This document shows, one piece after another, positions 1 to 64,000 of a stretch of DNA of 64,000 bases (within the stretch, counting starts at the first letter, position 1; each line of letters opens with the position of its first letter). Source of the stretch: a virus. The stretch is taken from IMG/VR virus record IMGVR_UViG_3300033571_013388, positions 1 through 64,000 of that record; one strand, given 5' to 3'. Position numbers and translations under genes: made by a program. The notes under the pieces are model-generated. The model was not told where the DNA came from, made no database searches, and saw nothing but the letters and a program-made list of their open reading frames with translations.

Positions 1-17
1 TTGTAATTATTGTAAAC

Positions 18-45
18 AAAAAAAGCCTCACGAAGAGGCTTTTTA
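18..45 (-). terminator. Terminator closing the tRNA transcript
   Basis: A short GC hairpin (GCCTC pairing with GAGGC, extended by A/T pairs) is followed on the minus strand by a run of seven T. It lies about 75 bases downstream of the tRNA pair, so it probably ends the minus-strand RNA transcript that starts at the 530-560 promoter. Confidence 0.75.
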
Positions 46-117
46 ATAAGTTCAGAATGGGGTTGTTTTCTGTTTTTCCTAAATAGAATTTTAAATTGCT
101 GAATCCATTCTTTTTTG

Positions 118-189
118 TAGCGAGTGTTGGAATCGAACCAACCATCTTTGGGTTATGAGCCCAATGAGTTACCATTTCTCCGACTCGCA
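118..189 (-). tRNA. Initiator-type tRNA-Met (anticodon CAU)
   Basis: A complete 72-base cloverleaf reads on the minus strand. The T arm is GTTGG-TTCGATT-CCAAC and the anticodon arm is TTGGG-CTCATAA-CCCAA. Two features mark it as an initiator rather than an elongator: three consecutive G:C pairs closing the anticodon loop, and no Watson-Crick pair at the first acceptor position (T opposite T), with six pairs GCGAGT/ACTCGC behind it. The 3' CCA is not encoded. Position 8 is C instead of the usual U. Lysine-modified tRNA-Ile2 is the alternative for a CAU anticodon, but it would not have the GGG/CCC stem. The gene sits in a short RNA operon under a host-type promoter. Confidence 0.85.
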
Positions 190-193
190 ATAT

Positions 194-265
194 GTAGGGG
201 ATGAAGATTCGATACTTAATCAAAGGGCCCAATCGCCCTCAGCGTTACTTACGCTCAATCCCCTA
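194..265 (-). tRNA. tRNA-like element with irregular anticodon and T loops
   Basis: The ends form a perfect seven-pair acceptor stem (TAGGGGA with TCCCCTA), and a four-pair D-type arm (AGCG/CGCT) follows. The anticodon arm can be drawn as AGGGC/GCCCT with a six-base loop, or AGGG/CCCT with a longer loop. The sequence ATTGGG would offer a UGG or GGG (proline) anticodon. The T arm pairs only three bases around an eight-base loop containing TCGAAT. It lies five bases from the initiator tRNA and shares its transcript. It may be a degenerate tRNA, a proline tRNA with an unusual loop, or a tRNA mimic; identity is unsure. Confidence 0.4.
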
Positions 266-529
266 TGTTATCCCAAGATGGCTGTTCGTTTTTATTTTAT
301 AGGACTCCCGTTTACCTAGCAGCTATTTTTACATGACCTCCGTCATGAAGTTATTTTTTTACATGGTCTTACACCATGGTGGTTTTGGTTCCAAACCATC
401 CTTTCGGTCATAGGTTTGGTAAAAGGCCCACATACTTTTTACATATTAGTAATTGTTTAAAGTTCGTTTGCAGAACCCACCTTTTTGGATAATTTTTGTT
501 TTTTAAAGAACGTTGTTTAAATATATATG
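266..529 (-). other. Hairpin-rich non-coding leader of the tRNA transcript
   Basis: No gene of convincing length occurs here. On the minus strand the RNA would contain three compact stems: CCAAACC/GGTTTGG (391-397 with 413-419, enclosing a CC-GAAA-GG tip), CATGGT/ACCATG (362-378) and CATGAC/GTCATG (332-347). The last two, and a third site near 436-444, are each followed by ATGTAAAAA, that is a start codon directly abutting a stop codon. The stretch lies between the promoter and the tRNAs and is presumably transcribed. Its role is unknown. Confidence 0.5.
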
Positions 530-560
530 CAAAAGTACTAAAAAAATCATTATTTGTCAA
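530..560 (-). promoter_or_regulatory. Bacteroidota-type promoter for the tRNA operon
   Basis: On the minus strand a TTGACA-like -33 element is followed, after 20 bases, by TACTTTTG. This matches the known Bacteroidota promoter TTTG-N19-TAnnTTTG. Transcription would run leftward through the hairpin region and the two tRNAs to the terminator at 18-45. Confidence 0.75.
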
Positions 561-586
561 GTAAATTTAAAAAAAATATTTTTTTT

Positions 587-802
587 TTATTTTGTTGGTT
601 TGTGTTGATGTGGCACTTCATTGATAATGACGTATATTATGTGATTATTATCAATAGTATGCACTACGTTTAAAACTTCATAATACAACCCATTAAAAAA
701 AACATATTCGTCTTTTCTAGGTAAAGAATGAACTTTAATATTATTTTTCAAGACATTCCATTTACTATCTAAGAATGAAACAGTATACTTTGATTTAAAC
801 AT
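587..802 (-). CDS. Small hypothetical protein (71 aa)
   Basis: I do not recognise a named family. The sequence reads as a small beta-rich domain with alternating hydrophobic strands (KYTVSFLD, EYVFFNGLYYEVLNVVH, NHIIYVIINEV) and no catalytic motif or membrane segment. Proteins of this size and pattern, with a 'YVF-NG-YYEV' turn, are frequent unassigned genes in tailed phages. It stands alone between the tRNA transcript and the divergently oriented 28-residue peptide gene. The start ATG at 802 is the only one upstream. No clear promoter of the host type precedes it. Confidence 0.6.
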   Translation of the reverse strand: MFKSKYTVSFLDSKWNVLKNNIKVHSLPRKDEYVFFNGLYYEVLNVVHTIDNNHIIYVIINEVPHQHKPTK

Positions 803-879
803 AATTAAATATAAAATCTTATTTATGATAAGTCAAGTATTTATATATAACAATAACACACTATAAAAATTAAAAGAAC

Positions 880-966
880 ATGAACACAGTAAGCAACGGA
901 TGTGGATGTGGCAAACCAAAGCCTACAAGCACAACCACAACTAACCCCCCAACACCTAGCAAATAA
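880..966 (+). CDS. Cys-rich 28-residue peptide
   Basis: A plus-strand ORF of 28 codons runs from ATG at 880 to TAA at 964-966. It has an A-rich stretch just before the start, and a strong terminator begins 24 bases after the stop. The peptide has a central CGCGKPKP segment followed by a Thr/Asn/Pro tail (TSTTTTNPPTPSK). The isolated, terminated arrangement suggests a real gene. The Cys-x-Cys element recalls the CNCK start of the 114-residue membrane protein near 49.9 kb and the Cys-rich tails of the proteins at 5801 and 11139. Function is unknown; a metal-binding or disulfide-bonded peptide is only one possibility. Confidence 0.5.
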   Translation: MNTVSNGCGCGKPKPTSTTTTNPPTPSK

Positions 967-989
967 ATGTTGAGGCTACCAAAAAATTA

Positions 990-1022
990 CCCCCAATAAA
1001 GCGATTTACTGGGGGTTTTTAT
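990..1022. terminator. Bidirectional terminator
   Basis: A stem CCCCCA/TGGGGG with a further TAAA/TTTA pairing is followed by TTTTTATTTT on the plus strand. On the minus strand it is followed by TAATTTTTT. It can end both the 28-residue peptide transcript and the leftward tmRNA transcript. Confidence 0.8.
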
Positions 1023-1066
1023 TTTATATCCCGTGGCGTATTTATTGGACATAAATCTGGTATGAG

Positions 1067-1421
1067 TGGAGATAATGGGAATCGAACCCATGTGTTGAAT
1101 ATTCTTCAAAGACTTTCTACATGTTTATCTTCTTTTTCTAATGAAGCCAAATATCATGATTATTCGTGAAGGAAATCATGATACCCTAATGGACTACCAT
1201 CATGTCGTGGAACATACCACGATGAAGTGAATTATCACTATCAGCTATATTAGGCTACAGCAAGCTCTCCAGCGAAACTGCATGCAGCTTCGTTAAGGAA
1301 ATTTTCGGATACAACAAAATCGTTGCCGTTTAAAAAGTTTAATAGCTAGTTTAAAGTGCTTCCATTTAGCACTACATGCTTACCAATTACGACTATACTC
1401 AGTCAATACCTTTATATCCCC
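1067..1421 (-). ncRNA. ssrA: tmRNA (trans-translation RNA)
   Basis: The 355-base minus-strand RNA has tRNA-like ends: GGGGATA at the 5' end pairs with TATCTCC at the 3' end, leaving A as discriminator, and a canonical T arm ATGGG-TTCGATT-CCCAT precedes it. CCA is not encoded. Between them is a tag reading frame (1327 down to the TAA at 1250) of 25 codons, starting at a GGC resume codon (GNDFVV...) and ending GELAVA. Stem-loops follow the tag, including CGTGG/CCACG and a ten-pair TATCATGATT/AATCATGATA. tmRNA rescues stalled ribosomes and adds a degradation tag. It has its own promoter at 1491-1522 and lies directly downstream of a ClpP gene. Phage-borne tmRNAs are known but uncommon. Confidence 0.9.
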
Positions 1422-1490
1422 ATAAATTAAAGAACTTGTAATATAAATATGTGGCCTAATAAAAAAGACCACATATTTTTATTGTTAATG

Positions 1491-1522
1491 CAAAGGTACT
1501 AAATTATATTTAAAAATACAAA
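1491..1522 (-). promoter_or_regulatory. Promoter for the tmRNA
   Basis: On the minus strand TTTG is followed after 20 bases by TACCTTTG, an excellent Bacteroidota promoter. It points at the tmRNA about 70 bases away and sits just behind the clpP stop codon, so tmRNA is transcribed independently of clpP. A hairpin (ATATGTGG/CCACATAT, about 1448-1477) lies in the leader between the promoter and the mature 5' end. Confidence 0.8.
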
Positions 1523-1533
1523 CACTTTACCAA

Positions 1534-2229
1534 TTATTTTTTATTTTTATTTAAAATAATGTTATCTACAATACCATAAGCTAATGCTTCATCAGAATTT
1601 AACCATTTATCACGACTAGCATCTTCCATTACCTGTTTTGGGTCTTTGTTTGTACATTTCCCAAGAAGGTCAAAAAGAATTTCATTATATTTTTCAGCTT
1701 CAGCTAAGCTAATACGAATATCTTGAATGTTACCTTCCGCACCACTAGAAACTTGGTGTAGCATAACTCTACTAAAACGCAAACTGTAACGTTTACCTTT
1801 GGTACCAGAACCTAATAAAATACTACCCATGCTAGCAGCCATACCTGTGTTTATAGTTACGATATCTGAAGATACATAATCTATCACATCAACAATACTG
1901 AGCCCAGATTTTACAGAACCACCAGGTGAATCTATGTGCAATACAATATCTTTGGTCTCAATATTATCTAAGAACATAAGCTGTGCTTGAACAACGGTAC
2001 TCATTCTATCGTTAACAGGTCCCGCCAACCATATAATACGGTCCATCATCATTCTAGAAAAAATATCAATTTGTGTAGCACGCATTTCTCTTTCCTCTAA
2101 AATATATGGTGTCAAAGAAGCGTTAGTACCATAAAGTTTTTCTTGAAGTTGTTCCCAATAATGTATTTGTAAACTACTAACACCCATATGCTTTACAGCA
2201 TATTCTCTAAATTCATTCATTATATTCAT
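1534..2229 (-). CDS. clpP: ClpP-like serine protease
   Basis: This is a ClpP-family peptidase (231 aa, slightly longer than the usual ~195-205), with all catalytic residues visible: Ser133 in GMAASMGS, His158 in RVMLHQ and Asp207 in ASRDKW. The oxyanion-side SPGGSV is at 101-106. About 40 residues precede the conserved core, so the N terminus, where ClpP docks its Clp ATPase, is unlike host ClpP. No unfoldase gene is seen in the window, so it would have to use host ClpX/ClpC or act alone. It overlaps the upstream small gene by four bases (ATGA), indicating translational coupling. The tmRNA lies 113 bases downstream. A role as prohead protease, as in some other phages, is possible but not supported by position. 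Confidence 0.92.
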   Translation of the reverse strand: MNIMNEFREYAVKHMGVSSLQIHYWEQLQEKLYGTNASLTPYILEEREMRATQIDIFSRMMMDRIIWLAGPVNDRMSTVVQAQLMFLDNIETKDIVLHIDSPGGSVKSGLSIVDVIDYVSSDIVTINTGMAASMGSILLGSGTKGKRYSLRFSRVMLHQVSSGAEGNIQDIRISLAEAEKYNEILFDLLGKCTNKDPKQVMEDASRDKWLNSDEALAYGIVDNIILNKNKK

Positions 2230-2495
2230 AAGGCTTCTCCATTTTTATAAGTTACATTCTCACCATTAACAAGTTCAAATTCGTATTTAGATAAAGTTTC
2301 AAGTTTATCATCAGCTTCAGTTAACATACTTAGAGCTTCATCAGCATTTTTATAAAAATCTCCTGTAGAATGGTCACCAATGCCAACAGAATGATGTGAT
2401 AATAAGTGTAGTGTTAATAATGCTTTTCTTCTTTGGGCCTCAAGTTGGGTCCTCAACATGTCGATTAATAATTTTTTCATTTTATATATTTTCAT
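2226..2495 (-). CDS. Small helical hypothetical protein (89 aa)
   Basis: No family is recognised. The sequence is mainly helical, with a basic amphipathic N-terminal helix (about residues 4-35) rich in Arg/Lys and Leu, a central HHSVGIGDHSTGD turn and an acidic second helix. The stop overlaps the clpP start by four bases and its start overlaps the preceding gene's end, so it is part of the leftward operon driven from 3206-3236. An alternative start exists at the second Met (residue 6). Confidence 0.55.
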   Translation of the reverse strand: MKIYKMKKLLIDMLRTQLEAQRRKALLTLHLLSHHSVGIGDHSTGDFYKNADEALSMLTEADDKLETLSKYEFELVNGENVTYKNGEAL

Positions 2496-2739
2496 AATTT
2501 GTTATAAAAACTGGTGTAAATTCACCAAACCAAGCACCTACAATATTAAACTCGTAATATTCAACAGCTTCTTCATATGTCATACCATCTCTGTTGATTA
2601 ACGTGTCTAATATTTTTTCAACGCTATAAGCAACGACAGGGCCAAGGTTTATTCTCTCGGCCATGCCTATTATTGCTTCATCAAACCCATCACAAATCAA
2701 AGCTTCTGGGTTTATTTCTTCTATTTGTTCTATGTTCAT
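2482..2739 (-). CDS. Conserved phage hypothetical protein (85 aa)
   Basis: This resembles a small domain often seen in phage genomes, with the pattern DGFDEAIIGMAER ... VVAYSVEKILDTLI ... DGMTYEEAVEYYEFNI ... GEFTPVFI. The consecutive elements read as an alpha/beta domain of unknown role; there is no catalytic signature. It starts one base after the upstream gene's stop and overlaps the downstream gene by 14 bases, so it is co-translated in the clpP operon. Confidence 0.7.
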   Translation of the reverse strand: MNIEQIEEINPEALICDGFDEAIIGMAERINLGPVVAYSVEKILDTLINRDGMTYEEAVEYYEFNIVGAWFGEFTPVFITNYENI

Positions 2740-3174
2740 TTAGTTTGCAATAGCTTCAGTTTCGTCTTCAGCTTGTTTTTCAGATTGAAAAAGAGTTTTA
2801 ATTGATTCTCTAACGACTTCAATAGTCGTAAAAGTATGTTTACGTAAAATACCACTATGAGCCATAAAATCAGGTTGTGTTATAACCAATTTGTCTTTTT
2901 CTGTGTCGAAAGAAATATAAGCTATAGCTTCTTCAACAACAATTCTTTTTTGTTCATCATGTAACTTTTCAAATATATTTTCATTCAAAACAATGATAAC
3001 ATCATCTCCAGTTCTATATTTAAGAAGTTCGTTTGATTTATTAACTTTAAAAATATCTTTTGATTTGTTGTTTGTAAGAACAGTAATGTTAATGTAGTTG
3101 TTTAACCCAGTAGCTTCAATAACTTCGTTAAACAGTGTTTGAGTGTCTTCAAATGGTTCTTCGTATTTAGCCAT
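2740..3174 (-). CDS. Hypothetical protein (144 aa)
   Basis: The first gene of the operon leading to clpP. The central part (about residues 55-100: VIIVLNENIFEKLHDEQK, VVEEAIAYISFDTEKDKLVI, PDFMAHSGILRKH) resembles uncharacterised phage proteins sometimes labelled metallopeptidase-like, but no HExxH motif is present, so I do not assign enzymatic activity. The C-terminal 20 residues are acidic. A host-type promoter lies 32 bases upstream. Confidence 0.55.
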   Translation of the reverse strand: MAKYEEPFEDTQTLFNEVIEATGLNNYINITVLTNNKSKDIFKVNKSNELLKYRTGDDVIIVLNENIFEKLHDEQKRIVVEEAIAYISFDTEKDKLVITQPDFMAHSGILRKHTFTTIEVVRESIKTLFQSEKQAEDETEAIAN

Positions 3175-3205
3175 AATTTTAGTTTTGTTTTTATTGTTAT
3201 TATCG

Positions 3206-3236
3206 CAAAACTACTAATTAATTACTGAACCTGCAA
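3206..3236 (-). promoter_or_regulatory. Promoter for the clpP operon
   Basis: On the minus strand TTG, 20 bases, then TAGTTTTG. It lies between the dnaJ stop and the 144-aa gene, so the four genes 3174 to 1534 can be transcribed separately from dnaJ. Confidence 0.65.
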
Positions 3237-3243
3237 GTAATGT

Positions 3244-4218
3244 TTAAAATTTTGTTTTTAATTTTTCTAGAACATCTCTTGTTTCATCATCAATTTTTTT
3301 TGGAATGTTTACACCCAGCGTTATTATCATATCACCCCGATTACTACCTTTAAATTCAGCCATTCCTTTACCAATAACCTTTAAATTAGTATCCACTTGA
3401 CTAAATTCTGGTATATTGACCCTGATTCTGCTACCATCAATAGTTTCAACTTCAACTTTATCACCCAAAACTAATTGTGGGTAACTAAGATTTAACTTTA
3501 TTTTTAAGTTGTTACCATCTCTAATGAATTTATGGTGTGGTAATTCATTTATAATGATGTATAAATCACCATGCCTACCACTTTTAATCGCATGTCCTTT
3601 TCCACCCATTATAAAGGTAGCACCATCTAAAACACCATAAGGAACATTTATTTCTACTGTTTCATCAACTAAGTTAACACCATCACCATTACAAACATCG
3701 CATTTATTTTTATATGTTTGGCCAGAGCCGTTACAATCTGGACATTCAATTGCTTGTCTAATATAACCAATGGGTGTATTAAAGGTTTGAACCAAAATCC
3801 CACTACCGTTACAAGTTGAACAGGTAATAATATCGGTACCGCCATGACCATCGCATGACGAACAAATATCATTTCTTTTAAATTTATATGTTTTTTTAAC
3901 ACCAGAAAATATTTCTTCCAACGTAAGTTTTACGTTTAGTTTAATACTCTCCCCTACTCTAATAGGTCTTTGTCGGCCTGTATTATTAAAACCAAAACCA
4001 GAAAAACGTTCGGCATTATCATACCTATTTTTCTTTTCAGGGTCTGATAATGTTTCATAAGCTTCTGATACTTGTTTAAAATTTTCTTCAGCTTCTGAGT
4101 TATTTGGGTTTTTATCTGGATGATAAAGTTTGGCAAGATTTCTATACGCTTTTTTAATATCATCAGAAGAAGATTCTTTTGAGACCCCTAATATTTCATA
4201 ATAATTTTTTTTTGACAT
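3244..4218 (-). CDS. dnaJ: DnaJ-like co-chaperone
   Basis: This is a type I DnaJ (Hsp40) co-chaperone of 324 aa. It has a J domain with the HPD motif at 33-35, a short glycine/phenylalanine linker (about 72-80) and a four-repeat zinc region (CSSCDGHG 119, CSTCNGSG 133, CPDCNGSG 159, CDVCNGDG 173). The C-terminal substrate-binding domains follow ([23 protein letters not shown]). It stimulates ATP hydrolysis by DnaK and delivers unfolded clients. No DnaK is visible here, so it probably works with host DnaK, for example in virion protein folding or replication. The G/F linker is shorter than in canonical bacterial DnaJ. Its own promoter lies at 4238-4269. Confidence 0.95.
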
Positions 4219-4237
4219 GTCAGTCTTTATTTTTCCA

Positions 4238-4269
4238 CAAAAGTACTTAAATTTATTGTAAAAACCAAA
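4238..4269 (-). promoter_or_regulatory. Promoter for dnaJ
   Basis: On the minus strand TTTG, 20 bases, TACTTTTG, about 20 bases upstream of the dnaJ ATG. It occupies the short divergent spacer between dnaJ and the plus-strand gene at 4277. Confidence 0.75.
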
Positions 4270-4276
4270 TAATATT

Positions 4277-4933
4277 GTGAATTATAGAGTTGTTTTAACA
4301 GCAAATGGTGTTTATAAAAAAACTTTACATAGGTGTAAAACTAGGGAAACTGCATTTATTAATTTTCATAGAATAAAAGATGAAAACAAAGTTATGTTTC
4401 CACAAAAATTTATTAACACAAAAGGCATAAAACCTGTTAAATACGAAATATGTGTAACCAAACCAACAGAAGAATCTGATGTTTTTAGGATTCTTAGGGA
4501 TGATTTTGGTAGAACATATACAGAATCGCCTTTAGGTGATTGGACAATATTGCATTCTGATAGTTATGAAATTGAGGAATCATTTTGGATGTACAGGTTT
4601 AACCCTAAATTAGAAAGACCTACGATAAAAGAAGTCGTTAAAAGATTAGTTACTGGTGCTCATTCTAAAAAAATGGTAAAGCAAATTATTGTAGTGTATA
4701 ATAAATTAATTATTTACAATGAAGACCAATTTGATATGGTTTTATGCAAAAATATGGAAGACGCTCAAAGGTTACACCATACACTAGCAAGAATAGCAAA
4801 AAAACAAAAAATTAAAAGTCTTATGTTTATGGGTACAGCCAGCAAAGCAAATATTGGTAGAATGTATGACCTAATCCATGATAATACCAAATGGCCTTAT
4901 ACCAAAATTAGAAGAAGAAGCACAAGACCTTAA
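4277..4933 (+). CDS. Hypothetical protein (218 aa), plus strand
   Basis: I do not recognise a family. The protein has an N-terminal basic beta-type segment ([28 protein letters not shown]) and a central acidic region. A C-terminal basic half follows, with [29 protein letters not shown] and a very basic tail (KIRRRSTRP) that could bind nucleic acid. The start is a GTG at 4277; no ATG is better placed. Its stop codon overlaps that of the convergent minus-strand gene by four bases. It is one of the few rightward genes and probably forms its own unit. Confidence 0.65.
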
Positions 4934-5607
4934 AACTCAAGAATTACACTACCAAGTTTAATAACCAAAGTAATAACAACTGGGTCATCTATTTGATAAG
5001 ATAACTGACCAAAATTAATAGATTTTATTTCACAGTCAGATAAATCCCATCTTTCAACAACCTCACCCACTGGGTCCAACATCTCTAATTTCATGTTGAA
5101 TTTATTTTTAATAATTCGTTCTTTGTGATAGAAGTTCTTATGAACTAAATCCATAAAAGACTGTGATGTTGAAGGACCAATTGGGTCCCTCATTTTTATT
5201 ATCATATCATCCCAAACTAATTTTTTAAACAAATTAACCCCTAAAATGTCCTTTGTTATTAATCTAGCTGATGGTCTATCCAGTTCAAAAACAACCCATT
5301 GCGGAATATTAAAATAATCTGGAAAAGTAATTAAAAATCTATTCATTTTTTTTAGTTCATATCGTCCAATCTCTGGAATTAGTCTCTTGAATTCCCAATT
5401 ATTTTCAAAACATTCTAACGTTATAGTTTTTAACGCCCACTCTTTTATTAATTCTTTATTTGTGTTTTCATCGTTAGAAAAAATTATGTTTAAATGTTCC
5501 AATATATCAGAACCATAAACTTTTTTATCTAAAGAAACATCAAAAAAAGAATCATTCTCAATTTTATAATTTCTACCTAAAAACTTTAAAATATCAAATT
5601 TATTCAT
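4930..5607 (-). CDS. Putative tail-tube-fold virion protein (gp19-like)
   Basis: The C-terminal ~100 residues carry the signature seen in T4 gp19 and related tube-fold proteins. A 'DPIGPSTSQSFMDLV' segment (about 142-156) is followed by LEMLDPVGEVVERWDLSDCEIKSINFG..SYQIDDPVVI and terminal strands. Tube-fold proteins form the inner tail tube or its baseplate adaptors. At 225 aa it is longer than gp19 (about 160), with an extra helical N terminus (about 1-80), so it may be a tube initiator or paralogue rather than the main tube subunit. It sits away from the main structural block. The assignment is by motif resemblance. Confidence 0.55.
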   Translation of the reverse strand: MNKFDILKFLGRNYKIENDSFFDVSLDKKVYGSDILEHLNIIFSNDENTNKELIKEWALKTITLECFENNWEFKRLIPEIGRYELKKMNRFLITFPDYFNIPQWVVFELDRPSARLITKDILGVNLFKKLVWDDMIIKMRDPIGPSTSQSFMDLVHKNFYHKERIIKNKFNMKLEMLDPVGEVVERWDLSDCEIKSINFGQLSYQIDDPVVITLVIKLGSVILEF

Positions 5608-5610
5608 TAA

Positions 5611-5799
5611 TTATTTAAAAAGACTTTCTAATCTACCAACTAGAACAGCTATTCTAGCTTCTCTTATTTTTATCTCTTTTTCAATATGTGGCGGGATACT
5701 AGTAGCATATTCTGATTTATACTTGGATATCTCTCTTAACAATTTATCACTTTCTCTGGTGCAATTGTCATATATAATTGCTTTTTCTTGGTTGGTCAT
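5611..5799 (-). CDS. Small coiled-coil hypothetical protein (62 aa)
   Basis: The likely start is the ATG at 5799 (MTNQEKAII), one base past the preceding gene's stop, rather than the upstream ATG at 5859. The longer form would overlap that gene by about 60 bases. The 62-residue product is entirely helical and charged (REISKYKSEY, IEKEIKIREARIAVLVGRLESLF) and ends in a heptad-like stretch. It belongs to the leftward run 6408 to 4930. Function unknown. Confidence 0.55.
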   Translation of the reverse strand: MTNQEKAIIYDNCTRESDKLLREISKYKSEYATSIPPHIEKEIKIREARIAVLVGRLESLFK

Positions 5800-5800
5800 A

Positions 5801-6151
5801 TTAATCACATTTACAGTTTCCGTTTGGGTTATTACCACAATCACATGGTTTTTGTTCATCTATACTAGTTTCGTCAATATCGATTTCCATATCAACACCG
5901 ATTGAGAAATTTTGTTTAATATCTTCAATTAATTTGTTTATTTTTTCCATATCAGTCTCTTTTACCATAATTGGGTTGATGCATTCTACACGTTCTTCAC
6001 CAATTGTTGGTAAAAAGAAAGCTAAAGCATTTGCTTTTTTAAATGCTAACATTTTATCAATAGATTCAGCAAATGGTTTTATAATTTGTGGGTTTTTCAT
6101 AAGTTCGGCATCTAAATAAAACACCAAAACCAAAGGATAATTATTTTCCAT
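5801..6151 (-). CDS. Hypothetical protein with Cys-rich tail (116 aa)
   Basis: No family recognised. The first 85 residues look like a compact alpha/beta fold (YPLVLVFYLDAEL, FAESIDKMLAFKKANALAFFLP). The last 14 residues form a small Cys cluster, CDCGNNPNGNCKCD, after an acidic linker (MEIDIDETSIDEQKP). Similar terminal Cys clusters occur in the proteins at 11139 (CDCGPEEACSKC) and 880. Two bases separate it from the upstream 84-aa gene. Confidence 0.6.
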   Translation of the reverse strand: MENNYPLVLVFYLDAELMKNPQIIKPFAESIDKMLAFKKANALAFFLPTIGEERVECINPIMVKETDMEKINKLIEDIKQNFSIGVDMEIDIDETSIDEQKPCDCGNNPNGNCKCD

Positions 6152-6153
6152 AT

Positions 6154-6408
6154 TTAATTTTTTTTGATTTCTTCCAATGACATTTCTTGTATAATGTCTT
6201 CAATGGATATTTTGTTATTTTGTTCTGTTATAAAATGGGTAAGCAATAGTTCATTTACCCTCTCTTTTTTAGCATCGGAACCAATTTCAGTATAAGCATT
6301 TAATTTTATATCATCTAACATTAGATAAATTAAATATTCTGAAATTTGTTTTTCTTTAAAAACAGTGCTATTAAGTCTGTCAATTTCTTTTACTATTATT
6401 TTTTTCAT
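6154..6408 (-). CDS. Hypothetical protein (84 aa)
   Basis: A small, charged, mostly helical protein with no recognised domain. It begins with a strand-like MKKIIVKEIDRL followed by helices and ends in an acidic SIEDIIQEMSLEEIKKN helix. A TAAATTTG element lies just ahead of the start, but no matching -33 TTG is present. It begins the small leftward cluster that ends at 4930 and lies downstream of the terminator at 6455-6478. Confidence 0.55.
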   Translation of the reverse strand: MKKIIVKEIDRLNSTVFKEKQISEYLIYLMLDDIKLNAYTEIGSDAKKERVNELLLTHFITEQNNKISIEDIIQEMSLEEIKKN

Positions 6409-6454
6409 TTACAAATTTAACCATTTTAAAATTAAGTGTAAATAGTTAAAAATA

Positions 6455-6478
6455 AAAAAACCCCATAATGGGGTTTTA
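6455..6478 (-). terminator. Strong terminator after the candidate ncRNA
   Basis: CCCCAT/ATGGGG stem flanked on the minus strand by a seven-T run. It follows the candidate structured RNA and separates it from the 84-aa gene. Confidence 0.8.
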
Positions 6479-6630
6479 TGTGTTCAATCAAAGTGTTGGG
6501 GTTTTTACTTCTAACCCTGTTTTGAAGTTTACCGCTTTAAAAAATAGAGGAAGCGGTTCCTACATTGATAGTTGAACATTTATAATTGTGGTTTTCTTTT
6601 TGCAGAATACACTTTTATTATGAACACATA
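6479..6630 (-). ncRNA. Candidate structured RNA beside the Ro-like gene
   Basis: About 150 bases lie between two minus-strand terminators and contain no ORF of note. The ends are a perfect nine-base inverted repeat (6478-6486 with 6621-6629). Inside are a seven-pair hairpin ACCGCTT/AAGCGGT (6531-6557) and a GGGT/ACCC-type pairing near 6498-6517. A competing closing stem, TGTTCAA with TTGAACA (6481-6487 with 6572-6578), is also possible. A strong terminator abuts its 3' end. No promoter of the usual type was found, so it could be processed from the mRNA of the upstream vWA/TROVE gene. Bacterial Ro proteins often have a Y RNA encoded next to them; this location fits, but no Y RNA consensus was verified. 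Confidence 0.45.
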
Positions 6631-6632
6631 TG

Positions 6633-6672
6633 AAAAAAGGGGTTGAACCACATAGTGAATCAAACCCCTTTA
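6633..6672 (-). terminator. Terminator after the vWA/TROVE gene
   Basis: Stem AAAGGGGTT/AACCCCTTT with an 18-base loop, followed by T residues on the minus strand, four bases past the stop codon of the vWA gene. Confidence 0.7.
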
Positions 6673-6675
6673 ATA

Positions 6676-7752
6676 TTAAACTGTTATAACAGAGTAACGT
6701 TCTGAGTTAATAACTTCCAACATCATAGACATTGGAGTTAAGTCTTTACCACCTAACAGGTTAGTAAGCAAAGATGGGCTAAAACCAGATACCAATGCAA
6801 CACCATTTTTATCAAAGTGAACTGGGAAGTTATCGCTTTTGGCTTGAATGTTCCAGTAAACAATTTTAGGCATGTTATACCCAGCTTCAGCATACATCTT
6901 TTCAAACATTTGCTGAGCAGAAAGCCCAAAGTTTCCACGTGTTCCAGAATTGAACTCCATGTCTGACATAATCAGAATCATTGTTGGCATTTCTTCCGCA
7001 GGTACGTTAGAAGATTTAGCTTTTTGAAGTATCAAATTGAACACAGCCTCAACGTTGGTTGACATATCCCATTCAGCCCTTGACAACTGACTGAATCTTT
7101 CTTGCAAATTACCGTTAAGGATTTGCAGTTTAGGGTTGTTTGAGAAAGTAACAAACGCATCCTTGAAAGGGCCAACATTACGTTCAGAAATATATAAACC
7201 CAATGAGATTGCAACATCCATACATGTAACGTTAGGATTATTCCCAGCTGGACATGACATAGAACCAGATACGTCAACTACTGGCAAGAATCTTTCTTTA
7301 TTACCCTCAAGGTAATTTGGAAGAGCATTCCACTGTGTGTTAGCTCCAGATTTGTCACCAAATCTTAAGTTTTTAACAATGTCGTATGGATATACGGCAC
7401 CAGCGTTAATTTTAGCTTCACCTTTGTTCACGCTCTCCAAGTAAGCAGCAAACCTTTCTTTATCGTGTTTTGTGAACGCTTTCATCAAGTCACTCATAGC
7501 CTTAGAAGGCAGTTTAGAATATTGAATAGCTGACCACTCATTAGCACACATCAATTGCTCAACGGTGTTAGAGTTTTCAACAAGCAACTTACGGTACTCT
7601 TTTGGAGACAAACCCATGTGTTGTCTAACAGCAGCAGCCCATATTTTCTTTTGACGATTTGACACATTTGGACGTGGCATCCATTTAGCCACCAAAGAAC
7701 CAGTCATTATTTTTTCATTCAATAATGATTTCAATTTTAATTTATTTGTCAT
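6676..7752 (-). CDS. C-terminal half of a split Ro60/TROVE-type protein with vWA domain
   Basis: Residues 20-120 (SLVAKWMPRP ... VRQHMGLSPKEYRKLL ... MCANEWSAIQYSKLPSKAM ... HDKERFAAYL) match the second half of the helical-repeat region of DUF2828/TROVE-like proteins. A von Willebrand A domain follows with an intact MIDAS (DVSGSMS at 160-166) and a later IMSDMEF. Such proteins are Ro60-related RNA-binding rings that bind Y RNAs and misfolded RNAs. The first ~160 residues of the family are missing and are found at 8746-9237, with a GIY-YIG endonuclease between. The N-terminal 15 residues (MTNKLKLKSLLNEKI) include the new start. It begins two bases after the 72-aa ORF, so translation may be coupled. 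Confidence 0.8.
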   Translation of the reverse strand: MTNKLKLKSLLNEKIMTGSLVAKWMPRPNVSNRQKKIWAAAVRQHMGLSPKEYRKLLVENSNTVEQLMCANEWSAIQYSKLPSKAMSDLMKAFTKHDKERFAAYLESVNKGEAKINAGAVYPYDIVKNLRFGDKSGANTQWNALPNYLEGNKERFLPVVDVSGSMSCPAGNNPNVTCMDVAISLGLYISERNVGPFKDAFVTFSNNPKLQILNGNLQERFSQLSRAEWDMSTNVEAVFNLILQKAKSSNVPAEEMPTMILIMSDMEFNSGTRGNFGLSAQQMFEKMYAEAGYNMPKIVYWNIQAKSDNFPVHFDKNGVALVSGFSPSLLTNLLGGKDLTPMSMMLEVINSERYSVITV

Positions 7753-7754
7753 AA

Positions 7755-7973
7755 TTATATTAATTTATATGTTTTTTTATTATTTGGTATGGTAATAACC
7801 GAACCGTCTTCTTTTTCAACTATTATTATATCTGGATTATCGTCTTTTTGATTACCAGAATACCCATATTGGTGATAATATCCAGTTTCATGCTTGAATA
7901 TACCAAAATAGGCAATTAATCTATAAAACCAATTTATTGGTTTTATTCGGTATTTAATTTTTTTATTTCTCAT
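7755..7973 (-). CDS. Small basic hypothetical protein inside the split (72 aa)
   Basis: No known family. The N-terminal half is very basic with aromatic residues (NKKIKYRIKPINWFYRLIAYFGIF), and the rest is short strands with DNPDIIIVEKEDGSVITI. It lies between the endonuclease and the vWA half-gene and is absent from the usual TROVE layout, so it probably came with the insertion or arose afterwards. A TATGTTTG element at 7996-8003 could be a promoter -7 box, but its -33 site is poor. Confidence 0.5.
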   Translation of the reverse strand: MRNKKIKYRIKPINWFYRLIAYFGIFKHETGYYHQYGYSGNQKDDNPDIIIVEKEDGSVITIPNNKKTYKLI

Positions 7974-8042
7974 TTATTTTATCTTTTTAATTAAACAAAC
8001 ATATTTATTAATAAATAACGCATCCACTTAGCACATACTGAT

Positions 8043-8765
8043 ATGGAAACAATACCTTACACTTACAAACTAATTTTCAAACCAACTAACCAATATTACT
8101 ATGGTGTTAGATGGGCTAAAGGTTGTCACCCTACTGATTTGTTTGTATCATACTTTACATCATCTAAACACATAAATAAACTGATTAAAGAATATGGTGT
8201 TGATTCATTTATTATTAAGGTAACTAAAACATTTAACAATAAAACTGATGCCGTTAACCATGAAAAAGCAGTTTTAACAAGGGTTAACGCAGCTGTAAAT
8301 GGTAAGTTTATCAATAAGGCTAACAACATGCCAAACTACTCTAGAAAAGGTCTAATAACTATCCATAATGACTTAGGAATGGAAACTTATCATGATGAAA
8401 AATTACCTATACCAAGTGGATGGGTTAGAGGTTTTACCGATAAACACCGACAGAACTTCTCTAAAGTTAGAAAAGGACTACCATCTAAAAATAAAGGTAA
8501 AAAAATTAAACCTTCTGGTCCATGTAGTGAAATAAGAAAAGAACGAATTATTGAAGCTAGAAAATTAACACCAAAAATAACATGTGAACATTGTGATAAA
8601 CAATGTGATGGTGGAAACTTTAAAAGATTTCATGGGGATAATTGTAAATTAAACCCTAATATTAACCCATATATTTTAAAAGAACGTTCAGAAGTTACTA
8701 GAAAATCTTATTTAACACAACTAAATTCTAATAACTTTAATAATTTTAAATCGAAAACTCAGTAA
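8043..8765 (+). CDS. GIY-YIG homing endonuclease
   Basis: The first ~95 residues match phage GIY-YIG nucleases of the I-TevI/Seg type: YTYKLIF (6-12) and YYYGVRW (18-24) are the paired GIY/YIG strands. Arg23 and Glu74 fill the expected catalytic positions, with TSSKHINKLIKEYG between them. A basic linker with KGKKIKPSGP (a NUMOD-like DNA-contact region) and a possible zinc knuckle (CEHCDKQC ... FHGDNC, about 180-200) follow. It is a mobile, site-specific DNA cutter. It is oriented against the TROVE gene, and its 3' end overlaps the stop of the N-terminal half-gene by 20 bases. That overlap shows where the host gene was interrupted. Confidence 0.85.
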   Translation: METIPYTYKLIFKPTNQYYYGVRWAKGCHPTDLFVSYFTSSKHINKLIKEYGVDSFIIKVTKTFNNKTDAVNHEKAVLTRVNAAVNGKFINKANNMPNYSRKGLITIHNDLGMETYHDEKLPIPSGWVRGFTDKHRQNFSKVRKGLPSKNKGKKIKPSGPCSEIRKERIIEARKLTPKITCEHCDKQCDGGNFKRFHGDNCKLNPNINPYILKERSEVTRKSYLTQLNSNNFNNFKSKTQ

Positions 8766-9237
8766 TTAATTTAGCACATTCATCTTCAGTTAGCGAATCA
8801 AGGTTTTTTAAAACTTGTTCAGCTTTTGTTTTATCAGCCAAACCTTTAGCGATAAGGTCAAGAGCCTCTTTTTCTAGAGGTGTTCCAACCAAAACCAAAA
8901 GGTCATCCCATCTACCGAATTCTGAAATCAAGTGAAGGTTTTTTGATAAACTATCCTTACGGTTTTTAGCAAGATATTCAACAATATCTCTAAATATTTG
9001 TCTTTCTCCAGCACCACCACGAACGTCACGAGCCCAAAACAAAAGTTTCATAGCTGTCAACGGATTCTCACCAAAAGCTTTTGTAAAAGCATTAATAAGC
9101 CGAACCTTATCTTGTCCTCTCAACGCACCTATTTGGAAAAATAGGTTAACGCAATGATTAAGACTTGATGAATTTGTAGGCATACCGTTTAAAGTAAGAA
9201 CATCGTTTGTTTGCATAGCAGCTAAAAGTTTACTCAT
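8746..9237 (-). CDS. N-terminal half of the split Ro60/TROVE-type protein
   Basis: The 163-residue product matches the start of TROVE/DUF2828-type RNA-binding ring proteins. Marks include NHCVNLFFQIGALRG, a helical pair ending in LTAMKLLFWARDVRGGAGERQIFRDIV (about 71-97) and FGRWDDLLVLVGT. It stops abruptly after DECAKLITEFSI, where the family continues toward the segment now encoded at 7752 downward. The final residues come from sequence antisense to the end of the endonuclease. A strong promoter (9274-9304) precedes it, so the fragment is expressed. Whether the two halves reassemble as a split protein cannot be told from sequence. Confidence 0.8.
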   Translation of the reverse strand: MSKLLAAMQTNDVLTLNGMPTNSSSLNHCVNLFFQIGALRGQDKVRLINAFTKAFGENPLTAMKLLFWARDVRGGAGERQIFRDIVEYLAKNRKDSLSKNLHLISEFGRWDDLLVLVGTPLEKEALDLIAKGLADKTKAEQVLKNLDSLTEDECAKLITEFSI

Positions 9238-9273
9238 AATAATTTATTTAAAAGTTTTTCTGATTAATTTTTG

Positions 9274-9304
9274 CAAAGGTACTAAAAATTACTTTTCGTG
9301 TCAA
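9274..9304 (-). promoter_or_regulatory. Promoter for the split TROVE gene
   Basis: On the minus strand TTGACAC, then TACCTTTG after 20 bases, about 37 bases before the ATG. One of the best matches in the window. Confidence 0.8.
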
Positions 9305-9322
9305 GTATTTTTAAAAAAAAAT

Positions 9323-9823
9323 TTAAAGTTTGATGAAAGAAGCTCTAACCATCATCGTACTAGTGTTTGTATTATAAAACTCACAGTTATATATTACACC
9401 ATCCGAAACAAACGTTGGTGAAACCTCCCCTTTGTAATTTCCACTTCCAAAAGGATAGTGAAAATTTAGTGTAAGTGATTTACTACTAGTCGCAACACCA
9501 GATGACAACTGATATGTTCTAACCGAACCACTATTAATCGTGTAATATATGTTGTTTACAAACCTGATAGTGTCAATAGGTAATGGTTGTGTTGTCAAAC
9601 CTATTTGTAAATTTGTCAAAACCCATGTTGTACCAACCAACTCATTTGTTTGTGACCCACTACCCCAATTAGGAATCGTTCCAGCATCTTCATATGTTGA
9701 TTGCCAACTGGTTGTGTCTTGAGGTGGTGGTTGTGATGGTTTATAACTACCAGGTGTCATATCTTCTTTTGAACAAGACACCAAGATAACGCTTAGTAAA
9801 AATATAAATCCTAAATTTTTCAT
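9323..9823 (-). CDS. Surface-exposed lipoprotein, lipocalin-like
   Basis: The N terminus is a lipoprotein signal: MKNLGFIFLLSVILVS then Cys17 (lipobox LVSC). Residues after the Cys are SKED, which fits the Bacteroidota lipoprotein export signal x-K-(D/E)2-x that sends lipoproteins to the outside of the outer membrane. A Ser/Pro/Gln linker leads to a beta-rich domain (about 60-166; LVGTTWVLTNLQIG, DTIRFVNNIYYTI, SLTLNFHYPFG) resembling small lipocalin-like domains of Bacteroidota. It has its own strong promoter (9832-9861), which suggests early expression. A role in superinfection exclusion or receptor masking is inferred; a virion role is less likely given the signal peptide. Confidence 0.8.
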   Translation of the reverse strand: MKNLGFIFLLSVILVSCSKEDMTPGSYKPSQPPPQDTTSWQSTYEDAGTIPNWGSGSQTNELVGTTWVLTNLQIGLTTQPLPIDTIRFVNNIYYTINSGSVRTYQLSSGVATSSKSLTLNFHYPFGSGNYKGEVSPTFVSDGVIYNCEFYNTNTSTMMVRASFIKL

Positions 9824-9831
9824 AACAATTG

Positions 9832-9861
9832 CAAAGGTATAACTTTTTTTTGATATTACAA
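9832..9861 (-). promoter_or_regulatory. Promoter for the lipoprotein gene
   Basis: On the minus strand TTTTG, 19 bases, TACCTTTG, ending about 10 bases before the lipoprotein ATG at 9823. Confidence 0.75.
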
Positions 9862-9869
9862 AATTTTTA

Positions 9870-10094
9870 TTATTTTCTTTTTGTAAATTTTATTAAAATA
9901 CCTGCTATCATAACTTCAAACTCATCTGTTGGTGTAAAGTTGGTTGAATATGGATTTGTTCTTTTGTATATGTCTTCATTTAGAATCAAATGCTGTTTTT
10001 CATCTAATTCATAATTAAGAGTTAAACCAATTTTTTGTATCTTTTCGGTCTCAACTATTAATGATATAGTTTCTATTAATTGTTCGTATGTCAT
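9870..10094 (-). CDS. Hypothetical protein (74 aa)
   Basis: No family recognised. The protein begins with an amphipathic helix (YEQLIETISLIVETEKI), continues with short strands (IGLTLNYELDEKQHLIL) and ends with a hydrophobic strand and basic tail (VMIAGILIKFTKRK). It is the last gene of the three-gene NUDIX operon and starts one base after the 71-aa gene. Confidence 0.5.
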   Translation of the reverse strand: MTYEQLIETISLIVETEKIQKIGLTLNYELDEKQHLILNEDIYKRTNPYSTNFTPTDEFEVMIAGILIKFTKRK

Positions 10095-10095
10095 A

Positions 10096-10311
10096 TTAAA
10101 ACTTTGTAAAAATGTTTTTAAACCATGAAGATAATTTTTGTCCCCATGATTTTTTTATTAATTTAACCCCATTTGGGTTTTCTTTTATCTTTACACCTAA
10201 CCCACTTTTGATTTCGTTTGCAAACTGAGCTTTTTTTAAAGCCGTAACATATTTGTCATTTATTTTTTGTTTTTCAACAAGTTCAACTTCTCTAGATAAT
10301 GCGTCTTTCAT
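10096..10311 (-). CDS. Basic helical hypothetical protein (71 aa)
   Basis: No family recognised. It is strongly basic and helical (REVELVEKQKINDKYVTALKK), with an amphipathic, Trp-containing C terminus (KSWGQKLSSWFKNIFTKF) that could lie on a membrane. Its start overlaps the end of the NUDIX gene by four bases, so the two are translationally coupled. Confidence 0.5.
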   Translation of the reverse strand: MKDALSREVELVEKQKINDKYVTALKKAQFANEIKSGLGVKIKENPNGVKLIKKSWGQKLSSWFKNIFTKF

Positions 10312-10721
10312 ATGTTTATTATTTTTTCTTTCATTCCTCTATATAATGGTGATGGTAAGTTTTTTTTATCAAACCACCCCCATTCTAAATTTTCATGGTC
10401 TAATTTAGGTGTAAATTCTTTGGAAGTCAAGCCTTCGTAATAGTGAAAAGTTAGATTTTTATCTGCAATTTCTTCAACACCAATTTTTTTGTAATTGATT
10501 GAGTTTGGGTTTATTGATAGTTCTTCTATGATTTCTCTTTTTAAACATTCTATGGGTTTCTCACCTATTTCCAAACCACCAGAAACCAAAGACCAAGTTG
10601 GTATTTTATCATTTCTTAACATAAGAAATATTTTGTCTGTTGTTTCACATTTTATTAAAACTCCAACAGCGTTATTTTTCATTACGGTTTCTCTAAGTAT
10701 TTTTTTTATAAATCTTTTCAT
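10308..10721 (-). CDS. NUDIX hydrolase with a leader resembling a capsid-targeting sequence
   Basis: Residues 48-70 form a NUDIX box (GGLEIGE-x7-REIIEE), with Ser in place of the final Gly. The family hydrolyses nucleoside diphosphates linked to another moiety, such as oxidised dNTPs, NAD(H), dinucleoside polyphosphates or RNA caps. The substrate cannot be told here. The first 11 residues (MKRFIKKILRE) resemble the T4 capsid-targeting leader, which is cut after (I/L)-x-E by the head protease. A second Met (residue 14, MKNNAVGV) could instead be the start of the catalytic domain. First gene of a three-gene unit. If the leader is real, the enzyme would enter the host with the DNA. Confidence 0.85.
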   Translation of the reverse strand: MKRFIKKILRETVMKNNAVGVLIKCETTDKIFLMLRNDKIPTWSLVSGGLEIGEKPIECLKREIIEELSINPNSINYKKIGVEEIADKNLTFHYYEGLTSKEFTPKLDHENLEWGWFDKKNLPSPLYRGMKEKIINI

Positions 10722-10732
10722 AACTATAAATA

Positions 10733-10763
10733 TTGACTATTTCGTCTATAAATCGTATTATTG
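10733..10763 (+). promoter_or_regulatory. Plus-strand promoter for the 112-aa membrane protein
   Basis: TTGAC, then TATTATTG after 20 bases (one mismatch to TAnnTTTG), 12 bases before the ATG at 10776. It is the only good rightward promoter I found. Confidence 0.55.
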
Positions 10764-10775
10764 TAATTAAAAGAC

Positions 10776-11114
10776 ATGGAAACAATTATTTTTATTTTAA
10801 TTTGTTATGGAGCTTGTAACAATATGATTTACGGTTCTATATTTGAAGGATGGAGAAATACTCTATCAAAACTAGGTACAAGTGGCTATAGTTTGCATAA
10901 ACTATTCACATGCTTTATGTGTTTAGGTACTTGGATGGGTTTTGCAATTAGTGCCATAATGCTTCAGTTTGGTTATGGGCACTTAACACCAGTAGGTTCA
11001 ATAGGTGTTGAAGACCCTTATTTGATTGTATTCTTAAATGGGTTGCTTTCAGCAGCTGGTGTATGGTTAATACATACGGTACAAGAGGCGTTTGAAAGAC
11101 ATCACCAAAAATAA
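10776..11114 (+). CDS. Phage membrane protein, DUF1360-like (112 aa)
   Basis: Two or three membrane segments are visible: METIIFILICYGACNNMIYG near the N terminus, LGTWMGFAISAIMLQFGYG around 47-66 and YLIVFLNGLLSAAGVWLIHTV around 82-102. The motif LHKLFTCFMCLGTWMGF, with two Cys before the second helix, is shared with small membrane proteins common in phages (DUF1360-like). No enzymatic role is known. It is transcribed rightward alone and is closed by the convergent terminator at 11114-11141. Confidence 0.65.
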   Translation: METIIFILICYGACNNMIYGSIFEGWRNTLSKLGTSGYSLHKLFTCFMCLGTWMGFAISAIMLQFGYGHLTPVGSIGVEDPYLIVFLNGLLSAAGVWLIHTVQEAFERHHQK

Positions 11115-11141
11115 AAAAACCCCAAACGGGACTTTTTTTTA
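11114..11141. terminator. Weak bidirectional terminator
   Basis: A short CCC/GGG stem flanked by A7 and T8 runs between the convergent genes ending at 11114 and 11139. Confidence 0.5.
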
Positions 11142-11864
11142 TAGACCTTTGCTATCTATACATTTAGAACAGGCTTCTTCTGGTCCACAATCACATTCAT
11201 AATCGTAATCATTGTTAGCGATAGCCATTTCTATTTTTTTCTTCGGAGGTAAATCTATTTTAGCGGCTATTTTAGAGGCAGGTGTATTTTTTTTACTAGC
11301 CAATGCTTTTCTATTTTTTTCAGCTCTAGCTTCTTCTTCTAGTAATTCCCTTTCTTCTTCACTTAGTTCTATTGGGTTACCGTTTTCATCTAAATAAGAT
11401 ACGTTATTTACTTTTGGTTCTTCATTTGATATTGGAGTTGGTTCGATAATTGGCGTTTCGTCTAAATTATCATCAATTTCAAACTCATCAAGTTTTGGTA
11501 CAAAATCTTCTTCACCTAGTACAAATTTTAACCTTGTTAATTTATGTAGTGAATTCTTTTTGAATAGCTCTTTTAGTTCATTTACTTTTTCACGTAAAAG
11601 CTCATGTTTTTTCTCTCTTTCTTGATTAGCTTTTATTATTCTATCAACATAGTTAAGAAGTTCATCTAATCCAATATTTGGAGCCTCACTATAAAACATG
11701 AAATAATTAAGTTCTTCGTTACCTTTTATTTTTTTTATATTAGGGTCGTCTAGAACTGTCCAACCTTCTTTAAATACAGCATCTACTACTGCGGTACCTT
11801 CTAAATATCTGATGCCTATCACATATGGTTGTAGCGCATCTAAAGTCTTTTGTATGTTTGACAT
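11139..11864 (-). CDS. Conserved T4-like phage protein, Cys-rich tail (241 aa)
   Basis: The first half (LQPYVIGIRYLEGTAVVDAVFKEGW, then NYFMFYSE, then a coiled helix EREKKHELLREKVNELKELFKK) matches a type of protein seen in T4-like phages of marine bacteria whose role is not known. The middle is acidic and low in complexity, with a Glu-rich helix ELSEEERELLEEEARAEK. The last 20 residues carry CDCGPEEACSKC, possibly a metal site. No signal peptide. It stands four bases from the next upstream ORF stop and is convergent with the membrane gene. Confidence 0.6.
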   Translation of the reverse strand: MSNIQKTLDALQPYVIGIRYLEGTAVVDAVFKEGWTVLDDPNIKKIKGNEELNYFMFYSEAPNIGLDELLNYVDRIIKANQEREKKHELLREKVNELKELFKKNSLHKLTRLKFVLGEEDFVPKLDEFEIDDNLDETPIIEPTPISNEEPKVNNVSYLDENGNPIELSEEERELLEEEARAEKNRKALASKKNTPASKIAAKIDLPPKKKIEMAIANNDYDYECDCGPEEACSKCIDSKGL

Positions 11865-11868
11865 TCAG

Positions 11869-12081
11869 TTATATTGTTATCCCAGTAAAGATTACGGACA
11901 AAATATAAGCAATCGAAACACATAAAAAAAATAATGATGTTGATGATAGCCTGTATTTTATTGGTTCCTCACTGCTTGATGTTATTATTGCTTGAATAAA
12001 GAAGTAACCATGTCTAATTGTTATCAAACAAGACATAAAAAATAGCACTATCAATATTCTGTTGACAATTTCTAAAAGCAT
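11869..12081 (-). CDS. Small two-helix membrane protein (70 aa)
   Basis: The product has two membrane segments: VNRILIVLFFMSCLITI near the N terminus and SLFFLCVSIAYILSVIFTGI at the C terminus, joined by a polar loop. The likely start is the ATG at 12081, just past the histone-like gene, rather than 12117, which would overlap it. Size and topology would suit a holin or antiholin, but it is not next to a lysin and no motif supports this. Confidence 0.5.
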   Translation of the reverse strand: MLLEIVNRILIVLFFMSCLITIRHGYFFIQAIITSSSEEPIKYRLSSTSLFFLCVSIAYILSVIFTGITI

Positions 12082-12085
12082 ATTA

Positions 12086-12262
12086 TTAATCCTTTTTATT
12101 TTTGTCAGATACTTCAACCCTAATTGCTTGAGATAAAGCTTTAACGTCTTGCAATCCTTTTCTAAGTCTTACACCAGCCGCTTTGTTGTCTTTGTTAAAG
12201 AATTTTGCAGCATCTTCTTCCATGCTAGCAATCAATGTTTTTAATTCATTAAACTTTTCCAT
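12086..12262 (-). CDS. Hc1-like histone-type protein (58 aa)
   Basis: A 58-codon ORF from ATG at 12262 to TAA at 12086. It matches the Hc1 histone H1-like proteins that are widespread in Bacteroidota: a short acidic/basic helix (MEKFNELKTLIASMEEDAAKF), then NKAAGVRLRKGLQDVKAL and VEVSDKNKK. Host versions are small nucleoid-associated proteins. This copy lacks the long Lys/Ala tail of chlamydial Hc1, as do the Bacteroidota forms. It overlaps the upstream 77-aa gene by 14 bases. A role in phage DNA compaction or host nucleoid takeover is inferred. It probably came from a host gene. Confidence 0.75.
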   Translation of the reverse strand: MEKFNELKTLIASMEEDAAKFFNKDNKAAGVRLRKGLQDVKALSQAIRVEVSDKNKKD

Positions 12263-12482
12263 TTTCTGTTTCGTTTTTAGTTATGTTATTATTCATCATT
12301 GATGAGAATTGCGCTAAACTAGCATCAACTATAGCAATTCTACTAACCATAGATTTAATTTGTTGTAATTTAAAGTCCGATTCTAAATCGGAATTAACAG
12401 TTCTTTCTAAATCTTCCTCTAATTTTAGCCGTTCCAAGGTCAAATCAGTCATTACCATTCTAAATATTCTTTCAGTGTTCAT
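12249..12482 (-). CDS. Small helical hypothetical protein (77 aa)
   Basis: The likely start is the ATG at 12482 (MNTERIFRMVM). The longer reading frame to 12629 would add a low-complexity Lys/Leu/Tyr stretch that overlaps the next gene. The 77-residue protein is one long amphipathic helix pair (LTLERLKLEEDLERTV, DFKLQQIKSMVSRIAIVDASLAQF) with a polar tail. It precedes the histone-like gene with an overlap, so both may act together. Function unknown. Confidence 0.5.
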   Translation of the reverse strand: MNTERIFRMVMTDLTLERLKLEEDLERTVNSDLESDFKLQQIKSMVSRIAIVDASLAQFSSMMNNNITKNETENGKV

Positions 12483-12531
12483 AAAACAATTATAAGTCGA
12501 TAAATAATAAAATAAATAGTAAACCTTATTT

Positions 12532-12996
12532 TTATAGTGTTTTTTGTGCTTTTTCAATAATTTTATAAATTTCAATAAACGTGTCAATTTCAGAGTTTGT
12601 TTTATTTTTACTATAGTCAAACAACTCATTCCAAAATATTAAACTATTTTTATCACTATAATCAATATTTTTTTCAACAGAATAGAAAACTTGTATCGAG
12701 TATTCTAAAAAATATTCATATAATTTTTGGTTTTCAAATAAAAAACCCTCATTTTTAAAATTGTTTATGTTTTTATCCCAACACCAATTAAAATGTTTTA
12801 ATTTATCAACCGAATCTGTAATTTCATCACCCATATATGTTTCGAATAATATCCTTAAAAGAGACTGAATGAAATCATTATATAATTCACAACGCTCAAA
12901 CTTTACGTTGTTTGCGTCATAAACCATCATGATGCTTTCCTTGCTCATAGGTTTATTTATATAGGCTAAAAAATTTTTGTGTTTATTATTCATCAC
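12532..12996 (-). CDS. Hypothetical protein (154 aa)
   Basis: No known family. The protein is acidic, aromatic-rich and largely helical (FIQSLLRILFETYMGDEI, FENQKLYEYFLEYSIQVFYSVEKNI), without signal or membrane segments. Its leader contains an eight-base inverted repeat CTTATTGT/ACAATAAG (13000-13023 region) with a TATATATTTAA core, which may be a regulatory hairpin. An alternative start is the Met at residue 2. Confidence 0.5.
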   Translation of the reverse strand: MMNNKHKNFLAYINKPMSKESIMMVYDANNVKFERCELYNDFIQSLLRILFETYMGDEITDSVDKLKHFNWCWDKNINNFKNEGFLFENQKLYEYFLEYSIQVFYSVEKNIDYSDKNSLIFWNELFDYSKNKTNSEIDTFIEIYKIIEKAQKTL

Positions 12997-13043
12997 TTAT
13001 TGTTAAATATATACAATAAGAGCCTAAAATAAAGATTTAAACT

Positions 13044-13658
13044 TTAAGATTTTAACCAAATATAGAATTTATTTGTCAGTTCGGTCCTATGGTCTAGTCC
13101 GTTGGTACCACCGTTGATTCTTTTTGTTAGTGCCAAAATTGTTTCTGCATTTACCCCTTTATCAGTAATCGCCCAAAGTTTGTTACTCTCAAAAAAATAT
13201 AAAGCAGATTCAAAAGCAAATTCATTTGCTACCAAATCTGGGTTTGTCATTATTTCTGGCTTTTTTAGATATCCTGAAAGTGCTTTATAATTTGATTTTC
13301 CCGTTGTTTGCAAAGCACCTCTTCCTCTGAATAAAAAACCATCCATTGAAGCTTCATCACCATTTCCCATTCTATTGGCATAGACTCTAGAACCAATTTT
13401 TTCTGGTTGTCTTGCATAACTTTCAGCTAAATTGTTTGGAAAATACTTACCAAATATTTTTTTCAAACCATCTGCTGAGTAATTTAAGTTTTCGCTAAAA
13501 GTAGCATAATTACCTGTCTCGTGGGCGGTTTGTCCAAAAAAATGTGCGGCTCTTTCTGGTGACATTTTATAATATTCAGCAGCTTTTTTTAATGTAATAG
13601 GTCCAAATTCTCCATCTGATTTTACACCAATTTTCTCTTGTAGTTTTTTTAGTGACAT
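13044..13658 (-). CDS. GH19-family endolysin
   Basis: This is a glycoside hydrolase family 19 (chitinase/lysozyme fold) endolysin of 204 aa. Catalytic Glu47 lies in HFFGQTAHETGNY, followed by FSENLNYSADGLKKIFGKYF, and RGRGALQTTGKSNY (111-124) forms the substrate cleft. The first ~30 residues (LQEKIGVKSDGEFGPITLKKAAEYY) read as a reduced peptidoglycan-binding helix pair. It would cut glycan strands during lysis. There is no signal peptide, so release needs a holin. It stands next to a terminator and a run of probable virion proteins, with an amidase and spanin-like pair 4-6 kb upstream. Its leader has an AAAGATAT/ATATCTTT hairpin. Confidence 0.88.
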   Translation of the reverse strand: MSLKKLQEKIGVKSDGEFGPITLKKAAEYYKMSPERAAHFFGQTAHETGNYATFSENLNYSADGLKKIFGKYFPNNLAESYARQPEKIGSRVYANRMGNGDEASMDGFLFRGRGALQTTGKSNYKALSGYLKKPEIMTNPDLVANEFAFESALYFFESNKLWAITDKGVNAETILALTKRINGGTNGLDHRTELTNKFYIWLKS

Positions 13659-13696
13659 TATAAAGATATTAACTGTTAATAAATATCTTTATAAAA

Positions 13697-13727
13697 TAAA
13701 AAACCCCATAATTATGGGGTTTTTTTA
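13697..13727 (-). terminator. Terminator after the 560-aa acidic protein
   Basis: AAAACCCCATA/TATGGGGTTTT stem, with a long T run on the minus strand, 22 bases past the stop of the 13748 gene. Confidence 0.8.
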
Positions 13728-13747
13728 TGTTGTTTTAACTAAAAATA

Positions 13748-15430
13748 TTACATTTCTTCTTCACCACCCATTTCGGCAGAATTTTCAGAGTCTTTTGCCA
13801 TAAGAGCAACAATTTTGGCAGCTTTTTCAGCACCTTTTTTAGACTTATCAGAAGCTATAGAGTAAAATTTAGATGGAACCTGTGTTTTAATACCGTTGTT
13901 ATCAATCCAATATTCACCACTTGATGGGCTAAATAATAGCTTAAAGTTAGCGGTAGATGGTACAACAAATTCATCATCATCATCATCATTTGAAGGAGTT
14001 GGGATATCAGCTTTTATATCAGCGGCAGTTGGTTCCATTTCTTCACCTCCATCTTCATCTTCATCACCTTTTTCCCATGAATCTACTTCATCTTCCTCAC
14101 CTTCTTCTTCAGCTTCGTTCATCCAACCTTCTGACTTCATCATTTCATCCAACATAGCTTCATCCATGTATCCTTCATCAACCAAAGAACCTTCTTCCAT
14201 CTCAGCTTCTTCCATTTCGGATTCTTTTAAATGAACGTGTTTTTTAGCTTCTGGAGCTTGAGGTTTTGCCGCAGCTTCCCAATAGCCTTCAGCAGCGTCA
14301 GCATCAGTTTCAATGTTTACACCTTTTGAACTTTTCATTGGGGTTTTTGCTTCTGGTGCGTGTGAAACAGCTTTATCTGGGTTTCCTTCTTTACCTTTTG
14401 CTATAGCTGAATCTTTTTTTACAGATGATTTAACGTGTTTTGTTGCTTCTGGAGCTTTTTTTGTTTCTTCATCCCAATTACCTTCTTTAGCATTAGCACC
14501 TTCCATATCTTCAGTTTCCAATAAGGTTTTTGTTTTGTTCCAAATATCTGAAAATACTTTGTTTTCATCAAGTCTTTCTTTTCCTTTTAAAAGGCCAAGG
14601 GTTTCATGTGATTTGTAACCAAATAATTGTTTCATTCTAGAAATGTCTTCATTAACCAAAGTTTTGTCAGCAGCAGTTAATACAACAGCTTTACCTTCAT
14701 TTAAAGAACCTTCCCAACGAATCTTGTAACTTTCGTTTCCATCAGTCATTTCAAATACTTTATTATTTACTCTGTATCCTTCTGGGATAAGTTTTAATGC
14801 GTTTCCAACACCATTAAATGGATTTTTAAACGTTAATCTTTTCATTGTTTCTTTTATTTGTGGTTTATTATTATCTTTATTTTCAGAAATAGCATAAGGT
14901 TTGGTACCGTTGCCTTTTATTTGTGGTTTTATGTCAGCACCAGTTAATTCATAATCTGGTTCAGTTTCATCTGCCCTCTTTTTAATAGATGCTTTTATGT
15001 TCTTTACAAGATTTTTTCCAAAATTAGGACCAGTAAAACCTTGTTGTGCTGGTATCACATTTGCCCATTCTGGGTTGTTACCCATTTTTGAACTACCTTC
15101 TAAAGCTTCTAAAGCTCTTTCTTTAAACCTTTCACTAGGTACTGAAGAATATTGAATCATTTCTTGACCATTCATTATTTCCATTTGGTCATGATATGTT
15201 TTCTCAAAATCGTTTTCGTAGTTGAATTTGTTCGGTGCCATTTCTTTTGCGTTAGCATCTGGTCTAACAGCTTTTTCAAAATCAGCAACGTTTTTTTCAA
15301 TATCTTTTAAACCTTGCATATTGATTTTTTTAGATTGGTTCAAAGCATTTTTTGTTACAGAAATACCTGGAACCACTTCCTCTGACAAAAATCTTTTTGC
15401 TAAGTAGTTTTTTATTGTTTTTTTATTCAT
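13748..15430 (-). CDS. Large acidic probable internal head/core protein (560 aa)
   Basis: A low-complexity, highly acidic protein with a small folded middle (LTFKNPFNGVGNALKLIPEGYRVNNKVFEM ... ISRMKQLFGY, about 200-275). A repeated segment pattern occurs between about 305 and 405 (GNWDEETKKAPEATKHVKSS, then NPDKAVSHAPEAKTPMKSS, then EGYWEAAAKPQAPEAKKHV). The N terminus (NKKTIKNYLAKRFLSE) ends in L-S-E and further (L/I)-x-E-like sites follow, typical of T4 head proteins processed by the gp21 protease. A poly-Asp run (SNDDDDDEF) sits near 480. The C-terminal 60 residues (FKLLFSPSSGEYWIDNNGIKTQV) may be a small beta domain. A scaffold or packaged internal protein is likely; exact role unknown. 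Confidence 0.6.
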   Translation of the reverse strand: MNKKTIKNYLAKRFLSEEVVPGISVTKNALNQSKKINMQGLKDIEKNVADFEKAVRPDANAKEMAPNKFNYENDFEKTYHDQMEIMNGQEMIQYSSVPSERFKERALEALEGSSKMGNNPEWANVIPAQQGFTGPNFGKNLVKNIKASIKKRADETEPDYELTGADIKPQIKGNGTKPYAISENKDNNKPQIKETMKRLTFKNPFNGVGNALKLIPEGYRVNNKVFEMTDGNESYKIRWEGSLNEGKAVVLTAADKTLVNEDISRMKQLFGYKSHETLGLLKGKERLDENKVFSDIWNKTKTLLETEDMEGANAKEGNWDEETKKAPEATKHVKSSVKKDSAIAKGKEGNPDKAVSHAPEAKTPMKSSKGVNIETDADAAEGYWEAAAKPQAPEAKKHVHLKESEMEEAEMEEGSLVDEGYMDEAMLDEMMKSEGWMNEAEEEGEEDEVDSWEKGDEDEDGGEEMEPTAADIKADIPTPSNDDDDDEFVVPSTANFKLLFSPSSGEYWIDNNGIKTQVPSKFYSIASDKSKKGAEKAAKIVALMAKDSENSAEMGGEEEM

Positions 15431-15470
15431 TTTATTGATTTTATAATAAATATATTAATTTTAAGCAAAG

Positions 15471-17096
15471 TTAATTATTTCCTTCGCCAAGTGATGGTGC
15501 ATTTACGTTACCTTTTGTTTGTACAATTTTAACAACATTATCTACAGCTCCTTGGCTGCAACCAGCACCAGCTGGTTTGTTATTTAATTTAACGCAGTCA
15601 TTAAACTTTACAAACCCTCCTTTTGCATATTGTGTTTTTTTAAATGCTTTTGGTACTTTAGGATTTGATTTAAACTCACCATCTCTACCAATATTTGGTA
15701 ATGCATTGGCATCATAAGCGCCAACACTACCGCTTCCAGCAGTTACTTCACCAACAACAGGAACTTCAAGTTTATTTGGGTCTTCTGGTGCTTCAGCTGG
15801 TGAACCTAAAAAGGGACCAGTATATGAACCAGATGACGCAGCTGTGGTTGTTTCTTCAATACCATACTTTTTATTTAATTTGTCCAAATAAAATTTAACT
15901 GGTTTTTTATATAGTTTAGCAAGTTTTCTAGCCATTTGCCTTACTTCCTCTTTTGTTTTTTCTTTTGTTTCACCTTGAGGGGTCATGGCTTTCTCTGTGC
16001 TACCTAATAAATTATTAATTAAATTACTATCTTCTTGTATCGAAGAAAGTTTGGAAACTAATTTATTATCTTTGTCATATAATCTTAATAAATCATCTTT
16101 AAGATTAGAATCAATTTTAATAATATCTTTACCTGATTCAAAATCATCAAGACCATTACCATAAGAAAAACTATTTAAGTTGTCATTTATATATCTTTCT
16201 ATTGCATCTTCATCATTTCCAACGTTAGTTTTAGGGATTGAATCATGGTTTAAAACGAACATATTACCTTCTTTATCCGTTAATATCGCAATTTCTCTAT
16301 TGTGATAAATTACATCAAACATAATTTCGTTCTCTAAAGCGTCAATTGGTGAGTTCTCTGTTTCTAATTTACGATTATTTGTTATCATTTCATTTAATTT
16401 TTCCATGACGGTATTAATAGCCATTTCAGGTGTTCCTAAAGCTTTTGATAATTTCCAATGTCCTTCATTTTCAAGTATCACGCCTTCTTTTGATAATACT
16501 TCGCAAATATCGTCATATGACAAATTGTATTGATTTAAAAAACTAGGGTAGTCTTGTGTATTACCATATAAATATTCTATTAATTTTTTTGTTTCAGTTA
16601 AAAAATTTTTAGTTTTGTTTTTTGTAAATTCTTTATTAAAAGTTTTATCAACTCTAGACAGACCACCATTAACTTTAAAAGCCTCTTCTTTTATTAAACC
16701 AGAATTTAATAAGTTATTATATTGTTCTTTTGTTATTTTAAGAACATTTTTTTTATTTTCTTTTAAAGCTTTTACTAACGATTTTTTTTCTAGTGATAAC
16801 ATTGGGTCTATTTGTTTAACATCTCTTTTTATTGATTCCAATTTATATTCACTTACAGTTCCAACAATTTTACCAGTAGCTTCATAATAAGCTACGTTTG
16901 CATCTGAGTCTTGTCTTTTAATTGCTTTTATTATAATATCCTTAAGTTTTATAATGGAATCACCAGATATTACAATTCTAATTGGTTTTGGTCCAAGTGC
17001 ACCACTAGACGATTTAAGTCCAGAATCCTCACCACTATTCTCATTAATTAACCCCAATTTTTTGGCTTGGCTTTCCGTGATTCTAATTTTTTTCAT
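15471..17096 (-). CDS. Probable internal virion protein with repeated leader motifs (541 aa)
   Basis: The first 19 residues (MKKIRITESQAKKLGLINE) and residues ~119-138 (LKITKEQYNNLLNSGLIKEE) are two copies of the same motif, (K-I-T)-x2-Q-x3-L-x-(L/I)-x-E. It resembles the 'KITKSQLKxIIKEE' leader found in many marine T4-like phage proteins and ends like a gp21-type cleavage site. Between and after them are helical regions. The last 120 residues are Gly/Ala/Ser/Pro-rich and end in a short domain with two Cys (FNDCVKLNNKPAGAGCSQ). It probably goes into the head with the 560-aa protein downstream. No enzyme motif is seen. Confidence 0.55.
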   Translation of the reverse strand: MKKIRITESQAKKLGLINENSGEDSGLKSSSGALGPKPIRIVISGDSIIKLKDIIIKAIKRQDSDANVAYYEATGKIVGTVSEYKLESIKRDVKQIDPMLSLEKKSLVKALKENKKNVLKITKEQYNNLLNSGLIKEEAFKVNGGLSRVDKTFNKEFTKNKTKNFLTETKKLIEYLYGNTQDYPSFLNQYNLSYDDICEVLSKEGVILENEGHWKLSKALGTPEMAINTVMEKLNEMITNNRKLETENSPIDALENEIMFDVIYHNREIAILTDKEGNMFVLNHDSIPKTNVGNDEDAIERYINDNLNSFSYGNGLDDFESGKDIIKIDSNLKDDLLRLYDKDNKLVSKLSSIQEDSNLINNLLGSTEKAMTPQGETKEKTKEEVRQMARKLAKLYKKPVKFYLDKLNKKYGIEETTTAASSGSYTGPFLGSPAEAPEDPNKLEVPVVGEVTAGSGSVGAYDANALPNIGRDGEFKSNPKVPKAFKKTQYAKGGFVKFNDCVKLNNKPAGAGCSQGAVDNVVKIVQTKGNVNAPSLGEGNN

Positions 17097-17097
17097 T

Positions 17098-17340
17098 TTA
17101 ATTATTTTTATTGCTTAAATTATTTACCCATGTGGCTCTTTTTGTCCATAAGGTTTTATATAATTGAGTCAGGACGTTTCTAGTTATATCAACAACTTTG
17201 TCTTCTAACTCTTTTTCATTTTTTATTCTATCTTTAACAATCTTTTCAATTTTTGACTTGAATTCTTTGGTGTCCATGTATATTTTAATCTCTTTGGATA
17301 CATCAGACTTGGTCAAATTTTCTTTGATTTGGTTTTTCAT
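17098..17340 (-). CDS. Small helical hypothetical protein (80 aa)
   Basis: The protein is wholly helical and basic/acidic mixed (KEIKIYMDTKEFKSKIEKIVKDRIKNEKELEDKVVDIT), with an amphipathic end (VLTQLYKTLWTKRATWVNNL). It starts 244 bases upstream of the 541-aa gene and stops one base before it, so the two are co-transcribed. No known family. Its leader carries the GATATTTATA element seen before several late genes. Confidence 0.5.
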   Translation of the reverse strand: MKNQIKENLTKSDVSKEIKIYMDTKEFKSKIEKIVKDRIKNEKELEDKVVDITRNVLTQLYKTLWTKRATWVNNLSNKNN

Positions 17341-17381
17341 GATAGCTCTAATTTATTTTTATATAAATATCGTTATAACAT

Positions 17382-17406
17382 AAAAAAACCCCTTTAAGGG
17401 GTCTTA
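17382..17406 (-). terminator. Terminator after the spanin-like pair
   Basis: CCCCTT/AAGGGG stem followed on the minus strand by seven T, about 37 bases past the stop at 17443. Confidence 0.75.
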
Positions 17407-17442
17407 TTTAATGTTATAAATAAATATATTGTAATTAACCAT

Positions 17443-17916
17443 TTATTTTACACCCAAAACAACTCCAAGTGTAATAACAGGTAATATAACAGCACTTGTA
17501 AATCCTATTATTTTCAATATTTTTTGCTTCCTAATTTCTCTTTTTTGTCTTATTATGGTTTCGTTCAACAAGGCTATTTCTTTTTCTTTATTAATCAACA
17601 TCTCGTTTAAATTTTTAATCACAGTTTCACAATTTTTTACTTTTTCTTTTAATATGTTTATTTGTGTTAACTGTATTTGTATTGCGCTTTTGTTTAAGCT
17701 ATCTCTGAATTCGTATACTGATATAATATTATCAGAAACTTGTTTGTCAATTATGTCCGTAAGGATTAGCCTTGCATCTGATAATGACATCTCAATAAGA
17801 GTGTCACCATATGTATTAACGACTGTTTTTACTCTTTGTGGTTTTATCGAGATATTCTGAGAGTGCAGTTGCAACGCCACTAGCAGACAAACGATTAACA
17901 TAGTTAGGTGTTTCAT
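17443..17916 (-). CDS. Secreted coiled-coil protein with C-terminal anchor, candidate outer spanin partner
   Basis: The N terminus is a signal peptide (MKHLTMLIVCLLVALQLHSQ; cleavage probably after the Ser/Gln region). Residues ~70-125 form a continuous coiled coil (ILKEKVKNCETVIKNLNEML, KEKEIALLNETIIRQKREIRKQ). The last ~25 residues are a hydrophobic segment (IIGFTSAVILPVITLGVVLGV). The gene overlaps the preceding membrane coiled-coil gene by 101 bases in another frame, an arrangement typical of phage spanin pairs, which fuse inner and outer membranes at lysis. A classic outer spanin is a lipoprotein; this one has no good lipobox, so the topology is unusual. Confidence 0.55.
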   Translation of the reverse strand: MKHLTMLIVCLLVALQLHSQNISIKPQRVKTVVNTYGDTLIEMSLSDARLILTDIIDKQVSDNIISVYEFRDSLNKSAIQIQLTQINILKEKVKNCETVIKNLNEMLINKEKEIALLNETIIRQKREIRKQKILKIIGFTSAVILPVITLGVVLGVK

Positions 17917-18217
17917 TTTTTTTCTTTTTTAATTGTTTTAACTCTGATTCTGTTTCAGCTAATTTTTTATCGTTATTTTTTAAGATTAAACCCAATTCAG
18001 CTAATTTTTTATCTAAACCTTTATTCACCAAAAAAACACTATCATTCTTTTTAGACAATATTTCATTAGCTTCTCTTAACTTTTTTATTTCATCTTTTGG
18101 GTAAACTATACTATTATGTATATTAAATAAAAAACTTAATATTAACGCTATCGCTAATATTATTATAAAAATGCTTTTAGCGTCTAAATTTTTAAAATCG
18201 AAACGTTTCTCTCCCAT
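17816..18217 (-). CDS. Membrane-anchored coiled-coil protein, candidate inner spanin
   Basis: A single membrane helix near the N terminus (about 15-33, IFIIILAIALILSFLFNI) is followed by a long periplasmic coiled coil (DEIKKLREANEILSKK ... KKLAELGLILKNNDKKLAETESELKQLKKK) and a polar tail. This N-in, coiled-coil-out layout is that of phage inner-membrane spanins (Rz type). It overlaps the next gene by 101 bases out of frame and sits just downstream of an amidase gene, consistent with a lysis cassette. It starts at the base next to the stop of the 153-aa gene. Confidence 0.6.
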   Translation of the reverse strand: MGEKRFDFKNLDAKSIFIIILAIALILSFLFNIHNSIVYPKDEIKKLREANEILSKKNDSVFLVNKGLDKKLAELGLILKNNDKKLAETESELKQLKKKKNETPNYVNRLSASGVATALSEYLDKTTKSKNSR

Positions 18218-18678
18218 TAGTCTTTTTTTGGTTTGTATTCGTTAGCTAATTTTAAAGCCCATTCATCTACCCAATTTTCATAATAACCTTTTAATTTGGT
18301 GAGTAATAAACTAACCTTATCGGTAACTTCAATGTTGCTCATTGTTATGTTTATTTCACCTGCGGCCAAAGACATTCTAAATTTTATACCTGTGTCTTCG
18401 TTTTCACCTTTTAAAAATATACCCTCTATTAAAACATTGCTGTCTTCTGGATAAATTTTAAAATTTGTAATTTCAACCCTAGGGTCAACAATATCTTGTA
18501 ATTTTTTTAATTCTGATTTATAAACAGAATCCGTTTTTTTAACATCTAGTGTGTCTTTATAATCATCTTGGGTTGGAGATAACTCATCTGCTTCGGATAA
18601 CAATCTAGACTTATACCCACCTCTAATGACATCCATCATTTTTTTGGTCATATCGTGTTCATTGATGTTGTTTTTCAT
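18217..18678 (-). CDS. Probable virion protein with cleavage-type leader (153 aa)
   Basis: The N terminus (about 1-31) is helical and basic, ending SRLLSE-ADEL, a good (L/I)-x-E site of the type cut by the T4 head protease. The rest is a small alpha/beta domain (VEITNFKIYPEDSNVLIEGIFL, IKFRMSLAAGEINITMSNIEV, YYENWVDEWALKLANEY). Fold unknown. It overlaps the amidase gene by four bases and the inner spanin candidate by one, so all are co-translated. A packaged or structural role is inferred from the leader only. Confidence 0.5.
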   Translation of the reverse strand: MKNNINEHDMTKKMMDVIRGGYKSRLLSEADELSPTQDDYKDTLDVKKTDSVYKSELKKLQDIVDPRVEITNFKIYPEDSNVLIEGIFLKGENEDTGIKFRMSLAAGEINITMSNIEVTDKVSLLLTKLKGYYENWVDEWALKLANEYKPKKD

Positions 18679-19286
18679 TTTTTTTCTATTTTTGTTTTAA
18701 ATGTTTCAAAATCCCAAGTTGGGTTTAAATCAGTATAGTGCTTTTCAATGTTACTTTTATAAAATACACCATTGTACGTGCTAAAATTTTCCAATTTTGT
18801 ATTGTGTGCTACCACAGATAAAGGTATGTCAAATTTGGCACATAATGATTTTACCAACTCACTGGCCGAATATAATTGTTCTTTTGTATATGGAGCCCAA
18901 TAATTGTAACCTCTCCATCTTTTTTCAACAACCATGTTCGGTTCTTTATAAATATCACCAATCCACGTAATAAATTCATTTTTATTTGAATCTTTTATCA
19001 ACCAACCTTCGTTCTCTAATAATATTACAATACACGACATGTTAAATTCATAATTTTTCAACATTTTAGTTGAAAAACTAGGGTCGTAATGTTTGTAAAT
19101 TTGGCCAGATTTTGAGATTGTAAAAGGTGCTGTATTTTTATATAACCCATTATACCTATGTTTCCAACCAATAAAATGTTTCATATCATTTGTAAAGGTA
19201 TGAGCTAAGACTATACGTGTTTTCTTTGATTCTACAGCCACATAATTCTCGCTAGATAATACGTATGACGTGTCATCAATGTTCAT
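18675..19286 (-). CDS. N-acetylmuramoyl-L-alanine amidase-like lysin
   Basis: The protein matches the amidase_2/PGRP fold: IVLAHTFTNDMKHFIGWKH at 25-43 with His29 as the first zinc ligand position, APFTISKSGQIYKHYDP (about 53-69), SCIVILLENEGWL and the late FDIPLSVVAHNTK with the second His. It would cut the amide bond between N-acetylmuramic acid and the stem peptide. The usual third ligand (Asp/Cys near the end) is less obvious, so activity is probable but not proven. No signal peptide. The start overlaps the upstream membrane gene end. With the GH19 enzyme this gives the phage two bond specificities. Confidence 0.75.
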   Translation of the reverse strand: MNIDDTSYVLSSENYVAVESKKTRIVLAHTFTNDMKHFIGWKHRYNGLYKNTAPFTISKSGQIYKHYDPSFSTKMLKNYEFNMSCIVILLENEGWLIKDSNKNEFITWIGDIYKEPNMVVEKRWRGYNYWAPYTKEQLYSASELVKSLCAKFDIPLSVVAHNTKLENFSTYNGVFYKSNIEKHYTDLNPTWDFETFKTKIEKK

Positions 19287-20431
19287 TAGTTTTTCCTATA
19301 ATAAACTTTGTTGTTATCACCGTTTTTAACCACTTTGTTTGTACCTATTCTTTCAACAATATTGCTTTTTTTAGGTGTTGGTACATCAACGGAAAATCCT
19401 CTATTTTTTATCTCTCTAATATCTTCTAATTGAATCTTGCCAGTTGGTATTACTGGTTCTCTATCTTTTTGTTCAACAACATTTTTTTCCACAACGTCAG
19501 ACGATTCTTCAACTTCATTAAATTCTTCTTCTTCAAAAATTTCTGACTCTTCAGTAACTGTTTGATTTTCCTTAGCTTCGATTAACTGGGTAATTGATTC
19601 TGGCTTCGGTTCAACTTTTTTTTTGATTTCTGAATGGTCACCTTTCTCTAATTCAAAAATTTTATTCGTCATTAAAATCATAGAGATAGCCAATGGGTCA
19701 AATACAAATATCAAAAACAATATTAATATATTAACAACGTTACCCATAGGTTGACCTGTTAATTCTGATATATATTTAAGTGGTCCCACTTCAGCTGAAA
19801 CTTCGCTATTAGCTGTTAATTCTATTGCTTTTGTTGAATAAACACTTATTGAATCTGACATAATAGAATTCTTAACATTAAACCCATCAATTTCGTTTGA
19901 TAACTTTTGAATTTCGTCATTAGCCAATTTTATGTCAGCCCTAGCTTTATCTTTAGCCCTATTGCTAGAAGCGTTATCTAATCTAACTTCTTGCGTATTC
20001 CTTAAGTTTGTTAGTTGGTCAATACGTTTTGTTTTATTGGCTATAATCTTTTCATTGTCTAAAATACTTTTTTCAAACAAAGATTTTTTAGCATCCAATA
20101 CACCAACTTGACCTTCTTGGATTTCTAATTTATTTGCTGTTTTTTGATAGGCATTTGACAAAAACCCATATATACCAGCTGATGTAATTATCATTAAAAC
20201 ACCAACACTAATAGTTAAATAAAATTTTAACCAACCAGATATTTTATCCCAATACCTATGTAAAGCAGTCGTTACAACCACTTTACCAATTTCCAATGCA
20301 GTAGCCATTATTATAACAGCCGTGCTAGCACCAGCAAATAGTTGACTAAGCCCCCATACTGAAAAATAAGCAGCACAACCAGAAACAATTAGTGCCAGTA
20401 ACAATACAATGTAGCTAAATTTTAATTTCAT
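19286..20431 (-). CDS. Multi-pass membrane protein with coiled coil (381 aa)
   Basis: Start chosen at the ATG 20431 (MKLKFSYIV), which begins directly with the first membrane helix; the ORF extends nine codons further. Three or four membrane segments lie in the first 105 residues (YIVLLLALIVSGCAAYFSVW, TAVIIMATALEIGKVVV, FYLTISVGVLMIITSAGIYGFL). A long coiled coil (about 115-190) follows, then another hydrophobic helix (VVNILILFLIFVFDPLAISMIL, about 225-250) and an acidic, disordered tail. This layout is seen in an unassigned membrane protein family of phages from marine bacteria. It heads the lysis-region operon, so a lysis-control or superinfection role is possible. Confidence 0.6.
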   Translation of the reverse strand: MKLKFSYIVLLLALIVSGCAAYFSVWGLSQLFAGASTAVIIMATALEIGKVVVTTALHRYWDKISGWLKFYLTISVGVLMIITSAGIYGFLSNAYQKTANKLEIQEGQVGVLDAKKSLFEKSILDNEKIIANKTKRIDQLTNLRNTQEVRLDNASSNRAKDKARADIKLANDEIQKLSNEIDGFNVKNSIMSDSISVYSTKAIELTANSEVSAEVGPLKYISELTGQPMGNVVNILILFLIFVFDPLAISMILMTNKIFELEKGDHSEIKKKVEPKPESITQLIEAKENQTVTEESEIFEEEEFNEVEESSDVVEKNVVEQKDREPVIPTGKIQLEDIREIKNRGFSVDVPTPKKSNIVERIGTNKVVKNGDNNKVYYRKN

Positions 20432-20461
20432 ATCATTAATTTTAATATAAATACACATAAC

Positions 20462-20490
20462 GAATAAAAGGGTTATTAACCCTTTTATTC
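20462..20490 (-). terminator. Terminator overlapping the sigma factor stop codon
   Basis: A perfect inverted repeat (GAATAAAAGGGTTA with its complement) includes the last codons of the sigma gene, and the minus-strand arm ends in TTTTATTC. It is A/U-rich without a long terminal U run, so it may attenuate transcription rather than fully stop it. Confidence 0.55.
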
Positions 20491-21312
20491 ATTTATTAAA
20501 TTATATAAATCGTGTGCGTTATGTCTCAATTTTCTTATAGCTTTTTCTTTAATTTGTCTTATTCTTTCCTTTGTTAAATTATATCTTTCACCGATTGCTT
20601 CCAAGGTCATTGGTCTGCAATCTGTGTTTATACCAAAATAAGCCTCAATAATCATTCTTTCTCTAGTTTCCAAAACAGATAAAGTTTTATTTATCTCATT
20701 CTTTAACCTTTCATCAATTTCTAAAGAATCTTCACTATCTTCAATAGGTATTAAATCAATTAATTCATCCCCGTCTTCGTTAATCACTTCATTTAATGAT
20801 GCACATCTAGGATAAATTACCAAAGACATAATATCATTATCCTTATCGAATATTTCACCAAATATAGGTTCTCTTTCGTTTTCAGTCTCAAACTTGGTTA
20901 TCTCTTTGTTTAGATACGATATTTTACTTATAACGTTTGCTGGTAATCTTACTATCCTAGCATTATCATTTAAACTTTGTAAAATCGATTGTTTAATCCA
21001 CCACACAGCATATGATATAAATCTAAAACCTTTCTTATGGTCAAATTTACTTGCCGCTTTTATTAAACCATAGTTACCCTCGTTTATTAAATCAGATAAT
21101 GGTAAACCTTGTCCTTGGTATTCTTTAGCTATTGAGATAACAAATTTTAAATTTGCTTTAACCAATTGGTGGATTGCTTTTTGGTCGCCTAGCTTTATTC
21201 TTTTCGCCAAATCTACCTCTTGTTCTTTGGTTAGGATTATTGATTTCTTAACGTCTTTAAAATACTTTGCAATACTATCATCACTATCAAAATTTAAAAA
21301 AATTTTACTCAT
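20485..21312 (-). CDS. RNA polymerase sigma-70 family factor (primary-type)
   Basis: This is a 275-aa group 1/2 sigma factor. Region 1.2 (SIAKYFKDVKKSIILTKEQEVDLAKRI, about 13-39) and region 2 (LVKANLKFVISIAKEYQGQGLPLSDLINEGNYGLIKAA ... GFRFISYAVWWIKQSI) are nearly identical in pattern to Bacteroidota RpoD. Region 3 is shortened and diverged (VRLPANVISKISYLNKEI, then PRCASLNEVI). Region 4 has a helix-turn-helix (MTLEAIGERYNLTKERIRQIKEKAIRKLR). It would direct host RNA polymerase, probably to phage promoters. T4 uses a distinct late factor (gp55), so a host-like sigma in a T4-like phage is notable. Its own promoter lies at 21355-21384. Confidence 0.92.
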   Translation of the reverse strand: MSKIFLNFDSDDSIAKYFKDVKKSIILTKEQEVDLAKRIKLGDQKAIHQLVKANLKFVISIAKEYQGQGLPLSDLINEGNYGLIKAASKFDHKKGFRFISYAVWWIKQSILQSLNDNARIVRLPANVISKISYLNKEITKFETENEREPIFGEIFDKDNDIMSLVIYPRCASLNEVINEDGDELIDLIPIEDSEDSLEIDERLKNEINKTLSVLETRERMIIEAYFGINTDCRPMTLEAIGERYNLTKERIRQIKEKAIRKLRHNAHDLYNLINE

Positions 21313-21354
21313 TAAATTGTCTCATTTTACTTTTATGTTATATTATTATATAAA

Positions 21355-21384
21355 CAAATATACGTTAAAATCCTTAAAAGTCAA
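21355..21384 (-). promoter_or_regulatory. Promoter for the phage sigma factor
   Basis: On the minus strand TTG, 19 bases, TATATTTG, about 40 bases before the ATG. Its host-type match implies transcription of the sigma gene by the unmodified host polymerase. Confidence 0.7.
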
Positions 21385-21395
21385 GGATTTTAACC

Positions 21396-21911
21396 TTATT
21401 TTGCCAACAAAGGCAATAGTGTTTTATCATGTTCAGATAATTTTTCAAGCCCACTATCTATTAGCTTATTGAGTAGCGTATCTTTTTCAAACGAACTCAT
21501 TTTTTCTATTTTAACAGGGTCTAATAAATTTTTATCTTTGTTTTCAGTTTTTGTTTTTTTATTATTATTTTTGGTTGTTTTTGTTTCTGAAGACATATTG
21601 ATAGTTCTCAAAAAATCTTCATTCATTTGTTCAACATTAAATTCCTTTAGAAACCCAAACAACCCTTCATGAATTTCTTTTTTAGTAATGTTAAACCCAG
21701 AAGATGACTCGTTTAAATCAAACAACAAAAAACTTCTCTTCCTACTAGTAAACCATTCGGTTAGTTCGCTTGGTTCTATGATAGAAGAAAATGTTGCTAT
21801 CAATATACCTTTAGCGTCCAAAACATTTGGTTTAATTTCACTTATCTTTATTATTTCTTCTTGGGAGCCAAGTGTATCGCCCATAATCACTATGCAGTAG
21901 TTTCTAAACAT
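21396..21911 (-). CDS. Hypothetical protein (171 aa)
   Basis: No named family. The N-terminal ~95 residues form an alpha/beta domain (NYCIVIMGDTLG, KPNVLDAKGILIATFSSIIEPSELTEWF, SFLLFDLNESSSGFNI). A Lys/Asn/Thr-rich linker (about 108-130) and a short C-terminal helical segment (FEKDTLLNKLIDSGLEKLSEHDKTLLPLLAK) follow. It lies between gp46 and the sigma factor and has its own -7 element, so it is probably expressed with the recombination genes. No catalytic motif is seen. Confidence 0.55.
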   Translation of the reverse strand: MFRNYCIVIMGDTLGSQEEIIKISEIKPNVLDAKGILIATFSSIIEPSELTEWFTSRKRSFLLFDLNESSSGFNITKKEIHEGLFGFLKEFNVEQMNEDFLRTINMSSETKTTKNNNKKTKTENKDKNLLDPVKIEKMSSFEKDTLLNKLIDSGLEKLSEHDKTLLPLLAK

Positions 21912-21923
21912 ATGTATTTTTTA

Positions 21924-21954
21924 CAAAGGTACGTTTTTTTATTTAATAAAACTA
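21924..21954 (-). promoter_or_regulatory. Probable promoter for the 171-aa gene
   Basis: A perfect TACCTTTG -7 box lies 13 bases before the ATG at 21911. The -33 region reads TAG rather than TTG at the expected 20-base distance, so it is weaker than the others. Confidence 0.5.
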
Positions 21955-21967
21955 TTTTTATTATAAA

Positions 21968-24319
21968 TTATGTAATTTTAATTTTCGAAACATTATTTTC
22001 TTTTATAACGGTAACCAAAGAAACAGCCCAATCTTTTACCAAATCATTATGTGTTATTAAAAAAACAATTTCATACATGTTTTTAATCTTATCAAACAAC
22101 CCTTTCAGTTTTTCAATATTTTCTGGAGCTACTTTACCTAAAACTTCATCAAAAGTTATGAAATTAGGCATAGGTAACGTAGACATTTTACCCAGAACAC
22201 CTCTTAACGCAAGACTAGACGCAGTTTTTTCAAAACCACTAGCTGATTTAAGTTGTTTTGAAACATCATCCTTATTTATCAAAAATTGAACATCGTTTTT
22301 ATCATCTATAAATATCTCCACTTCAAAATCACAAACATCTTCTAATAATCTTTGAACTTCTGAATTTATTATAGGTAACACTGACCTTAATACCAACTTG
22401 CTTATACCTTTTTTACCAACCAAGTCAATATAAATCTTAAAAATTTTATCAATCTCTTCTTCTTTTTTAATAGTTTCTATTAATTTTGTTTTGGTCGAAA
22501 TGTTGGTATTATGATTTTGTATTTCGTTTGTAACTCTTTCTATCCTAGTTATTGTTTCATCTTTAGTATGATTAAGTACTGAAATATTTGTTTTTACTTT
22601 ACTAACCTCAATATCAATTCTTTTATTATGTTCAATAGCTTCTAAGTTAAGGTTGTATTTTTTTAAATCATTCATTTTTTCAACCACCTTATTTCTTAAT
22701 GAACCAATTTCAACCTCTAATCTATCTCTATCTAACTCTAATCTATTTTTCTTATCTACTTTTACTTTAATCTCATTAAGGTTCAACAAATAACTCTCTA
22801 ACACCTCTAGTCTTTTTGATATATCAGATATGTCACTGTTAATTTTATTTATCTCTTCATTGTGTTTATTAATATGTTCAGTATTGTCTACATCATCCAA
22901 TTTACGATGACATGATTGACAAATACCCCCAGCTATCAAATCAGCAATAACTTTAGTTAACCGTTTTATTTCCGCTTCAAAAACAGCTTTTTTAGAAGTC
23001 AAACCATTAAGTTCTTTGGTATACATATAATGAAGGTCTTCATCAAATTCAATTTTACCATATGCAAAAATAACATCATTCATTTCAGTTATCTTCGCCT
23101 TTGTTTCTACACCTTTTTTTGTTAACAAATCTACTTCATTTTGAAGTGATGATGGGTTTAATGTAGAAATCGAAACATCTATTTTTTGTTTGCTATTTAA
23201 TAACCTATCATTCTCCTCATTGTTTTTTTGGAGCTCTGATTTAGTATCTGACAATCTTTTTCTAAACAATTCTTCAAGTTGTTCAGATTCTAGTATCTTG
23301 TTTTTATGTTCTTCGATTTCATTCGTTAATGTGATTACATCGAATTCATTTGATTTTTTCTTTCTGGTAAAATCATTATACATCACCCTAACAGCAGCTT
23401 CTTTTAACTCAAGTATTTCCAAACCAATAAGCCTAGTTAATATTTTACCAGATTCTGTTGTTGTCAAACCGATAAGGTCATCTAGATTTTTTTCAGTTGC
23501 CAAAACCAACATTTCAAAATCTTTTTCACTACCTATGGTCTCTTTTAATTTTGAAGTCGTCTTTTTAGCATCTTCTTCATTTAATTCTTCTTCTTCCCCA
23601 TCTGGTAAAATTTTATAGTAATTTACCTTGTTTATGACAGTCCAACCACCACCTTTTTTGGAGCTTCGCTTCATTTTACGCTCTATGATGGTTTCTTCAC
23701 CTTCAATTTCAATCATCCCTCGAACAACCAATTCATTTTTGCCAGTATAAGTGTTAAATACTTCTTCGTTTTTATCGGTTTTGGTTGTGGAACCATGTAA
23801 TAAAAATTTTATAGCATCTATGGTAAGTGTTGTTTTACCACCTTGATTCCCAGGAATTGAATTCACAACTGTTAAGCCTTTAAATTTACTAAAAGGGATA
23901 TAATTGTTTTCACCAAAAGAAAGAAAATTATCAATCATAATCCATTTTATAGACCACGACTTGTGTTGTGATTGAGTTAAATCGATGTTTAATTCACCAT
24001 TAACTTTATCATCTAGCGCAATAATTCTGTTAAAATCAACATTTTTATTATCTCTAACAATTAACTCTTTCATAAGAGCTCTTTGATAATTAACATCCAT
24101 AATGTTTTCAATACCAGCACCAGTTATTTCAATAGCGTCACCATTTTCATTAAATTTAACAGGTTTATAAACAACATTTATGTTATTTTTATTCACACCA
24201 TATTTGTTAGCAAAATAGTTTCTTACTTTATTCTTATTTTCTTTAGAATAATTTTCTGGTCGGTCTGTCCATTCTACTTTTATTCTAGAATAAGGTGATA
24301 TTCTTAATTTATCTTCCAT
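21968..24319 (-). CDS. gp46-like recombination nuclease subunit (Rad50/SbcC type)
   Basis: This is an SMC-like ATPase that partners with gp47 to resect DNA ends for recombination-dependent replication. The P-loop is at 155-164 (IPGNQGGKTT, with Pro where Gly is usual), and two coiled-coil arms flank a zinc hook CQSC at 467-470. The ABC signature (SGFEKTASSLALR) and Walker B FITFDEVLG come near 690-735, followed by the D-loop/His switch ITHND. At 783 aa it is much longer than T4 gp46 (560). A 120-residue N-terminal domain (DRPENYSKENKNKVRNYFANKYGV ...) precedes the ATPase and is not part of the standard family. Confidence 0.9.
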   Translation of the reverse strand: MEDKLRISPYSRIKVEWTDRPENYSKENKNKVRNYFANKYGVNKNNINVVYKPVKFNENGDAIEITGAGIENIMDVNYQRALMKELIVRDNKNVDFNRIIALDDKVNGELNIDLTQSQHKSWSIKWIMIDNFLSFGENNYIPFSKFKGLTVVNSIPGNQGGKTTLTIDAIKFLLHGSTTKTDKNEEVFNTYTGKNELVVRGMIEIEGEETIIERKMKRSSKKGGGWTVINKVNYYKILPDGEEEELNEEDAKKTTSKLKETIGSEKDFEMLVLATEKNLDDLIGLTTTESGKILTRLIGLEILELKEAAVRVMYNDFTRKKKSNEFDVITLTNEIEEHKNKILESEQLEELFRKRLSDTKSELQKNNEENDRLLNSKQKIDVSISTLNPSSLQNEVDLLTKKGVETKAKITEMNDVIFAYGKIEFDEDLHYMYTKELNGLTSKKAVFEAEIKRLTKVIADLIAGGICQSCHRKLDDVDNTEHINKHNEEINKINSDISDISKRLEVLESYLLNLNEIKVKVDKKNRLELDRDRLEVEIGSLRNKVVEKMNDLKKYNLNLEAIEHNKRIDIEVSKVKTNISVLNHTKDETITRIERVTNEIQNHNTNISTKTKLIETIKKEEEIDKIFKIYIDLVGKKGISKLVLRSVLPIINSEVQRLLEDVCDFEVEIFIDDKNDVQFLINKDDVSKQLKSASGFEKTASSLALRGVLGKMSTLPMPNFITFDEVLGKVAPENIEKLKGLFDKIKNMYEIVFLITHNDLVKDWAVSLVTVIKENNVSKIKIT

Positions 24320-24774
24320 TATATTTCTCCGTATAAATCTTTTTTGTGTTTATTTTTTTCTTCGATTAACAATTTTTGAACAACCTCTAACTCTTTGTTT
24401 TTTTCGTCAACATTTGTTTGAAGCTCTTTTATTGTTATATTGTATTGAGATTGTTGTTCTAACAGTTTATTTTGCAAATCATTTACTTTATCAGCTAAAA
24501 CTTTAACCTGTGAATTATCAGTAACTATTACTTCTTTTTCTACAATTTTTTCAACAGGTACTTCTATGATTTTTTCAATGGGTTTTTCAATAATCTTTTC
24601 AACTATTTTTTCAACCTCTATCGTTTTTTGTATTGGTGTGGCACCGTACTTTTCAACAGTAAAACCCTGTTTCACTAGTTTTAATGTAAACTCATCAATA
24701 TTGGTGATGTTATTGTTTCTACAATAATCCCAAATATCATTCTTTAGTTCCTTCGGAAGTTCCATATTTTTCAA
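24319..24774 (-). CDS. Coiled-coil hypothetical protein between gp46 and gp47 (151 aa)
   Basis: A short N-terminal helical region (LPKELKNDIWDYCRNNNITNIDEFTLKLVKQGFTVEKYG, about 5-43) resembles a small helical domain with a conserved Cys. It is followed by a repetitive valine/isoleucine/glutamate/lysine spacer (EKIVEKIIEKPIEKII..., about 50-80) and a classical coiled coil to the end. It sits in the recombination operon, overlapping the 89-aa gene by 38 bases and abutting gp46. It may tether or organise the gp46/gp47 complex, but that is inferred from position only. Confidence 0.55.
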   Translation of the reverse strand: MKNMELPKELKNDIWDYCRNNNITNIDEFTLKLVKQGFTVEKYGATPIQKTIEVEKIVEKIIEKPIEKIIEVPVEKIVEKEVIVTDNSQVKVLADKVNDLQNKLLEQQSQYNITIKELQTNVDEKNKELEVVQKLLIEEKNKHKKDLYGEI

Positions 24775-25006
24775 TATCTTTTAAAATTTCTTCTAATTCT
24801 TTTTCCGATTGATGAAGCAACATGAATTCTTTGGTTGTTTCATCTATTTCTAAATGTATTATTGGTTTATCAACCCTCACATAATACTCATCAACCCCAA
24901 TAACTTCACCATTTACTAAACCAAAATCATCAAATTCTTTTGGTAGTCCATCTAAAAAAGCTTTTAATTCTTTTATTGTAATTCCAGTTGTTTTTTCTTC
25001 ACTCAT
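24737..25006 (-). CDS. Small acidic hypothetical protein (89 aa)
   Basis: A small acidic protein with ITIKELKAFLDGLPKEFDDFGLVNGEV near the start, a pattern seen in small phage and bacterial proteins of unknown role. A beta strand pair follows (YYVRVDKPIIHLEIDETTKEFMLL), then an acidic helix (SEKELEEILKDIEKY). It overlaps the gp47 gene by four bases (ATGA) and the 151-aa gene by 38 bases, so it is translated as part of the recombination operon. Confidence 0.55.
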   Translation of the reverse strand: MSEEKTTGITIKELKAFLDGLPKEFDDFGLVNGEVIGVDEYYVRVDKPIIHLEIDETTKEFMLLHQSEKELEEILKDIEKYGTSEGTKE

Positions 25007-25815
25007 ACGTTTGTTAATTTTTCACTCCCAGTCTCTAAATCTTCTAGAGATTTTATTTTAAATTGATAATACGGATATTTGTTTTCCACATCATGTTCTG
25101 TAAATGTTTTACTCTCCACATCCCACAATAAAAAACCATGTTTTGACACATTTTCCCCAAAATTTTGTTGTATCAAAGATGATGAATAAGCCACCAGAAT
25201 TCCTTTGTGGTTAAAAACTTGTCTTTTGTGAATGTCACCCAACAAAACAAAATCACACCCTTCAAACTCATCCAATTCAGCACCATGGTCAATTTCATAA
25301 CCAATATCTGTTTTTGCGTTTACCAGAGGGGCGTGAAATAACCCAACATATGTTTTATCATCTCCAAATGTAAGTCTAGCTGACTCAATATCTGGTCTGG
25401 TATTTCCTTCAAAAATAGAATAAACACACCAAACAATATTGTCATCTAAATAACACTTGCTTTCTTTAAAGAAATTTATATTGCTATCTGGTAAAAATTG
25501 AACCATTGGGGTGATGCTATCCATTCTATCTTTGTTATTCTCCAACAAATCATGATTACCAGCAATAATAATAACAGGTGCTATTTTTTCCAAAGACCTT
25601 AAAAGCCAAGTCCCCAATATAAGCTGTTCATTTGAAATGACTATTTTTTGGTGAACTAAATCACCAGCAATTACTATCCTAACTTCTTCTCTCTGATAAT
25701 CTTTAATTAGTTCTTTTATGTCTTTTAACAAAGTAACAAAAACTTCTTTGTATTCATCATGTAACCTAAAGGTTCTAATGTGAATATCACTCAAATGAAT
25801 TATTTTTTTAACCAT
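25003..25815 (-). CDS. gp47-like recombination endonuclease (Mre11/SbcD type)
   Basis: All metallophosphoesterase motifs of Mre11 are present: DIH at 10-12, GD at 51-52, GNHD at 86-89, a FHAPLV near 160 and LGDIHKRQ near 192. It forms the nuclease of the gp46/gp47 complex that resects double-strand ends. The length (270 aa) is shorter than T4 gp47 (339), lacking part of the C-terminal capping domain. It overlaps the PD-(D/E)xK nuclease gene by eight bases and the 89-aa gene by four. It is therefore second in an operon starting at 26593. Confidence 0.92.
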   Translation of the reverse strand: MVKKIIHLSDIHIRTFRLHDEYKEVFVTLLKDIKELIKDYQREEVRIVIAGDLVHQKIVISNEQLILGTWLLRSLEKIAPVIIIAGNHDLLENNKDRMDSITPMVQFLPDSNINFFKESKCYLDDNIVWCVYSIFEGNTRPDIESARLTFGDDKTYVGLFHAPLVNAKTDIGYEIDHGAELDEFEGCDFVLLGDIHKRQVFNHKGILVAYSSSLIQQNFGENVSKHGFLLWDVESKTFTEHDVENKYPYYQFKIKSLEDLETGSEKLTNV

Positions 25816-26593
25816 TATTTTTCATAATATTATAGTGGTGCATCTCAATTAGCTGTTTTGCTTCTTTTTTGAGATACATTATTTGTATTTTTTGAAACGA
25901 GAGTTTTTCTTTATCCCAATATAAAACATAAATTTGTCTACATTTTCTTTTTGGAAACTCTAACTCATACATATACGCATAAACACTTAGTTGCAGTGTA
26001 TATATTGACCATTGACAAGCTTGAAGATGCTCGAATGGTTTTAATAATGTTTCATAACCATAAGGATTATAAAAATTAAAAACCCTATTAGTCTTATAAT
26101 CAGCCACATCAAAAAAAACATCGTTTATGTCGATAATCAAATCTGAAGTACCAGCTAACTCATACTGTTCAGAAAATAATATTCTTTCTGGCCACATAGC
26201 AACACCTTCTTCAATATTTAATGCGTTGTAACCATCAATAACTTTTTGTTCAAACAAACCTTCTTCATTATCCTCTGGGAAATACCATTTGTTAGCCAAA
26301 AGATATCGTTCAACAATGTCGTGAACCTTGCTACCATAAACATTTGCTTCATCATTCAGTAATTGCCAATAATCTAGAATCTCTTGTTGAGATAAGCCAA
26401 TATAACGCTCTTGTTTAACGTTGTCTGCTTGTCTTGTAATTGCCAAGGAAACAGCCTCAGCATCAAAATGTGGTTCAATTGAGGCTAGCGTTGTGGTAAC
26501 TGATTTGTATATTTTACCAGTTTCCCTATGATGATATTTATGTTGTATGGGTTCTAGAAATATAATAGACTCCCATTTTTTTATTTTAGCCAT
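25808..26593 (-). CDS. PD-(D/E)xK-family nuclease
   Basis: The core nuclease motifs are His91 (GSKVHDIVERYL), Asp151 (AGTSDLIID) and Asp165-x-Lys167 (FFDVADYKTN), followed by a QLSVYAYMYE helix (motif QxxxY). This is the RecB/Cas4-like exonuclease architecture. Start set at the ATG 26593 (MAKIKKWESI), because a strong promoter lies inside the longer ORF that reaches 26659. The mRNA would then begin at or within a base or two of the ATG. It heads the recombination operon with gp47 and gp46 and probably processes DNA ends; substrate unknown. Confidence 0.75.
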   Translation of the reverse strand: MAKIKKWESIIFLEPIQHKYHHRETGKIYKSVTTTLASIEPHFDAEAVSLAITRQADNVKQERYIGLSQQEILDYWQLLNDEANVYGSKVHDIVERYLLANKWYFPEDNEEGLFEQKVIDGYNALNIEEGVAMWPERILFSEQYELAGTSDLIIDINDVFFDVADYKTNRVFNFYNPYGYETLLKPFEHLQACQWSIYTLQLSVYAYMYELEFPKRKCRQIYVLYWDKEKLSFQKIQIMYLKKEAKQLIEMHHYNIMKNNG

Positions 26594-26598
26594 ATTTG

Positions 26599-26629
26599 CA
26601 AATATACGATTATTTGTTATGTTGTGCAA
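26599..26629 (-). promoter_or_regulatory. Promoter for the recombination operon
   Basis: On the minus strand TTG, 20 bases, TATATTTG. The G of the -7 box is six bases from the ATG at 26593, so the transcript may be leaderless. The promoter overlaps the plus-strand ORF extension upstream of 26651. Confidence 0.7.
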
Positions 26630-26650
26630 GTATTTATTGTAAAACTTAAG

Positions 26651-27148
26651 ATGAGCCAAATTGTTAAAAAATTACTTCGTGAAGCTTTAGAGATACCATC
26701 ATTTAGATTACCAAAAGATGTTAAGATTAGCGATGATGAAAAACTAGCCATTAAAAACGTTAAATGGACTGACCTTAAAATAGATGATTTAGGTGGTTCT
26801 GGAAACATTGCTCATTTGGCTGTTTTATTACCCTTTGAAACCATTGCTTCAGAATCAATCGTCATTGATATTCAATTAATTAATGACATGGTATATCAAA
26901 TGCATGTACATTTACCAGAAGATTTAAGAGGATTAGGTTTAGGTTATAAAATATATAAAGCCGTTATAAACGATTTAGGACATTTATATTCTGGTAAAGG
27001 TAGAAGATTAAACCCAATGGTTACTAAGATATGGGATAAACTAAAAAATGATTCGGATTTTGATTGTGTTTCTAGTGAATTAGGTGATTTATGTATGATA
27101 AAAAACCACCCAAATAAAGAAGAATTAACTCAATTCGTTGTAGGTTAA
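26651..27148 (+). CDS. Probable GNAT acetyltransferase with a leader resembling a capsid-targeting sequence
   Basis: Start placed at the ATG 26651 (MSQIVKKLLRE). Residues 93-98 (RGLGLG), within HLPEDLRGLGLGYKIYKAVIN, fit the acetyl-CoA-binding motif A of GNAT N-acetyltransferases. Preceding strands (ESIVIDIQLIND, VYQMHVHL) fit the fold. The first 11 residues end in L-R-E, like the T4 capsid-targeting leader and the NUDIX protein at 10308. The acceptor substrate cannot be predicted; a host protein such as RNA polymerase would parallel T4 Alt, but this is inference. It is a rightward gene, tail-to-tail with the primase (24-base overlap). Fold assignment is by motif only. Confidence 0.6.
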   Translation: MSQIVKKLLREALEIPSFRLPKDVKISDDEKLAIKNVKWTDLKIDDLGGSGNIAHLAVLLPFETIASESIVIDIQLINDMVYQMHVHLPEDLRGLGLGYKIYKAVINDLGHLYSGKGRRLNPMVTKIWDKLKNDSDFDCVSSELGDLCMIKNHPNKEELTQFVVG

Positions 27149-28081
27149 TTGTCTAGCACTCATTAATAATTTAACAATACCTTTTGAACCAAGTTTTTCG
27201 TATATTTTTGATGGGTCATAACCTTCAGGGGATTTTACTATTTTTATCCTACCATAAAGGTTCCCAAAATTGAGTTGTTTATATAAGTTGACAGCATCTT
27301 CATAAGCATCGTCATCTAATACTATTACTATATATCCGCTAGACCTTTCATAAAGCAAATCTAACAATTTAGGTGATATAAACTTACCTAATAATGGTAT
27401 TGAATTTGGTGTTACTATATGGTCAGTCACACCTTCAACCAAATAAATGGTTGCATCCAAATTTAATTTACCTTCATTAAAGATTATTTCTTGTTTTTCA
27501 GCTTCTGGATTAAGATACTTTAACTTAGTCTTCTCCTTAGCAAACCATCTAGCGATAAAATAATTTAATTTTCCATCTGAATCATATGATGGGATAATTA
27601 TTCTGTTATAGTATTTTCCATGAATTGTGTAACCAATTTTGTAATCATCTATAATTTCATCAGTTATTCCACGCTCTCTCAAGTACCTTAACGCTAAATC
27701 AGACTTATAATCCATACTAGAACATAATGATAATTTTTTATAACCTTCTGGTAAGGTTACAATTATTTCACTGTGTTCTTTATCATGTATTTCATCAGCA
27801 TCTGGTTTAACCAATAAATACTCACGAATGTTTCTTGGTGTGGCATACCTTTTAAGTAATTTCATTACTGGACCATACATATTGTTTGTATCTTGACAGG
27901 CCCAACATTTAAATACATTTCGCTGATAATTAATTTCAAGATTACCCTTGCCATCGCCATCTGGCATACCTTTATCTTCTGAACACGCAGGGCAATCAAA
28001 AGATACTTGTCCAGTGTCTTCATTATGTTTTCTGTGTTCACCTAAGAACCCCTCTAGAATATTCACTAATAAGTGTGACAT
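27125..28081 (-). CDS. DnaG-type primase (gp61-like)
   Basis: This primase synthesises RNA primers with the gp41-type helicase. A zinc-ribbon is formed by C30, C33, C59 and C62 (FDCPACSEDKG ... FKCWACQDT). The TOPRIM motifs are IYLVEGVTDHI (Glu near residue 213) and IVIVLDDDAYEDAV (Asp near 253). Residues ~120-190 (LRYLRERGITDEIIDDYKIGY) are the typical primase core. Its own promoter lies five bases upstream of the ATG, so the leader is very short. At 318 aa it is close to T4 gp61 (342). Confidence 0.9.
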   Translation of the reverse strand: MSHLLVNILEGFLGEHRKHNEDTGQVSFDCPACSEDKGMPDGDGKGNLEINYQRNVFKCWACQDTNNMYGPVMKLLKRYATPRNIREYLLVKPDADEIHDKEHSEIIVTLPEGYKKLSLCSSMDYKSDLALRYLRERGITDEIIDDYKIGYTIHGKYYNRIIIPSYDSDGKLNYFIARWFAKEKTKLKYLNPEAEKQEIIFNEGKLNLDATIYLVEGVTDHIVTPNSIPLLGKFISPKLLDLLYERSSGYIVIVLDDDAYEDAVNLYKQLNFGNLYGRIKIVKSPEGYDPSKIYEKLGSKGIVKLLMSARQLTYNELS

Positions 28082-28085
28082 CCAA

Positions 28086-28117
28086 CAAAGGTATTAAATA
28101 AAATTGGAAAAAGCAAA
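28086..28117 (-). promoter_or_regulatory. Promoter for the primase gene
   Basis: On the minus strand TTTG, 20 bases, TACCTTTG, immediately upstream of the primase ATG at 28081. Leader length would be near zero. Confidence 0.75.
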
Positions 28118-28120
28118 TAT

Positions 28121-28762
28121 TTAACTTTGTTTTCTAAGATTAAACCAAGCTAAACCACATGTGTAAGCATCACTCATGTCAAAATTTTCTTTTTTTAGTA
28201 CATTGTTTTTATCTAATATCCATTTTATTTGTGGTTCTAAATCACAAACTTTGTCAAAAATTACCATTTTTTTATCCACATCAAATGGGTAACCCCCAAA
28301 TAACACAGGTTCGTTTTTAGATATTTGTTTTTCTGACAATGGGGTTCCATCTTTTTTAGCTTTTCTAACAGACATCAATTCTGGAAACGCATATTTACGA
28401 GCATCGTATGATGATATAAAATCTGGTACAACACCGATGGTATCAAAAACAGATTTAGAAATCATCCCATTAAAACGTAAAAGCGTTGCAATTGTATATA
28501 CGTTGTTTGATTGTAAAAGTGGTTCTTCAATAATAACATTTGAAATACCAAAATCTGCATATTTGTTTAAAAACTCTGTTTGGAAGATTTCAACTTTTTT
28601 GAATAATTCTTCCATTTTGTTTTCTGGTTTTGGTTTTACCTTTGGGCTAACATGATGTAACAATTTAAGTTCTCCTTTGTCACCCAAGTCTTCAAATAAA
28701 GCAATACCTATTGTAGATGTGGATACATCCAAGGCCAATATAAATTTTGGTTCTTTTTGCAT
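28121..28762 (-). CDS. RuvC-like Holliday junction resolvase
   Basis: The acidic residues of the RNase H-like RuvC fold are visible: Asp12 in ILALDVSTSTIGIALF, Glu near 78 in SNVIIEEPLLQSN and Asp at the end in FDMSDAYTCGLAW. The protein would cut four-way junctions, which arise in recombination-driven replication. T4 uses endonuclease VII (gp49) of a different fold, so this is a functional substitute as in many non-enterobacterial T4-like phages. It precedes the primase and is separated from the structural block by 44 bases with a weak hairpin. Confidence 0.78.
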   Translation of the reverse strand: MQKEPKFILALDVSTSTIGIALFEDLGDKGELKLLHHVSPKVKPKPENKMEELFKKVEIFQTEFLNKYADFGISNVIIEEPLLQSNNVYTIATLLRFNGMISKSVFDTIGVVPDFISSYDARKYAFPELMSVRKAKKDGTPLSEKQISKNEPVLFGGYPFDVDKKMVIFDKVCDLEPQIKWILDKNNVLKKENFDMSDAYTCGLAWFNLRKQS

Positions 28763-28806
28763 ATGTTTTTAACACTAATCTAAGAACCTTTAATAAAAGG
28801 TAAAGA

Positions 28807-30009
28807 TTACAAATTTATTTTTACACTTAAAGCTAAAAATTCATTTACATTTTTTGTAACTTGTCTATCAGTTTTACCGATAGCTATCAAATTATTTAAA
28901 TTGTCGTATAAACCTACTTCTGAAATCCTAACAACATCTGAACCTGTAAAAGTTGAATTGGTTGAAGTGCCAAATTCGCCTCTAGCTGCAACACATGTTA
29001 TATTTTGGTAAACTGAAGTTGAAACACTGTTAAAACTAACTGTAGTAGCTGTGGCTGCTGTTGAAGTATAATTTGAAATAATCTGTTGGTTTGTAATGAC
29101 CATAAAGCCCTTATCAAGGTATGCAATACCAACAATAGTATCAGCTGTAGTTCCAATATTGCTATTTGTTTGTAAATTGTAAAGTTGTTTTCCATTAACG
29201 CTAAAAGGTTTTGTTGTCCCGTATCCAGTTGCCCAACTTAATGAACTAGAGCCACCGTTTGGTCTAGCAATAGAATCTGAGAATAACATTGCAATATTAT
29301 CATCTAAATAGCTTGTTACAACTGATGTGTCTCTTATATTAGCATCTTGGATGGATAAAGAAGTTCCATCATTTTGAAAAGTGCTATAAATTGTATAGGT
29401 GCCAGCTGATGTAGGTAATTGTATTTTTACAGTTTTACCATCAATACACTCACCATAATTTGCATTGTTTATGCCAATAACTAATATTTTTGTTTTAGAA
29501 ATCGCACTAAGTGCTGTATCTGAATATCCACCATTTGCATATGTTATACCAGTATAAGTATTATCATTATTTGTGTTTAAAGGTAAACCAAATGAATAAT
29601 ATAAATTAACCAAAGCATCCGTATTGTAATTATTTCTGTCAATAATAACTCGTGTTAAATTATTACCACTTACTGTTGTAAAACCATTTGATAATAAATC
29701 TGTTGATATTGTTATTGATTGAGATTCAACTGGTTTTCTTAGTAAACCACTAGAATTAACAATAATAGGTGATTTTAATTTTACGTTTTGAGCAGTACTA
29801 TTGCTAAAAGATGCGTTTGCACCAATTTCACCAGCTTCAGCTGGAATTTGTCCAGTTGACAAAGTTAATGGAACATAGTAATTAGCGTCAGAGTCACCCA
29901 AAGAAAATGTGGTGATAAGTCCATTATTTGTAGAAATCATTCTTTGTCTACCTAATGGTGTTAACTTAGCGTTTAATGTAATCGTATTTGCACTTGATAT
30001 AAATCCCAT
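28807..30009 (-). CDS. Virion fibre/baseplate-associated protein (400 aa)
   Basis: This appears related to the following 711-aa gene. Both begin with a short segment, a '(K)LTxxGRxxxxxxxxxITTFSLGDSDxNY' element (here about 14-44) and a LLRKPVESQSI / LRPVDRQPNI element. Both end with a 'VVRISEVGLYDNLNNLIAIGK' C terminus. This shared N/C-terminal frame is typical of phage tail-adhesion or collar proteins that bind the baseplate. The middle is Ser/Thr/Asn-rich beta structure. It is the last gene of the late structural operon. Confidence 0.6.
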   Translation of the reverse strand: MGFISSANTITLNAKLTPLGRQRMISTNNGLITTFSLGDSDANYYVPLTLSTGQIPAEAGEIGANASFSNSTAQNVKLKSPIIVNSSGLLRKPVESQSITISTDLLSNGFTTVSGNNLTRVIIDRNNYNTDALVNLYYSFGLPLNTNNDNTYTGITYANGGYSDTALSAISKTKILVIGINNANYGECIDGKTVKIQLPTSAGTYTIYSTFQNDGTSLSIQDANIRDTSVVTSYLDDNIAMLFSDSIARPNGGSSSLSWATGYGTTKPFSVNGKQLYNLQTNSNIGTTADTIVGIAYLDKGFMVITNQQIISNYTSTAATATTVSFNSVSTSVYQNITCVAARGEFGTSTNSTFTGSDVVRISEVGLYDNLNNLIAIGKTDRQVTKNVNEFLALSVKINL

Positions 30010-30010
30010 T

Positions 30011-32146
30011 TTAAAAATCCATTGAAAGTTCCATCATTATTGTGTTGCCTGGTAGCAATATAACTGGTCTACTTAATTTACCAATACAAACTAGGTTTTG
30101 TAAATTATCGTAAATACCAACTTCCGTTACTCTAATATTAGGTGGATTGGTTGCTGGGTCAGTACTTCTGGTTGGGTTTGATGTCAGATTGAATAAACTT
30201 GAATTAACTCTGACATCAAAAATAGTTTTATAAATAGTAGCCCCAATATATGTTTCTAAGTTACCATAAAAAAACCTTTCATCACCAAATTGTAAGTTAT
30301 TTGGTTGGTTTATTTGTGGTAAGTTTAATAAAGGAACCAAATTAAATGTTGTTGCGGAAGCCGCTTTTAAACTATCTAAAATAAAACCATTTGTTGCTGG
30401 TGATTGATTTTCTAAAAGTTTAGGGTCAATTGTTTGACCTGTATTTACGGTTATCGCATTGCTTGTAAAATCATACGCTTTCCAAGCTGCTGGGTCTGGT
30501 CTCTGTGTTGAGCCAGATACTACTTGATATAATAACTTAAAATTAGTAGCGTAAAACCCTAAACCGTCATAACCAACATTCTCTATTTTACGCATATATG
30601 GGAGTAAATCTGTACCGTTTATTCTAAAAGCAATATCTTTAGCTGTTGACGTGATATTATCAACTTTAACGTATTGTTGACATGGGAGACTTGTTGTTAA
30701 TCCGCTAACACCACTTACTTCCAAAGAATATGTTAAATACATTGTTTGGTTTGAACCCAAAACACCAGTAGATGTACCACCAGAAGGTGATTGAAGTGTA
30801 GCCGCTAATTCTGGTAATGTCCAATTTCTGTTAGATTTATAAGACATAGCAGCAACGATTTCATCATTATCTATCACAATCATTTTTAATTGTGGAAAAA
30901 CTTTACCCACAACCAATGGTGTTGTGTTTGCTGTTGATATGAATGATGGGTCTTCAATTAAATCAATGTATTCTATATCGCTAGTACCAATTCTTTGTGT
31001 TGACCCACTAGCTATGAAATCCATACCCATTGATGTACCGCTGGCTGTTGCATAACCATCTCTATGGTACATTAAATTAGGCATATGTACTTTAACATAT
31101 TTGTTATTTGTAGCATCTACATAGAAAAATTCACCATATAAATTTGATATAGCGTTGTTTGTATAATGAATTATAGAAATTGATTTTGAGACATCGTCTA
31201 GATAACTAATCCCTGGGTCGTTACATTTTAATTGTGTTTCACTTAAACCACTAGAAACACAAAGATATTCAAAATATGGGTTTTTAGTTCCAAAATATGG
31301 ATATGAACCAAAATAGGTATAATCTTCATGTGTCCCACCTGACATACCAGCTAAGTTTTCACACCAAACATTATTCATGTTCCAAACTGGAACATCATGA
31401 CATGTTACATTTATTGAAGAATTAAAAGATAGCGTTCCAGTATCCCAATATGCTGTTGTAGTACCAGTTGCAATAGTATCATAAATTTCACCACCTCTAT
31501 AAATCAATAATTGGGAAGATTGTGAATCACCAGAAAGATTTGGCAAATTTCTATCCAAAGTTGCTGTATTGCCAGTTAACCCTTGAACTTTAAACCATAA
31601 ATTTGGTGTTGCAATCGTAGTTTCATTAGCTGAAATTGGTCCTACGATTGAATTGGTTAATTTAAGCAGAACTATATCACCAACACTAACAACTGGTGAA
31701 CCACTTAATATTAATGTAGTGGTGCCAGATAAAGTAGAATTTGCAACTGGTTGATAATAAGGTGTTAAAGTTGTTGATAGATTCGTTGTAAAACCTGTTA
31801 TATTGTTTGTGAAAAAACCTCTTTCATCAGCTTGATTGTTTACAATCGCTTTTACAACGTTCATATTTGAGGCATTTATAGCTTGATAGTTTGACGTTGA
31901 TGTGCTAGAGGTGATAAAGCTTTTAATATTTGGTTGTCTATCAACTGGTCTTAAAACTTTACTTGTGGCTGAAAGAGTCACGTTATTAGGGTTTGCATCT
32001 ACTATTGCTTCTCTTTCGTAGTTTATTTCAGAATCTCCAATCGCCCAATAACTAAAGTTCAATTGACCTAAAGAAAGTTGTTCTCTCCCTTTTTCAGTTA
32101 ATTTGACACTCACAAATGGATTCGTGCTTGTAATGATATAGCTCAT
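30011..32146 (-). CDS. Large virion fibre/baseplate-associated protein (711 aa), paralogue of the 400-aa gene
   Basis: The N terminus reads SYIITSTNPFVSVKLTEKGREQLSLGQLNFSYWAIGDSEINYE, and the C terminus TEVGIYDNLQNLVCIGKLSRPV, matching the downstream 400-aa protein. The middle is a long beta-rich region with several Trp/Tyr/His-containing segments (DVPVWNMNNVWCENLAGMSGG). The same pattern is seen in long virion proteins of T4-like phages of marine bacteria. It lies one base from the paralogue. Two GATATTTATA elements precede its start. Confidence 0.65.
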   Translation of the reverse strand: MSYIITSTNPFVSVKLTEKGREQLSLGQLNFSYWAIGDSEINYEREAIVDANPNNVTLSATSKVLRPVDRQPNIKSFITSSTSTSNYQAINASNMNVVKAIVNNQADERGFFTNNITGFTTNLSTTLTPYYQPVANSTLSGTTTLILSGSPVVSVGDIVLLKLTNSIVGPISANETTIATPNLWFKVQGLTGNTATLDRNLPNLSGDSQSSQLLIYRGGEIYDTIATGTTTAYWDTGTLSFNSSINVTCHDVPVWNMNNVWCENLAGMSGGTHEDYTYFGSYPYFGTKNPYFEYLCVSSGLSETQLKCNDPGISYLDDVSKSISIIHYTNNAISNLYGEFFYVDATNNKYVKVHMPNLMYHRDGYATASGTSMGMDFIASGSTQRIGTSDIEYIDLIEDPSFISTANTTPLVVGKVFPQLKMIVIDNDEIVAAMSYKSNRNWTLPELAATLQSPSGGTSTGVLGSNQTMYLTYSLEVSGVSGLTTSLPCQQYVKVDNITSTAKDIAFRINGTDLLPYMRKIENVGYDGLGFYATNFKLLYQVVSGSTQRPDPAAWKAYDFTSNAITVNTGQTIDPKLLENQSPATNGFILDSLKAASATTFNLVPLLNLPQINQPNNLQFGDERFFYGNLETYIGATIYKTIFDVRVNSSLFNLTSNPTRSTDPATNPPNIRVTEVGIYDNLQNLVCIGKLSRPVILLPGNTIMMELSMDF

Positions 32147-32208
32147 ATGTTATAAATATCTTTGTTTTTAGCTTTATTTTAGTTATAAATATCCAATAGT
32201 CAATAATA

Positions 32209-33645
32209 TTAGTATGAATTTATTGAATTTGTTTGTACTATTATTGGTATTGTTTCACTATATGCAATATCAGTAATAACATTACCACAAAGTGCTTCAT
32301 AGTTTTTTTCATTTTTAACTCTATAATATAAAGTCGTTCCGACTGTTCCACTAGCAATAAACGTATCATAATAAAGTGAAATACCTGTAACGTAAGGTTG
32401 AGAAATGCTGCTGTAAAGTGTTGAAAAAGTTTTTCCAGTGCTAACTTCTAACGTAAAGGTACCGTTAGGTTTTTGTGGAGGTGTTGTTATTTGCCACCCA
32501 ACACTAGGATTATTTGTTATCAAACCATTTACTGCTGATACAATTGGGAAATATGCTATTGTAATCAAATCACCTACCAACAAATCACCTTCTAATATTA
32601 TTCTTTTTGGGTTTGATTTTGATTGATAGTAATCGATTCCATTTGCTAGCATAACACCATTTAACATAACCAATATAGAACCACCAGTAGCTGGTGACAC
32701 ACTAGTATAAATTTCATATTTTTGTTTGGTTGTATTATAATACACTGAATTAGAGCCTTCGTTTCCAGTTGAACCGCTGACTATTGATGAAGAAATATCA
32801 ATATTGTCACCAACTAAATTATTTCCACCGTTTGTTGTGTAAATAATGGTAACTATATCACCCTTAACCATAGATGAATTCATAGTTACAAGACTACCAG
32901 AGTAAGTATAATCGTATGTTGGGGCTAATACTAAACCATTTAATGTTATTATAAAAAACCCTTTTACTAAATAAGATACAACAAATGTTGTTTGACCGTT
33001 TTCTGGTAAAAATACTTGTTGAAATAACTGATTTGCTGGAGCCAAATTACTACTATTGTTTAATAATTTTGGCGTTTCAGCACCTTTAAAAGCTATAAAG
33101 TAATAATCAATATTTGAATCATATAACGCATATTCAGTTCCATTTTTATATTGTGCTGTGTCCACTATTTTACCCAATTCACCTAAATATTTTGTTGTTG
33201 CGCTAAAATTATAATAACCCTTAACCAAATAATCACCATCTAAAGCTAAAGAATTAATTGGTATATTTTGCAGTAAAGTTTTGTTACCACCTTTGGTTGT
33301 CAAATTAGAGTTATTGAAGTTTCCAGACCTATATACTGGTGGTTGTGCAAATATATTAGCATTTTCGTTGTACTTATAAATTTCATATCTAAATGTAGCA
33401 CTATTTGCTGTAAAGGTATTTGTATTGGCTGTAAATGTAAATTCTAGGGGTATTTCAGCTTCAGTTGTTATAACATATGTATTACCAGTAGTAACACCAG
33501 AACAATCTATTTTAGAAGCACCACTTAACGTAAACAAGGGTCCCTCAAAAATGTTAATATCCGAACTCATATTAACATTGACGAAGTCCTTGTTTCTAAC
33601 AGCACTATGTTGATTCTGTATGTATATAAGTTCTTGATACCTCAT
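32209..33645 (-). CDS. Virion structural protein (478 aa)
   Basis: The protein is beta-rich, Ser/Thr/Asn-rich and low in charge. It has repeated beta-sandwich-like segments in the middle (QTTFVVSYLVKGFFIITLNGLVLAPTYDYTYSG and later GGSILVMLNGVMLANGIDYYQSKSNP), each with an 'LNG-x-L-x-x-G/P-x-D-Y' core. This is a short repeat common in phage tail fibres and appendages. It probably forms part of a tail fibre or adhesin. No Cys cluster or catalytic motif. One base overlaps the 80-aa gene. Confidence 0.6.
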   Translation of the reverse strand: MRYQELIYIQNQHSAVRNKDFVNVNMSSDINIFEGPLFTLSGASKIDCSGVTTGNTYVITTEAEIPLEFTFTANTNTFTANSATFRYEIYKYNENANIFAQPPVYRSGNFNNSNLTTKGGNKTLLQNIPINSLALDGDYLVKGYYNFSATTKYLGELGKIVDTAQYKNGTEYALYDSNIDYYFIAFKGAETPKLLNNSSNLAPANQLFQQVFLPENGQTTFVVSYLVKGFFIITLNGLVLAPTYDYTYSGSLVTMNSSMVKGDIVTIIYTTNGGNNLVGDNIDISSSIVSGSTGNEGSNSVYYNTTKQKYEIYTSVSPATGGSILVMLNGVMLANGIDYYQSKSNPKRIILEGDLLVGDLITIAYFPIVSAVNGLITNNPSVGWQITTPPQKPNGTFTLEVSTGKTFSTLYSSISQPYVTGISLYYDTFIASGTVGTTLYYRVKNEKNYEALCGNVITDIAYSETIPIIVQTNSINSY

Positions 33646-33887
33646 TAATAATTTATATTTAATGTTGTTACTGTTAAGTTTTTGCTATTTTTTAAACCTA
33701 ATAATAAAGGTTTTGTTAAAGCAAATGCTTGTTCAATTTTAGTAAAATTTTGTAAATAAGCAATCAAACTATATATATTAATATAGTCTTCTTGTTGTAA
33801 TTCAGCCGAAACACCCTTCAAATAAACAACATTACCAGTTGTATTATCATAAATATTACCTTTTATATTTTTAATTAATTGTGGCAT
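33645..33887 (-). CDS. Small structural-operon protein (80 aa)
   Basis: A short protein between two long fibre genes. It has a beta hairpin start (QLIKNIKGNIYDNTTGNVVYLKGV) and a helical middle (EDYINIYSLIAYLQNFTKIEQAF), without signal or membrane segment. It starts 11 bases after the 581-aa repeat fibre and overlaps the 478-aa gene by one base, so it is co-translated. It may be a fibre chaperone or connector, as small genes next to fibres often are, but that is inference. Confidence 0.5.
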   Translation of the reverse strand: MPQLIKNIKGNIYDNTTGNVVYLKGVSAELQQEDYINIYSLIAYLQNFTKIEQAFALTKPLLLGLKNSKNLTVTTLNINY

Positions 33888-33898
33888 GTTATATTAAA

Positions 33899-35644
33899 TT
33901 ACGATAAATCTACCCAAGTTGTTCCGCTAGCGTAACCTTGAAATTTATCAGTTATAGTGTTATATATTATCATACCATTTTCAGGTGTCAGTGCATTTCT
34001 TTGTGTTAAGTCTAATTTTTTAACAACAATAGGGTTAACATAAACTGTATTTGGTAAAGTATTTGTTATATTATTACCCAAAACTATTGTTGTTGTGCCA
34101 CTTGCTGTTGAACCCGTTCCATGCACAAAACTATAATTTCCCAAAGCTGTTGTTCCCCTACCGCCAGCATGACTGGCTATACCTTCTGCTGTTGTGAACA
34201 CACCTTCAGAATGTGAATAATCACCATTAGCCGTTGTGCCAGAACCCTCAGCATGACTAGCATATCCATAAGTTCTATTATTGCTACCTTCAGCGTGACT
34301 GTAAGGCCCTGTAACTTGATTACTCAAGCCTTCACCATGAGCTCCATCACCATAAACAACATTGTTTTGCCCTTCACCATGTGCGTAAAAACCATAAACA
34401 ATAACTTGATAACCTTCAGCATGAGCTCCTACAACTAATGCATTTGTTTCATGACCCTCAGCATGGCTGTAATCGCCTATTGCGTTTGTAACAATACCCT
34501 CCGCATGACTAGCATTACCAATAGCTATTGTGCCAGAACCTTCAGCATGAGCTCCAGTACCAGATGCATTTGTTAAAAAACCCTCAGCATGGCTAGTTAT
34601 GCCACTTGCGATGGTTAAAACCCCCTCGGCATGACTAGATGTGCCAAATGCCGTTGTACCAGACCCCTCGGCATGGCTAGTATTCCCAAATGCTGTTGTA
34701 GAATCACCCTCAGCATGACTAGTTATGCCACTTGCGATGGTTAAAACCCCCTCGGCATGACTAGATGTGCCAAAAGCTGTTGTGCCAGAACCCTCAGCAT
34801 GTGAACCATATTCACCAGAAGCTGTTGTTTGCCAACCTTCAGCATGTGAGCTGTAATTAGCAATAGCTTTGGTTTGATAACCTTCGGCATGCGAATCATC
34901 ACCAATAGCTGTTGTTTGATAACCTTCAGAGTGACTAGCTATGCCAGAAGAAGTTGTTTGAAAGCCCTCGGCATGTGATTGTGGTCCCATGGCTCTTGTT
35001 TGCCAACCTTCAGCATGACTATATACCCCACCAGCTATTGTTGTTCTACCTTCAGCATGACTAGAAGTACCTGAAGCTGTTGTTTGAAAGCCCTCGGCAT
35101 GACTATATAACCCAACAGCTGTTGTCAAATTACCCTCAGCATGACTAGTGTTACCGCTGGCTGTTGTCAAATTACCCTCAGCATGACTAGCACTACCAAT
35201 TGTAATCGTGCCTGAACCTTCGGAATGGCTATCAGCACCTATTGCTGTAGTGTTATTCCCTTCGGCATGACTTGAAGAGCCGAAAGCTGTAGTATTATTA
35301 CCTTCAGCATGACTAGATGAGCCTGAAGCTGTTGTTTGATAACCCTCAGCATGACTACCATTATTACCTGAAGCTAATGTATTTCTACCTTCAGCAACAG
35401 CATAAGTACCAGTTGCGTCTAACCCGCTTGTGTTATTGGCTTTAATTGGAAAGTTTGAACCGTTCCAAGTTGAACCAGAGGTCCAATAATCGCCAGTATT
35501 TATTGATAATAGGTTGACAACCTTTGATAGGGGTAATTTGTAGGAGCTACCAGCTGGGTCTTGTGAGGTATCGCCAGTAACAACAATGTGAATTAAATCT
35601 GTTAAACTTGCTGCTGAATATTCTGTTCTATCTGTTAGTTTCAT
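33899..35644 (-). CDS. Trimeric-adhesin-like fibre with 29 YadA-type head repeats (581 aa)
   Basis: Residues about 85-530 consist of 29 tandem 14-residue units of the form S-H-A-E-G-x-x-T-T-A-x-G-x-x (some SHSEG, AHGEG or SHAGG). This is the signature of the YadA-like head domain (Hep/Hag repeat), a left-handed parallel beta-roll that forms trimers on bacterial adhesins. The N-terminal 80 residues may attach the fibre (TEYSAASLTDLIHIVVTGDTS ... LSKVVNLLSI). The last 55 (LDLTQRNALTPENGMIIYNTITDKF ... TTWVDLS) form a small C-terminal cap that resembles phage tail-fibre ends. It lies in the late operon and probably recognises a host surface component. Confidence 0.8.
   Translation of the reverse strand: MKLTDRTEYSAASLTDLIHIVVTGDTSQDPAGSSYKLPLSKVVNLLSINTGDYWTSGSTWNGSNFPIKANNTSGLDATGTYAVAEGRNTLASGNNGSHAEGYQTTASGSSSHAEGNNTTAFGSSSHAEGNNTTAIGADSHSEGSGTITIGSASHAEGNLTTASGNTSHAEGNLTTAVGLYSHAEGFQTTASGTSSHAEGRTTIAGGVYSHAEGWQTRAMGPQSHAEGFQTTSSGIASHSEGYQTTAIGDDSHAEGYQTKAIANYSSHAEGWQTTASGEYGSHAEGSGTTAFGTSSHAEGVLTIASGITSHAEGDSTTAFGNTSHAEGSGTTAFGTSSHAEGVLTIASGITSHAEGFLTNASGTGAHAEGSGTIAIGNASHAEGIVTNAIGDYSHAEGHETNALVVGAHAEGYQVIVYGFYAHGEGQNNVVYGDGAHGEGLSNQVTGPYSHAEGSNNRTYGYASHAEGSGTTANGDYSHSEGVFTTAEGIASHAGGRGTTALGNYSFVHGTGSTASGTTTIVLGNNITNTLPNTVYVNPIVVKKLDLTQRNALTPENGMIIYNTITDKFQGYASGTTWVDLS
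34593..34774 (-). repeat. Exact internal duplication in the YadA-repeat fibre gene
   Basis: A 56-base stretch (34593-34648) is repeated identically at 34719-34774. The offset is 126 bases, that is three 14-residue repeat units. It marks a recent copy-number change within the fibre gene. Confidence 0.85.
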
Positions 35645-35674
35645 ATTTTTATTTTATAAATATCATTTGTTATG

Positions 35675-38311
35675 TTAAGAAATTTCAACTGGTACTATTT
35701 TATTACAACAATTCCCATCTGTTACTGTCAATGAATATGTTCCAGTCGATAAGAATGTCGCTGTTTGACCTGTATCACCATTATTCCAATCATAATATAT
35801 TGGTGCTGTACCATTTACAACAGTAGCAGTTGCTGTAAATCCTTGTATTGTTATTGTCACACCCAAAGAGCAATCTACTATTACAGTACCTTGAACAGAA
35901 CAACTGGTAGGTGTGATGCTTATAATGTTAACACCACCTATAAATTCGGAACCATGGTTCATTTGTGCTATACATAAAGAATTGCAACTTGATAACTGAG
36001 GTTTGACTATTCTTATAGGTGTTTGACCACTATATGGTAGCATTTGCGTGATTACTTCTACTGATTGACATTGGCCAGAGGTACCATTTATAGGGCTTAA
36101 AACCGTTTCACCACTAAATGGATTCCCACATAATAATGATGTATACTCTCTATATTTAAATTTTTGTTGGTCAAAAATTGTATTTGTATAAACTTTTATA
36201 CTACCCCATATAGTTGTTGATGGGATTACTTGTTCTATTATGTCAACCCAATAATTACCAACCAAACCAGCAAATTGGTCCATGCTATTGTAATTAAAAG
36301 CAGAACTTTGTGACGCACAATATGTCGTACTCTGTACGTATCTGTCATATAGAGCTCTTAAAGTTGGATATGCTGAAATTGTTTGTCTATTTTTTGCATC
36401 TATAAGTTCAGATATGGCATAATATTTAAATTCTTCCAATGTGGTTACAGCTGATAATGGTTGTGTTAACAAATCGTTAAAATCAATTTGGTTATCACCA
36501 CAACAAATTGAAGGTAGTGAGCCCGTATTATTAATGGAATTATCATCCATAAATTGATAAGGGAAACCATCCATAAAATCAAAATAAAAATTATCTTGGA
36601 ATTGCTTATAATTACCACAGGGATTACAAAATGTTTGTCCAGTTAATAAACAAGGATTATCATAAACATAACACCAAACATCTGTTTCTATTGCTGATGC
36701 TATGTTGATATCCAAATCTATTTCTTTTGTATTTATAACCAATCTTTCATCGTTAACATTATAATGTGTTTGACGAATTGGATTTAATCCACTAGGATTA
36801 AAAATTCTAAAATCCCTAGTAACAGGTGTTGAATTATTTAACCATGATTTTTTATTATCAATGACTTTTTCTATTTTAAATCCTGGGCATTCTGTAACAA
36901 AAATATTGGTGCTTTTTAAAGTCGAACAATTTTTGTTTAATTTTATATTGTCAATTAAAATACAAATATCACCACATGTGTGATTTAATTTTAGATTTAT
37001 TTTAATTTTTTGATTGGTTATTGCTGATAATACAAATGAATCATTTATTATTGTATTAAAAGTAGACCAATCTGATGTAAATGAATTAGTTGGTAGACTA
37101 CTAGTAAACGTATTTATATCAGCTGTTGTATTTTGTAACCCAGATTGTGTAAATAATTCTTGAGCTAAATTATCAGCAACTGCATCACATGTTGTTGTAT
37201 TTTGACCTATTAATTGACCAGTGTTTAAATACATTGGTTGACAATCTGAACCGCCACAAACATAAAAACCACTTGGTGAGTTTGATAATAGATAATTATA
37301 TAAATTACCAGCACCTATTGGTGGGAAAAACGAATTGTCTTCATATACAACAACATATGTTCCACCACTATCAACACTAAGTGTCATTGATACATCCAGA
37401 GCTTCAAACATATCTACTGGGTTGGTACAGTTTGTATTTGTAGAAGTAGTGGCTGTCAAAACTGCTAATTCAGAATATAGATTTTGCAATTCGTTACCAC
37501 AATCAATTTGTTGTTGTAATGAATTAGCTAAGCTTATTTCTAATGTTGTTCTGACCCCAAATGAAATTGAACATGCTGATAATAACGCTTGACCACCATT
37601 TGCAACAACTGATTGAGATTGAGTATATAATTGATTTACATCATCACAATTATACGAGTTTGCGTCACCGTTTATAAAATTTTCATAATTAACAGGTCCT
37701 AATATTGTAGCCCAAGCACTTAAACCAGCTGGTTCAGTAATACAGAAAGTTGGGTTTGCTAATGTTATACATTCAACAGAATAAGGTGTTGTATTTGTCG
37801 CAGCTGTTAAAAAATTAATTGTATTTTGTATTGTGCTACAAGCAACTTCTTGATTTTGAATCTCTGTTTGAATTTGTATTATTTGGTTTAAAATGTCCTG
37901 ACTATAGGTTGGGTCTGGTGAATTTTGAGAAGAGATTAAAAAATTATTTAGTGTTTCGCATTTTATTTTAAACAAATAATCAAACTCTACATTTAATTCA
38001 CAAATTTGGTTTGGGCTTACATTAAATATGACACCATCATTTCCAACTGGGTTTAATTCTATATTAAATGTGTTTTCAATACTACAGTCTGGTTTAACTG
38101 ACCATAGACATTTTTGATTTTCAGCATCAAAAGTATAACCCAAAAATTCACAACAATAACTAGTTAAATGAACAGGTACCAAATTACCAACAAAATTCGA
38201 ATTATATACATATATAGAAACAGAACCATCTTGGTTTTCAGTCAATAAACCACCGTTATTGTCTAAATACCTTTTGCTATAACAACCATTTGGGCCTATT
38301 CCGTTTGGCAT
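35675..38311 (-). CDS. Large Cys-rich virion protein with SprB-like C-terminal repeat (878 aa)
   Basis: The N terminus starts MPNGIGPNGCYSKRYLDNNGG. Many Cys residues are spread over the sequence, in pairs such as CYVYDNPCLL, CNPCGNY and CCGDNQ. The C-terminal ~75 residues (GFTATATVVNGTAPIYYDWNNGDTGQTATFLSTGTYSLTVTDGNCC) match one SprB-type immunoglobulin-like repeat, a module best known from gliding adhesins of flavobacteria. A large host-recognition or appendage protein is likely. Helical elements near 630-700 (LEEFKYYAISELIDAKNRQ, DRYVQSTTYCAS) recur in such phages. It precedes the YadA-repeat fibre by 30 bases. Confidence 0.6.
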   Translation of the reverse strand: MPNGIGPNGCYSKRYLDNNGGLLTENQDGSVSIYVYNSNFVGNLVPVHLTSYCCEFLGYTFDAENQKCLWSVKPDCSIENTFNIELNPVGNDGVIFNVSPNQICELNVEFDYLFKIKCETLNNFLISSQNSPDPTYSQDILNQIIQIQTEIQNQEVACSTIQNTINFLTAATNTTPYSVECITLANPTFCITEPAGLSAWATILGPVNYENFINGDANSYNCDDVNQLYTQSQSVVANGGQALLSACSISFGVRTTLEISLANSLQQQIDCGNELQNLYSELAVLTATTSTNTNCTNPVDMFEALDVSMTLSVDSGGTYVVVYEDNSFFPPIGAGNLYNYLLSNSPSGFYVCGGSDCQPMYLNTGQLIGQNTTTCDAVADNLAQELFTQSGLQNTTADINTFTSSLPTNSFTSDWSTFNTIINDSFVLSAITNQKIKINLKLNHTCGDICILIDNIKLNKNCSTLKSTNIFVTECPGFKIEKVIDNKKSWLNNSTPVTRDFRIFNPSGLNPIRQTHYNVNDERLVINTKEIDLDINIASAIETDVWCYVYDNPCLLTGQTFCNPCGNYKQFQDNFYFDFMDGFPYQFMDDNSINNTGSLPSICCGDNQIDFNDLLTQPLSAVTTLEEFKYYAISELIDAKNRQTISAYPTLRALYDRYVQSTTYCASQSSAFNYNSMDQFAGLVGNYWVDIIEQVIPSTTIWGSIKVYTNTIFDQQKFKYREYTSLLCGNPFSGETVLSPINGTSGQCQSVEVITQMLPYSGQTPIRIVKPQLSSCNSLCIAQMNHGSEFIGGVNIISITPTSCSVQGTVIVDCSLGVTITIQGFTATATVVNGTAPIYYDWNNGDTGQTATFLSTGTYSLTVTDGNCCNKIVPVEIS

Positions 38312-38335
38312 TTTTTTTTATATTATTAATTTATG

Positions 38336-40963
38336 TTATGTACAAGATGTAATTCCGTTTACTTTATTATAATAAAAAGAATATATATTACCATTTTGAC
38401 CATTAGCTATATCAGCCATACCATTTGATGTTAATTGACAAGCCGTGCCAATTTGATTGGTGAATGGGTCCAAAATATTTGGGATAGGAATAGTATAGTT
38501 TGTTATACAATTACACCCATCTGGCATTACAACATGGTCACTTCCATCTAAGTCTTTAAATCTTAAATATGGTGATTGTTGTGAACCTAAAATTGGTAAA
38601 TTTATATAATTTGTTTCAACCATCCAATTACATGTTGCATAACACCCACATGCTGGTGTAGCACAACATATATAACCTCTATCAACAACAATACCAGTCT
38701 GGCTGTCAATATTACTATAAGGGAATGGATTACCATTTAATGCTTTACAACATTCAATTGAAGTGAATTTGGTGTCTCTAGAACTAGGGAATACATTTCC
38801 ATTTGGAAAGAATTGTGGGTATCTAAACAAATATATTCCATCATTAGTATTAATTGTTGGTGTTATTGTAGGTTGTTGATTACATATTACTGGTGGTGGT
38901 GGTGTTTCGCTTATACAAAGACTTAATACATTATCTATTTGACCAGTATCGCAACCGCATTCATTTAATGTTGGTGTTGGATTTGGGTCTAAGATTATTG
39001 ATGGAACGAAAACAATACAATTGTCTAAAGTGCTACCATCTTCATTGGTCATATTTACAGTCGTTACTGTTGTAGCGGTTGTAACACCGCTATTGAAACT
39101 ACCAAAATCATAATTGCTATATAAATTAGACGTATCAGTTGTTGTTGTAACCGAACTAACTGTAACAGCACTGAATTTAGGTATAAGACATGTGAATTGG
39201 TCAACGTACTTAGAACCCCCATCATATGGTCCAACGTGTGGGTTATTTCCACCTAATATATCTATTGTAGCCCCAGTTCCGCCAGTTTCTCTATACCATA
39301 AACCATAGTTTTGAAAATACAGTTCTGGAGTATCTTCTAATGGTCTTGGATATCCATCTGCATCTATTGGATACAAGGACAAATCATTGTTATTTAAACC
39401 ATTTAAAACTAGAATAGCATTAAATAAATCGACATCTATTGGTCCATCAGCTTTATAAATGTATTCGTTAAACTGAATAAGTCCTTTTGGCGCACCTATA
39501 AATCTTAATAAAAATTCAATTGATTTTCTGGCACCTTTTGATTTCCAAATCCATGGTGTGTTAAGAATGATTCTTCTCCAAAGTTCAATATCAGCTTCAA
39601 CTGGTGTTAAACCAACACTTTGACCAGAATATGTTGATTGAGCTGGAGAAACATAGCTAGTTAATAAATCATTGTCAAATACTGCTGATACTAATTCCCA
39701 ACCCAAAACGCTAGCTAAATTTTTAAGATAAACATCTGGTGTATTATCTTTTTTATCATAACTAACTGAATTAGCAAAACTAATACCAATAATATATCTA
39801 TTTAATTCATCGTATTCTACACCATAAATCTGTAATGTTTTATTTATTTTTTGACCAGTATCGTCTTGTTGTTCTTGTGAAACATGGACTGGAGTGGTAT
39901 CAAATGAGGTAATTGATTCGGAAACCAAAAACCTATTCATAAGATTACTTGATGTTAAATCATTTGCATCTGAAATATCTAATAATTTTGTTGCATAATC
40001 AAAGTAATTAGTAGTATCAAAATCAATGTTATATCCATCAGTTACGGGCCATGTTGCCGTATTTGTAACATAAACAATAACTCCAGTATCCGATTTTAAA
40101 GGATAAGTAAATGTAGCTGTATATATTGGTGTTACATCACGACTTAATAAGTAATATTCTAAATCTGGTAATTCATTAAAGAATTTATTTTCTATAACTT
40201 TTTTAGGTTTTATATGATAAGTAGCAGCTAAATCTGTTGAACCTGAAAATGGATTGCCTTTTACTTTAAAATAAGCATAATCGTTTGAAGTATATGTTGA
40301 TGCTGTGTAATCTAAAACATCAAATTCTTGATTATTATAAGCAATAGCATATGAATCATAGTTAAGTGTAAAGTTTCTTAAATCATTTGCAGCATTAAAA
40401 GTATTGGTTAATGTACCATTTGTTGTGTATATAATACCAAATTTATTATTTATGAATGATGTGTTTATTCTAAACGTTGAAGTTTCATATAGGTTATCAT
40501 AAACATAATTTTGAACAGTATAGCCAGTGACTGGAGCCCCTAATGCGCCTGTTGTGAGTGGAGTTAAATACAAAGAAGCTGGCCATTTTAATATTATGTC
40601 TTCAAGCGAAACTCTCATAAGTTCTCTTAAAGAACCAAACAAAGCATAATAATCTAGTTTTGATTTATCTAAATTTAAAATTGGTCTTGCATTATCATCT
40701 AATAATACTGCCGCTTGTTCTAACGTTACATTTAAAGTAGCTAAAGTGACAAAATTAGAAAAATTTGAAGTAGTAAAAAACTTTGTTAGTTTTGGGTCCA
40801 AATTTGTGGTAATAGCAAAATTACCCATTGTAAATAATGGGGTATTGCCATCACTAGCAAGTTGTGTTCCAACTAGGTCAGGTGTAAAGTTTCTATACTC
40901 GATTCCATCAGTATAAACAACTTTTTGAGCATATCCAACTACTTTTATTCTGTCATTCGCCAT
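38336..40963 (-). CDS. Large tail/baseplate-associated protein (875 aa)
   Basis: The protein has an N-terminal 'VGYAQKVVYTDGIEYRNFTPDLVGTQL' segment and a helix-rich middle. The stretch ELWRRIILNTPWIWKSKGARKSIEFLLRFIGAPKGL (about 460-500) resembles the gpI-type tail protein motif 'K-G-T-x-x-x-I-E', suggesting a baseplate periphery role. The second half is beta-rich and Cys-bearing (CNECGCDT, CQLTSNG, CCATPACGCYATC). It is flanked by other large virion genes of the late operon. The exact position in the virion is not known from sequence. Confidence 0.6.
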   Translation of the reverse strand: MANDRIKVVGYAQKVVYTDGIEYRNFTPDLVGTQLASDGNTPLFTMGNFAITTNLDPKLTKFFTTSNFSNFVTLATLNVTLEQAAVLLDDNARPILNLDKSKLDYYALFGSLRELMRVSLEDIILKWPASLYLTPLTTGALGAPVTGYTVQNYVYDNLYETSTFRINTSFINNKFGIIYTTNGTLTNTFNAANDLRNFTLNYDSYAIAYNNQEFDVLDYTASTYTSNDYAYFKVKGNPFSGSTDLAATYHIKPKKVIENKFFNELPDLEYYLLSRDVTPIYTATFTYPLKSDTGVIVYVTNTATWPVTDGYNIDFDTTNYFDYATKLLDISDANDLTSSNLMNRFLVSESITSFDTTPVHVSQEQQDDTGQKINKTLQIYGVEYDELNRYIIGISFANSVSYDKKDNTPDVYLKNLASVLGWELVSAVFDNDLLTSYVSPAQSTYSGQSVGLTPVEADIELWRRIILNTPWIWKSKGARKSIEFLLRFIGAPKGLIQFNEYIYKADGPIDVDLFNAILVLNGLNNNDLSLYPIDADGYPRPLEDTPELYFQNYGLWYRETGGTGATIDILGGNNPHVGPYDGGSKYVDQFTCLIPKFSAVTVSSVTTTTDTSNLYSNYDFGSFNSGVTTATTVTTVNMTNEDGSTLDNCIVFVPSIILDPNPTPTLNECGCDTGQIDNVLSLCISETPPPPVICNQQPTITPTINTNDGIYLFRYPQFFPNGNVFPSSRDTKFTSIECCKALNGNPFPYSNIDSQTGIVVDRGYICCATPACGCYATCNWMVETNYINLPILGSQQSPYLRFKDLDGSDHVVMPDGCNCITNYTIPIPNILDPFTNQIGTACQLTSNGMADIANGQNGNIYSFYYNKVNGITSCT

Positions 40964-40969
40964 TTTCTA

Positions 40970-41893
40970 TTATACTGTTGTTACCGTTGTAAAGTTTTTA
41001 GTAAAATCAATAGTCGTTCTTTGTTGTCTAACTTCAAACAATGGTTTACCAGTAAATCTATCTTTAATTTCATATAAATCGTACTGTTTATAAATCTGAT
41101 TGTTAAAGTTGTATATAGTATAAATACCGTCTTCGATAGATTTTGTTTGATTTCCAAACAAAGCAAATGCTAAAGTTTCAATATCTTGTTCAACCATTTC
41201 AATTTCAATCATCAAAGGGTTGAAAAATGTATTGGTTATAATAACTTGCTGATTTGGTTGACCTATATATGGCAACGCATTTGGTTTAACATTAGAAGCT
41301 GATGATGGTGAAACAGTGCAAAACGTTAAAGTTGAGTTGTCGTTGAATCTATATCTGATAGCTTTTTGGTTGGTATTGGTTAAATTCTGATTGACTGGTT
41401 CAGCTCTATTATTAGACGTTACAACTCTAAAAAAATTATTTATTTTAGCATCAGAACCGCTAGTGTTTGTATTCAAATATTCAATTCTATAACCAACCAA
41501 CCCATTGTTTTCAAATCTAGTTAAAAATTGTTGTGGAATAGAAGCCAAATCAAATAACAACCCTTGTATATCTGGAAAAGCTGATAAAACACCAACATCA
41601 ACTATTTTTGTTCTTATTTCTACTGGTTTAATTATTATCGAATAAAACCCTCTTATTCCAAATATATTTGAAGGTAATTTTAATGTATACATACCACCAA
41701 ATAATTCAAAACCAGTTACATTAGATTGAATTTTGTTTGGATTATCCATAGGTATTAAAACATCCAATGGGTTTAATTTTTGTAATGTAGTACTACCAAG
41801 TTGGTCTCTTGATGGAGAAAAATGGTAAAAAATTTCAACATCATCTGGTCTTATATCTGCTGGTCTAACTATTCCGTATGTGCCTGTCGCCAT
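40970..41893 (-). CDS. Virion structural protein (307 aa)
   Basis: A beta-rich structural protein beginning ATGTYGIVRPADIRPDDVEIFYHFSPSRDQLGSTTL. It has YSIIIKPVEIRTKIVDVGVLSAFPDIQGLLF in the middle and AFALFGNQTKSIEDGIYTIYNFNNQIYKQYDLYEIKDR toward the end. The same overall pattern is typical of T4-like phage baseplate/appendage proteins of marine bacteria, but I cannot name a family. It starts six bases after the 875-aa gene and belongs to the same leftward operon. Confidence 0.55.
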   Translation of the reverse strand: MATGTYGIVRPADIRPDDVEIFYHFSPSRDQLGSTTLQKLNPLDVLIPMDNPNKIQSNVTGFELFGGMYTLKLPSNIFGIRGFYSIIIKPVEIRTKIVDVGVLSAFPDIQGLLFDLASIPQQFLTRFENNGLVGYRIEYLNTNTSGSDAKINNFFRVVTSNNRAEPVNQNLTNTNQKAIRYRFNDNSTLTFCTVSPSSASNVKPNALPYIGQPNQQVIITNTFFNPLMIEIEMVEQDIETLAFALFGNQTKSIEDGIYTIYNFNNQIYKQYDLYEIKDRFTGKPLFEVRQQRTTIDFTKNFTTVTTV

Positions 41894-41942
41894 GTTATTC
41901 TTTTTTTGTTATAATATAACTATTATTTTTTCAAAGTATATT

Positions 41943-42824
41943 TTATGTTCTTCTAATAGTGTAAAATCCATTACCATATCTAGTTAATTCTCCCATATTT
42001 TTTATTTCTGAAAGCCTTAAATGCATATCCATAACAGAAGTAACACCTCTATCTATAAATACATCATTTTTAATTTCTGGTGTAGAAATTATTCCAAATA
42101 AATATTCTTCTTTTGTTAAAGCAGATAACGAAACATTGGTTTGGTTTATACCCTCACCTCTGAATCTAAATTCAGTTACTGGGATTACTTGAGATTCGCC
42201 ATCTTCATATGTAATCGTTCTAGTTAAACCAGAAAAATCCCTATATAATATACCACTGGTTTGGTTATTTGTACCTAAAAGAGTATTGTTCGCTGTATCT
42301 ACCACATAAACAACTGGGTCTCCATCTGAAGAAACTCTGCTCACACCATTTATTGTATTTCCAATATAGTTTATATAAGTTTCAGCTTCAATATCCAAAC
42401 CGACTTTTAATCTATCTAATTGGCTATATGAATACACATCTTCTACTTTACTATCCGTAAATCCAGTTATTGGTAAATTAAAATACGCATAGTAAGAAGA
42501 TTCTGTATTTCCTGTAAAACGAAGTGTTTGAATATCTGTTTGCGTAATACCTGTAAAAGCTGGTGGTAAAATACCAGATATAAATGGAGATGTATAACCA
42601 CTCTGAATCATTTTAGTTATCAAAATAGTATAATCTACTGGTGATTGAGCTACTGGAACATTTGGAAAATATTTAATGTCAGTAAAAAGACCCATATCAT
42701 CGACATTTTGAGTTAAAAACACATCAATATAAAACGTACTAGCTGTAATAGAACCCCATGACGAACTAAAATTAGCTCTATTTGTGCTATTTTCTAAAGA
42801 AATTTGACGTTTTATTAGTTCCAT
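41943..42824 (-). CDS. Virion structural protein (293 aa)
   Basis: A beta-rich protein of unnamed family. It starts MELIKRQISLENSTNRANFSSSWGSITASTFYIDVFLTQNVDDMG and ends with KNDVFIDRGVTSVMDMHLRLSEIKNMGELTRYGNGFYTIRR, an ending seen in neck or baseplate proteins of related phages. No Cys, no membrane segment. The stop of the upstream 295-aa gene shares a base with its start. It lies within the block of baseplate genes, so a baseplate or tail-appendage role is inferred. Confidence 0.55.
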   Translation of the reverse strand: MELIKRQISLENSTNRANFSSSWGSITASTFYIDVFLTQNVDDMGLFTDIKYFPNVPVAQSPVDYTILITKMIQSGYTSPFISGILPPAFTGITQTDIQTLRFTGNTESSYYAYFNLPITGFTDSKVEDVYSYSQLDRLKVGLDIEAETYINYIGNTINGVSRVSSDGDPVVYVVDTANNTLLGTNNQTSGILYRDFSGLTRTITYEDGESQVIPVTEFRFRGEGINQTNVSLSALTKEEYLFGIISTPEIKNDVFIDRGVTSVMDMHLRLSEIKNMGELTRYGNGFYTIRRT

Positions 42825-43711
42825 TATAATGCATTTATTTGATATAAGTTAACAGTTAAATTATTACTTAATAATTGAGATTGAGATATTACGTTATTTG
42901 ATGAAAAAGGACCATTACCTTGATAAGTAGTATCTATTAGATAAAAATAACCTGTAGGTGTTCTAGCTAAGTTATATCTAGTATAAACTTCACGTATTAA
43001 TATGTCAATAGATTGTGGTGTGTTCTTAACCATCATATTTGTCGTTTTACCATCTTTTGCGTTTTTAAAAGAAGCTCTCATGTACAAATATTTTGGAGGT
43101 CCAGATATTACTAATTCATCTTTATAATCATATATAAAAAAACCTTCCGAAAAACCTCTTGGGTTTAAAAGTGGGTTTTCTAAAATATAATTTATTGGGA
43201 TTTGGTTAGCTGGTTTTGGTTGGCCAGGTAGTCCAGTGGGTGAGCCTACTGGTTCTAAATCATTAGAAGTTAATCTAGAATAAAGTGTTATAGTTGTAAC
43301 CAAATTTTGAGATAAAGGATTATCTGAATCATAAAATTTTAATTCTAAAAAACTTTGTCTAAAGTTTTCTCTTCTAAATTTTATATCATCATCTGAGAAA
43401 CCTATCGCACCATATGTGTTAACATATGTATTAACATTTAATAAATTAACTCTATAAATTATTTTATCAATCGGAAAACTTGTTATTGTGAATTGTGGTG
43501 TAAGACCAATTCCTATAGGAGTAAACCTTACCTTTTCATAATCAATAATAGGGTTAATATTTTTTTCAGTTTCAACATCAACAAAAACACGTTCAACCAA
43601 TTCAGCATTATCAACAATTTGATATTCCATATTGATTGGAATATTTATCGTAGTTGCTGTTGTACCACTACCTAATGTTGTTAGGTTTATTTTAAAGTTA
43701 TTAACATACAT
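42824..43711 (-). CDS. Virion structural protein (295 aa)
   Basis: The start is set at ATG 43711 (MYVNNFKINLTTLG), because the longer ORF to 43801 would overlap the upstream gene by 100 bases with a low-quality N terminus. The protein is beta-rich (TINIPINMEYQIVDNAELVERVFVDVETEKNINP, QFTITSFPIDKIIYRVNLL), with a Pro/Gly-rich loop (GSPTGLPGQPKPANQIP) in the middle and a C-terminal segment KNTPQSIDILIREVYTRYNL. No named family. It is part of the late operon between two structural genes. Confidence 0.55.
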   Translation of the reverse strand: MYVNNFKINLTTLGSGTTATTINIPINMEYQIVDNAELVERVFVDVETEKNINPIIDYEKVRFTPIGIGLTPQFTITSFPIDKIIYRVNLLNVNTYVNTYGAIGFSDDDIKFRRENFRQSFLELKFYDSDNPLSQNLVTTITLYSRLTSNDLEPVGSPTGLPGQPKPANQIPINYILENPLLNPRGFSEGFFIYDYKDELVISGPPKYLYMRASFKNAKDGKTTNMMVKNTPQSIDILIREVYTRYNLARTPTGYFYLIDTTYQGNGPFSSNNVISQSQLLSNNLTVNLYQINAL

Positions 43712-45503
43712 TTTCAGCCGAATTAATTGTAAATTTATCAGTAATGCTCTCTCCAACAGGGTCACTTGGGAATGTTGAATAATATAAATCCCAATTATCA
43801 AATGGGTCTTGTCTTCTTACATAGAAACAATAATTATCATATCTATAATGACAACCATTCAAAAATGGATAATTTAAAGCTGTTCCATCAACTTGATTGA
43901 ACCCAATATCCAAGATATCCCTCCATAAAGATGTACCATCACCTAATGCAACTGCATAAGTTGGTATGCCTGATGAGTTTGCATCTCCTTGTTCAATATA
44001 AGCTGACAATTGTTTTATTCTGATTAAATGATGTGCTTTGTAAAAATAACCTTCTTGTCTTGGCCCTAAAATTGTTGTAACAGTTGTTGCTGGTGTGTTT
44101 GGTGTTGTGAAAGGGTTGGCTGGAATTGTTGTGTAAGTCATTGACGGATTAGTTTCTCTATTTAGAGTATTAAATCTATGAGAAACGTGTGCCAATATAT
44201 GTTCTCTTAACTCAGCTTCATTATATTCTACTAAATCACCATAATAATCATTGTTGTTTGTGATATTATTATTGTTGTTTATGGTAACATTAGACTCTAA
44301 TTCTCTATGACTAGGAAATGGTGATGCACCACCGTTATGAATTTTGTTTATAACAGGGATATCTAACAAATATGGATTACTACTACTAGTATTTAACTGC
44401 GGAATAAACGGAAGTTCTATACCAGATTTAACCTGTGTGAACAAACCATTGCTATCTGTCTTTATCACAGTTAAATATAATTCAGTAAGAGGTCTTCCTA
44501 AATTATCAACCAAATCAGATACATCAATATCTTCATTAAAAACAAATTGTGTTATATCATCTTGATAGGAGTTTTCACTAAAAGCAAGTCTATATGTTTC
44601 ATAGTCATCAGTTTCAATGACTGGTGCATTTCTAGTCTTTATTTTACGGAATATTCTAAAATAATAAAGCGATTCTTTATTATTTACAACTTTTTTCATT
44701 CTAGATGGTTGTCCTATAGTATTTGTTGGTGATGATGGAACATCTATTACAAAATAATAACCTTTTAAGTCACCGTTATCCAATCCAGTTCTAACAATCA
44801 AATGGTCACCATCATAACCATTGGTTCCAGATATCCTAACTAAATCACCTATAGCCAAATTGTGTAAACAACCAGCAGATAACGCACTCATTTGTCTGGT
44901 TGAAACTACAGCTGGTTGTACATCTACCAATAATAAACCACCGTTAACCATCGTATGACCGCTATATGAAGTTGCTGGATAAGTTATAGTAAGCTCCCAG
45001 TTTTTAACTGGTTGACCTATAGGATTACGATATGGGTCAATGTCTTGAATAAAAGAAAATCTCTCTCTTTTTGGTTCCATATCAAAGTAGTTACAAAAAC
45101 CAGCTTTTGTTACATCTGGGTCATAATATCCAAACCAACCATTATTTTCTTTCAAATACTTTTTAATGACATCTGGATAAATTGGGTCTATAAAACGATA
45201 ATCACCTGATTGGTTTACATAATTAAAGCCACTCCATGTGTATAAATCCAAATAAGCACCAGAATCAGCTAAATTGAACAGAGGGTTTGATGCTAAGATA
45301 TTCATGGTACCTATAATTCTATAATAAGTGCTTCTTTGTCTTTCAAAATCAAATCTTTCAGCCGCATCAACAACTTTTGTCAACGCCCCAGGTGGTAGCA
45401 ATCTCTCACTATCGTCAATATTTATTTTAATAAAGCTATCAGTATTCAAAGATTCTTTTGAATTCTCTACCGCTAATCTAATTTGTTTTCTCTCTGTGCT
45501 CAT
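43701..45503 (-). CDS. Virion structural protein (600 aa)
   Basis: A large, aromatic-rich beta protein. Marks include an N-terminal ERKQIRLAVENSKESLNTDSFIKINIDDSERLLPPGALTKVVDAAERFD and a middle NPLFNLADSGAYLDLYTWSGFNYVNQSGDYRF. A His/Asn-rich region follows (YNEAELREHILAHVSHRFNTL). Such proteins follow the large SprB-repeat protein in this operon and are probably baseplate or appendage components. Its C terminus overlaps the following gene start by 11 bases. I cannot assign a T4 counterpart. Confidence 0.55.
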   Translation of the reverse strand: MSTERKQIRLAVENSKESLNTDSFIKINIDDSERLLPPGALTKVVDAAERFDFERQRSTYYRIIGTMNILASNPLFNLADSGAYLDLYTWSGFNYVNQSGDYRFIDPIYPDVIKKYLKENNGWFGYYDPDVTKAGFCNYFDMEPKRERFSFIQDIDPYRNPIGQPVKNWELTITYPATSYSGHTMVNGGLLLVDVQPAVVSTRQMSALSAGCLHNLAIGDLVRISGTNGYDGDHLIVRTGLDNGDLKGYYFVIDVPSSPTNTIGQPSRMKKVVNNKESLYYFRIFRKIKTRNAPVIETDDYETYRLAFSENSYQDDITQFVFNEDIDVSDLVDNLGRPLTELYLTVIKTDSNGLFTQVKSGIELPFIPQLNTSSSNPYLLDIPVINKIHNGGASPFPSHRELESNVTINNNNNITNNNDYYGDLVEYNEAELREHILAHVSHRFNTLNRETNPSMTYTTIPANPFTTPNTPATTVTTILGPRQEGYFYKAHHLIRIKQLSAYIEQGDANSSGIPTYAVALGDGTSLWRDILDIGFNQVDGTALNYPFLNGCHYRYDNYCFYVRRQDPFDNWDLYYSTFPSDPVGESITDKFTINSAENVC

Positions 45504-45510
45504 ATCATTA

Positions 45511-48500
45511 TTATTGTACTAGTGCTGTGCAACCAACTGAATCGGTTACTAATACTGGTGAAGAACTGGTAATTTGGTTATTTTGTGGTACTGGTAGTTG
45601 TGAACCGCCACCAATTGAATATAAATATGGTGCTATACCACCACCAACAGTCACAATATTTACGTTTCTAGTTCCGCTTAATGGTGCATTAGGTAATGGC
45701 ATTTGAGAAACGTTGTAAGTAATAATATTGCTATGACATGCATGGTTTGGTGTGTCACTAAATCTGAACACAATTTGGTTAGTAAATGCGTTGCTTGGTA
45801 CTGTAAACGACATCAAATTATTTGCACCACTCCATAATTGGATAGCGTTTACATAATTCCAAGTAGTTGAATTGTCTACTCTATACTCCATATACGCTGT
45901 TGAATTAATAGATAAACCATTTGTTATTCTAAAAGGTATTGTTCTGGTATTTGGCGAACATTGTTTAGCTATTTCAGAGGCTTGTGCTGAAGCTAATGTT
46001 AACGGAGCTCCAGTTGTCCCAACTGTTACTGTTTGAGTTACTGTTCCATTAGGGTCTTGAACGGTAATCAAGTAATTACCAGCTGCTAAATTTGTTAGGT
46101 TAAGAGAACCACTATAAAACCCAACATTGTTTGCTGTTATTCCAGTAGTCGTTATAAAGTATGGTAATTGAGCACCAGTTACTGTTATTGCTATTTCGCC
46201 ATCATTACTTCCAACATAACATGTTGTTGGTGTAATAACTGTTGAAATATTTATTACGGTAGGACCTGAAATTGTTAAACCAGTGGTTGTGCATGTAGAA
46301 CCAGCAGAATCATTCACGTTTAGTGTATAACCTTGAACATTTGCTGTTGCTAATAAAGTAATTTGAACTGGACCACCATTAATTTGTACGTTAGTATAGT
46401 TAGGTACCGCAGCCCCATTTTCATCCAATAAAGTATACGTGTATGGCACTGAACCACCACCTATGTTTAATGTTATTATACCATTTGGTATTGATGCAGA
46501 CGTGTTGTTTTGTGTTACACTTGCGCTACAGAAAAAAGATGCTGGGCCACCAACAACTACTGTTTGTGTCACAGGATTTCCAGCAACATCTAACACATTT
46601 ATAATGTATGTACCCTGTCCTAAACCTGTTACAGTAACCGTTGGTGGTATTGGAGGAACTGACGAAATATTACCACTTATTGTATAGCCGTTAGGACCAA
46701 TAACTGTATATGAATATGGTCCTTGACTGCCTACTATTGTGAATACAATTTGACCATCGAATGAGGTAGTTGCGGTAGCAGCTGTTGTTGTGGTATCTAT
46801 AACCATGTCAGTATCAATCGCAACAACGCATGTTGTAAAAAATCTTTGATTCATTTTATCTAGGGCAGAACGACCTGGTTGGGTACCAAAATACATAAAA
46901 AAAGAATGCTTTGGTTGGTTGAATGAATTGTCATTAACATACCCTCTAAAATTAGCATAATCGACTCCATTATCAGGGTTAGGTGCTGAAAAATCATATA
47001 TTGCTGCGTTTGGTGTTCTTATATTAAAATCGCTATTTATATTTGTTGGTTGTGAGTAAATAACTGGAAATGTTGTAGCACTGTTTATATAAAGATAAGA
47101 ATCTCTAAATTGTTTACCAAAAGTATTGTCAATATCGTTACTACCTAACGTACCATCAGGAAGTGAATTAATAGCTCCTGTTAATGGGTTAAAAATAGCT
47201 TCATCTAAGCCGACTTCAACTTCGCAAATATGTCTAATGTTAAGACACTGTTGATAATCGACATGCAAACCAACACAATTTATATCAAAAAATAACCCCT
47301 TTGGTCTATTACCTATTGTTACTTGACCAGAAGCTAAAACAGTTGTGTTATCGTCATCTAACTCTTCAATTTCTGGTGGTAATTTATATGATGAACCAAC
47401 CAATCTTGGTTGTAATTTTGGATAACCTTGCCAGTCACAAGTAAAAACTGAACCTAAACATATCAAATCAGTTGCAAATAATTTAAAATTAGTATTATGA
47501 GTTGTAGCTGCATAATATAATTCATTTTTATATTTTTTAATTAGTCCTTCTCTTATTATAGCATTATCACGAGATTCCCTCTGACAATTTAAATAACCAA
47601 CTTGAATACCTGGACCGCTTGCTGGTGAATGGGTACCACCACAATCATAACATGTATCCATTTCCATAAAATTTTTACAATCGTTATCAGGGACACCATT
47701 TCCATTTCCATCAACACCAGAATAATTAGGGTCAAAAGTAAAATCAGCACAATCAAATTCACAAAATTTTTCTCTACCTCTATTAACTTTTTTATATTTT
47801 AACAAATAACTTAATAAGGTTCCAGTAACCCAATCGTTGTAAAAGTCGAATTGAAATAAATTTAATTCTTGAGCCATTTGAAAAGCTATACAATCATCTA
47901 AACCGACCAAATTAAAAGGTGAGCATGGACCGTTTTGACCACCACAACCATATGTGGGTCTGGCAGCATCATAACCATTGCTACCTTCACGACAACCTGG
48001 TGCAAATAAAGCTCCACTTTCAGATGGACATTCAACAGTAACACACGGAACATAATCTGGTTTTGTAATATTAGCCCCTAATGCATTAATAAAATCAATA
48101 ATTCTTCGTATTATTGATACGATACCGTTAATTATTGGTATAATAATCAAATTAATTATTATCACAATAAAACCAATAATCTTAATTAATAAACATATTA
48201 TAAAAAATATTGGGTTTGTTGTTGTGTTTACTTTATTATATGGGAAAGGATTTTTATCACCAGCACAAGCGTCAACATCTTTCATTGCTGTTATGTTTCT
48301 ATTTGCAACGCCAGTTGAACTTCTTTGATATCTGCTTATAAAATTTGATACGGTATAAATTTTATTCCAATATATATCTCTAAAACTAGTAGGTTTTGTA
48401 TTCTCATCAAAATTGTAATCTATTTCACTAAAAATTTGTGGATTGTTTGGTACCAAGTACTTAGCTCTGGTTCTAAGTCTTCCTTCACCACCAGTTTCAT

Positions 48501-49581
48501 CCATACCTATTCTAAATCTTACATTAGCTCTAGTCGGAATACCTTTATTTGGGTCCTCAGATAAAACCAACTGACCACTTTCATCGGTAATCATATAATC
48601 AAGGTTCATTGGTATTTGAAAAGCCCAAGTTCCATCGTCATCAATTAATCTACCACCTTCAACAGAAAATTCTTCAATTTCGTTATCGATATTTTTTCTG
48701 ATTATTTCTACTGAACCAGCTGATGTTACTTGTTCACATAATTCACCTAATTTTTTTCTAGGGATGCAATTTTTATTTACAGAATTTTTATCTTGGTCCC
48801 CATATATGCTACCCATGAAAATAGCACAAGGTTGTAATGAATAATTTAAATCAATATCAACTCTTGTTATACCGATTTCACAGTTATCCATATCACCCCA
48901 AAAAGGTTGTACGTTTACACCTACATCAGCTGATTTTATTTGAATTAATTTATTTAAATCTTGTCCACCTTTGAATTTTGTTGGGCTATCAAAAAATTTT
49001 GGTGAGCTACCTTGTCTAATAAAATCATATGGTCTTTGTGATGCTATACCTATGTCGGATATATCAGCATCAACATGCAGGGTGTATGTACCTAGTGGTA
49101 CACCGAAAATCATAAAATCGCCAGCATAGTTTGTTGTTGTTGTAAATCGATAGTATTTACAATAAACCTCTAAAACATCTGAATTATCTAAAACTTCTCT
49201 TTTGCTTGGGAAAGAACCAACTGGAGTAAAACAATCATTATCTGAGCTTGATTGTCTAGATAGTAAATTATACCTAACACCATCACTATTTTTATCTGTA
49301 ACTGTATCATATGGATAAAGACCAGATATTTCAACATCTCCTTTATCAACTTCATCAATCGGTATGAATATACTTACCTTTGCATTTGGAACTCCAAAAC
49401 CACTGTTTATTATAACTCTACCAGCAACAACACCATAATCAGAGCAAAAGTTCTGATATAATTCATCTTGACTTATGCTCAATGAAAGGATTTCAACAAA
49501 ATCAATATCATTGTCTATTTTGACTTTTACGTATTTATCCCCACCATTTGGTGATGTTCTTATTCTTATTGATTCAGACAT
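45511..49581 (-). CDS. Giant virion protein with buried hydrophobic segment and SprB-like repeats (1356 aa)
   Basis: The largest gene in the window. Residues 1-450 form a structural region with carbohydrate-binding-like beta segments (GRVIINSGFGVPNAKVSIFIPI; DFMIFGVPLGTYTLHVDADISD). Residues ~457-500 are a strongly hydrophobic stretch (IFFIICLLIKIIGFIVIIIN...), unusual for a soluble virion protein. A Cys-rich region follows (about 510-640). Residues ~950-1230 are three SprB-type Ig-like repeats (PYSYTVIGPNG; LAAGNYLITVQDPNG), as in flavobacterial surface adhesins. The C terminus (PYLYSIGGGSQLPVPQNNQI) is another repeat-like end. Probably a host-contact baseplate or tail-tip fibre; the hydrophobic part may enter the membrane. 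Confidence 0.65.
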   Translation of the reverse strand: MSESIRIRTSPNGGDKYVKVKIDNDIDFVEILSLSISQDELYQNFCSDYGVVAGRVIINSGFGVPNAKVSIFIPIDEVDKGDVEISGLYPYDTVTDKNSDGVRYNLLSRQSSSDNDCFTPVGSFPSKREVLDNSDVLEVYCKYYRFTTTTNYAGDFMIFGVPLGTYTLHVDADISDIGIASQRPYDFIRQGSSPKFFDSPTKFKGGQDLNKLIQIKSADVGVNVQPFWGDMDNCEIGITRVDIDLNYSLQPCAIFMGSIYGDQDKNSVNKNCIPRKKLGELCEQVTSAGSVEIIRKNIDNEIEEFSVEGGRLIDDDGTWAFQIPMNLDYMITDESGQLVLSEDPNKGIPTRANVRFRIGMDETGGEGRLRTRAKYLVPNNPQIFSEIDYNFDENTKPTSFRDIYWNKIYTVSNFISRYQRSSTGVANRNITAMKDVDACAGDKNPFPYNKVNTTTNPIFFIICLLIKIIGFIVIIINLIIIPIINGIVSIIRRIIDFINALGANITKPDYVPCVTVECPSESGALFAPGCREGSNGYDAARPTYGCGGQNGPCSPFNLVGLDDCIAFQMAQELNLFQFDFYNDWVTGTLLSYLLKYKKVNRGREKFCEFDCADFTFDPNYSGVDGNGNGVPDNDCKNFMEMDTCYDCGGTHSPASGPGIQVGYLNCQRESRDNAIIREGLIKKYKNELYYAATTHNTNFKLFATDLICLGSVFTCDWQGYPKLQPRLVGSSYKLPPEIEELDDDNTTVLASGQVTIGNRPKGLFFDINCVGLHVDYQQCLNIRHICEVEVGLDEAIFNPLTGAINSLPDGTLGSNDIDNTFGKQFRDSYLYINSATTFPVIYSQPTNINSDFNIRTPNAAIYDFSAPNPDNGVDYANFRGYVNDNSFNQPKHSFFMYFGTQPGRSALDKMNQRFFTTCVVAIDTDMVIDTTTTAATATTSFDGQIVFTIVGSQGPYSYTVIGPNGYTISGNISSVPPIPPTVTVTGLGQGTYIINVLDVAGNPVTQTVVVGGPASFFCSASVTQNNTSASIPNGIITLNIGGGSVPYTYTLLDENGAAVPNYTNVQINGGPVQITLLATANVQGYTLNVNDSAGSTCTTTGLTISGPTVINISTVITPTTCYVGSNDGEIAITVTGAQLPYFITTTGITANNVGFYSGSLNLTNLAAGNYLITVQDPNGTVTQTVTVGTTGAPLTLASAQASEIAKQCSPNTRTIPFRITNGLSINSTAYMEYRVDNSTTWNYVNAIQLWSGANNLMSFTVPSNAFTNQIVFRFSDTPNHACHSNIITYNVSQMPLPNAPLSGTRNVNIVTVGGGIAPYLYSIGGGSQLPVPQNNQITSSSPVLVTDSVGCTALVQ

Positions 49582-49587
49582 TAATTT

Positions 49588-49932
49588 TTAATTTGTTTTT
49601 TCTGTTATATCCTCAACATTTAACAAAATAACATCATCTTCTGTTAGATTTTCAAAATCGTCAATTGAATAGTCTTCATCATCTTTTGGTCTGAATTTAT
49701 CACCAATAGCCAATAATAAAGGTTTAATATCTATGTTACCATTTAATACAATCATATTAAATGACAAATAAATAATATACAATACCATCAATGGCATCAT
49801 CATTAAAAAAATTAAAAACATTAATGTTTTTAAACTATATTTTATAAAATTTTGAAAAAATGATGTTGGTTGACTTTGATTATTGGTCAATCCTTCCATA
49901 GGTACTTTGCTTTTACAATTACATCCACTCAT
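49588..49932 (-). CDS. Small membrane protein in the baseplate operon (114 aa)
   Basis: It starts MSGCNCKSKVP and has a single long hydrophobic region (about 36-60, MFLIFLMMMPLMVLYIIYLSFNMIV), followed by an acidic C-terminal half (KDDEDYSIDDFENLTEDDVILLNVEDITEK). The Cys pair at residues 4-6 recalls the 28-residue peptide near 900. It lies six bases from the giant virion protein. A membrane protein in a purely structural block is uncommon and may act in virion assembly or host-membrane contact. Confidence 0.6.
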   Translation of the reverse strand: MSGCNCKSKVPMEGLTNNQSQPTSFFQNFIKYSLKTLMFLIFLMMMPLMVLYIIYLSFNMIVLNGNIDIKPLLLAIGDKFRPKDDEDYSIDDFENLTEDDVILLNVEDITEKTN

Positions 49933-49980
49933 ATTAATTTTTTTTATTTAAATATACAAAAAAGTTTAAGTAAGGAAACC

Positions 49981-51798
49981 TTATGATTTAACTCTAACTT
50001 TAATATCTTGCGCTGGAAATTTTATCTCAAACATTGTAATTGGGTCTCCAAATAAAGTATAGTCAGTTGCTATATCTATTTGTCTTGTAGCTGGGTCAAT
50101 GTATGGTTGTGATATTTCATTAACACTATATCCATTACCAACTTTATTGAAGATTCTTAAATCGATTACATTTAACACACCACCAACGTTATTTATATTT
50201 TCAATCAAAGGTGACAAATATATGTTGTCACCCATTTGAAATTTATTTATATCCATAAAACTTTGAACGCTCGATATTACTTGAGAAATTATTTGTGATT
50301 GTGGTGCTTTTTTGTCAACAAATAAATCAATTTCTAAAGCTAAATTTATAATTTTACCATTAGAAATTTGAACATAATCGTTTAACATTCTATAATCAGC
50401 CAAATAAGTTGCAATGTTGTTCCTAAGTGTTGAAGTTGATGAATTTGTAAGTTTACTATTTGAATCTAATCCTAATATATAAACTTTAATTTTATTCTGT
50501 TCTTCAAATACACCACATCTAAATGGAACCCCAAATTGACCAGGCATTAAAGAAATTCTACTTTGATAATCCTTGATAGTTACGGCTCTATTTTGTGCTG
50601 AAAAATTATATTTAACAAAATTTCTAATTTCTTCAACACTAGGAGCGTCTTTTCCGCCCAATGCTGGCAAAGGATTATTTACTCTAAGTGAAGCTCTGAC
50701 AGAATTATTTATTGTTTGATTTGAACCATTTACCGTCATATTTACCAAACCAATACTAGTTAATACATTTGGACCTAAATTTGTATCTCCTCCGCCACCC
50801 ACTCTATACTTTACAAACATTGTTGTATTTGCGGTTGGGGTTTCTCCCAGAGCTGTATTATTTATAAAGTCTCCAATCTGGTTAACCAAAGCTGGATTTA
50901 CATCAAAATCACATAAACTACTAACATCTTGGCTACCACCACCAAACGTTATTTTGGTGAATCCTAAGTCGGTATATTCACGAATAAATTTTTTGGTTAC
51001 AGTTATCCATTTTCCAGGTCTAATACCAGCATTATCGCTAGCTACTAAGTTATCTTCTAGGAAAATTTCACTTTCAGCCAATGCATCCATTTCAAACCAT
51101 CTTTTTTCAATATCCAAAAATTGGTCTAAAGAAGGGTCTTGTATATAATTTGTACCTTGTAATGCTATTATTGAATCGATTGATAAAACATTGTTTTCTG
51201 GTAATATGATTTGGAAAAAAGGTCTTACGTCATTTGCTGATATTGTTCTAGTAAATATTTTTGTAAAGCCATTTATAACCATTTCCCTCTTTGTAATTGT
51301 GTATGTTGTTAAAACACCATTTGAATTAAAATTTGGGATTATTAGCCTATTTGGTATACCACCTATAGTAAATGGGTTTGAAAAATCTATATCATATTGT
51401 GTTTCAAATACTTTACCAGCACCACTAACTTGAGCACCAGCTCTTATAACTGGTGCATATGATACATCGAACGTATCACCAAATGGTGGAACGGTAACTG
51501 AAAAATCAACTATTGTTACACTTGGACGTTTTCCTGGAATTTTTAAACCAAATGTCCTAGCCAAAGATAGTATTGATTGTCTTTGTTGTGCATAATCAAT
51601 TTGAGTTTCTTGAAACATCCTATCTGTATTATAGGATAGCATATCCCCAACGGCTGCATTTAGTTCCAATAACATCATACCAACAGATGCATCGTTAAAA
51701 TCGTTAAAAATATCTGGGTAATATTGCCTAACCATATTTACTAGGTCAGTTCTTATATCCGCAAAGTTACGTGAAGTGTAGTTAATTCCTTGTGCCAT
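49981..51798 (-). CDS. Baseplate wedge protein, gp6/J-like (605 aa)
   Basis: The N terminus (INYTSRNFADIRTDLVNMVRQYYPDIFNDFNDASVGMMLLELNAAVGDMLSYNTDRMFQETQ, about 4-67) is the well-known start of T4-like baseplate wedge gp6 proteins, and the C-terminal part (SAQNRAVTIKDYQSRISLMPGQF, LSPLIENINNVGGVLNVID) carries the baseplate J-like domain. Gp6 forms the inner ring of the baseplate together with gp25. It is separated from the gp25 gene by one base. The assignment is strong by layout and pattern. Confidence 0.85.
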   Translation of the reverse strand: MAQGINYTSRNFADIRTDLVNMVRQYYPDIFNDFNDASVGMMLLELNAAVGDMLSYNTDRMFQETQIDYAQQRQSILSLARTFGLKIPGKRPSVTIVDFSVTVPPFGDTFDVSYAPVIRAGAQVSGAGKVFETQYDIDFSNPFTIGGIPNRLIIPNFNSNGVLTTYTITKREMVINGFTKIFTRTISANDVRPFFQIILPENNVLSIDSIIALQGTNYIQDPSLDQFLDIEKRWFEMDALAESEIFLEDNLVASDNAGIRPGKWITVTKKFIREYTDLGFTKITFGGGSQDVSSLCDFDVNPALVNQIGDFINNTALGETPTANTTMFVKYRVGGGGDTNLGPNVLTSIGLVNMTVNGSNQTINNSVRASLRVNNPLPALGGKDAPSVEEIRNFVKYNFSAQNRAVTIKDYQSRISLMPGQFGVPFRCGVFEEQNKIKVYILGLDSNSKLTNSSTSTLRNNIATYLADYRMLNDYVQISNGKIINLALEIDLFVDKKAPQSQIISQVISSVQSFMDINKFQMGDNIYLSPLIENINNVGGVLNVIDLRIFNKVGNGYSVNEISQPYIDPATRQIDIATDYTLFGDPITMFEIKFPAQDIKVRVKS

Positions 51799-51799
51799 A

Positions 51800-52186
51800 T
51801 TATATATTTATTATTACAAAGTCAGTTGTGGTGAAAACATCATCTGTTATTGTGTAGTCAAACCTAACCACAGCTGCGTGGTCATTCAATTCTGATGGTT
51901 CAACTGTTATTTCATTTACCTTTAGATTTGGTAAATATTTGTTCACAGCTGTATCAATTTCTTCTTTTATTTTTGATAACGTTAAACCATCTTCTGGTTC
52001 GAAAATATATCTAAGTAAATCAGTGCCAAAATCTGGATTATAAAGTCTTTGACCTTTCCTAGTTAATATTAAATGCATCAAATCAGCTTTTATTGCCGTA
52101 TTCTCATCACTAGTTAAATCCAAGAAAAAACCTTTTGGACTATTTTTAAAGGGATAATTTATATTGATATATTTTATTTCAGCCAT
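51800..52186 (-). CDS. Baseplate wedge protein gp25 (GPW/gp25 family)
   Basis: This 128-aa protein shows the gp25 signature FKNSPKGFFLDLTSDENTAIKADLMHLILTRKGQRLYNPDFGTDLLRYIFEP (about 13-64), followed by NKYLPNLKVNEITVEP. Gp25 joins the wedge to the tail sheath and is conserved in all contractile tails and in type VI secretion systems. It opens the leftward structural operon and carries an ATATTTAT element in its leader. T4 gp25 is 132 aa, so the length agrees. Confidence 0.93.
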   Translation of the reverse strand: MAEIKYININYPFKNSPKGFFLDLTSDENTAIKADLMHLILTRKGQRLYNPDFGTDLLRYIFEPEDGLTLSKIKEEIDTAVNKYLPNLKVNEITVEPSELNDHAAVVRFDYTITDDVFTTTDFVIINI

Positions 52187-52243
52187 ACTTATATTTTTAC
52201 ATAAATATGGTAATTAAAAAATTTTGTAAGTAAATATATAAAT

Positions 52244-52274
52244 AAAAAAAGGGCCTTTTTGGGGCCCTTTTTAA
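52244..52274. terminator. Terminator between gp25 and the nrdA gene
   Basis: GGGCC/GGCCC-type stem inside A7 and T5 runs. On the minus strand it ends the nrdA transcript 18 bases past the stop. Confidence 0.85.
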
Positions 52275-52291
52275 TTTTTAGCGTTTTTTAT

Positions 52292-54451
52292 CTAAGCTGA
52301 ACAGCCAAAACATTCAAACTGACTATCTTTTGGTTTTTTTATAACGTTTATTTGTTGGGTTGCTAATTTAGAATTGGCCTCTAGTTTAGATTTTGTTCTT
52401 GTATAGTAAACACCAGTTTTTAACCCACCCTTCCAAGCATACATAAGCGCACTAGCTATTTTACCATATTTGGCATCAACGTGATACACATTCAAAGATT
52501 GTGATTGGTCAACATATTTGTTTCTAATTATTGCTAAATCTAATAAAACTCTTTGTGGTATCTCCCAAACATCTTTATATCTAAATCTTATATCTTCTGG
52601 TATTTCAACAATATTTTGGATACTACCTTTGTTTTTAATAACTTTATCAATCATTTCTGAATCCCATAATTCATTTTCAATCAATTCATTTACCAAGTAT
52701 TTGTTCACAATTAAAAATTCTCCTTGACCTACACGTCTAGTAAATAAATTAGCAGTAACTGGTTCAAATGATTCAAAAGACCCTAGTAAAATTGCTGAAG
52801 AAGCTGTTGGCATAAGACCTAAAAGAAGGCTATTATACATAGGAATTGGTTCTCCGTCTGGTTTTGGTGACCAACCTTCAATATATGTCTCACCAACAGA
52901 GTATAAACTTCCTTCCCATGAAGGATAATTTTGTCCTTTTTCTTCGGCAATATTCATTGATTCTTCAACAGCTGCTTTGTACATTGTTTCAAAAATATCG
53001 TTGTTCCATTTTTTAGCTTCTTCGCTCTCAAAAGATATTTTCTTTTTTGCAAAAAAATCTGCTAAACCAGCAACACCGATTGCTAAAGCTCTTTGGTCTA
53101 AACCAGCTGATTGACTCCAATCGTCACTCCATTTATTTTTATCAATAACTTTATTTAAACCTCTAACTAAAACTCTAGTAGTCTTGTCAATTGATTTTAA
53201 TCCATTGTGTTCAGCTAAATTAATAGAAGCCAATGTGCATTGTGGGGTATATCTTGGTTTTGAAGCTTGAAATACTTCAATGCACAAATTTGATTGGCAA
53301 ATAGGACCAATATTAGATTGCATATTCCTTTTGTTTGCGTTATCTTTAAACATAACATATGGTCTTCCACTTTCAACTTGAGCTTTGATTATAGCATCAA
53401 ATATTTCTTTTGGGCTAACTTTTTTACCAATCCCAAGTTCAACCGCTTTTTCATATTCTGCTTCAAATTCAGCACCCCAAAGAAGATGTAATGGAGTTAA
53501 ACCAGCTTTTTTAATATCATTAGGACAGAACAAATACCAATCTTCATTTTTTTCAAGCTTTTTCATAAATAAATCATTTATGACAACAGCTGTAAATAAA
53601 TCACGAGTTCTTAATTGTTCGTCACCAATTGGTAGAGTCAGGTCTAAAAAATCAAATATGTCTTTATGCCAAACTGATAGGTAAAGAGCACAGCTTCCAG
53701 AACGACTACCTTGTTTATAAAACCTCATTTTTGATTGAACCATATCAGCAAGTCTAACAACACCACCAGCATTACCTTGGAATGAGTGGACTAAACTTTC
53801 TTTGCTTCTAAGCGGGTCTATAAGTAACCCAATACCAGAACCTTCTTTTGATGCGGATGCTATTTTTGTTAACGTGGCTTCAATACCTTCAAAAGAATCT
53901 TCCTCCAAATGTGTTAAATTACAACTAATCATACCATTTCTTTTGTCAACCCCAGCATTTGTATAAGTTGGGGTTGCGAAATTGGCTCTTTTTGTTGTTA
54001 ACTCTTTTAATAGCTCTTTATTAGCATTGTCATCATCGTCATGTAAATGATTAGCAACACGCTCATACATACATGATGGTAATTCAATAGGTGCTTTGTT
54101 GTCATCTCTCATTGAGTATTTTGATAAGAATGTAGTTGCCGCAAAAAAATCATAGGTTAAATCAACTGGTTGTAATTCTTTACCTATTAATTTTGACTGT
54201 CTACTTAAAAGTATTCTACCCCCTAATAAAGAATAATCAGGGTGTTGAATTATTTTATCAGCCGCTTTAAATGCAATTATTTCATCAATTTCTGTTGTTG
54301 TTATATTATCACTTATAAGTGGAATCACTTCCAGAAATAAAGAGTCAGCATCAACTTTTAAACCAGTTGATTGAGTTTTAATCCTATTTAGGATTTTATT
54401 TGGCATAAAAGCCTGTGATGTTTTATCACGTTTAAGTATTCTCATTCCCAT
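52292..54451 (-). CDS. nrdA: Class I ribonucleotide reductase large subunit (NrdA)
   Basis: The 719-aa protein reduces ribonucleotides for phage DNA synthesis. It has an N-terminal ATP-cone-like region (about 1-85), then NGMISCNLTHLEEDSFEGI with the first redox Cys and KEGSGIGLLIDPLRSKES. GNAGGVVRLADMV, the catalytic-loop SNLCIEVFQASKPRYTPQCTLASINLAEH and the C-terminal FECFGCSA redox pair follow. MPTASSAILLGSFESFEP is the substrate-site loop of the class Ia type. It lies five bases from the small subunit. A start at the second Met (residue 3) is equally possible. Confidence 0.95.
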   Translation of the reverse strand: MGMRILKRDKTSQAFMPNKILNRIKTQSTGLKVDADSLFLEVIPLISDNITTTEIDEIIAFKAADKIIQHPDYSLLGGRILLSRQSKLIGKELQPVDLTYDFFAATTFLSKYSMRDDNKAPIELPSCMYERVANHLHDDDDNANKELLKELTTKRANFATPTYTNAGVDKRNGMISCNLTHLEEDSFEGIEATLTKIASASKEGSGIGLLIDPLRSKESLVHSFQGNAGGVVRLADMVQSKMRFYKQGSRSGSCALYLSVWHKDIFDFLDLTLPIGDEQLRTRDLFTAVVINDLFMKKLEKNEDWYLFCPNDIKKAGLTPLHLLWGAEFEAEYEKAVELGIGKKVSPKEIFDAIIKAQVESGRPYVMFKDNANKRNMQSNIGPICQSNLCIEVFQASKPRYTPQCTLASINLAEHNGLKSIDKTTRVLVRGLNKVIDKNKWSDDWSQSAGLDQRALAIGVAGLADFFAKKKISFESEEAKKWNNDIFETMYKAAVEESMNIAEEKGQNYPSWEGSLYSVGETYIEGWSPKPDGEPIPMYNSLLLGLMPTASSAILLGSFESFEPVTANLFTRRVGQGEFLIVNKYLVNELIENELWDSEMIDKVIKNKGSIQNIVEIPEDIRFRYKDVWEIPQRVLLDLAIIRNKYVDQSQSLNVYHVDAKYGKIASALMYAWKGGLKTGVYYTRTKSKLEANSKLATQQINVIKKPKDSQFECFGCSA

Positions 54452-54456
54452 TTTAA

Positions 54457-55410
54457 TTAAAATTCTTCATCAAACATACCTTCAATAGTTGTTGGTATAT
54501 CTACTCTTGTATATTCACCTTCTCGTTTTTCAAAGAAGTTATTTTTAGACGACAAGCCTATTCTAGACATGTATTCTAGTGGATTACTAACCATAAATTC
54601 TCTCTGGCAACCAAAATCATTTAATACTATATCAGTAACATATTGAACGTATTTGACCATATCTTGTTTTGTGATTCCTTGAAGACCGTCTGGTATGCTT
54701 TGTTCAACAAAATCTTTTTCTATTTCATAACAACCTAGAATAATTTTTTTCAATTCATCTGTTGACAATTTATAATCTTCTTTAAGATAATTATTATATA
54801 AATTTATAGCAAATTCATAATGAAATGTTTCGTCTCTCAGAATTAATTCATTCATTGCCGCTAAACCTGGCATTTTATTTCTACTTCTAAACCAAAAAAC
54901 ACCAGAAAAAACGCTAGAAAATGCGATTCCTTCTACACATGCAAAAGCAACTAGCCTATGTGCAAAAGATGGATGATTTATCCAATTTTCAGCCCAAGAT
55001 GCTTTTTTAGCCACAGCTGGATTGCTTTCCATTGAGTTGAATAACTCTTCCCTTTCATGTAGATTTTTTATGAATGTTTCAATCAACAACGAATAACCAT
55101 TAGCATGAACTTGTTCAATAAATGTTTGGTGACCATAAAAATATTGAGCCTCCAATATCTCAACCTCATTTAGAAAGTTGGTTGCTAAATTATCTATAAC
55201 CAAACCATCAGATATTGCAAAAAAAGCTAATATGTTTTTAAGGTAGGTTTTTTCATTTTCTTTTAATTCATCAAACTTATCTTTGCTTAAGTCTGTTTCC
55301 TCAGCAACCCAAGTTTGGGATTCTGCTTTTTTATACATTTGCCACAAATCATTATGTATGATTGGGAAAATGGAATATCTTTTTTTAAGTGTTTTATCTT
55401 TTAAATACAT
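54457..55410 (-). CDS. nrdB: Class I ribonucleotide reductase small subunit (NrdB)
   Basis: This carries the diiron-tyrosyl radical site: Asp68 (AISDGLV), Glu99-x2-His102 (IEQVHANGYSLL), radical Tyr106, a second Glu in FACVEGIAFSS and Glu-x2-His in ILRDETFHYEF. All expected ligands are present, so it should form the usual Fe-O-Fe cofactor. The C terminus (IEGMFDEEF) is the peptide that docks into NrdA. At 317 aa it is shorter than E. coli NrdB (376). Five bases from both neighbours. Confidence 0.95.
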   Translation of the reverse strand: MYLKDKTLKKRYSIFPIIHNDLWQMYKKAESQTWVAEETDLSKDKFDELKENEKTYLKNILAFFAISDGLVIDNLATNFLNEVEILEAQYFYGHQTFIEQVHANGYSLLIETFIKNLHEREELFNSMESNPAVAKKASWAENWINHPSFAHRLVAFACVEGIAFSSVFSGVFWFRSRNKMPGLAAMNELILRDETFHYEFAINLYNNYLKEDYKLSTDELKKIILGCYEIEKDFVEQSIPDGLQGITKQDMVKYVQYVTDIVLNDFGCQREFMVSNPLEYMSRIGLSSKNNFFEKREGEYTRVDIPTTIEGMFDEEF

Positions 55411-55415
55411 TTTTA

Positions 55416-56825
55416 TTATTCTTCGCTTATAATCTCTTTTCTTCTAGTACTAGCTAGAACTTCGTTAACTCTAGCTTGTTCGCTAAGTTCAACATCTTTT
55501 CTATATTCTGTTTTGGTTCTACCTCCTTTGCTTTGACCCATATCTATTTGAATTCTAGCATTGTCAAATGTTATGTCTTCAAAGATAATTCCATCCTTTC
55601 CAAAACGTGACTTAAGTATCGCCATTGTTGCGGTTCCATTTTCTTTTTGGTCAAGTGTTTTCGCAATAGACACGATAAAGTGGCCTATTTGACCTTTTTT
55701 AATTGAACCACCCATTTGGTCTGCTTCTACTACGTTTGCTTTAATTGAACTCCTGTTTCCTTGCACCGCTGTCCAACCAGCAATATCTAACTCTGCTAAC
55801 ATAGCTTCAAATTGTCTCATAACACTACCTTCACCAACATTCGCATCATCGTATTTTCTTGATGGTTGAACGCAGTCAATATAGTCCAATAAAACGATAT
55901 CTGGTCTAAAGCCTTCTGCTATTTTCTTTCTGATGTATTGTCTTATTAGTGGTATGGTTGTTCCATCACTAGAAAACTTTTTAAGTTTTAGAATACCTTT
56001 TCCACCTTTTGACTCCTTTTGCTTTTGTTCACACAATGACATTATTTCATCTTTGTGTAATGATAAGCTATTCAAGTCAACACCAGTCCAACAAGAAATG
56101 TGTTTTCTTTGAATTACCTTTGGGTTGTCTTCGAAGAAGATTTGTAAAACTTTGTTACCATCGTTCATAGCTGTGTTAGCGATTTTGGTAATAAGGGTCG
56201 TTTTTCCAACACCAAAAGGAGCCAATATAACAGCCAATTCACCTTTAGATAAACCACCGTCCATTACTTCATCCAAACCTTTTATTCCAGTTCTTATTGG
56301 TTTTCTAAAGTCATCAACCAACACCTCTTTTATGTTATCGAAGACATCCATACCATCATCCTTGTTGTCACCATGTTCCAACGCTTTTCTTAAAATTGAT
56401 TCGCATTGTTCATAATTTTCAATATCACCCAAATCAATTATTTTTTGAATCTGTTTGATGGATTTCTTCAACTCTTGTTGTTTACAAAACTTCATAGCGA
56501 TGTCTTGTATTTTAAGAGCGTCATAAGAACTAGCTTCATGAACCTTACTAAGCTGTGTCAAAATATACTTTCTTTGTGTATCTTCTGTTACATCAGATAA
56601 TAATCTTATTTTAAGACTACTTAAATCAGGTATAATATCATCTTTTTCCTTAGCTTCTTTTATAGCAGCTGCTATAACTCTAAGATAAGGGTCACTAAAG
56701 TAATTGGCATCTACTATATCAATAATTGATTTGGCAAATTTATTATCTATTAGTAGTTGAGACATGAGTCTAAACTCATAATCAATCCCTAAATAACTTA
56801 AATTATCTTTATCTATTTTTGCCAT
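55416..56825 (-). CDS. Replicative DNA helicase (gp41/DnaB type)
   Basis: This is a hexameric 5'-3' helicase of 469 aa. The N-terminal helical domain (about 1-150) is followed by GIKGLDEVMDGGLSKGELAVILAPFGVGKTTL (Walker A 202-210), KVLQIFFEDNP, IVLLDYIDCVQP (Walker B near 300) and QGNRSSIKANVVEADQMGGSIKKGQIGHFIVSI. It loads the primase at the fork. Length matches T4 gp41 (475). It has an ATATTTATA element in its leader and stands next to the NrdB gene (five bases). Confidence 0.93.
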   Translation of the reverse strand: MAKIDKDNLSYLGIDYEFRLMSQLLIDNKFAKSIIDIVDANYFSDPYLRVIAAAIKEAKEKDDIIPDLSSLKIRLLSDVTEDTQRKYILTQLSKVHEASSYDALKIQDIAMKFCKQQELKKSIKQIQKIIDLGDIENYEQCESILRKALEHGDNKDDGMDVFDNIKEVLVDDFRKPIRTGIKGLDEVMDGGLSKGELAVILAPFGVGKTTLITKIANTAMNDGNKVLQIFFEDNPKVIQRKHISCWTGVDLNSLSLHKDEIMSLCEQKQKESKGGKGILKLKKFSSDGTTIPLIRQYIRKKIAEGFRPDIVLLDYIDCVQPSRKYDDANVGEGSVMRQFEAMLAELDIAGWTAVQGNRSSIKANVVEADQMGGSIKKGQIGHFIVSIAKTLDQKENGTATMAILKSRFGKDGIIFEDITFDNARIQIDMGQSKGGRTKTEYRKDVELSEQARVNEVLASTRRKEIISEE

Positions 56826-56873
56826 TTTTAAATTTAAAAACTATGTTATGTATAAATATACTAAAGTTGTCAC

Positions 56874-57359
56874 TTAAGCAACAACTTTATTATATTTTTT
56901 TTGACTCATTTTTTGACGAATCTCAGAAAGAATAGATGGGATAACTTCCCTAATATCTACACTAACTTTTGGGTTAAGCGTAAAATAATCATTAATAAAT
57001 TCAGTAGAAATAACAGGTCTTTTATCTACTTTTATTTCAAATTTAAAAATATCACCCTTTTTTGTTGGTGCTTTATAAGACTCATCAGTTCTTACAAAAT
57101 ATGGGTTGTAATTTTCCCACAAATAATTAACTGATTTTTGTTTTAAATAATTAGGAATAATCCCTAAAGAGCCAAAATCACCGTTATTAACACCAGCTAT
57201 TTCATCTATCATTTCTTTTAATTCAAATGAATTCAACGAATCTTCATTAAAATCACGAATATTAAAAAATCTTTGACAAATTATATGATTGTTGATGTAA
57301 AGGATAAACTCAAAACGTTGGTCTTCGGCTTTTCTTTGTTCTGTTGTGTTTGTTGTCAT
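56874..57359 (-). CDS. Hypothetical protein in the replication operon (161 aa)
   Basis: No known family. The protein reads as an alpha/beta domain (FEFILYINNHIICQRFFNIRDFNEDSLNSFELKEMIDEIAG) with a KGDIFKFEIKVDKRPVISTEFINDYFTLNPKVSVDIREVIPSILSEI C-terminal half and a short basic tail. It lies between the helicase and the flap nuclease and is nine bases from the latter, so it is probably a replication accessory protein. No motif of the T4 gp59 helicase loader was recognised. Confidence 0.55.
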   Translation of the reverse strand: MTTNTTEQRKAEDQRFEFILYINNHIICQRFFNIRDFNEDSLNSFELKEMIDEIAGVNNGDFGSLGIIPNYLKQKSVNYLWENYNPYFVRTDESYKAPTKKGDIFKFEIKVDKRPVISTEFINDYFTLNPKVSVDIREVIPSILSEIRQKMSQKKYNKVVA

Positions 57360-57368
57360 AAAATTGTT

Positions 57369-58418
57369 TTAAAAATTATTTTCTCTGTTTATTAGTTTTT
57401 TATAAGGTTCCAAAAAAGTAGAATATCTAAATTCACCTAGTGCCTTATCTAACCCATCTCTTTCCATCATACTAAAAACATTTTTAAGTTCTCTACCCGA
57501 TGAGTCAAGGGTCCCTTCGATTAAATGTTTTAATTCTCTTATTCCATCTTCAGTCATCATTGGTTTGCTTAGATTAACAAGGCGTTCATTTATTTCGTAA
57601 ATCTTTTCTTTTTGAACACCATCTGTAATCTTATTGATGATATTATCCAATATCTTAAGAGGTTTCTTTTTGTTTTCGATTCGTTCTAATTGTTGTTTCT
57701 CCGCATTTTCTATTATTTCGTTTAAAGTTACTTTTCTTTCTTTCAATTCTGGGAATAGTTTAACCAACGTATCTTCACCCAAACCTTTGATACCTTTAAT
57801 AGTATCTGAATTATCACCAATCATGATTTTCATAAGAACAGAATTATCTTGGTGGAAGCAAAAGTACGAAGAACAATTAGTCATGTCAACATATTCTTTC
57901 AAATCTAAGAAATAAATTCTAATATCATCAGATATCAATTGTAAAAAGTCACGGTCTGTTGATACGATGGTTATCTTTTCGTTTTGTTTTTTGTTTAGAC
58001 AATAGTATGCTATAAAGTCATCACTTTCAATGAATTCATGTTTAAGTTGTCTTACATACATTTCACTTAGATAATCCCATACCATCTTACGTTGCTTTAA
58101 TTCATCAATGTCGATTGGTTGAGTACCTGTAACGTAGTTTTTACCACGGCCACTCTTGTATGGTTCGTAAATTTCGTAACGTAGTTTTCCACTAAAATTA
58201 CCATCCCAGAATACATAAACTCTGTGATATAAATCTTCAATTAGAATTTTACGAAATATTGTCAAGAAAGAATACAATCCACCAATGTGTTCACCATTAC
58301 TGTTGTATTCGTTTTTGGCACCGAAATACCCTACTTTAAATAGGGCATTTCCGTCTACCAAAAGTGTGTTTTGTTGTTTTGCTATTTTTTCACCGTTACG
58401 AGGTGGTCTTTTATTCAC
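57369..58418 (-). CDS. 5'-3' exonuclease/flap endonuclease (T4 RNase H-like)
   Basis: This 349-aa member of the FEN family removes RNA primers and flaps. Acidic metal-binding motifs are visible: LLVDGNALFKVGY (Asp23), YVFWDGNFSGKLRYEIYEPYKSGR, FIESDDFIAYYCL, TIVSTDRDFLQLISD and IMIGDNSDTIKGIKGLGEDTL, where the helix-hairpin-helix follows. T4 RNase H is 305 aa. The start is a GTG (58416-58418), with a second GTG a few codons upstream out of frame; no internal Met is better placed. It lies 30 bases downstream of uvsX. Confidence 0.88.
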   Translation of the reverse strand: MNKRPPRNGEKIAKQQNTLLVDGNALFKVGYFGAKNEYNSNGEHIGGLYSFLTIFRKILIEDLYHRVYVFWDGNFSGKLRYEIYEPYKSGRGKNYVTGTQPIDIDELKQRKMVWDYLSEMYVRQLKHEFIESDDFIAYYCLNKKQNEKITIVSTDRDFLQLISDDIRIYFLDLKEYVDMTNCSSYFCFHQDNSVLMKIMIGDNSDTIKGIKGLGEDTLVKLFPELKERKVTLNEIIENAEKQQLERIENKKKPLKILDNIINKITDGVQKEKIYEINERLVNLSKPMMTEDGIRELKHLIEGTLDSSGRELKNVFSMMERDGLDKALGEFRYSTFLEPYKKLINRENNF

Positions 58419-58448
58419 GTATTCACGTTTAAAGGGTTAAACAATAGG

Positions 58449-59546
58449 TTAAGCCATCATATCTTCTCTGCTCAAACCAACTTCCTCTTTTTCAATGATA
58501 AAGTTGTCGTATTCAGTGTTTAGATGTGCTTTGATAAAATCTTTGTGTTCTTCTTTGTAGTCATTGATTTTATCTGGGTTCCAATATCCATGTGGAGTAG
58601 ATGCAATTTTGCCTTTTTGTTCGATACCATTAACTTGGTTCTTTTCACATCTAATCCTTGTTTCAACACCAAATTGAAACTCTTCACCAGATAATGTTGC
58701 TTTAAGTTTCTCAGTGCTATGTGTAAGAATACCGCCAAAGTGGAAGATAAGTCTTGGAGAGTAGAAGAATGCTTCACCGCCTTTGTGTTTGATAACTTTG
58801 TTTTCGTTATCCAACCATATTTGTTGTACAACAGCAAACGTAGCTGAATATGGAGCGTCTTCTCTTCTGGAAGCTGGAATTCTATAATTAATAAGAGATT
58901 TGAAGCATGTTGCCAAAGCACCAGCAGTCCATTGGTTGTTGGTTGTTTTGGATGTCGCTCCTTTGAAACAGTTTATAGAACCAACTGAATCCCAAAAGAA
59001 ACAAACATCTCTAGGTAATCTCTCTTCTTGTTGTGCATCCAAAATTGTATGCATATGTAGTGATATATCTTCAACTACTGGTTCATATCTTAATGGTTTT
59101 GTACCCATTTTACTATGCTGATGGTCATAACAAGCATACATTTTTAAAAGGTCTGGTCCTTGTAAAAAGATAAAATCACCACGATAATTTACTTCACCAG
59201 TTTCCTCATCAACGTATTCTTCAAATTGAACACCAATGTTTCTTGCATGAGTCCAGTTCCAGTTTCCTTCTGTTTCATAAATAATTGGTAGAGTTCCCAA
59301 TTTTTGACATCCAGCAACACCTTCATAAATCGCAGTAGATTTACCTGTATTTGAATACCCTCTAAAGCTAGTGAAATATCCGACAGGAATACCTGGAACC
59401 TTAACAGCATCGTGGAACGCTTCTGATAGGGGAATCCATGATAATTCTTTTTCTTTTACCGTAAAATTAAGTCCTTCAGTTTTTTTAAAATCTTCTAAAT
59501 TAAACTCTTTTTTTTCAATAGGTTTTTTACTAGGTTTTTTAGCCAT
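58449..59546 (-). CDS. uvsX: UvsX-like recombinase (RecA family)
   Basis: This strand-exchange protein has a P-loop GYSNTGKS at 63-70, Glu in PIIYETEGNWN, Walker B VCFFWDSVGSINCF and loop regions with TTNNQWTAGALATCFKSLINYRIP. T4 UvsX is about 390 aa; this copy is 365. Together with gp46/gp47 and gp32 it would drive recombination-dependent replication. The N-terminal 15 residues are highly basic (MAKKPSKKPIEKK). It is next to the gp32 gene, separated by a terminator. Confidence 0.92.
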   Translation of the reverse strand: MAKKPSKKPIEKKEFNLEDFKKTEGLNFTVKEKELSWIPLSEAFHDAVKVPGIPVGYFTSFRGYSNTGKSTAIYEGVAGCQKLGTLPIIYETEGNWNWTHARNIGVQFEEYVDEETGEVNYRGDFIFLQGPDLLKMYACYDHQHSKMGTKPLRYEPVVEDISLHMHTILDAQQEERLPRDVCFFWDSVGSINCFKGATSKTTNNQWTAGALATCFKSLINYRIPASRREDAPYSATFAVVQQIWLDNENKVIKHKGGEAFFYSPRLIFHFGGILTHSTEKLKATLSGEEFQFGVETRIRCEKNQVNGIEQKGKIASTPHGYWNPDKINDYKEEHKDFIKAHLNTEYDNFIIEKEEVGLSREDMMA

Positions 59547-59579
59547 TTTATTTTTTTTTTTATATTTGTTATTCTAGAA

Positions 59580-59610
59580 AAAAAAAGGTGATTTCTCACC
59601 TAATTTTTTT
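59580..59610 (-). terminator. Terminator after gp32
   Basis: GGTGA/TCACC stem between A7 and T7 runs. On the minus strand it ends the gp32 transcript upstream of uvsX, so uvsX may rely on read-through or on an unseen promoter. Confidence 0.7.
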
Positions 59611-59633
59611 TATATAAAACTCTAAATAGAATT

Positions 59634-59657
59634 ATTTACCATTCTAAAATGGTAAAT
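59634..59657 (-). other. Perfect inverted repeat spanning the gp32 stop codon
   Basis: Ten bases pair exactly around a four-base loop (59634-59643 with 59648-59657), with the TAG stop codon in the loop. In the mRNA it would form a hairpin covering the last codons of gp32 (DLPF) and the first bases after the stop. It is separate from the terminator at 59580-59610. Confidence 0.7.
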
Positions 59658-60546
59658 CATCTTCCTCTTCTTGACTTGAAGTCTCAATAGGTGCTGAAGC
59701 TGTCGGAGCTGACACAATACCAGCTTTAACATTTTCAACTCCCAAAGTCAATTCAGATTCCAATTCTTCTGTTTCTGAAGTTGTGCTGGTCAAAGAGGCT
59801 TTGTCAACAAATTTCTTTTCTTCAGAACTCCACACTGGTATACCGCCTTTTACGATGATTTCCAAATATTCGTAACTTCTTACTGAATAAACATCTTCCC
59901 AAGTTCTTGAGTCTGAAAGCCAAGCGTTTGCTTCTTCAGCGTTTTCTGAAAGAGGTGTTGGGTCAAGAGAAGCTACAGCAGAAACTACTGGTACATTGTT
60001 TTGGTTTCTGTTTATTGTCAACACAAGGTCACGACCAGTTTCTGGATGTGTAACATCTTTTTTAAGAGCGTTAAGAACACCAATTATTTTATCGTAAATA
60101 CCTTCTTTACGATAGTCATGGTTAAATCTCCAAAATTTAACACCCTCTTCTGGATGGTCTCTGTCAATAACTTTAACCACATACATCATTTTAGCACCGT
60201 ATTTCTTAGCTAACTCTTTATCAGACTCTCTACCAGTAGACAATAAAGCTTCACGTGCCTCACAAAACGGACACGCTTCACCTTTTTCATGTTTTAAACA
60301 AGGGAATGTTTTCCATTCGCCATCAACTTGAATCTTATGACCGTGCATTTCAACAAATGGAGAACCACCATTTGCACTAGGCAAAATTCTGATTTGTTTT
60401 GTTGCTGATTTCACACCTTCTTTAATGTAAGTGTTAAAGTAGTTTTTTAAGTCGTAAACCTTTTCTGTTTTCTTATCATACTTAGGTTTGTTGTTTGCTT
60501 CGTATTGTTCTAAAATAGCTAGCAAACTGTTTTTTTCATTACTCAT
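59644..60546 (-). CDS. Single-stranded DNA-binding protein (gp32-type)
   Basis: This 300-aa protein coats single-stranded DNA during replication and recombination. The zinc motif is His70-x12-Cys83-x8-Cys92-x2-Cys95 (GHKIQV ... FPCLKHEKGEACPFC), matching T4 gp32 (His-x12-Cys-x9-Cys-x2-Cys). The OB-fold core follows (KYGAKMMYVVKVIDRDHPEEGVKFWRF). The C-terminal tail is acidic and ends SSQEEEDDLPF, the form of the tip found in bacterial SSB (DDDIPF), which recruits host proteins. Expression is under tandem promoters at 60602 and 60675. A hairpin covers its stop codon. Confidence 0.92.
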   Translation of the reverse strand: MSNEKNSLLAILEQYEANNKPKYDKKTEKVYDLKNYFNTYIKEGVKSATKQIRILPSANGGSPFVEMHGHKIQVDGEWKTFPCLKHEKGEACPFCEAREALLSTGRESDKELAKKYGAKMMYVVKVIDRDHPEEGVKFWRFNHDYRKEGIYDKIIGVLNALKKDVTHPETGRDLVLTINRNQNNVPVVSAVASLDPTPLSENAEEANAWLSDSRTWEDVYSVRSYEYLEIIVKGGIPVWSSEEKKFVDKASLTSTTSETEELESELTLGVENVKAGIVSAPTASAPIETSSQEEEDDLPF

Positions 60547-60601
60547 TTTTGTTTGTTTTTAAATTTATATAGATGTTATTTTTTACTCTTTTTTTATACT
60601 A

Positions 60602-60631
60602 CAAATATACTAAAAATACTGAAAAAGTCAA
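60602..60631 (-). promoter_or_regulatory. Proximal gp32 promoter
   Basis: On the minus strand TTG, 19 bases, TATATTTG, about 55 bases before the gp32 ATG. The first of two tandem promoters. Confidence 0.7.
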
Positions 60632-60674
60632 GCATAATTTTATCCGTTTTCCTAGTATTTTAAGCTTATAAATG

Positions 60675-60705
60675 CAAATATACTACACTTTTTTAAATCA
60701 TGCAA
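60675..60705 (-). promoter_or_regulatory. Distal gp32 promoter
   Basis: On the minus strand TTG, 20 bases, TATATTTG, about 130 bases upstream of gp32. Two promoters in one 200-base spacer fit the high demand for gp32. Confidence 0.7.
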
Positions 60706-60723
60706 GTAGTCACACACAAAAAT

Positions 60724-60751
60724 AAAAAAAGCCCCAAAAAAAGGGGCCTTT
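60724..60751 (-). terminator. Terminator after the 256-aa acidic protein
   Basis: GGCCCC/GGGGC-type stem with A7/T7 runs; minus-strand T7 directly follows the stem. It starts three bases past the stop at 60754. Confidence 0.8.
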
Positions 60752-60753
60752 AT

Positions 60754-61524
60754 TTAAATTTCTTCTTCTTCATAATCTGGAAGGTCATCCTCAGTATACG
60801 GATTTTCTGGAATTGAAAACGATTTTTTTACTGATGCATCACTATAAGTAGAGTCTACATCACCCTTTGTTAAAACATATTCTTTTGGTTTATTAGACGT
60901 ACCCATGACATCATACATACCTTCTTTATCAGCCCAATAATCACTTAATTTTTGATTAAAAGGGTATGAATGAAGAGACCTCATTTCCAATTTTTCAACT
61001 GGTGTTGGGTTTCTTTTTATTATTTCTTGTTCTAACCCTTCTATTTTATTGGTAATGTCAGTCATATTAGCAACACGTGATTCTAAGTCAGCTAATTTTT
61101 GAAGCAACATTTCGGTATTTTTTGTCGCAGCATCAGCCGCTTTTTTAGCCTCTTCGGAACCTTTAACAATAGATGTTACATCAACTTCTACTTCATCAGA
61201 TGGTTGTTCTTCAGCTGGAGCTTCTTCATCAGATGGTTGTTCTTCAGCTGGAGCCTCCTCATCTGGCAAATCTGTAATTTCTTCATCACCAGATGGTTCA
61301 TCTACACCTAGGTCAGACGCAACATTATCGGCAGCAGCACCTATTTCGTCTTCTGGAGCTAAATCAGTTGGTTCTTCTTCGGCTTCATCCATAGTATCCC
61401 CTAGAATTAGGTTTTTGAATTCTGGAATTTCTTTCTTCTCTTGATAAAAGTCGTATTCCAACAAAAGTTTAAACCTATTTTGTTCTTCTTTTAATAAATT
61501 AACGTCAAATTTAGTTTTTTTCAT
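60754..61524 (-). CDS. Acidic, coiled-coil virion/scaffold-type protein (256 aa)
   Basis: The N terminus (MKKTKFDVNLLKEEQNRFKLLLEY) is basic and helical and contains an L-K-E cleavage-type site. A long Glu/Asp/Pro/Ala-rich segment follows (about 45-115), including two exact copies of EEAPAEEQPSD. A coiled coil (ATKNTEMLLQKLADLESRVANMTDITNKIEGLEQEI, about 133-168) leads to a short domain with NQKLSDYWADKEGMYDVMG and an acidic end. Scaffold- or core-like composition is clear, but no family was recognised. It stands upstream of the terminator at 60724 and follows small unknown genes. Confidence 0.55.
   Translation of the reverse strand: MKKTKFDVNLLKEEQNRFKLLLEYDFYQEKKEIPEFKNLILGDTMDEAEEEPTDLAPEDEIGAAADNVASDLGVDEPSGDEEITDLPDEEAPAEEQPSDEEAPAEEQPSDEVEVDVTSIVKGSEEAKKAADAATKNTEMLLQKLADLESRVANMTDITNKIEGLEQEIIKRNPTPVEKLEMRSLHSYPFNQKLSDYWADKEGMYDVMGTSNKPKEYVLTKGDVDSTYSDASVKKSFSIPENPYTEDDLPDYEEEEI
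61193..61258 (-). repeat. Tandem 33-base repeat in the acidic protein
   Basis: Two adjacent 33-base units (61193-61225 and 61226-61258), nearly identical, encode the 11-residue repeat EEAPAEEQPSD. In frame; probably variable in copy number. Confidence 0.85.
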
Positions 61525-61745
61525 TAGAATAATAATTGTCTTCCATCTTCTGTTATTATTTTCTTGTTGATTCTTTCAACAATACTCTTATCACCTTTTA
61601 TAATGCAAACACCAGAACTGCAATCTAGATTTGAGTCTTGATTGTTTTCCAACATTGAATCTAGAGCATTTATAAGGTCTTCAGATTTTTTTTTAGTTTG
61701 GTCAAGTTTTTTATTTGAATTTTCCATAACTTTCGTTTTTAACAT
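61524..61745 (-). CDS. Small hypothetical protein with a Cys pair (67-73 aa)
   Basis: No known family. It has a helical N-terminal half (NKKLDQTKKKSEDLINALDSMLENN), a short CSSGVC pair with six-residue spacing and a C-terminal KGDKSIVERINKKIITEDGRQLLF. The start is either 61745 or the ATG at 61727 (MENSNKK); a GATATTTATA element lies just upstream. It overlaps the acidic protein by one base. Confidence 0.5.
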   Translation of the reverse strand: MLKTKVMENSNKKLDQTKKKSEDLINALDSMLENNQDSNLDCSSGVCIIKGDKSIVERINKKIITEDGRQLLF

Positions 61746-61776
61746 TGTTATCTTTAATATAAATATCTCAAATGTA

Positions 61777-62178
61777 TTAAAAAATCCTCTGAATATTGAA
61801 AACCCCTAGTTCTTGACCATTTAATAAAATAATCTTATCTTGATATTCTGACCAATCAATTTTATAGGACTTATAATCAATATTTCCATTATCTACACCG
61901 ACTTTTAAATCAATCAATTTGTTTAACGCATTTATAGTGTATAGGGCGTTACCTTTCTTATGAATAGGTACTGCGTTTGGAAATAAATCTTTTAAGTTTA
62001 TTTTTTTGTCTTTATCTACCTTAAATTTAAATGTCATTATTACCTTTGATTCATCATCTAAATTTTTGTAACAAAAAACCTTATCCTTCGTTATTGAAAA
62101 TTTGGCTTCCAAATAACTAATAAACCAATCAATTCTCTCTGGGAATATGAATGACGCTAGAAGAATCGTTTTGTCCAT
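61777..62178 (-). CDS. Hypothetical protein (133 aa)
   Basis: No named family. The protein begins DKTILLASFIFPERIDWFISYLEAKFSITKDKVFCY, then has a middle FKFKVDKDKKINLKDLFPNAVPIHKKGNALYTINALNKLID and ends in a Lys/Ile/Tyr-rich stretch. This 'FPNAVPIHKKGNxLYTINALNKLI' pattern reads as a small alpha/beta protein that may be shared by T4-like phages, but I cannot name it. Its start lies 50 bases inside the upstream gene, so translation is probably coupled. Confidence 0.6.
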   Translation of the reverse strand: MDKTILLASFIFPERIDWFISYLEAKFSITKDKVFCYKNLDDESKVIMTFKFKVDKDKKINLKDLFPNAVPIHKKGNALYTINALNKLIDLKVGVDNGNIDYKSYKIDWSEYQDKIILLNGQELGVFNIQRIF

Positions 62179-62791
62179 TTTTTATAGAATATAAGTATGG
62201 TGCAAATCTAATATTACCGTTTAGATAATTTATGCATTTTTTATATTCTATAAGTATCTCGTTTTCCCCCAAAAATACATTACTGCTGGCTTTTATCTTA
62301 TCTTTTATTTTGCCTGAGTCAAAGCCAATATATTTTAATAACTTTAAATCAATACCAAATATAAAATTTTCAGAATAAAGATACAACATCTCACCATGTT
62401 CGTATGTTACTATGTTTGGTAAAGACTTTATTTTTCTTATTATCTTAACCATTGTTTTGCCCCTATATTGAATAGGGTCAACAAACACATAAACAACCTT
62501 ATCTGTAAATTCTTTATAGACTTTATTCACAAACCAAACCAAATCTTCATCATGTTTATCCCTTTTTTCGGTTCTTTTAAATGTCCAATAAAAATTATCA
62601 TCAAGCTTAACATCAGTTATGTCAAAATCTGGATATTGTTTTGATACGTAATCATAGCCTACTATAAGCGTTGGTAAACCACTTATAATAGAATCAATTG
62701 AGTTAACGATGTTAAAGTCATCTGGTACATTTACCTTGGTTGTTGTAACTATATTGGCCACCATATCACGCAAAGGTATTAAAAAAAACAT
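62129..62791 (-). CDS. Hypothetical protein (220 aa)
   Basis: No named family. The protein has a mixed alpha/beta composition (IVNSIDSIISGLPTLIVGYDYVSKQYPDFDITDVKL, FYWTFKRTEKRDKHDEDLVWFVNKVYKEFTDKVVYVFVDPIQYRGKTMVKII) and a C-terminal LGENEILIEYKKCINYLNG. No membrane segment or signal. The actual start may be the Met at residue 10 (MVANIVTT). It lies 14 bases downstream of the hub gene and overlaps the next gene by 50 bases. Confidence 0.6.
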   Translation of the reverse strand: MFFLIPLRDMVANIVTTTKVNVPDDFNIVNSIDSIISGLPTLIVGYDYVSKQYPDFDITDVKLDDNFYWTFKRTEKRDKHDEDLVWFVNKVYKEFTDKVVYVFVDPIQYRGKTMVKIIRKIKSLPNIVTYEHGEMLYLYSENFIFGIDLKLLKYIGFDSGKIKDKIKASSNVFLGENEILIEYKKCINYLNGNIRFAPYLYSIKNGQNDSSSVIHIPREN

Positions 62792-62805
62792 TATAAAAAA
62801 ATTTA

Positions 62806-64000
62806 TTATCTATTTTTAGCATTTTCATAACTAAATTTTATTTTTTTATTTGGATTTAAATTTTCCCACGTTTTAATTAAAGCTTTAGCTACGTCTAAAG
62901 CACAAAATTTAGCACTAGCTGAATTATTTGCAACATCACCATACAAAGAAGTTATTTGATAATAACCACCACCATTTTGGTATTTTTTGGCAATATCTAC
63001 ATTAGGACCAAAATATGTTGGCATAGACGCAAACTCTAAAGCTAAATCTGTTATTGCTTTTTGTAAATCTAATTCATTGCCATCGCCTTTAAAATAATTT
63101 ATTAAACCTTTTCTATAACCAGCACCATCAATTATTAACCAAATACCAGCTTTTTCTTGTTTTTCTGAATTAAAAATGTCATTTTTAGAAAAACCTAAAT
63201 TTTCAACCATAGCTTTAAATGTTTCTGGTATTAATTGGTATTTTCCAACAGCAAAAATCCTGTCTTCGTTTCCTTTTGGTAAATTTTGTAAATCCATTAT
63301 TTGTTTAATAGTAAATGTTGATGGTTTGTAATTTTTAATGCCAGAGCTACCAGCATTTCCTGTGTTATAAGCATCATAACTTTTGCTCCCGCTTTCAACA
63401 TTTGCTACCAAATCTCTTATTGGTTTTGTAGCGGTTAATTTAGGAACCAAAGTATCATTTAATGCTAAATCAGTTTTAATTGAGCCAACATTAAAATCAC
63501 CGCATTTAAATGATTCTGTTGGTTGAACCCAACCACCTAATGAACCTAACGGTCTAGTTGCTTCTGAAGGGTTTATATTTGCAGCATCTATAGTATCAAT
63601 CAATGACATATATAAATCACCAGCTTCAAATATTGGAGTTACTGGTTTCCTTAATCTACTACCTGTAAAACTAGTAGTCATATGATTAGGTTTTATACTA
63701 TGTTTAACTTTAGTAATAACATAAGCACCATGAAACATTGGTATATTTTCCAATTGAAAATACATCATTGGTTGAATCATAGCATTACCCATCATTTCAA
63801 CTTCAACCTTATAACTTCTAGTAGAATAAACATTGTAAATATTTTGACCAGCTAAAGTTCTGTATGTTTCAGCACCTTTTTGAGATATGTCATCCATTAT
63901 TTGTAAAGACTCTGCTGTTTCGGCAAATTCACTTTGGTCTAAAGTAATATCTTTAAAAATATTTTGATTTTGTTGTCCAAACCTTACTCTAAAAAAAACA
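62806..64000 (-). CDS. Baseplate hub protein with C-terminal lysozyme-like domain (5' end outside window)
   Basis: The reading frame is open to the right edge, upstream of the first Met (63897). It continues FFRVRFGQQNQNIFKDITLD..., so the true N terminus lies beyond the window. The visible N-terminal part has IYNVYSTRSYKVEVEMMGNAMIQPMMYFQLENIPMFHGAYVITKVKHSI, typical of hub proteins that carry the tail tip. The C-terminal ~200 residues resemble lytic transglycosylase/muramidase domains: IRDLVANVESGSKSYDAYNTGN with a probable catalytic Glu, and RIFAVGKYQLIPETFKAMVENLGF. It would locally open peptidoglycan during injection, a counterpart to the T4 gp5/gp27 hub. Confidence 0.75.
   Translation of the reverse strand, partial: VFFRVRFGQQNQNIFKDITLDQSEFAETAESLQIMDDISQKGAETYRTLAGQNIYNVYSTRSYKVEVEMMGNAMIQPMMYFQLENIPMFHGAYVITKVKHSIKPNHMTTSFTGSRLRKPVTPIFEAGDLYMSLIDTIDAANINPSEATRPLGSLGGWVQPTESFKCGDFNVGSIKTDLALNDTLVPKLTATKPIRDLVANVESGSKSYDAYNTGNAGSSGIKNYKPSTFTIKQIMDLQNLPKGNEDRIFAVGKYQLIPETFKAMVENLGFSKNDIFNSEKQEKAGIWLIIDGAGYRKGLINYFKGDGNELDLQKAITDLALEFASMPTYFGPNVDIAKKYQNGGGYYQITSLYGDVANNSASAKFCALDVAKALIKTWENLNPNKKIKFSYENAKNR

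Follow-up and report, generated by a model that had tools for sequence, protein, structure and literature searches.

tmRNA genes have been described in a number of bacteriophages. Three papers report them in 402 of 18,146 phage genomes, including Melnitz (PMC9004378), in mycobacteriophages and Bacillus phage G (PMC4131195), and in the phage Mar_Mega_1 (PMC9723777). For huge phages, the occurrence of tmRNA together with SmpB has already been stated (PMC7162821). The phage tmRNAs have usually been noted singly, with their purpose left open; in the clade described here, the tmRNA is retained throughout beside a ClpP gene. The ssrA gene itself is shared with the earlier cases, but the accessible sections of the same three papers (PMC9004378, PMC4131195, PMC9723777) contain no link to ClpP, SmpB or ClpC and no clade-conserved tag. 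The Lak phages of Prevotella resemble our large relatives in carrying tmRNA, SmpB and ClpP in one genome. However, their tmRNA lies about 55-60 kb from ClpP and its tag is short (DDEIDFRMAA), unlike the clade of the window. The moraphages (PMC12619734) infect Bacteroidota, are large, and encode DnaJ/DnaK together with a Clp ATP-binding subunit; the text of that paper mentions neither tmRNA nor SmpB. Among open-licence papers, we found none that names a phage ClpP or describes the ClpP-tmRNA linkage, the long conserved tag or the four-part set, although such absence is weak evidence.

The locus lies in a 64,000-nucleotide stretch of viral DNA (the window), which is part of a record that is itself an 82.5-kb fragment. 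The features around the tmRNA are listed in Table 1. The first-pass annotation had proposed a complete tmRNA, and the covariance model bore this out. The RF00023 match covered positions 1064-1421 (-) and the full model (1-374), scoring 69.3 bits (E=6.6e-25), where the gathering score is 47. The tRNA-like domain, the G3.U70 pair, PK1 and the one-piece architecture are common to this gene and the chromosomal tmRNAs of Bacteroidota, whereas its score of 69 bits is below the roughly 97-167 bits of the host genes. A clade profile gave E=3.9e-91 with nhmmer, the relatives in the profile including an identical copy. No close DNA relative of the window tmRNA was found among annotated phage records.

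Table 1. Features of the tmRNA-ClpP region, with positions in the window.
Feature	Position	Strand	Basis or remark
Intrinsic terminator after tmRNA	989..1016	-	12-bp stem, then T-rich tail
One-piece tmRNA (ssrA) gene, CCA not encoded	1066..1421	-	ARAGORN and Rfam RF00023
Tag frame, 25 codons and TAA, GNDFVVSENFLNEAACSFAGELAVA, resume codon GGC	1250..1327	-	ARAGORN coding part 95-172
Putative Bacteroidota-type promoter TTTG-N20-TACCTTTG for tmRNA	1491..1522	-	Pattern match within the 112-nt gap
ClpP, 231 aa	1534..2229	-	PF00574 E=1.5e-56; alignments with PDB ClpPs
Small ORF, 89 aa, phrog_1811, overlapping ClpP start	2226..2495	-	Upstream of ClpP in only 11/65 loci with enough flank
Small ORF, 85 aa, phrog_13182	2482..2739	-	Upstream of ClpP in 50/65 loci
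Putative phage metallopeptidase	2740..3174	-	PF18894 E=6e-08; in 60/65 loci
DnaJ-type co-chaperone	3244..4218	-	J-domain, Cys-rich and C-terminal domains; in 54/65 loci
Promoter-like site, Bacteroidota-type, ahead of dnaJ	4238..4269	-	Pattern only

The relatives were 80 IMG/VR loci obtained by a ClpP search. Several of the contigs are near-duplicates, and 51 distinct tmRNA sequences, including that of the window, were compared. The acceptor stem of the window tmRNA is GGGGATA/TATCTCC, containing the alanine-identity pair G3.U70, which was retained in 49 of the 51. All seven acceptor pairs were formed in 48, with compensatory changes among several pair types at pairs 4-7. In a 19-sequence alignment the core pairs of PK1, the T-stem and H2 were also upheld, those of the T-stem in 19/19. 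A chance tmRNA-like match is ruled out by the acceptor pairing and the RF00023 matches in the window and its relatives, and the element at 1066-1421 (-) is a genuine one-piece tmRNA.

The tag read by ARAGORN from this gene is GNDFVVSENFLNEAACSFAGELAVA followed by a stop, and it ends in ...SENFLNEAACSFAGELAVA. The long tag and its AVA end, pointed out before, were found to be features of the clade. Every one of the 51 distinct tmRNAs has an open tag frame starting from one fixed resume position, with 25 codons in 36 genes, 26 in 14 and 27 in one. The C-termini are mostly AVA (26), ALA (7) or AFA (6), with a few others; AYA, AVV and ALV also occur. The resume codon is GAC in 39 cases, GGC in nine, GGA in two and GCA in one; thus the phage tmRNAs mostly use GAC, and only some share the GGN codon of the Bacteroidota hosts. 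Among the 34 gapless 25-codon tags, the tag frame had a pN/pS of 0.38; the two alternative frames gave 0.94 and 1.01. The residues V6, S7, E8, N9 and E21 were invariant in these tags, several of them across synonymous changes, and the conserved core reads SENFLxEA. The phage tag is under purifying selection at the amino-acid level. Disruption of the frame in relatives had been named as a possible objection; a broken or drifting frame is ruled out by the 51/51 open frames and the low pN/pS. The odd tags that ARAGORN reported for L010, L012, L036, L041, L064 and L068 are mis-calls, since the clade alignment leads to the same 25-residue frame.

In comparison, all 26 host-type tmRNAs from Bacteroidota genomes encode tags of 8-9 residues ending in [LM]AA, such as GESNYAMAA and GETNYALAA. 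The phage tag, with 25-27 residues, its own core and an AVA, ALA or AFA end, is therefore a conserved peptide distinct from that of the host, which it exceeds by about 16 residues. Long tags on a similar plan were decoded by eye in two other large phages, LR756504.1 (DNVNSFEQSILNELFAPVEMAVAA) and, from a Bacteroidetes MAG, a 254-kb contig (GNTTFWSLVNETVNTPVTEELLAA). Outside the clade, the long tags of huge phages end in AVAA or LLAA. Two ClpP-bearing records (G022 and G044) have a short host-like tag, and their tmRNA is away from ClpP. A 508-kb virus record (G095:C1:59955-60348, L312) has a tmRNA that may encode an even longer tag, with the frame GNVITNEVGSLSDILSVLAKSKTTATQVEELEIA by eye.

The tmRNA lies downstream of ClpP, separated by 112 nt (1422-1533). 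The gap contains the pattern TTTG-N20-TACCTTTG, which we take to be that of Bacteroidota primary-sigma promoters. The same promoter type was present within 250 nt upstream of the tmRNA in 47 of 52 loci, against 2.5 expected from shuffled sequence. Because of this promoter in the gap and the terminator behind the gene, the window tmRNA is probably a transcription unit of its own, in line with the separate promoter suggested in the first-pass annotation. Across the whole window, the pattern was found 13 times against a mean of 7.9 in shuffles, an enrichment that is not clear. The site ahead of dnaJ is a possible promoter of a dnaJ...clpP operon. Two smaller elements were also seen here. The hairpin ATATGTGG...CCACATAT at 1437-1480 (-) stands between the promoter and the 5' end of the tmRNA, where leader processing is possible. 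On the opposite strand, a tiny ORF, MNTVSNGCGCGKPKPTSTTTTNPPTPSK, at 881-967 (+), is followed by a hairpin common to the tmRNA terminator.

The catalytic residues of the window ClpP, earlier described as intact, were located by alignment with solved ClpPs as the triad Ser133/His158/Asp207, which was invariant in a five-sequence phage alignment. The protein scored below the NCBIfam equivalog cut-offs, with 227 against 361 bits for NF011091, the best model, and 181 against 309 bits for TIGR00493. Given the family match and the triad, we classify it by sequence as a divergent ClpP homologue. The nearest cellular ClpPs were nearly all from Bacteroidota. Together with the promoter type, this indicates Bacteroidota hosts, in agreement with the host assignment made before.

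The adjacency of the two genes recurred among the relatives. In 67 of the 80 loci, the tmRNA profile detected a tmRNA on the ClpP strand, 51-1957 nt (median 398) downstream of the ClpP gene. RF00023 alone, matched over its full length, exceeded the gathering score in 41 of 50 ClpP-bearing records, G022 and G044 among them. The pairing, which the first-pass annotation had regarded as an oddity, is instead typical of this clade. Gene order was conserved as DnaJ, metallopeptidase, 85-aa ORF, ClpP and tmRNA, and dnaJ and the metallopeptidase gene were as tightly linked to ClpP as the tmRNA was. This conserved order implies that synteny as such, besides a functional tie, may keep ClpP and tmRNA together, and the linkage could be ancestral.

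SmpB is the essential partner of tmRNA and was missing from the first-pass annotation; eight relatives encode it on the contig that carries their ClpP and tmRNA (G003, G016, G024, G029, G031, G040, G087 and G090). G087 and G090 were reached through an SmpB search, the others through the ClpP search. The ClpP of G003 is 87% identical to that of the window, and the tag of G087 differs from the window tag by one residue. The tmRNA of G029 scored 44.4 bits with RF00023, just below the cut-off, and has the same tag. The SmpB of G040 was above the NCBIfam equivalog cut-offs (NF003843, 184 against 130; TIGR00086, 180 against 119). A ClpC-type ATPase is encoded as well in four of these genomes, G016, G024, G029 and G040 (233-369 kb), so that SmpB, ClpP, tmRNA and ATPase are all present. 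The ATPase of G040 has two AAA modules, ClpC as its best PDB match, and MGF (xGF) at the position of the ClpP-docking loop. No Pfam Clp_N domain was detected in this protein, and its N-terminal region looks shortened or divergent. The ClpC-type ATPases did not reach the NCBIfam equivalog cut-offs for ClpA and ClpB. The AAA_2 model, whose range includes ClpX, detected no separate ClpX in the large relatives. Since the ATPase is ClpC-like and ClpX was not detected, ClpXP, named earlier as the degradation pathway, is unlikely to be the protease of a phage-encoded route.

On the 82.5-kb record of the window itself, a search for SmpB and a Clp ATPase found neither, so the full set for this phage is deduced from its relatives. 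Partial sets were also observed. G034 (345 kb) and G028 have ClpP and ClpC, and lack both SmpB and tmRNA. The nearest named phage, LR745206.1 (634,780 bases; L002, L083, L087), has a ClpP 63% identical to that of the window, SmpB and a ClpC-type ATPase; no full RF00023 match was found across the whole record, and ARAGORN found no tmRNA near its ClpP. Its tmRNA may have diverged strongly, or its SmpB may have no phage tmRNA as partner. These partial sets show that the parts are not obligately coupled. In another virus record (G099:C1:169015-169370, L311), a tmRNA with the tag DDTTTYRMAA was found near SmpB, and no ClpP was found.

Taken together, these results make it fairly probable, in our judgment, that the phage encodes a trans-translation module with a remodelled tag, linked to the phage ClpP, and that the tag is probably served by phage ClpCP and not by host ClpXP. 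The computed parts of this reading are the tmRNA structure, the tag frame and its selection, the promoter, the linkage, the ClpP triad and the joint presence of SmpB and ClpC among the large relatives. The occurrence of tagging, the identity of the protease that recognises the tag and any gain for the phage are inferences. During infection, the tmRNA would be transcribed from its own host-sigma-type promoter and, through G3.U70, charged with alanine. With SmpB, the phage's own in the eight relatives and otherwise that of the host, it would enter ribosomes stalled on broken mRNAs, where the nascent chains would receive the phage tag of 25-27 residues. The tagged proteins would most likely be degraded by a Clp protease containing the phage ClpP and driven by the ClpC-type ATPase of the largest relatives. 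The SENFLxEA core and the AVA, ALA or AFA end in place of the host [LM]AA suggest that the tag is probably read by phage ClpCP or an adaptor over host ClpXP. Such a reading by the phage's own ClpCP would be the most attractive step. The earlier suggestion that host ClpX reads the tag differently is likewise plausible. We propose more tentatively an orthogonal pathway, in which the phage tmRNA-SmpB adds a long degron that host ClpXP would read poorly and phage ClpC-ClpP well, so that the virus would take over turnover after ribosome rescue.

Other explanations deserve weighing against the same data. The phage tmRNA, with SmpB, might only add ribosome rescue capacity while phage and host nucleases cut mRNAs, with host ClpXP or Lon degrading the products and ClpP acting independently in a proteostasis cluster. 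The tags do retain small hydrophobic C-termini, which Clp proteases generally accept, the transcription signals of tmRNA and ClpP are separate, and the cluster holds other proteostasis genes (DnaJ and the metallopeptidase). Phages with a tmRNA and no known Clp link also exist (PMC9004378). However, a tag about 16 residues longer than that of the host, with its own amino-acid selection, and the ClpC of the largest relatives would both be left unexplained, and we consider simple added capacity unlikely. Still less probable is a protective or diverting tag, by which rescued chains would become poor substrates of host ClpXP or carry a non-degradation signal, so that truncated phage proteins would be spared or host Clp would not be burdened. 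Replacement of the host [LM]AA end by AVA, ALA, AFA, AYA, AVV or ALV in most genes could be understood in this way, as engineered LVA, AAV and ASV variants of the E. coli tag slow degradation. The linked ClpP with its intact triad argues against it, as do the AVAA and LLAA ends of the long tags in other huge phages, which are still degron-like.

The ClpP might also be a head-maturation protease whose place beside the tmRNA is incidental, as the PHROGs label of its best families, 'head maturation protease', would suggest. We consider this very improbable. A separate T4-type (S77) prohead protease gene was found in six large relatives (G016, G019, G024, G029, G034 and G040), which argues against a head role for ClpP. 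In addition, the protein is full-length and ClpP-like, its best NCBIfam model is ClpP, DnaJ lies alongside, and the NF045542 cut-off was missed (68.7 against 120 bits). The S77 protease of these six relatives partly fits the earlier description of the phage as T4-like.

Returning to the phage-encoded module, the tmRNA beside ClpP, together with SmpB and a protease motor in the largest relatives, suggests that the virus could operate a tag-and-destroy pathway of its own. In this clade of very large Bacteroidota viruses, a non-host tag is under selection, and the largest members add SmpB and a ClpC-type ATPase. Whether a virus rewrites the degradation tag and supplies the protease that reads it thus becomes a directly testable question. 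If true, the tag would add a new degron of the ssrA type, which might be orthogonal to host ClpXP and useful as a tool.

Two further observations concern the surroundings of the cluster. A tRNA with a CUA anticodon ('Pyl' by ARAGORN), often near tRNA-Cys, was present in L008, L010, L013, L016, L017, L032, L033, L046, L057, L058 and other loci. These are possible TAG-suppressor tRNAs, and some members of the clade may thus be recoded. If host stop codons were suppressed, this would itself make work for tmRNA. TAG recoding was not indicated in the window, where the standard ORFs are long and TAG is the stop in 2 of 29 large ORFs. A DUF7788/DUF2828 protein (phrog_850, labelled RNA-binding) is encoded at 6676-7752 (-) and is conserved close to the ClpP and tmRNA genes of most relatives; it is possibly a TROVE/Ro60-like RNA quality-control protein.
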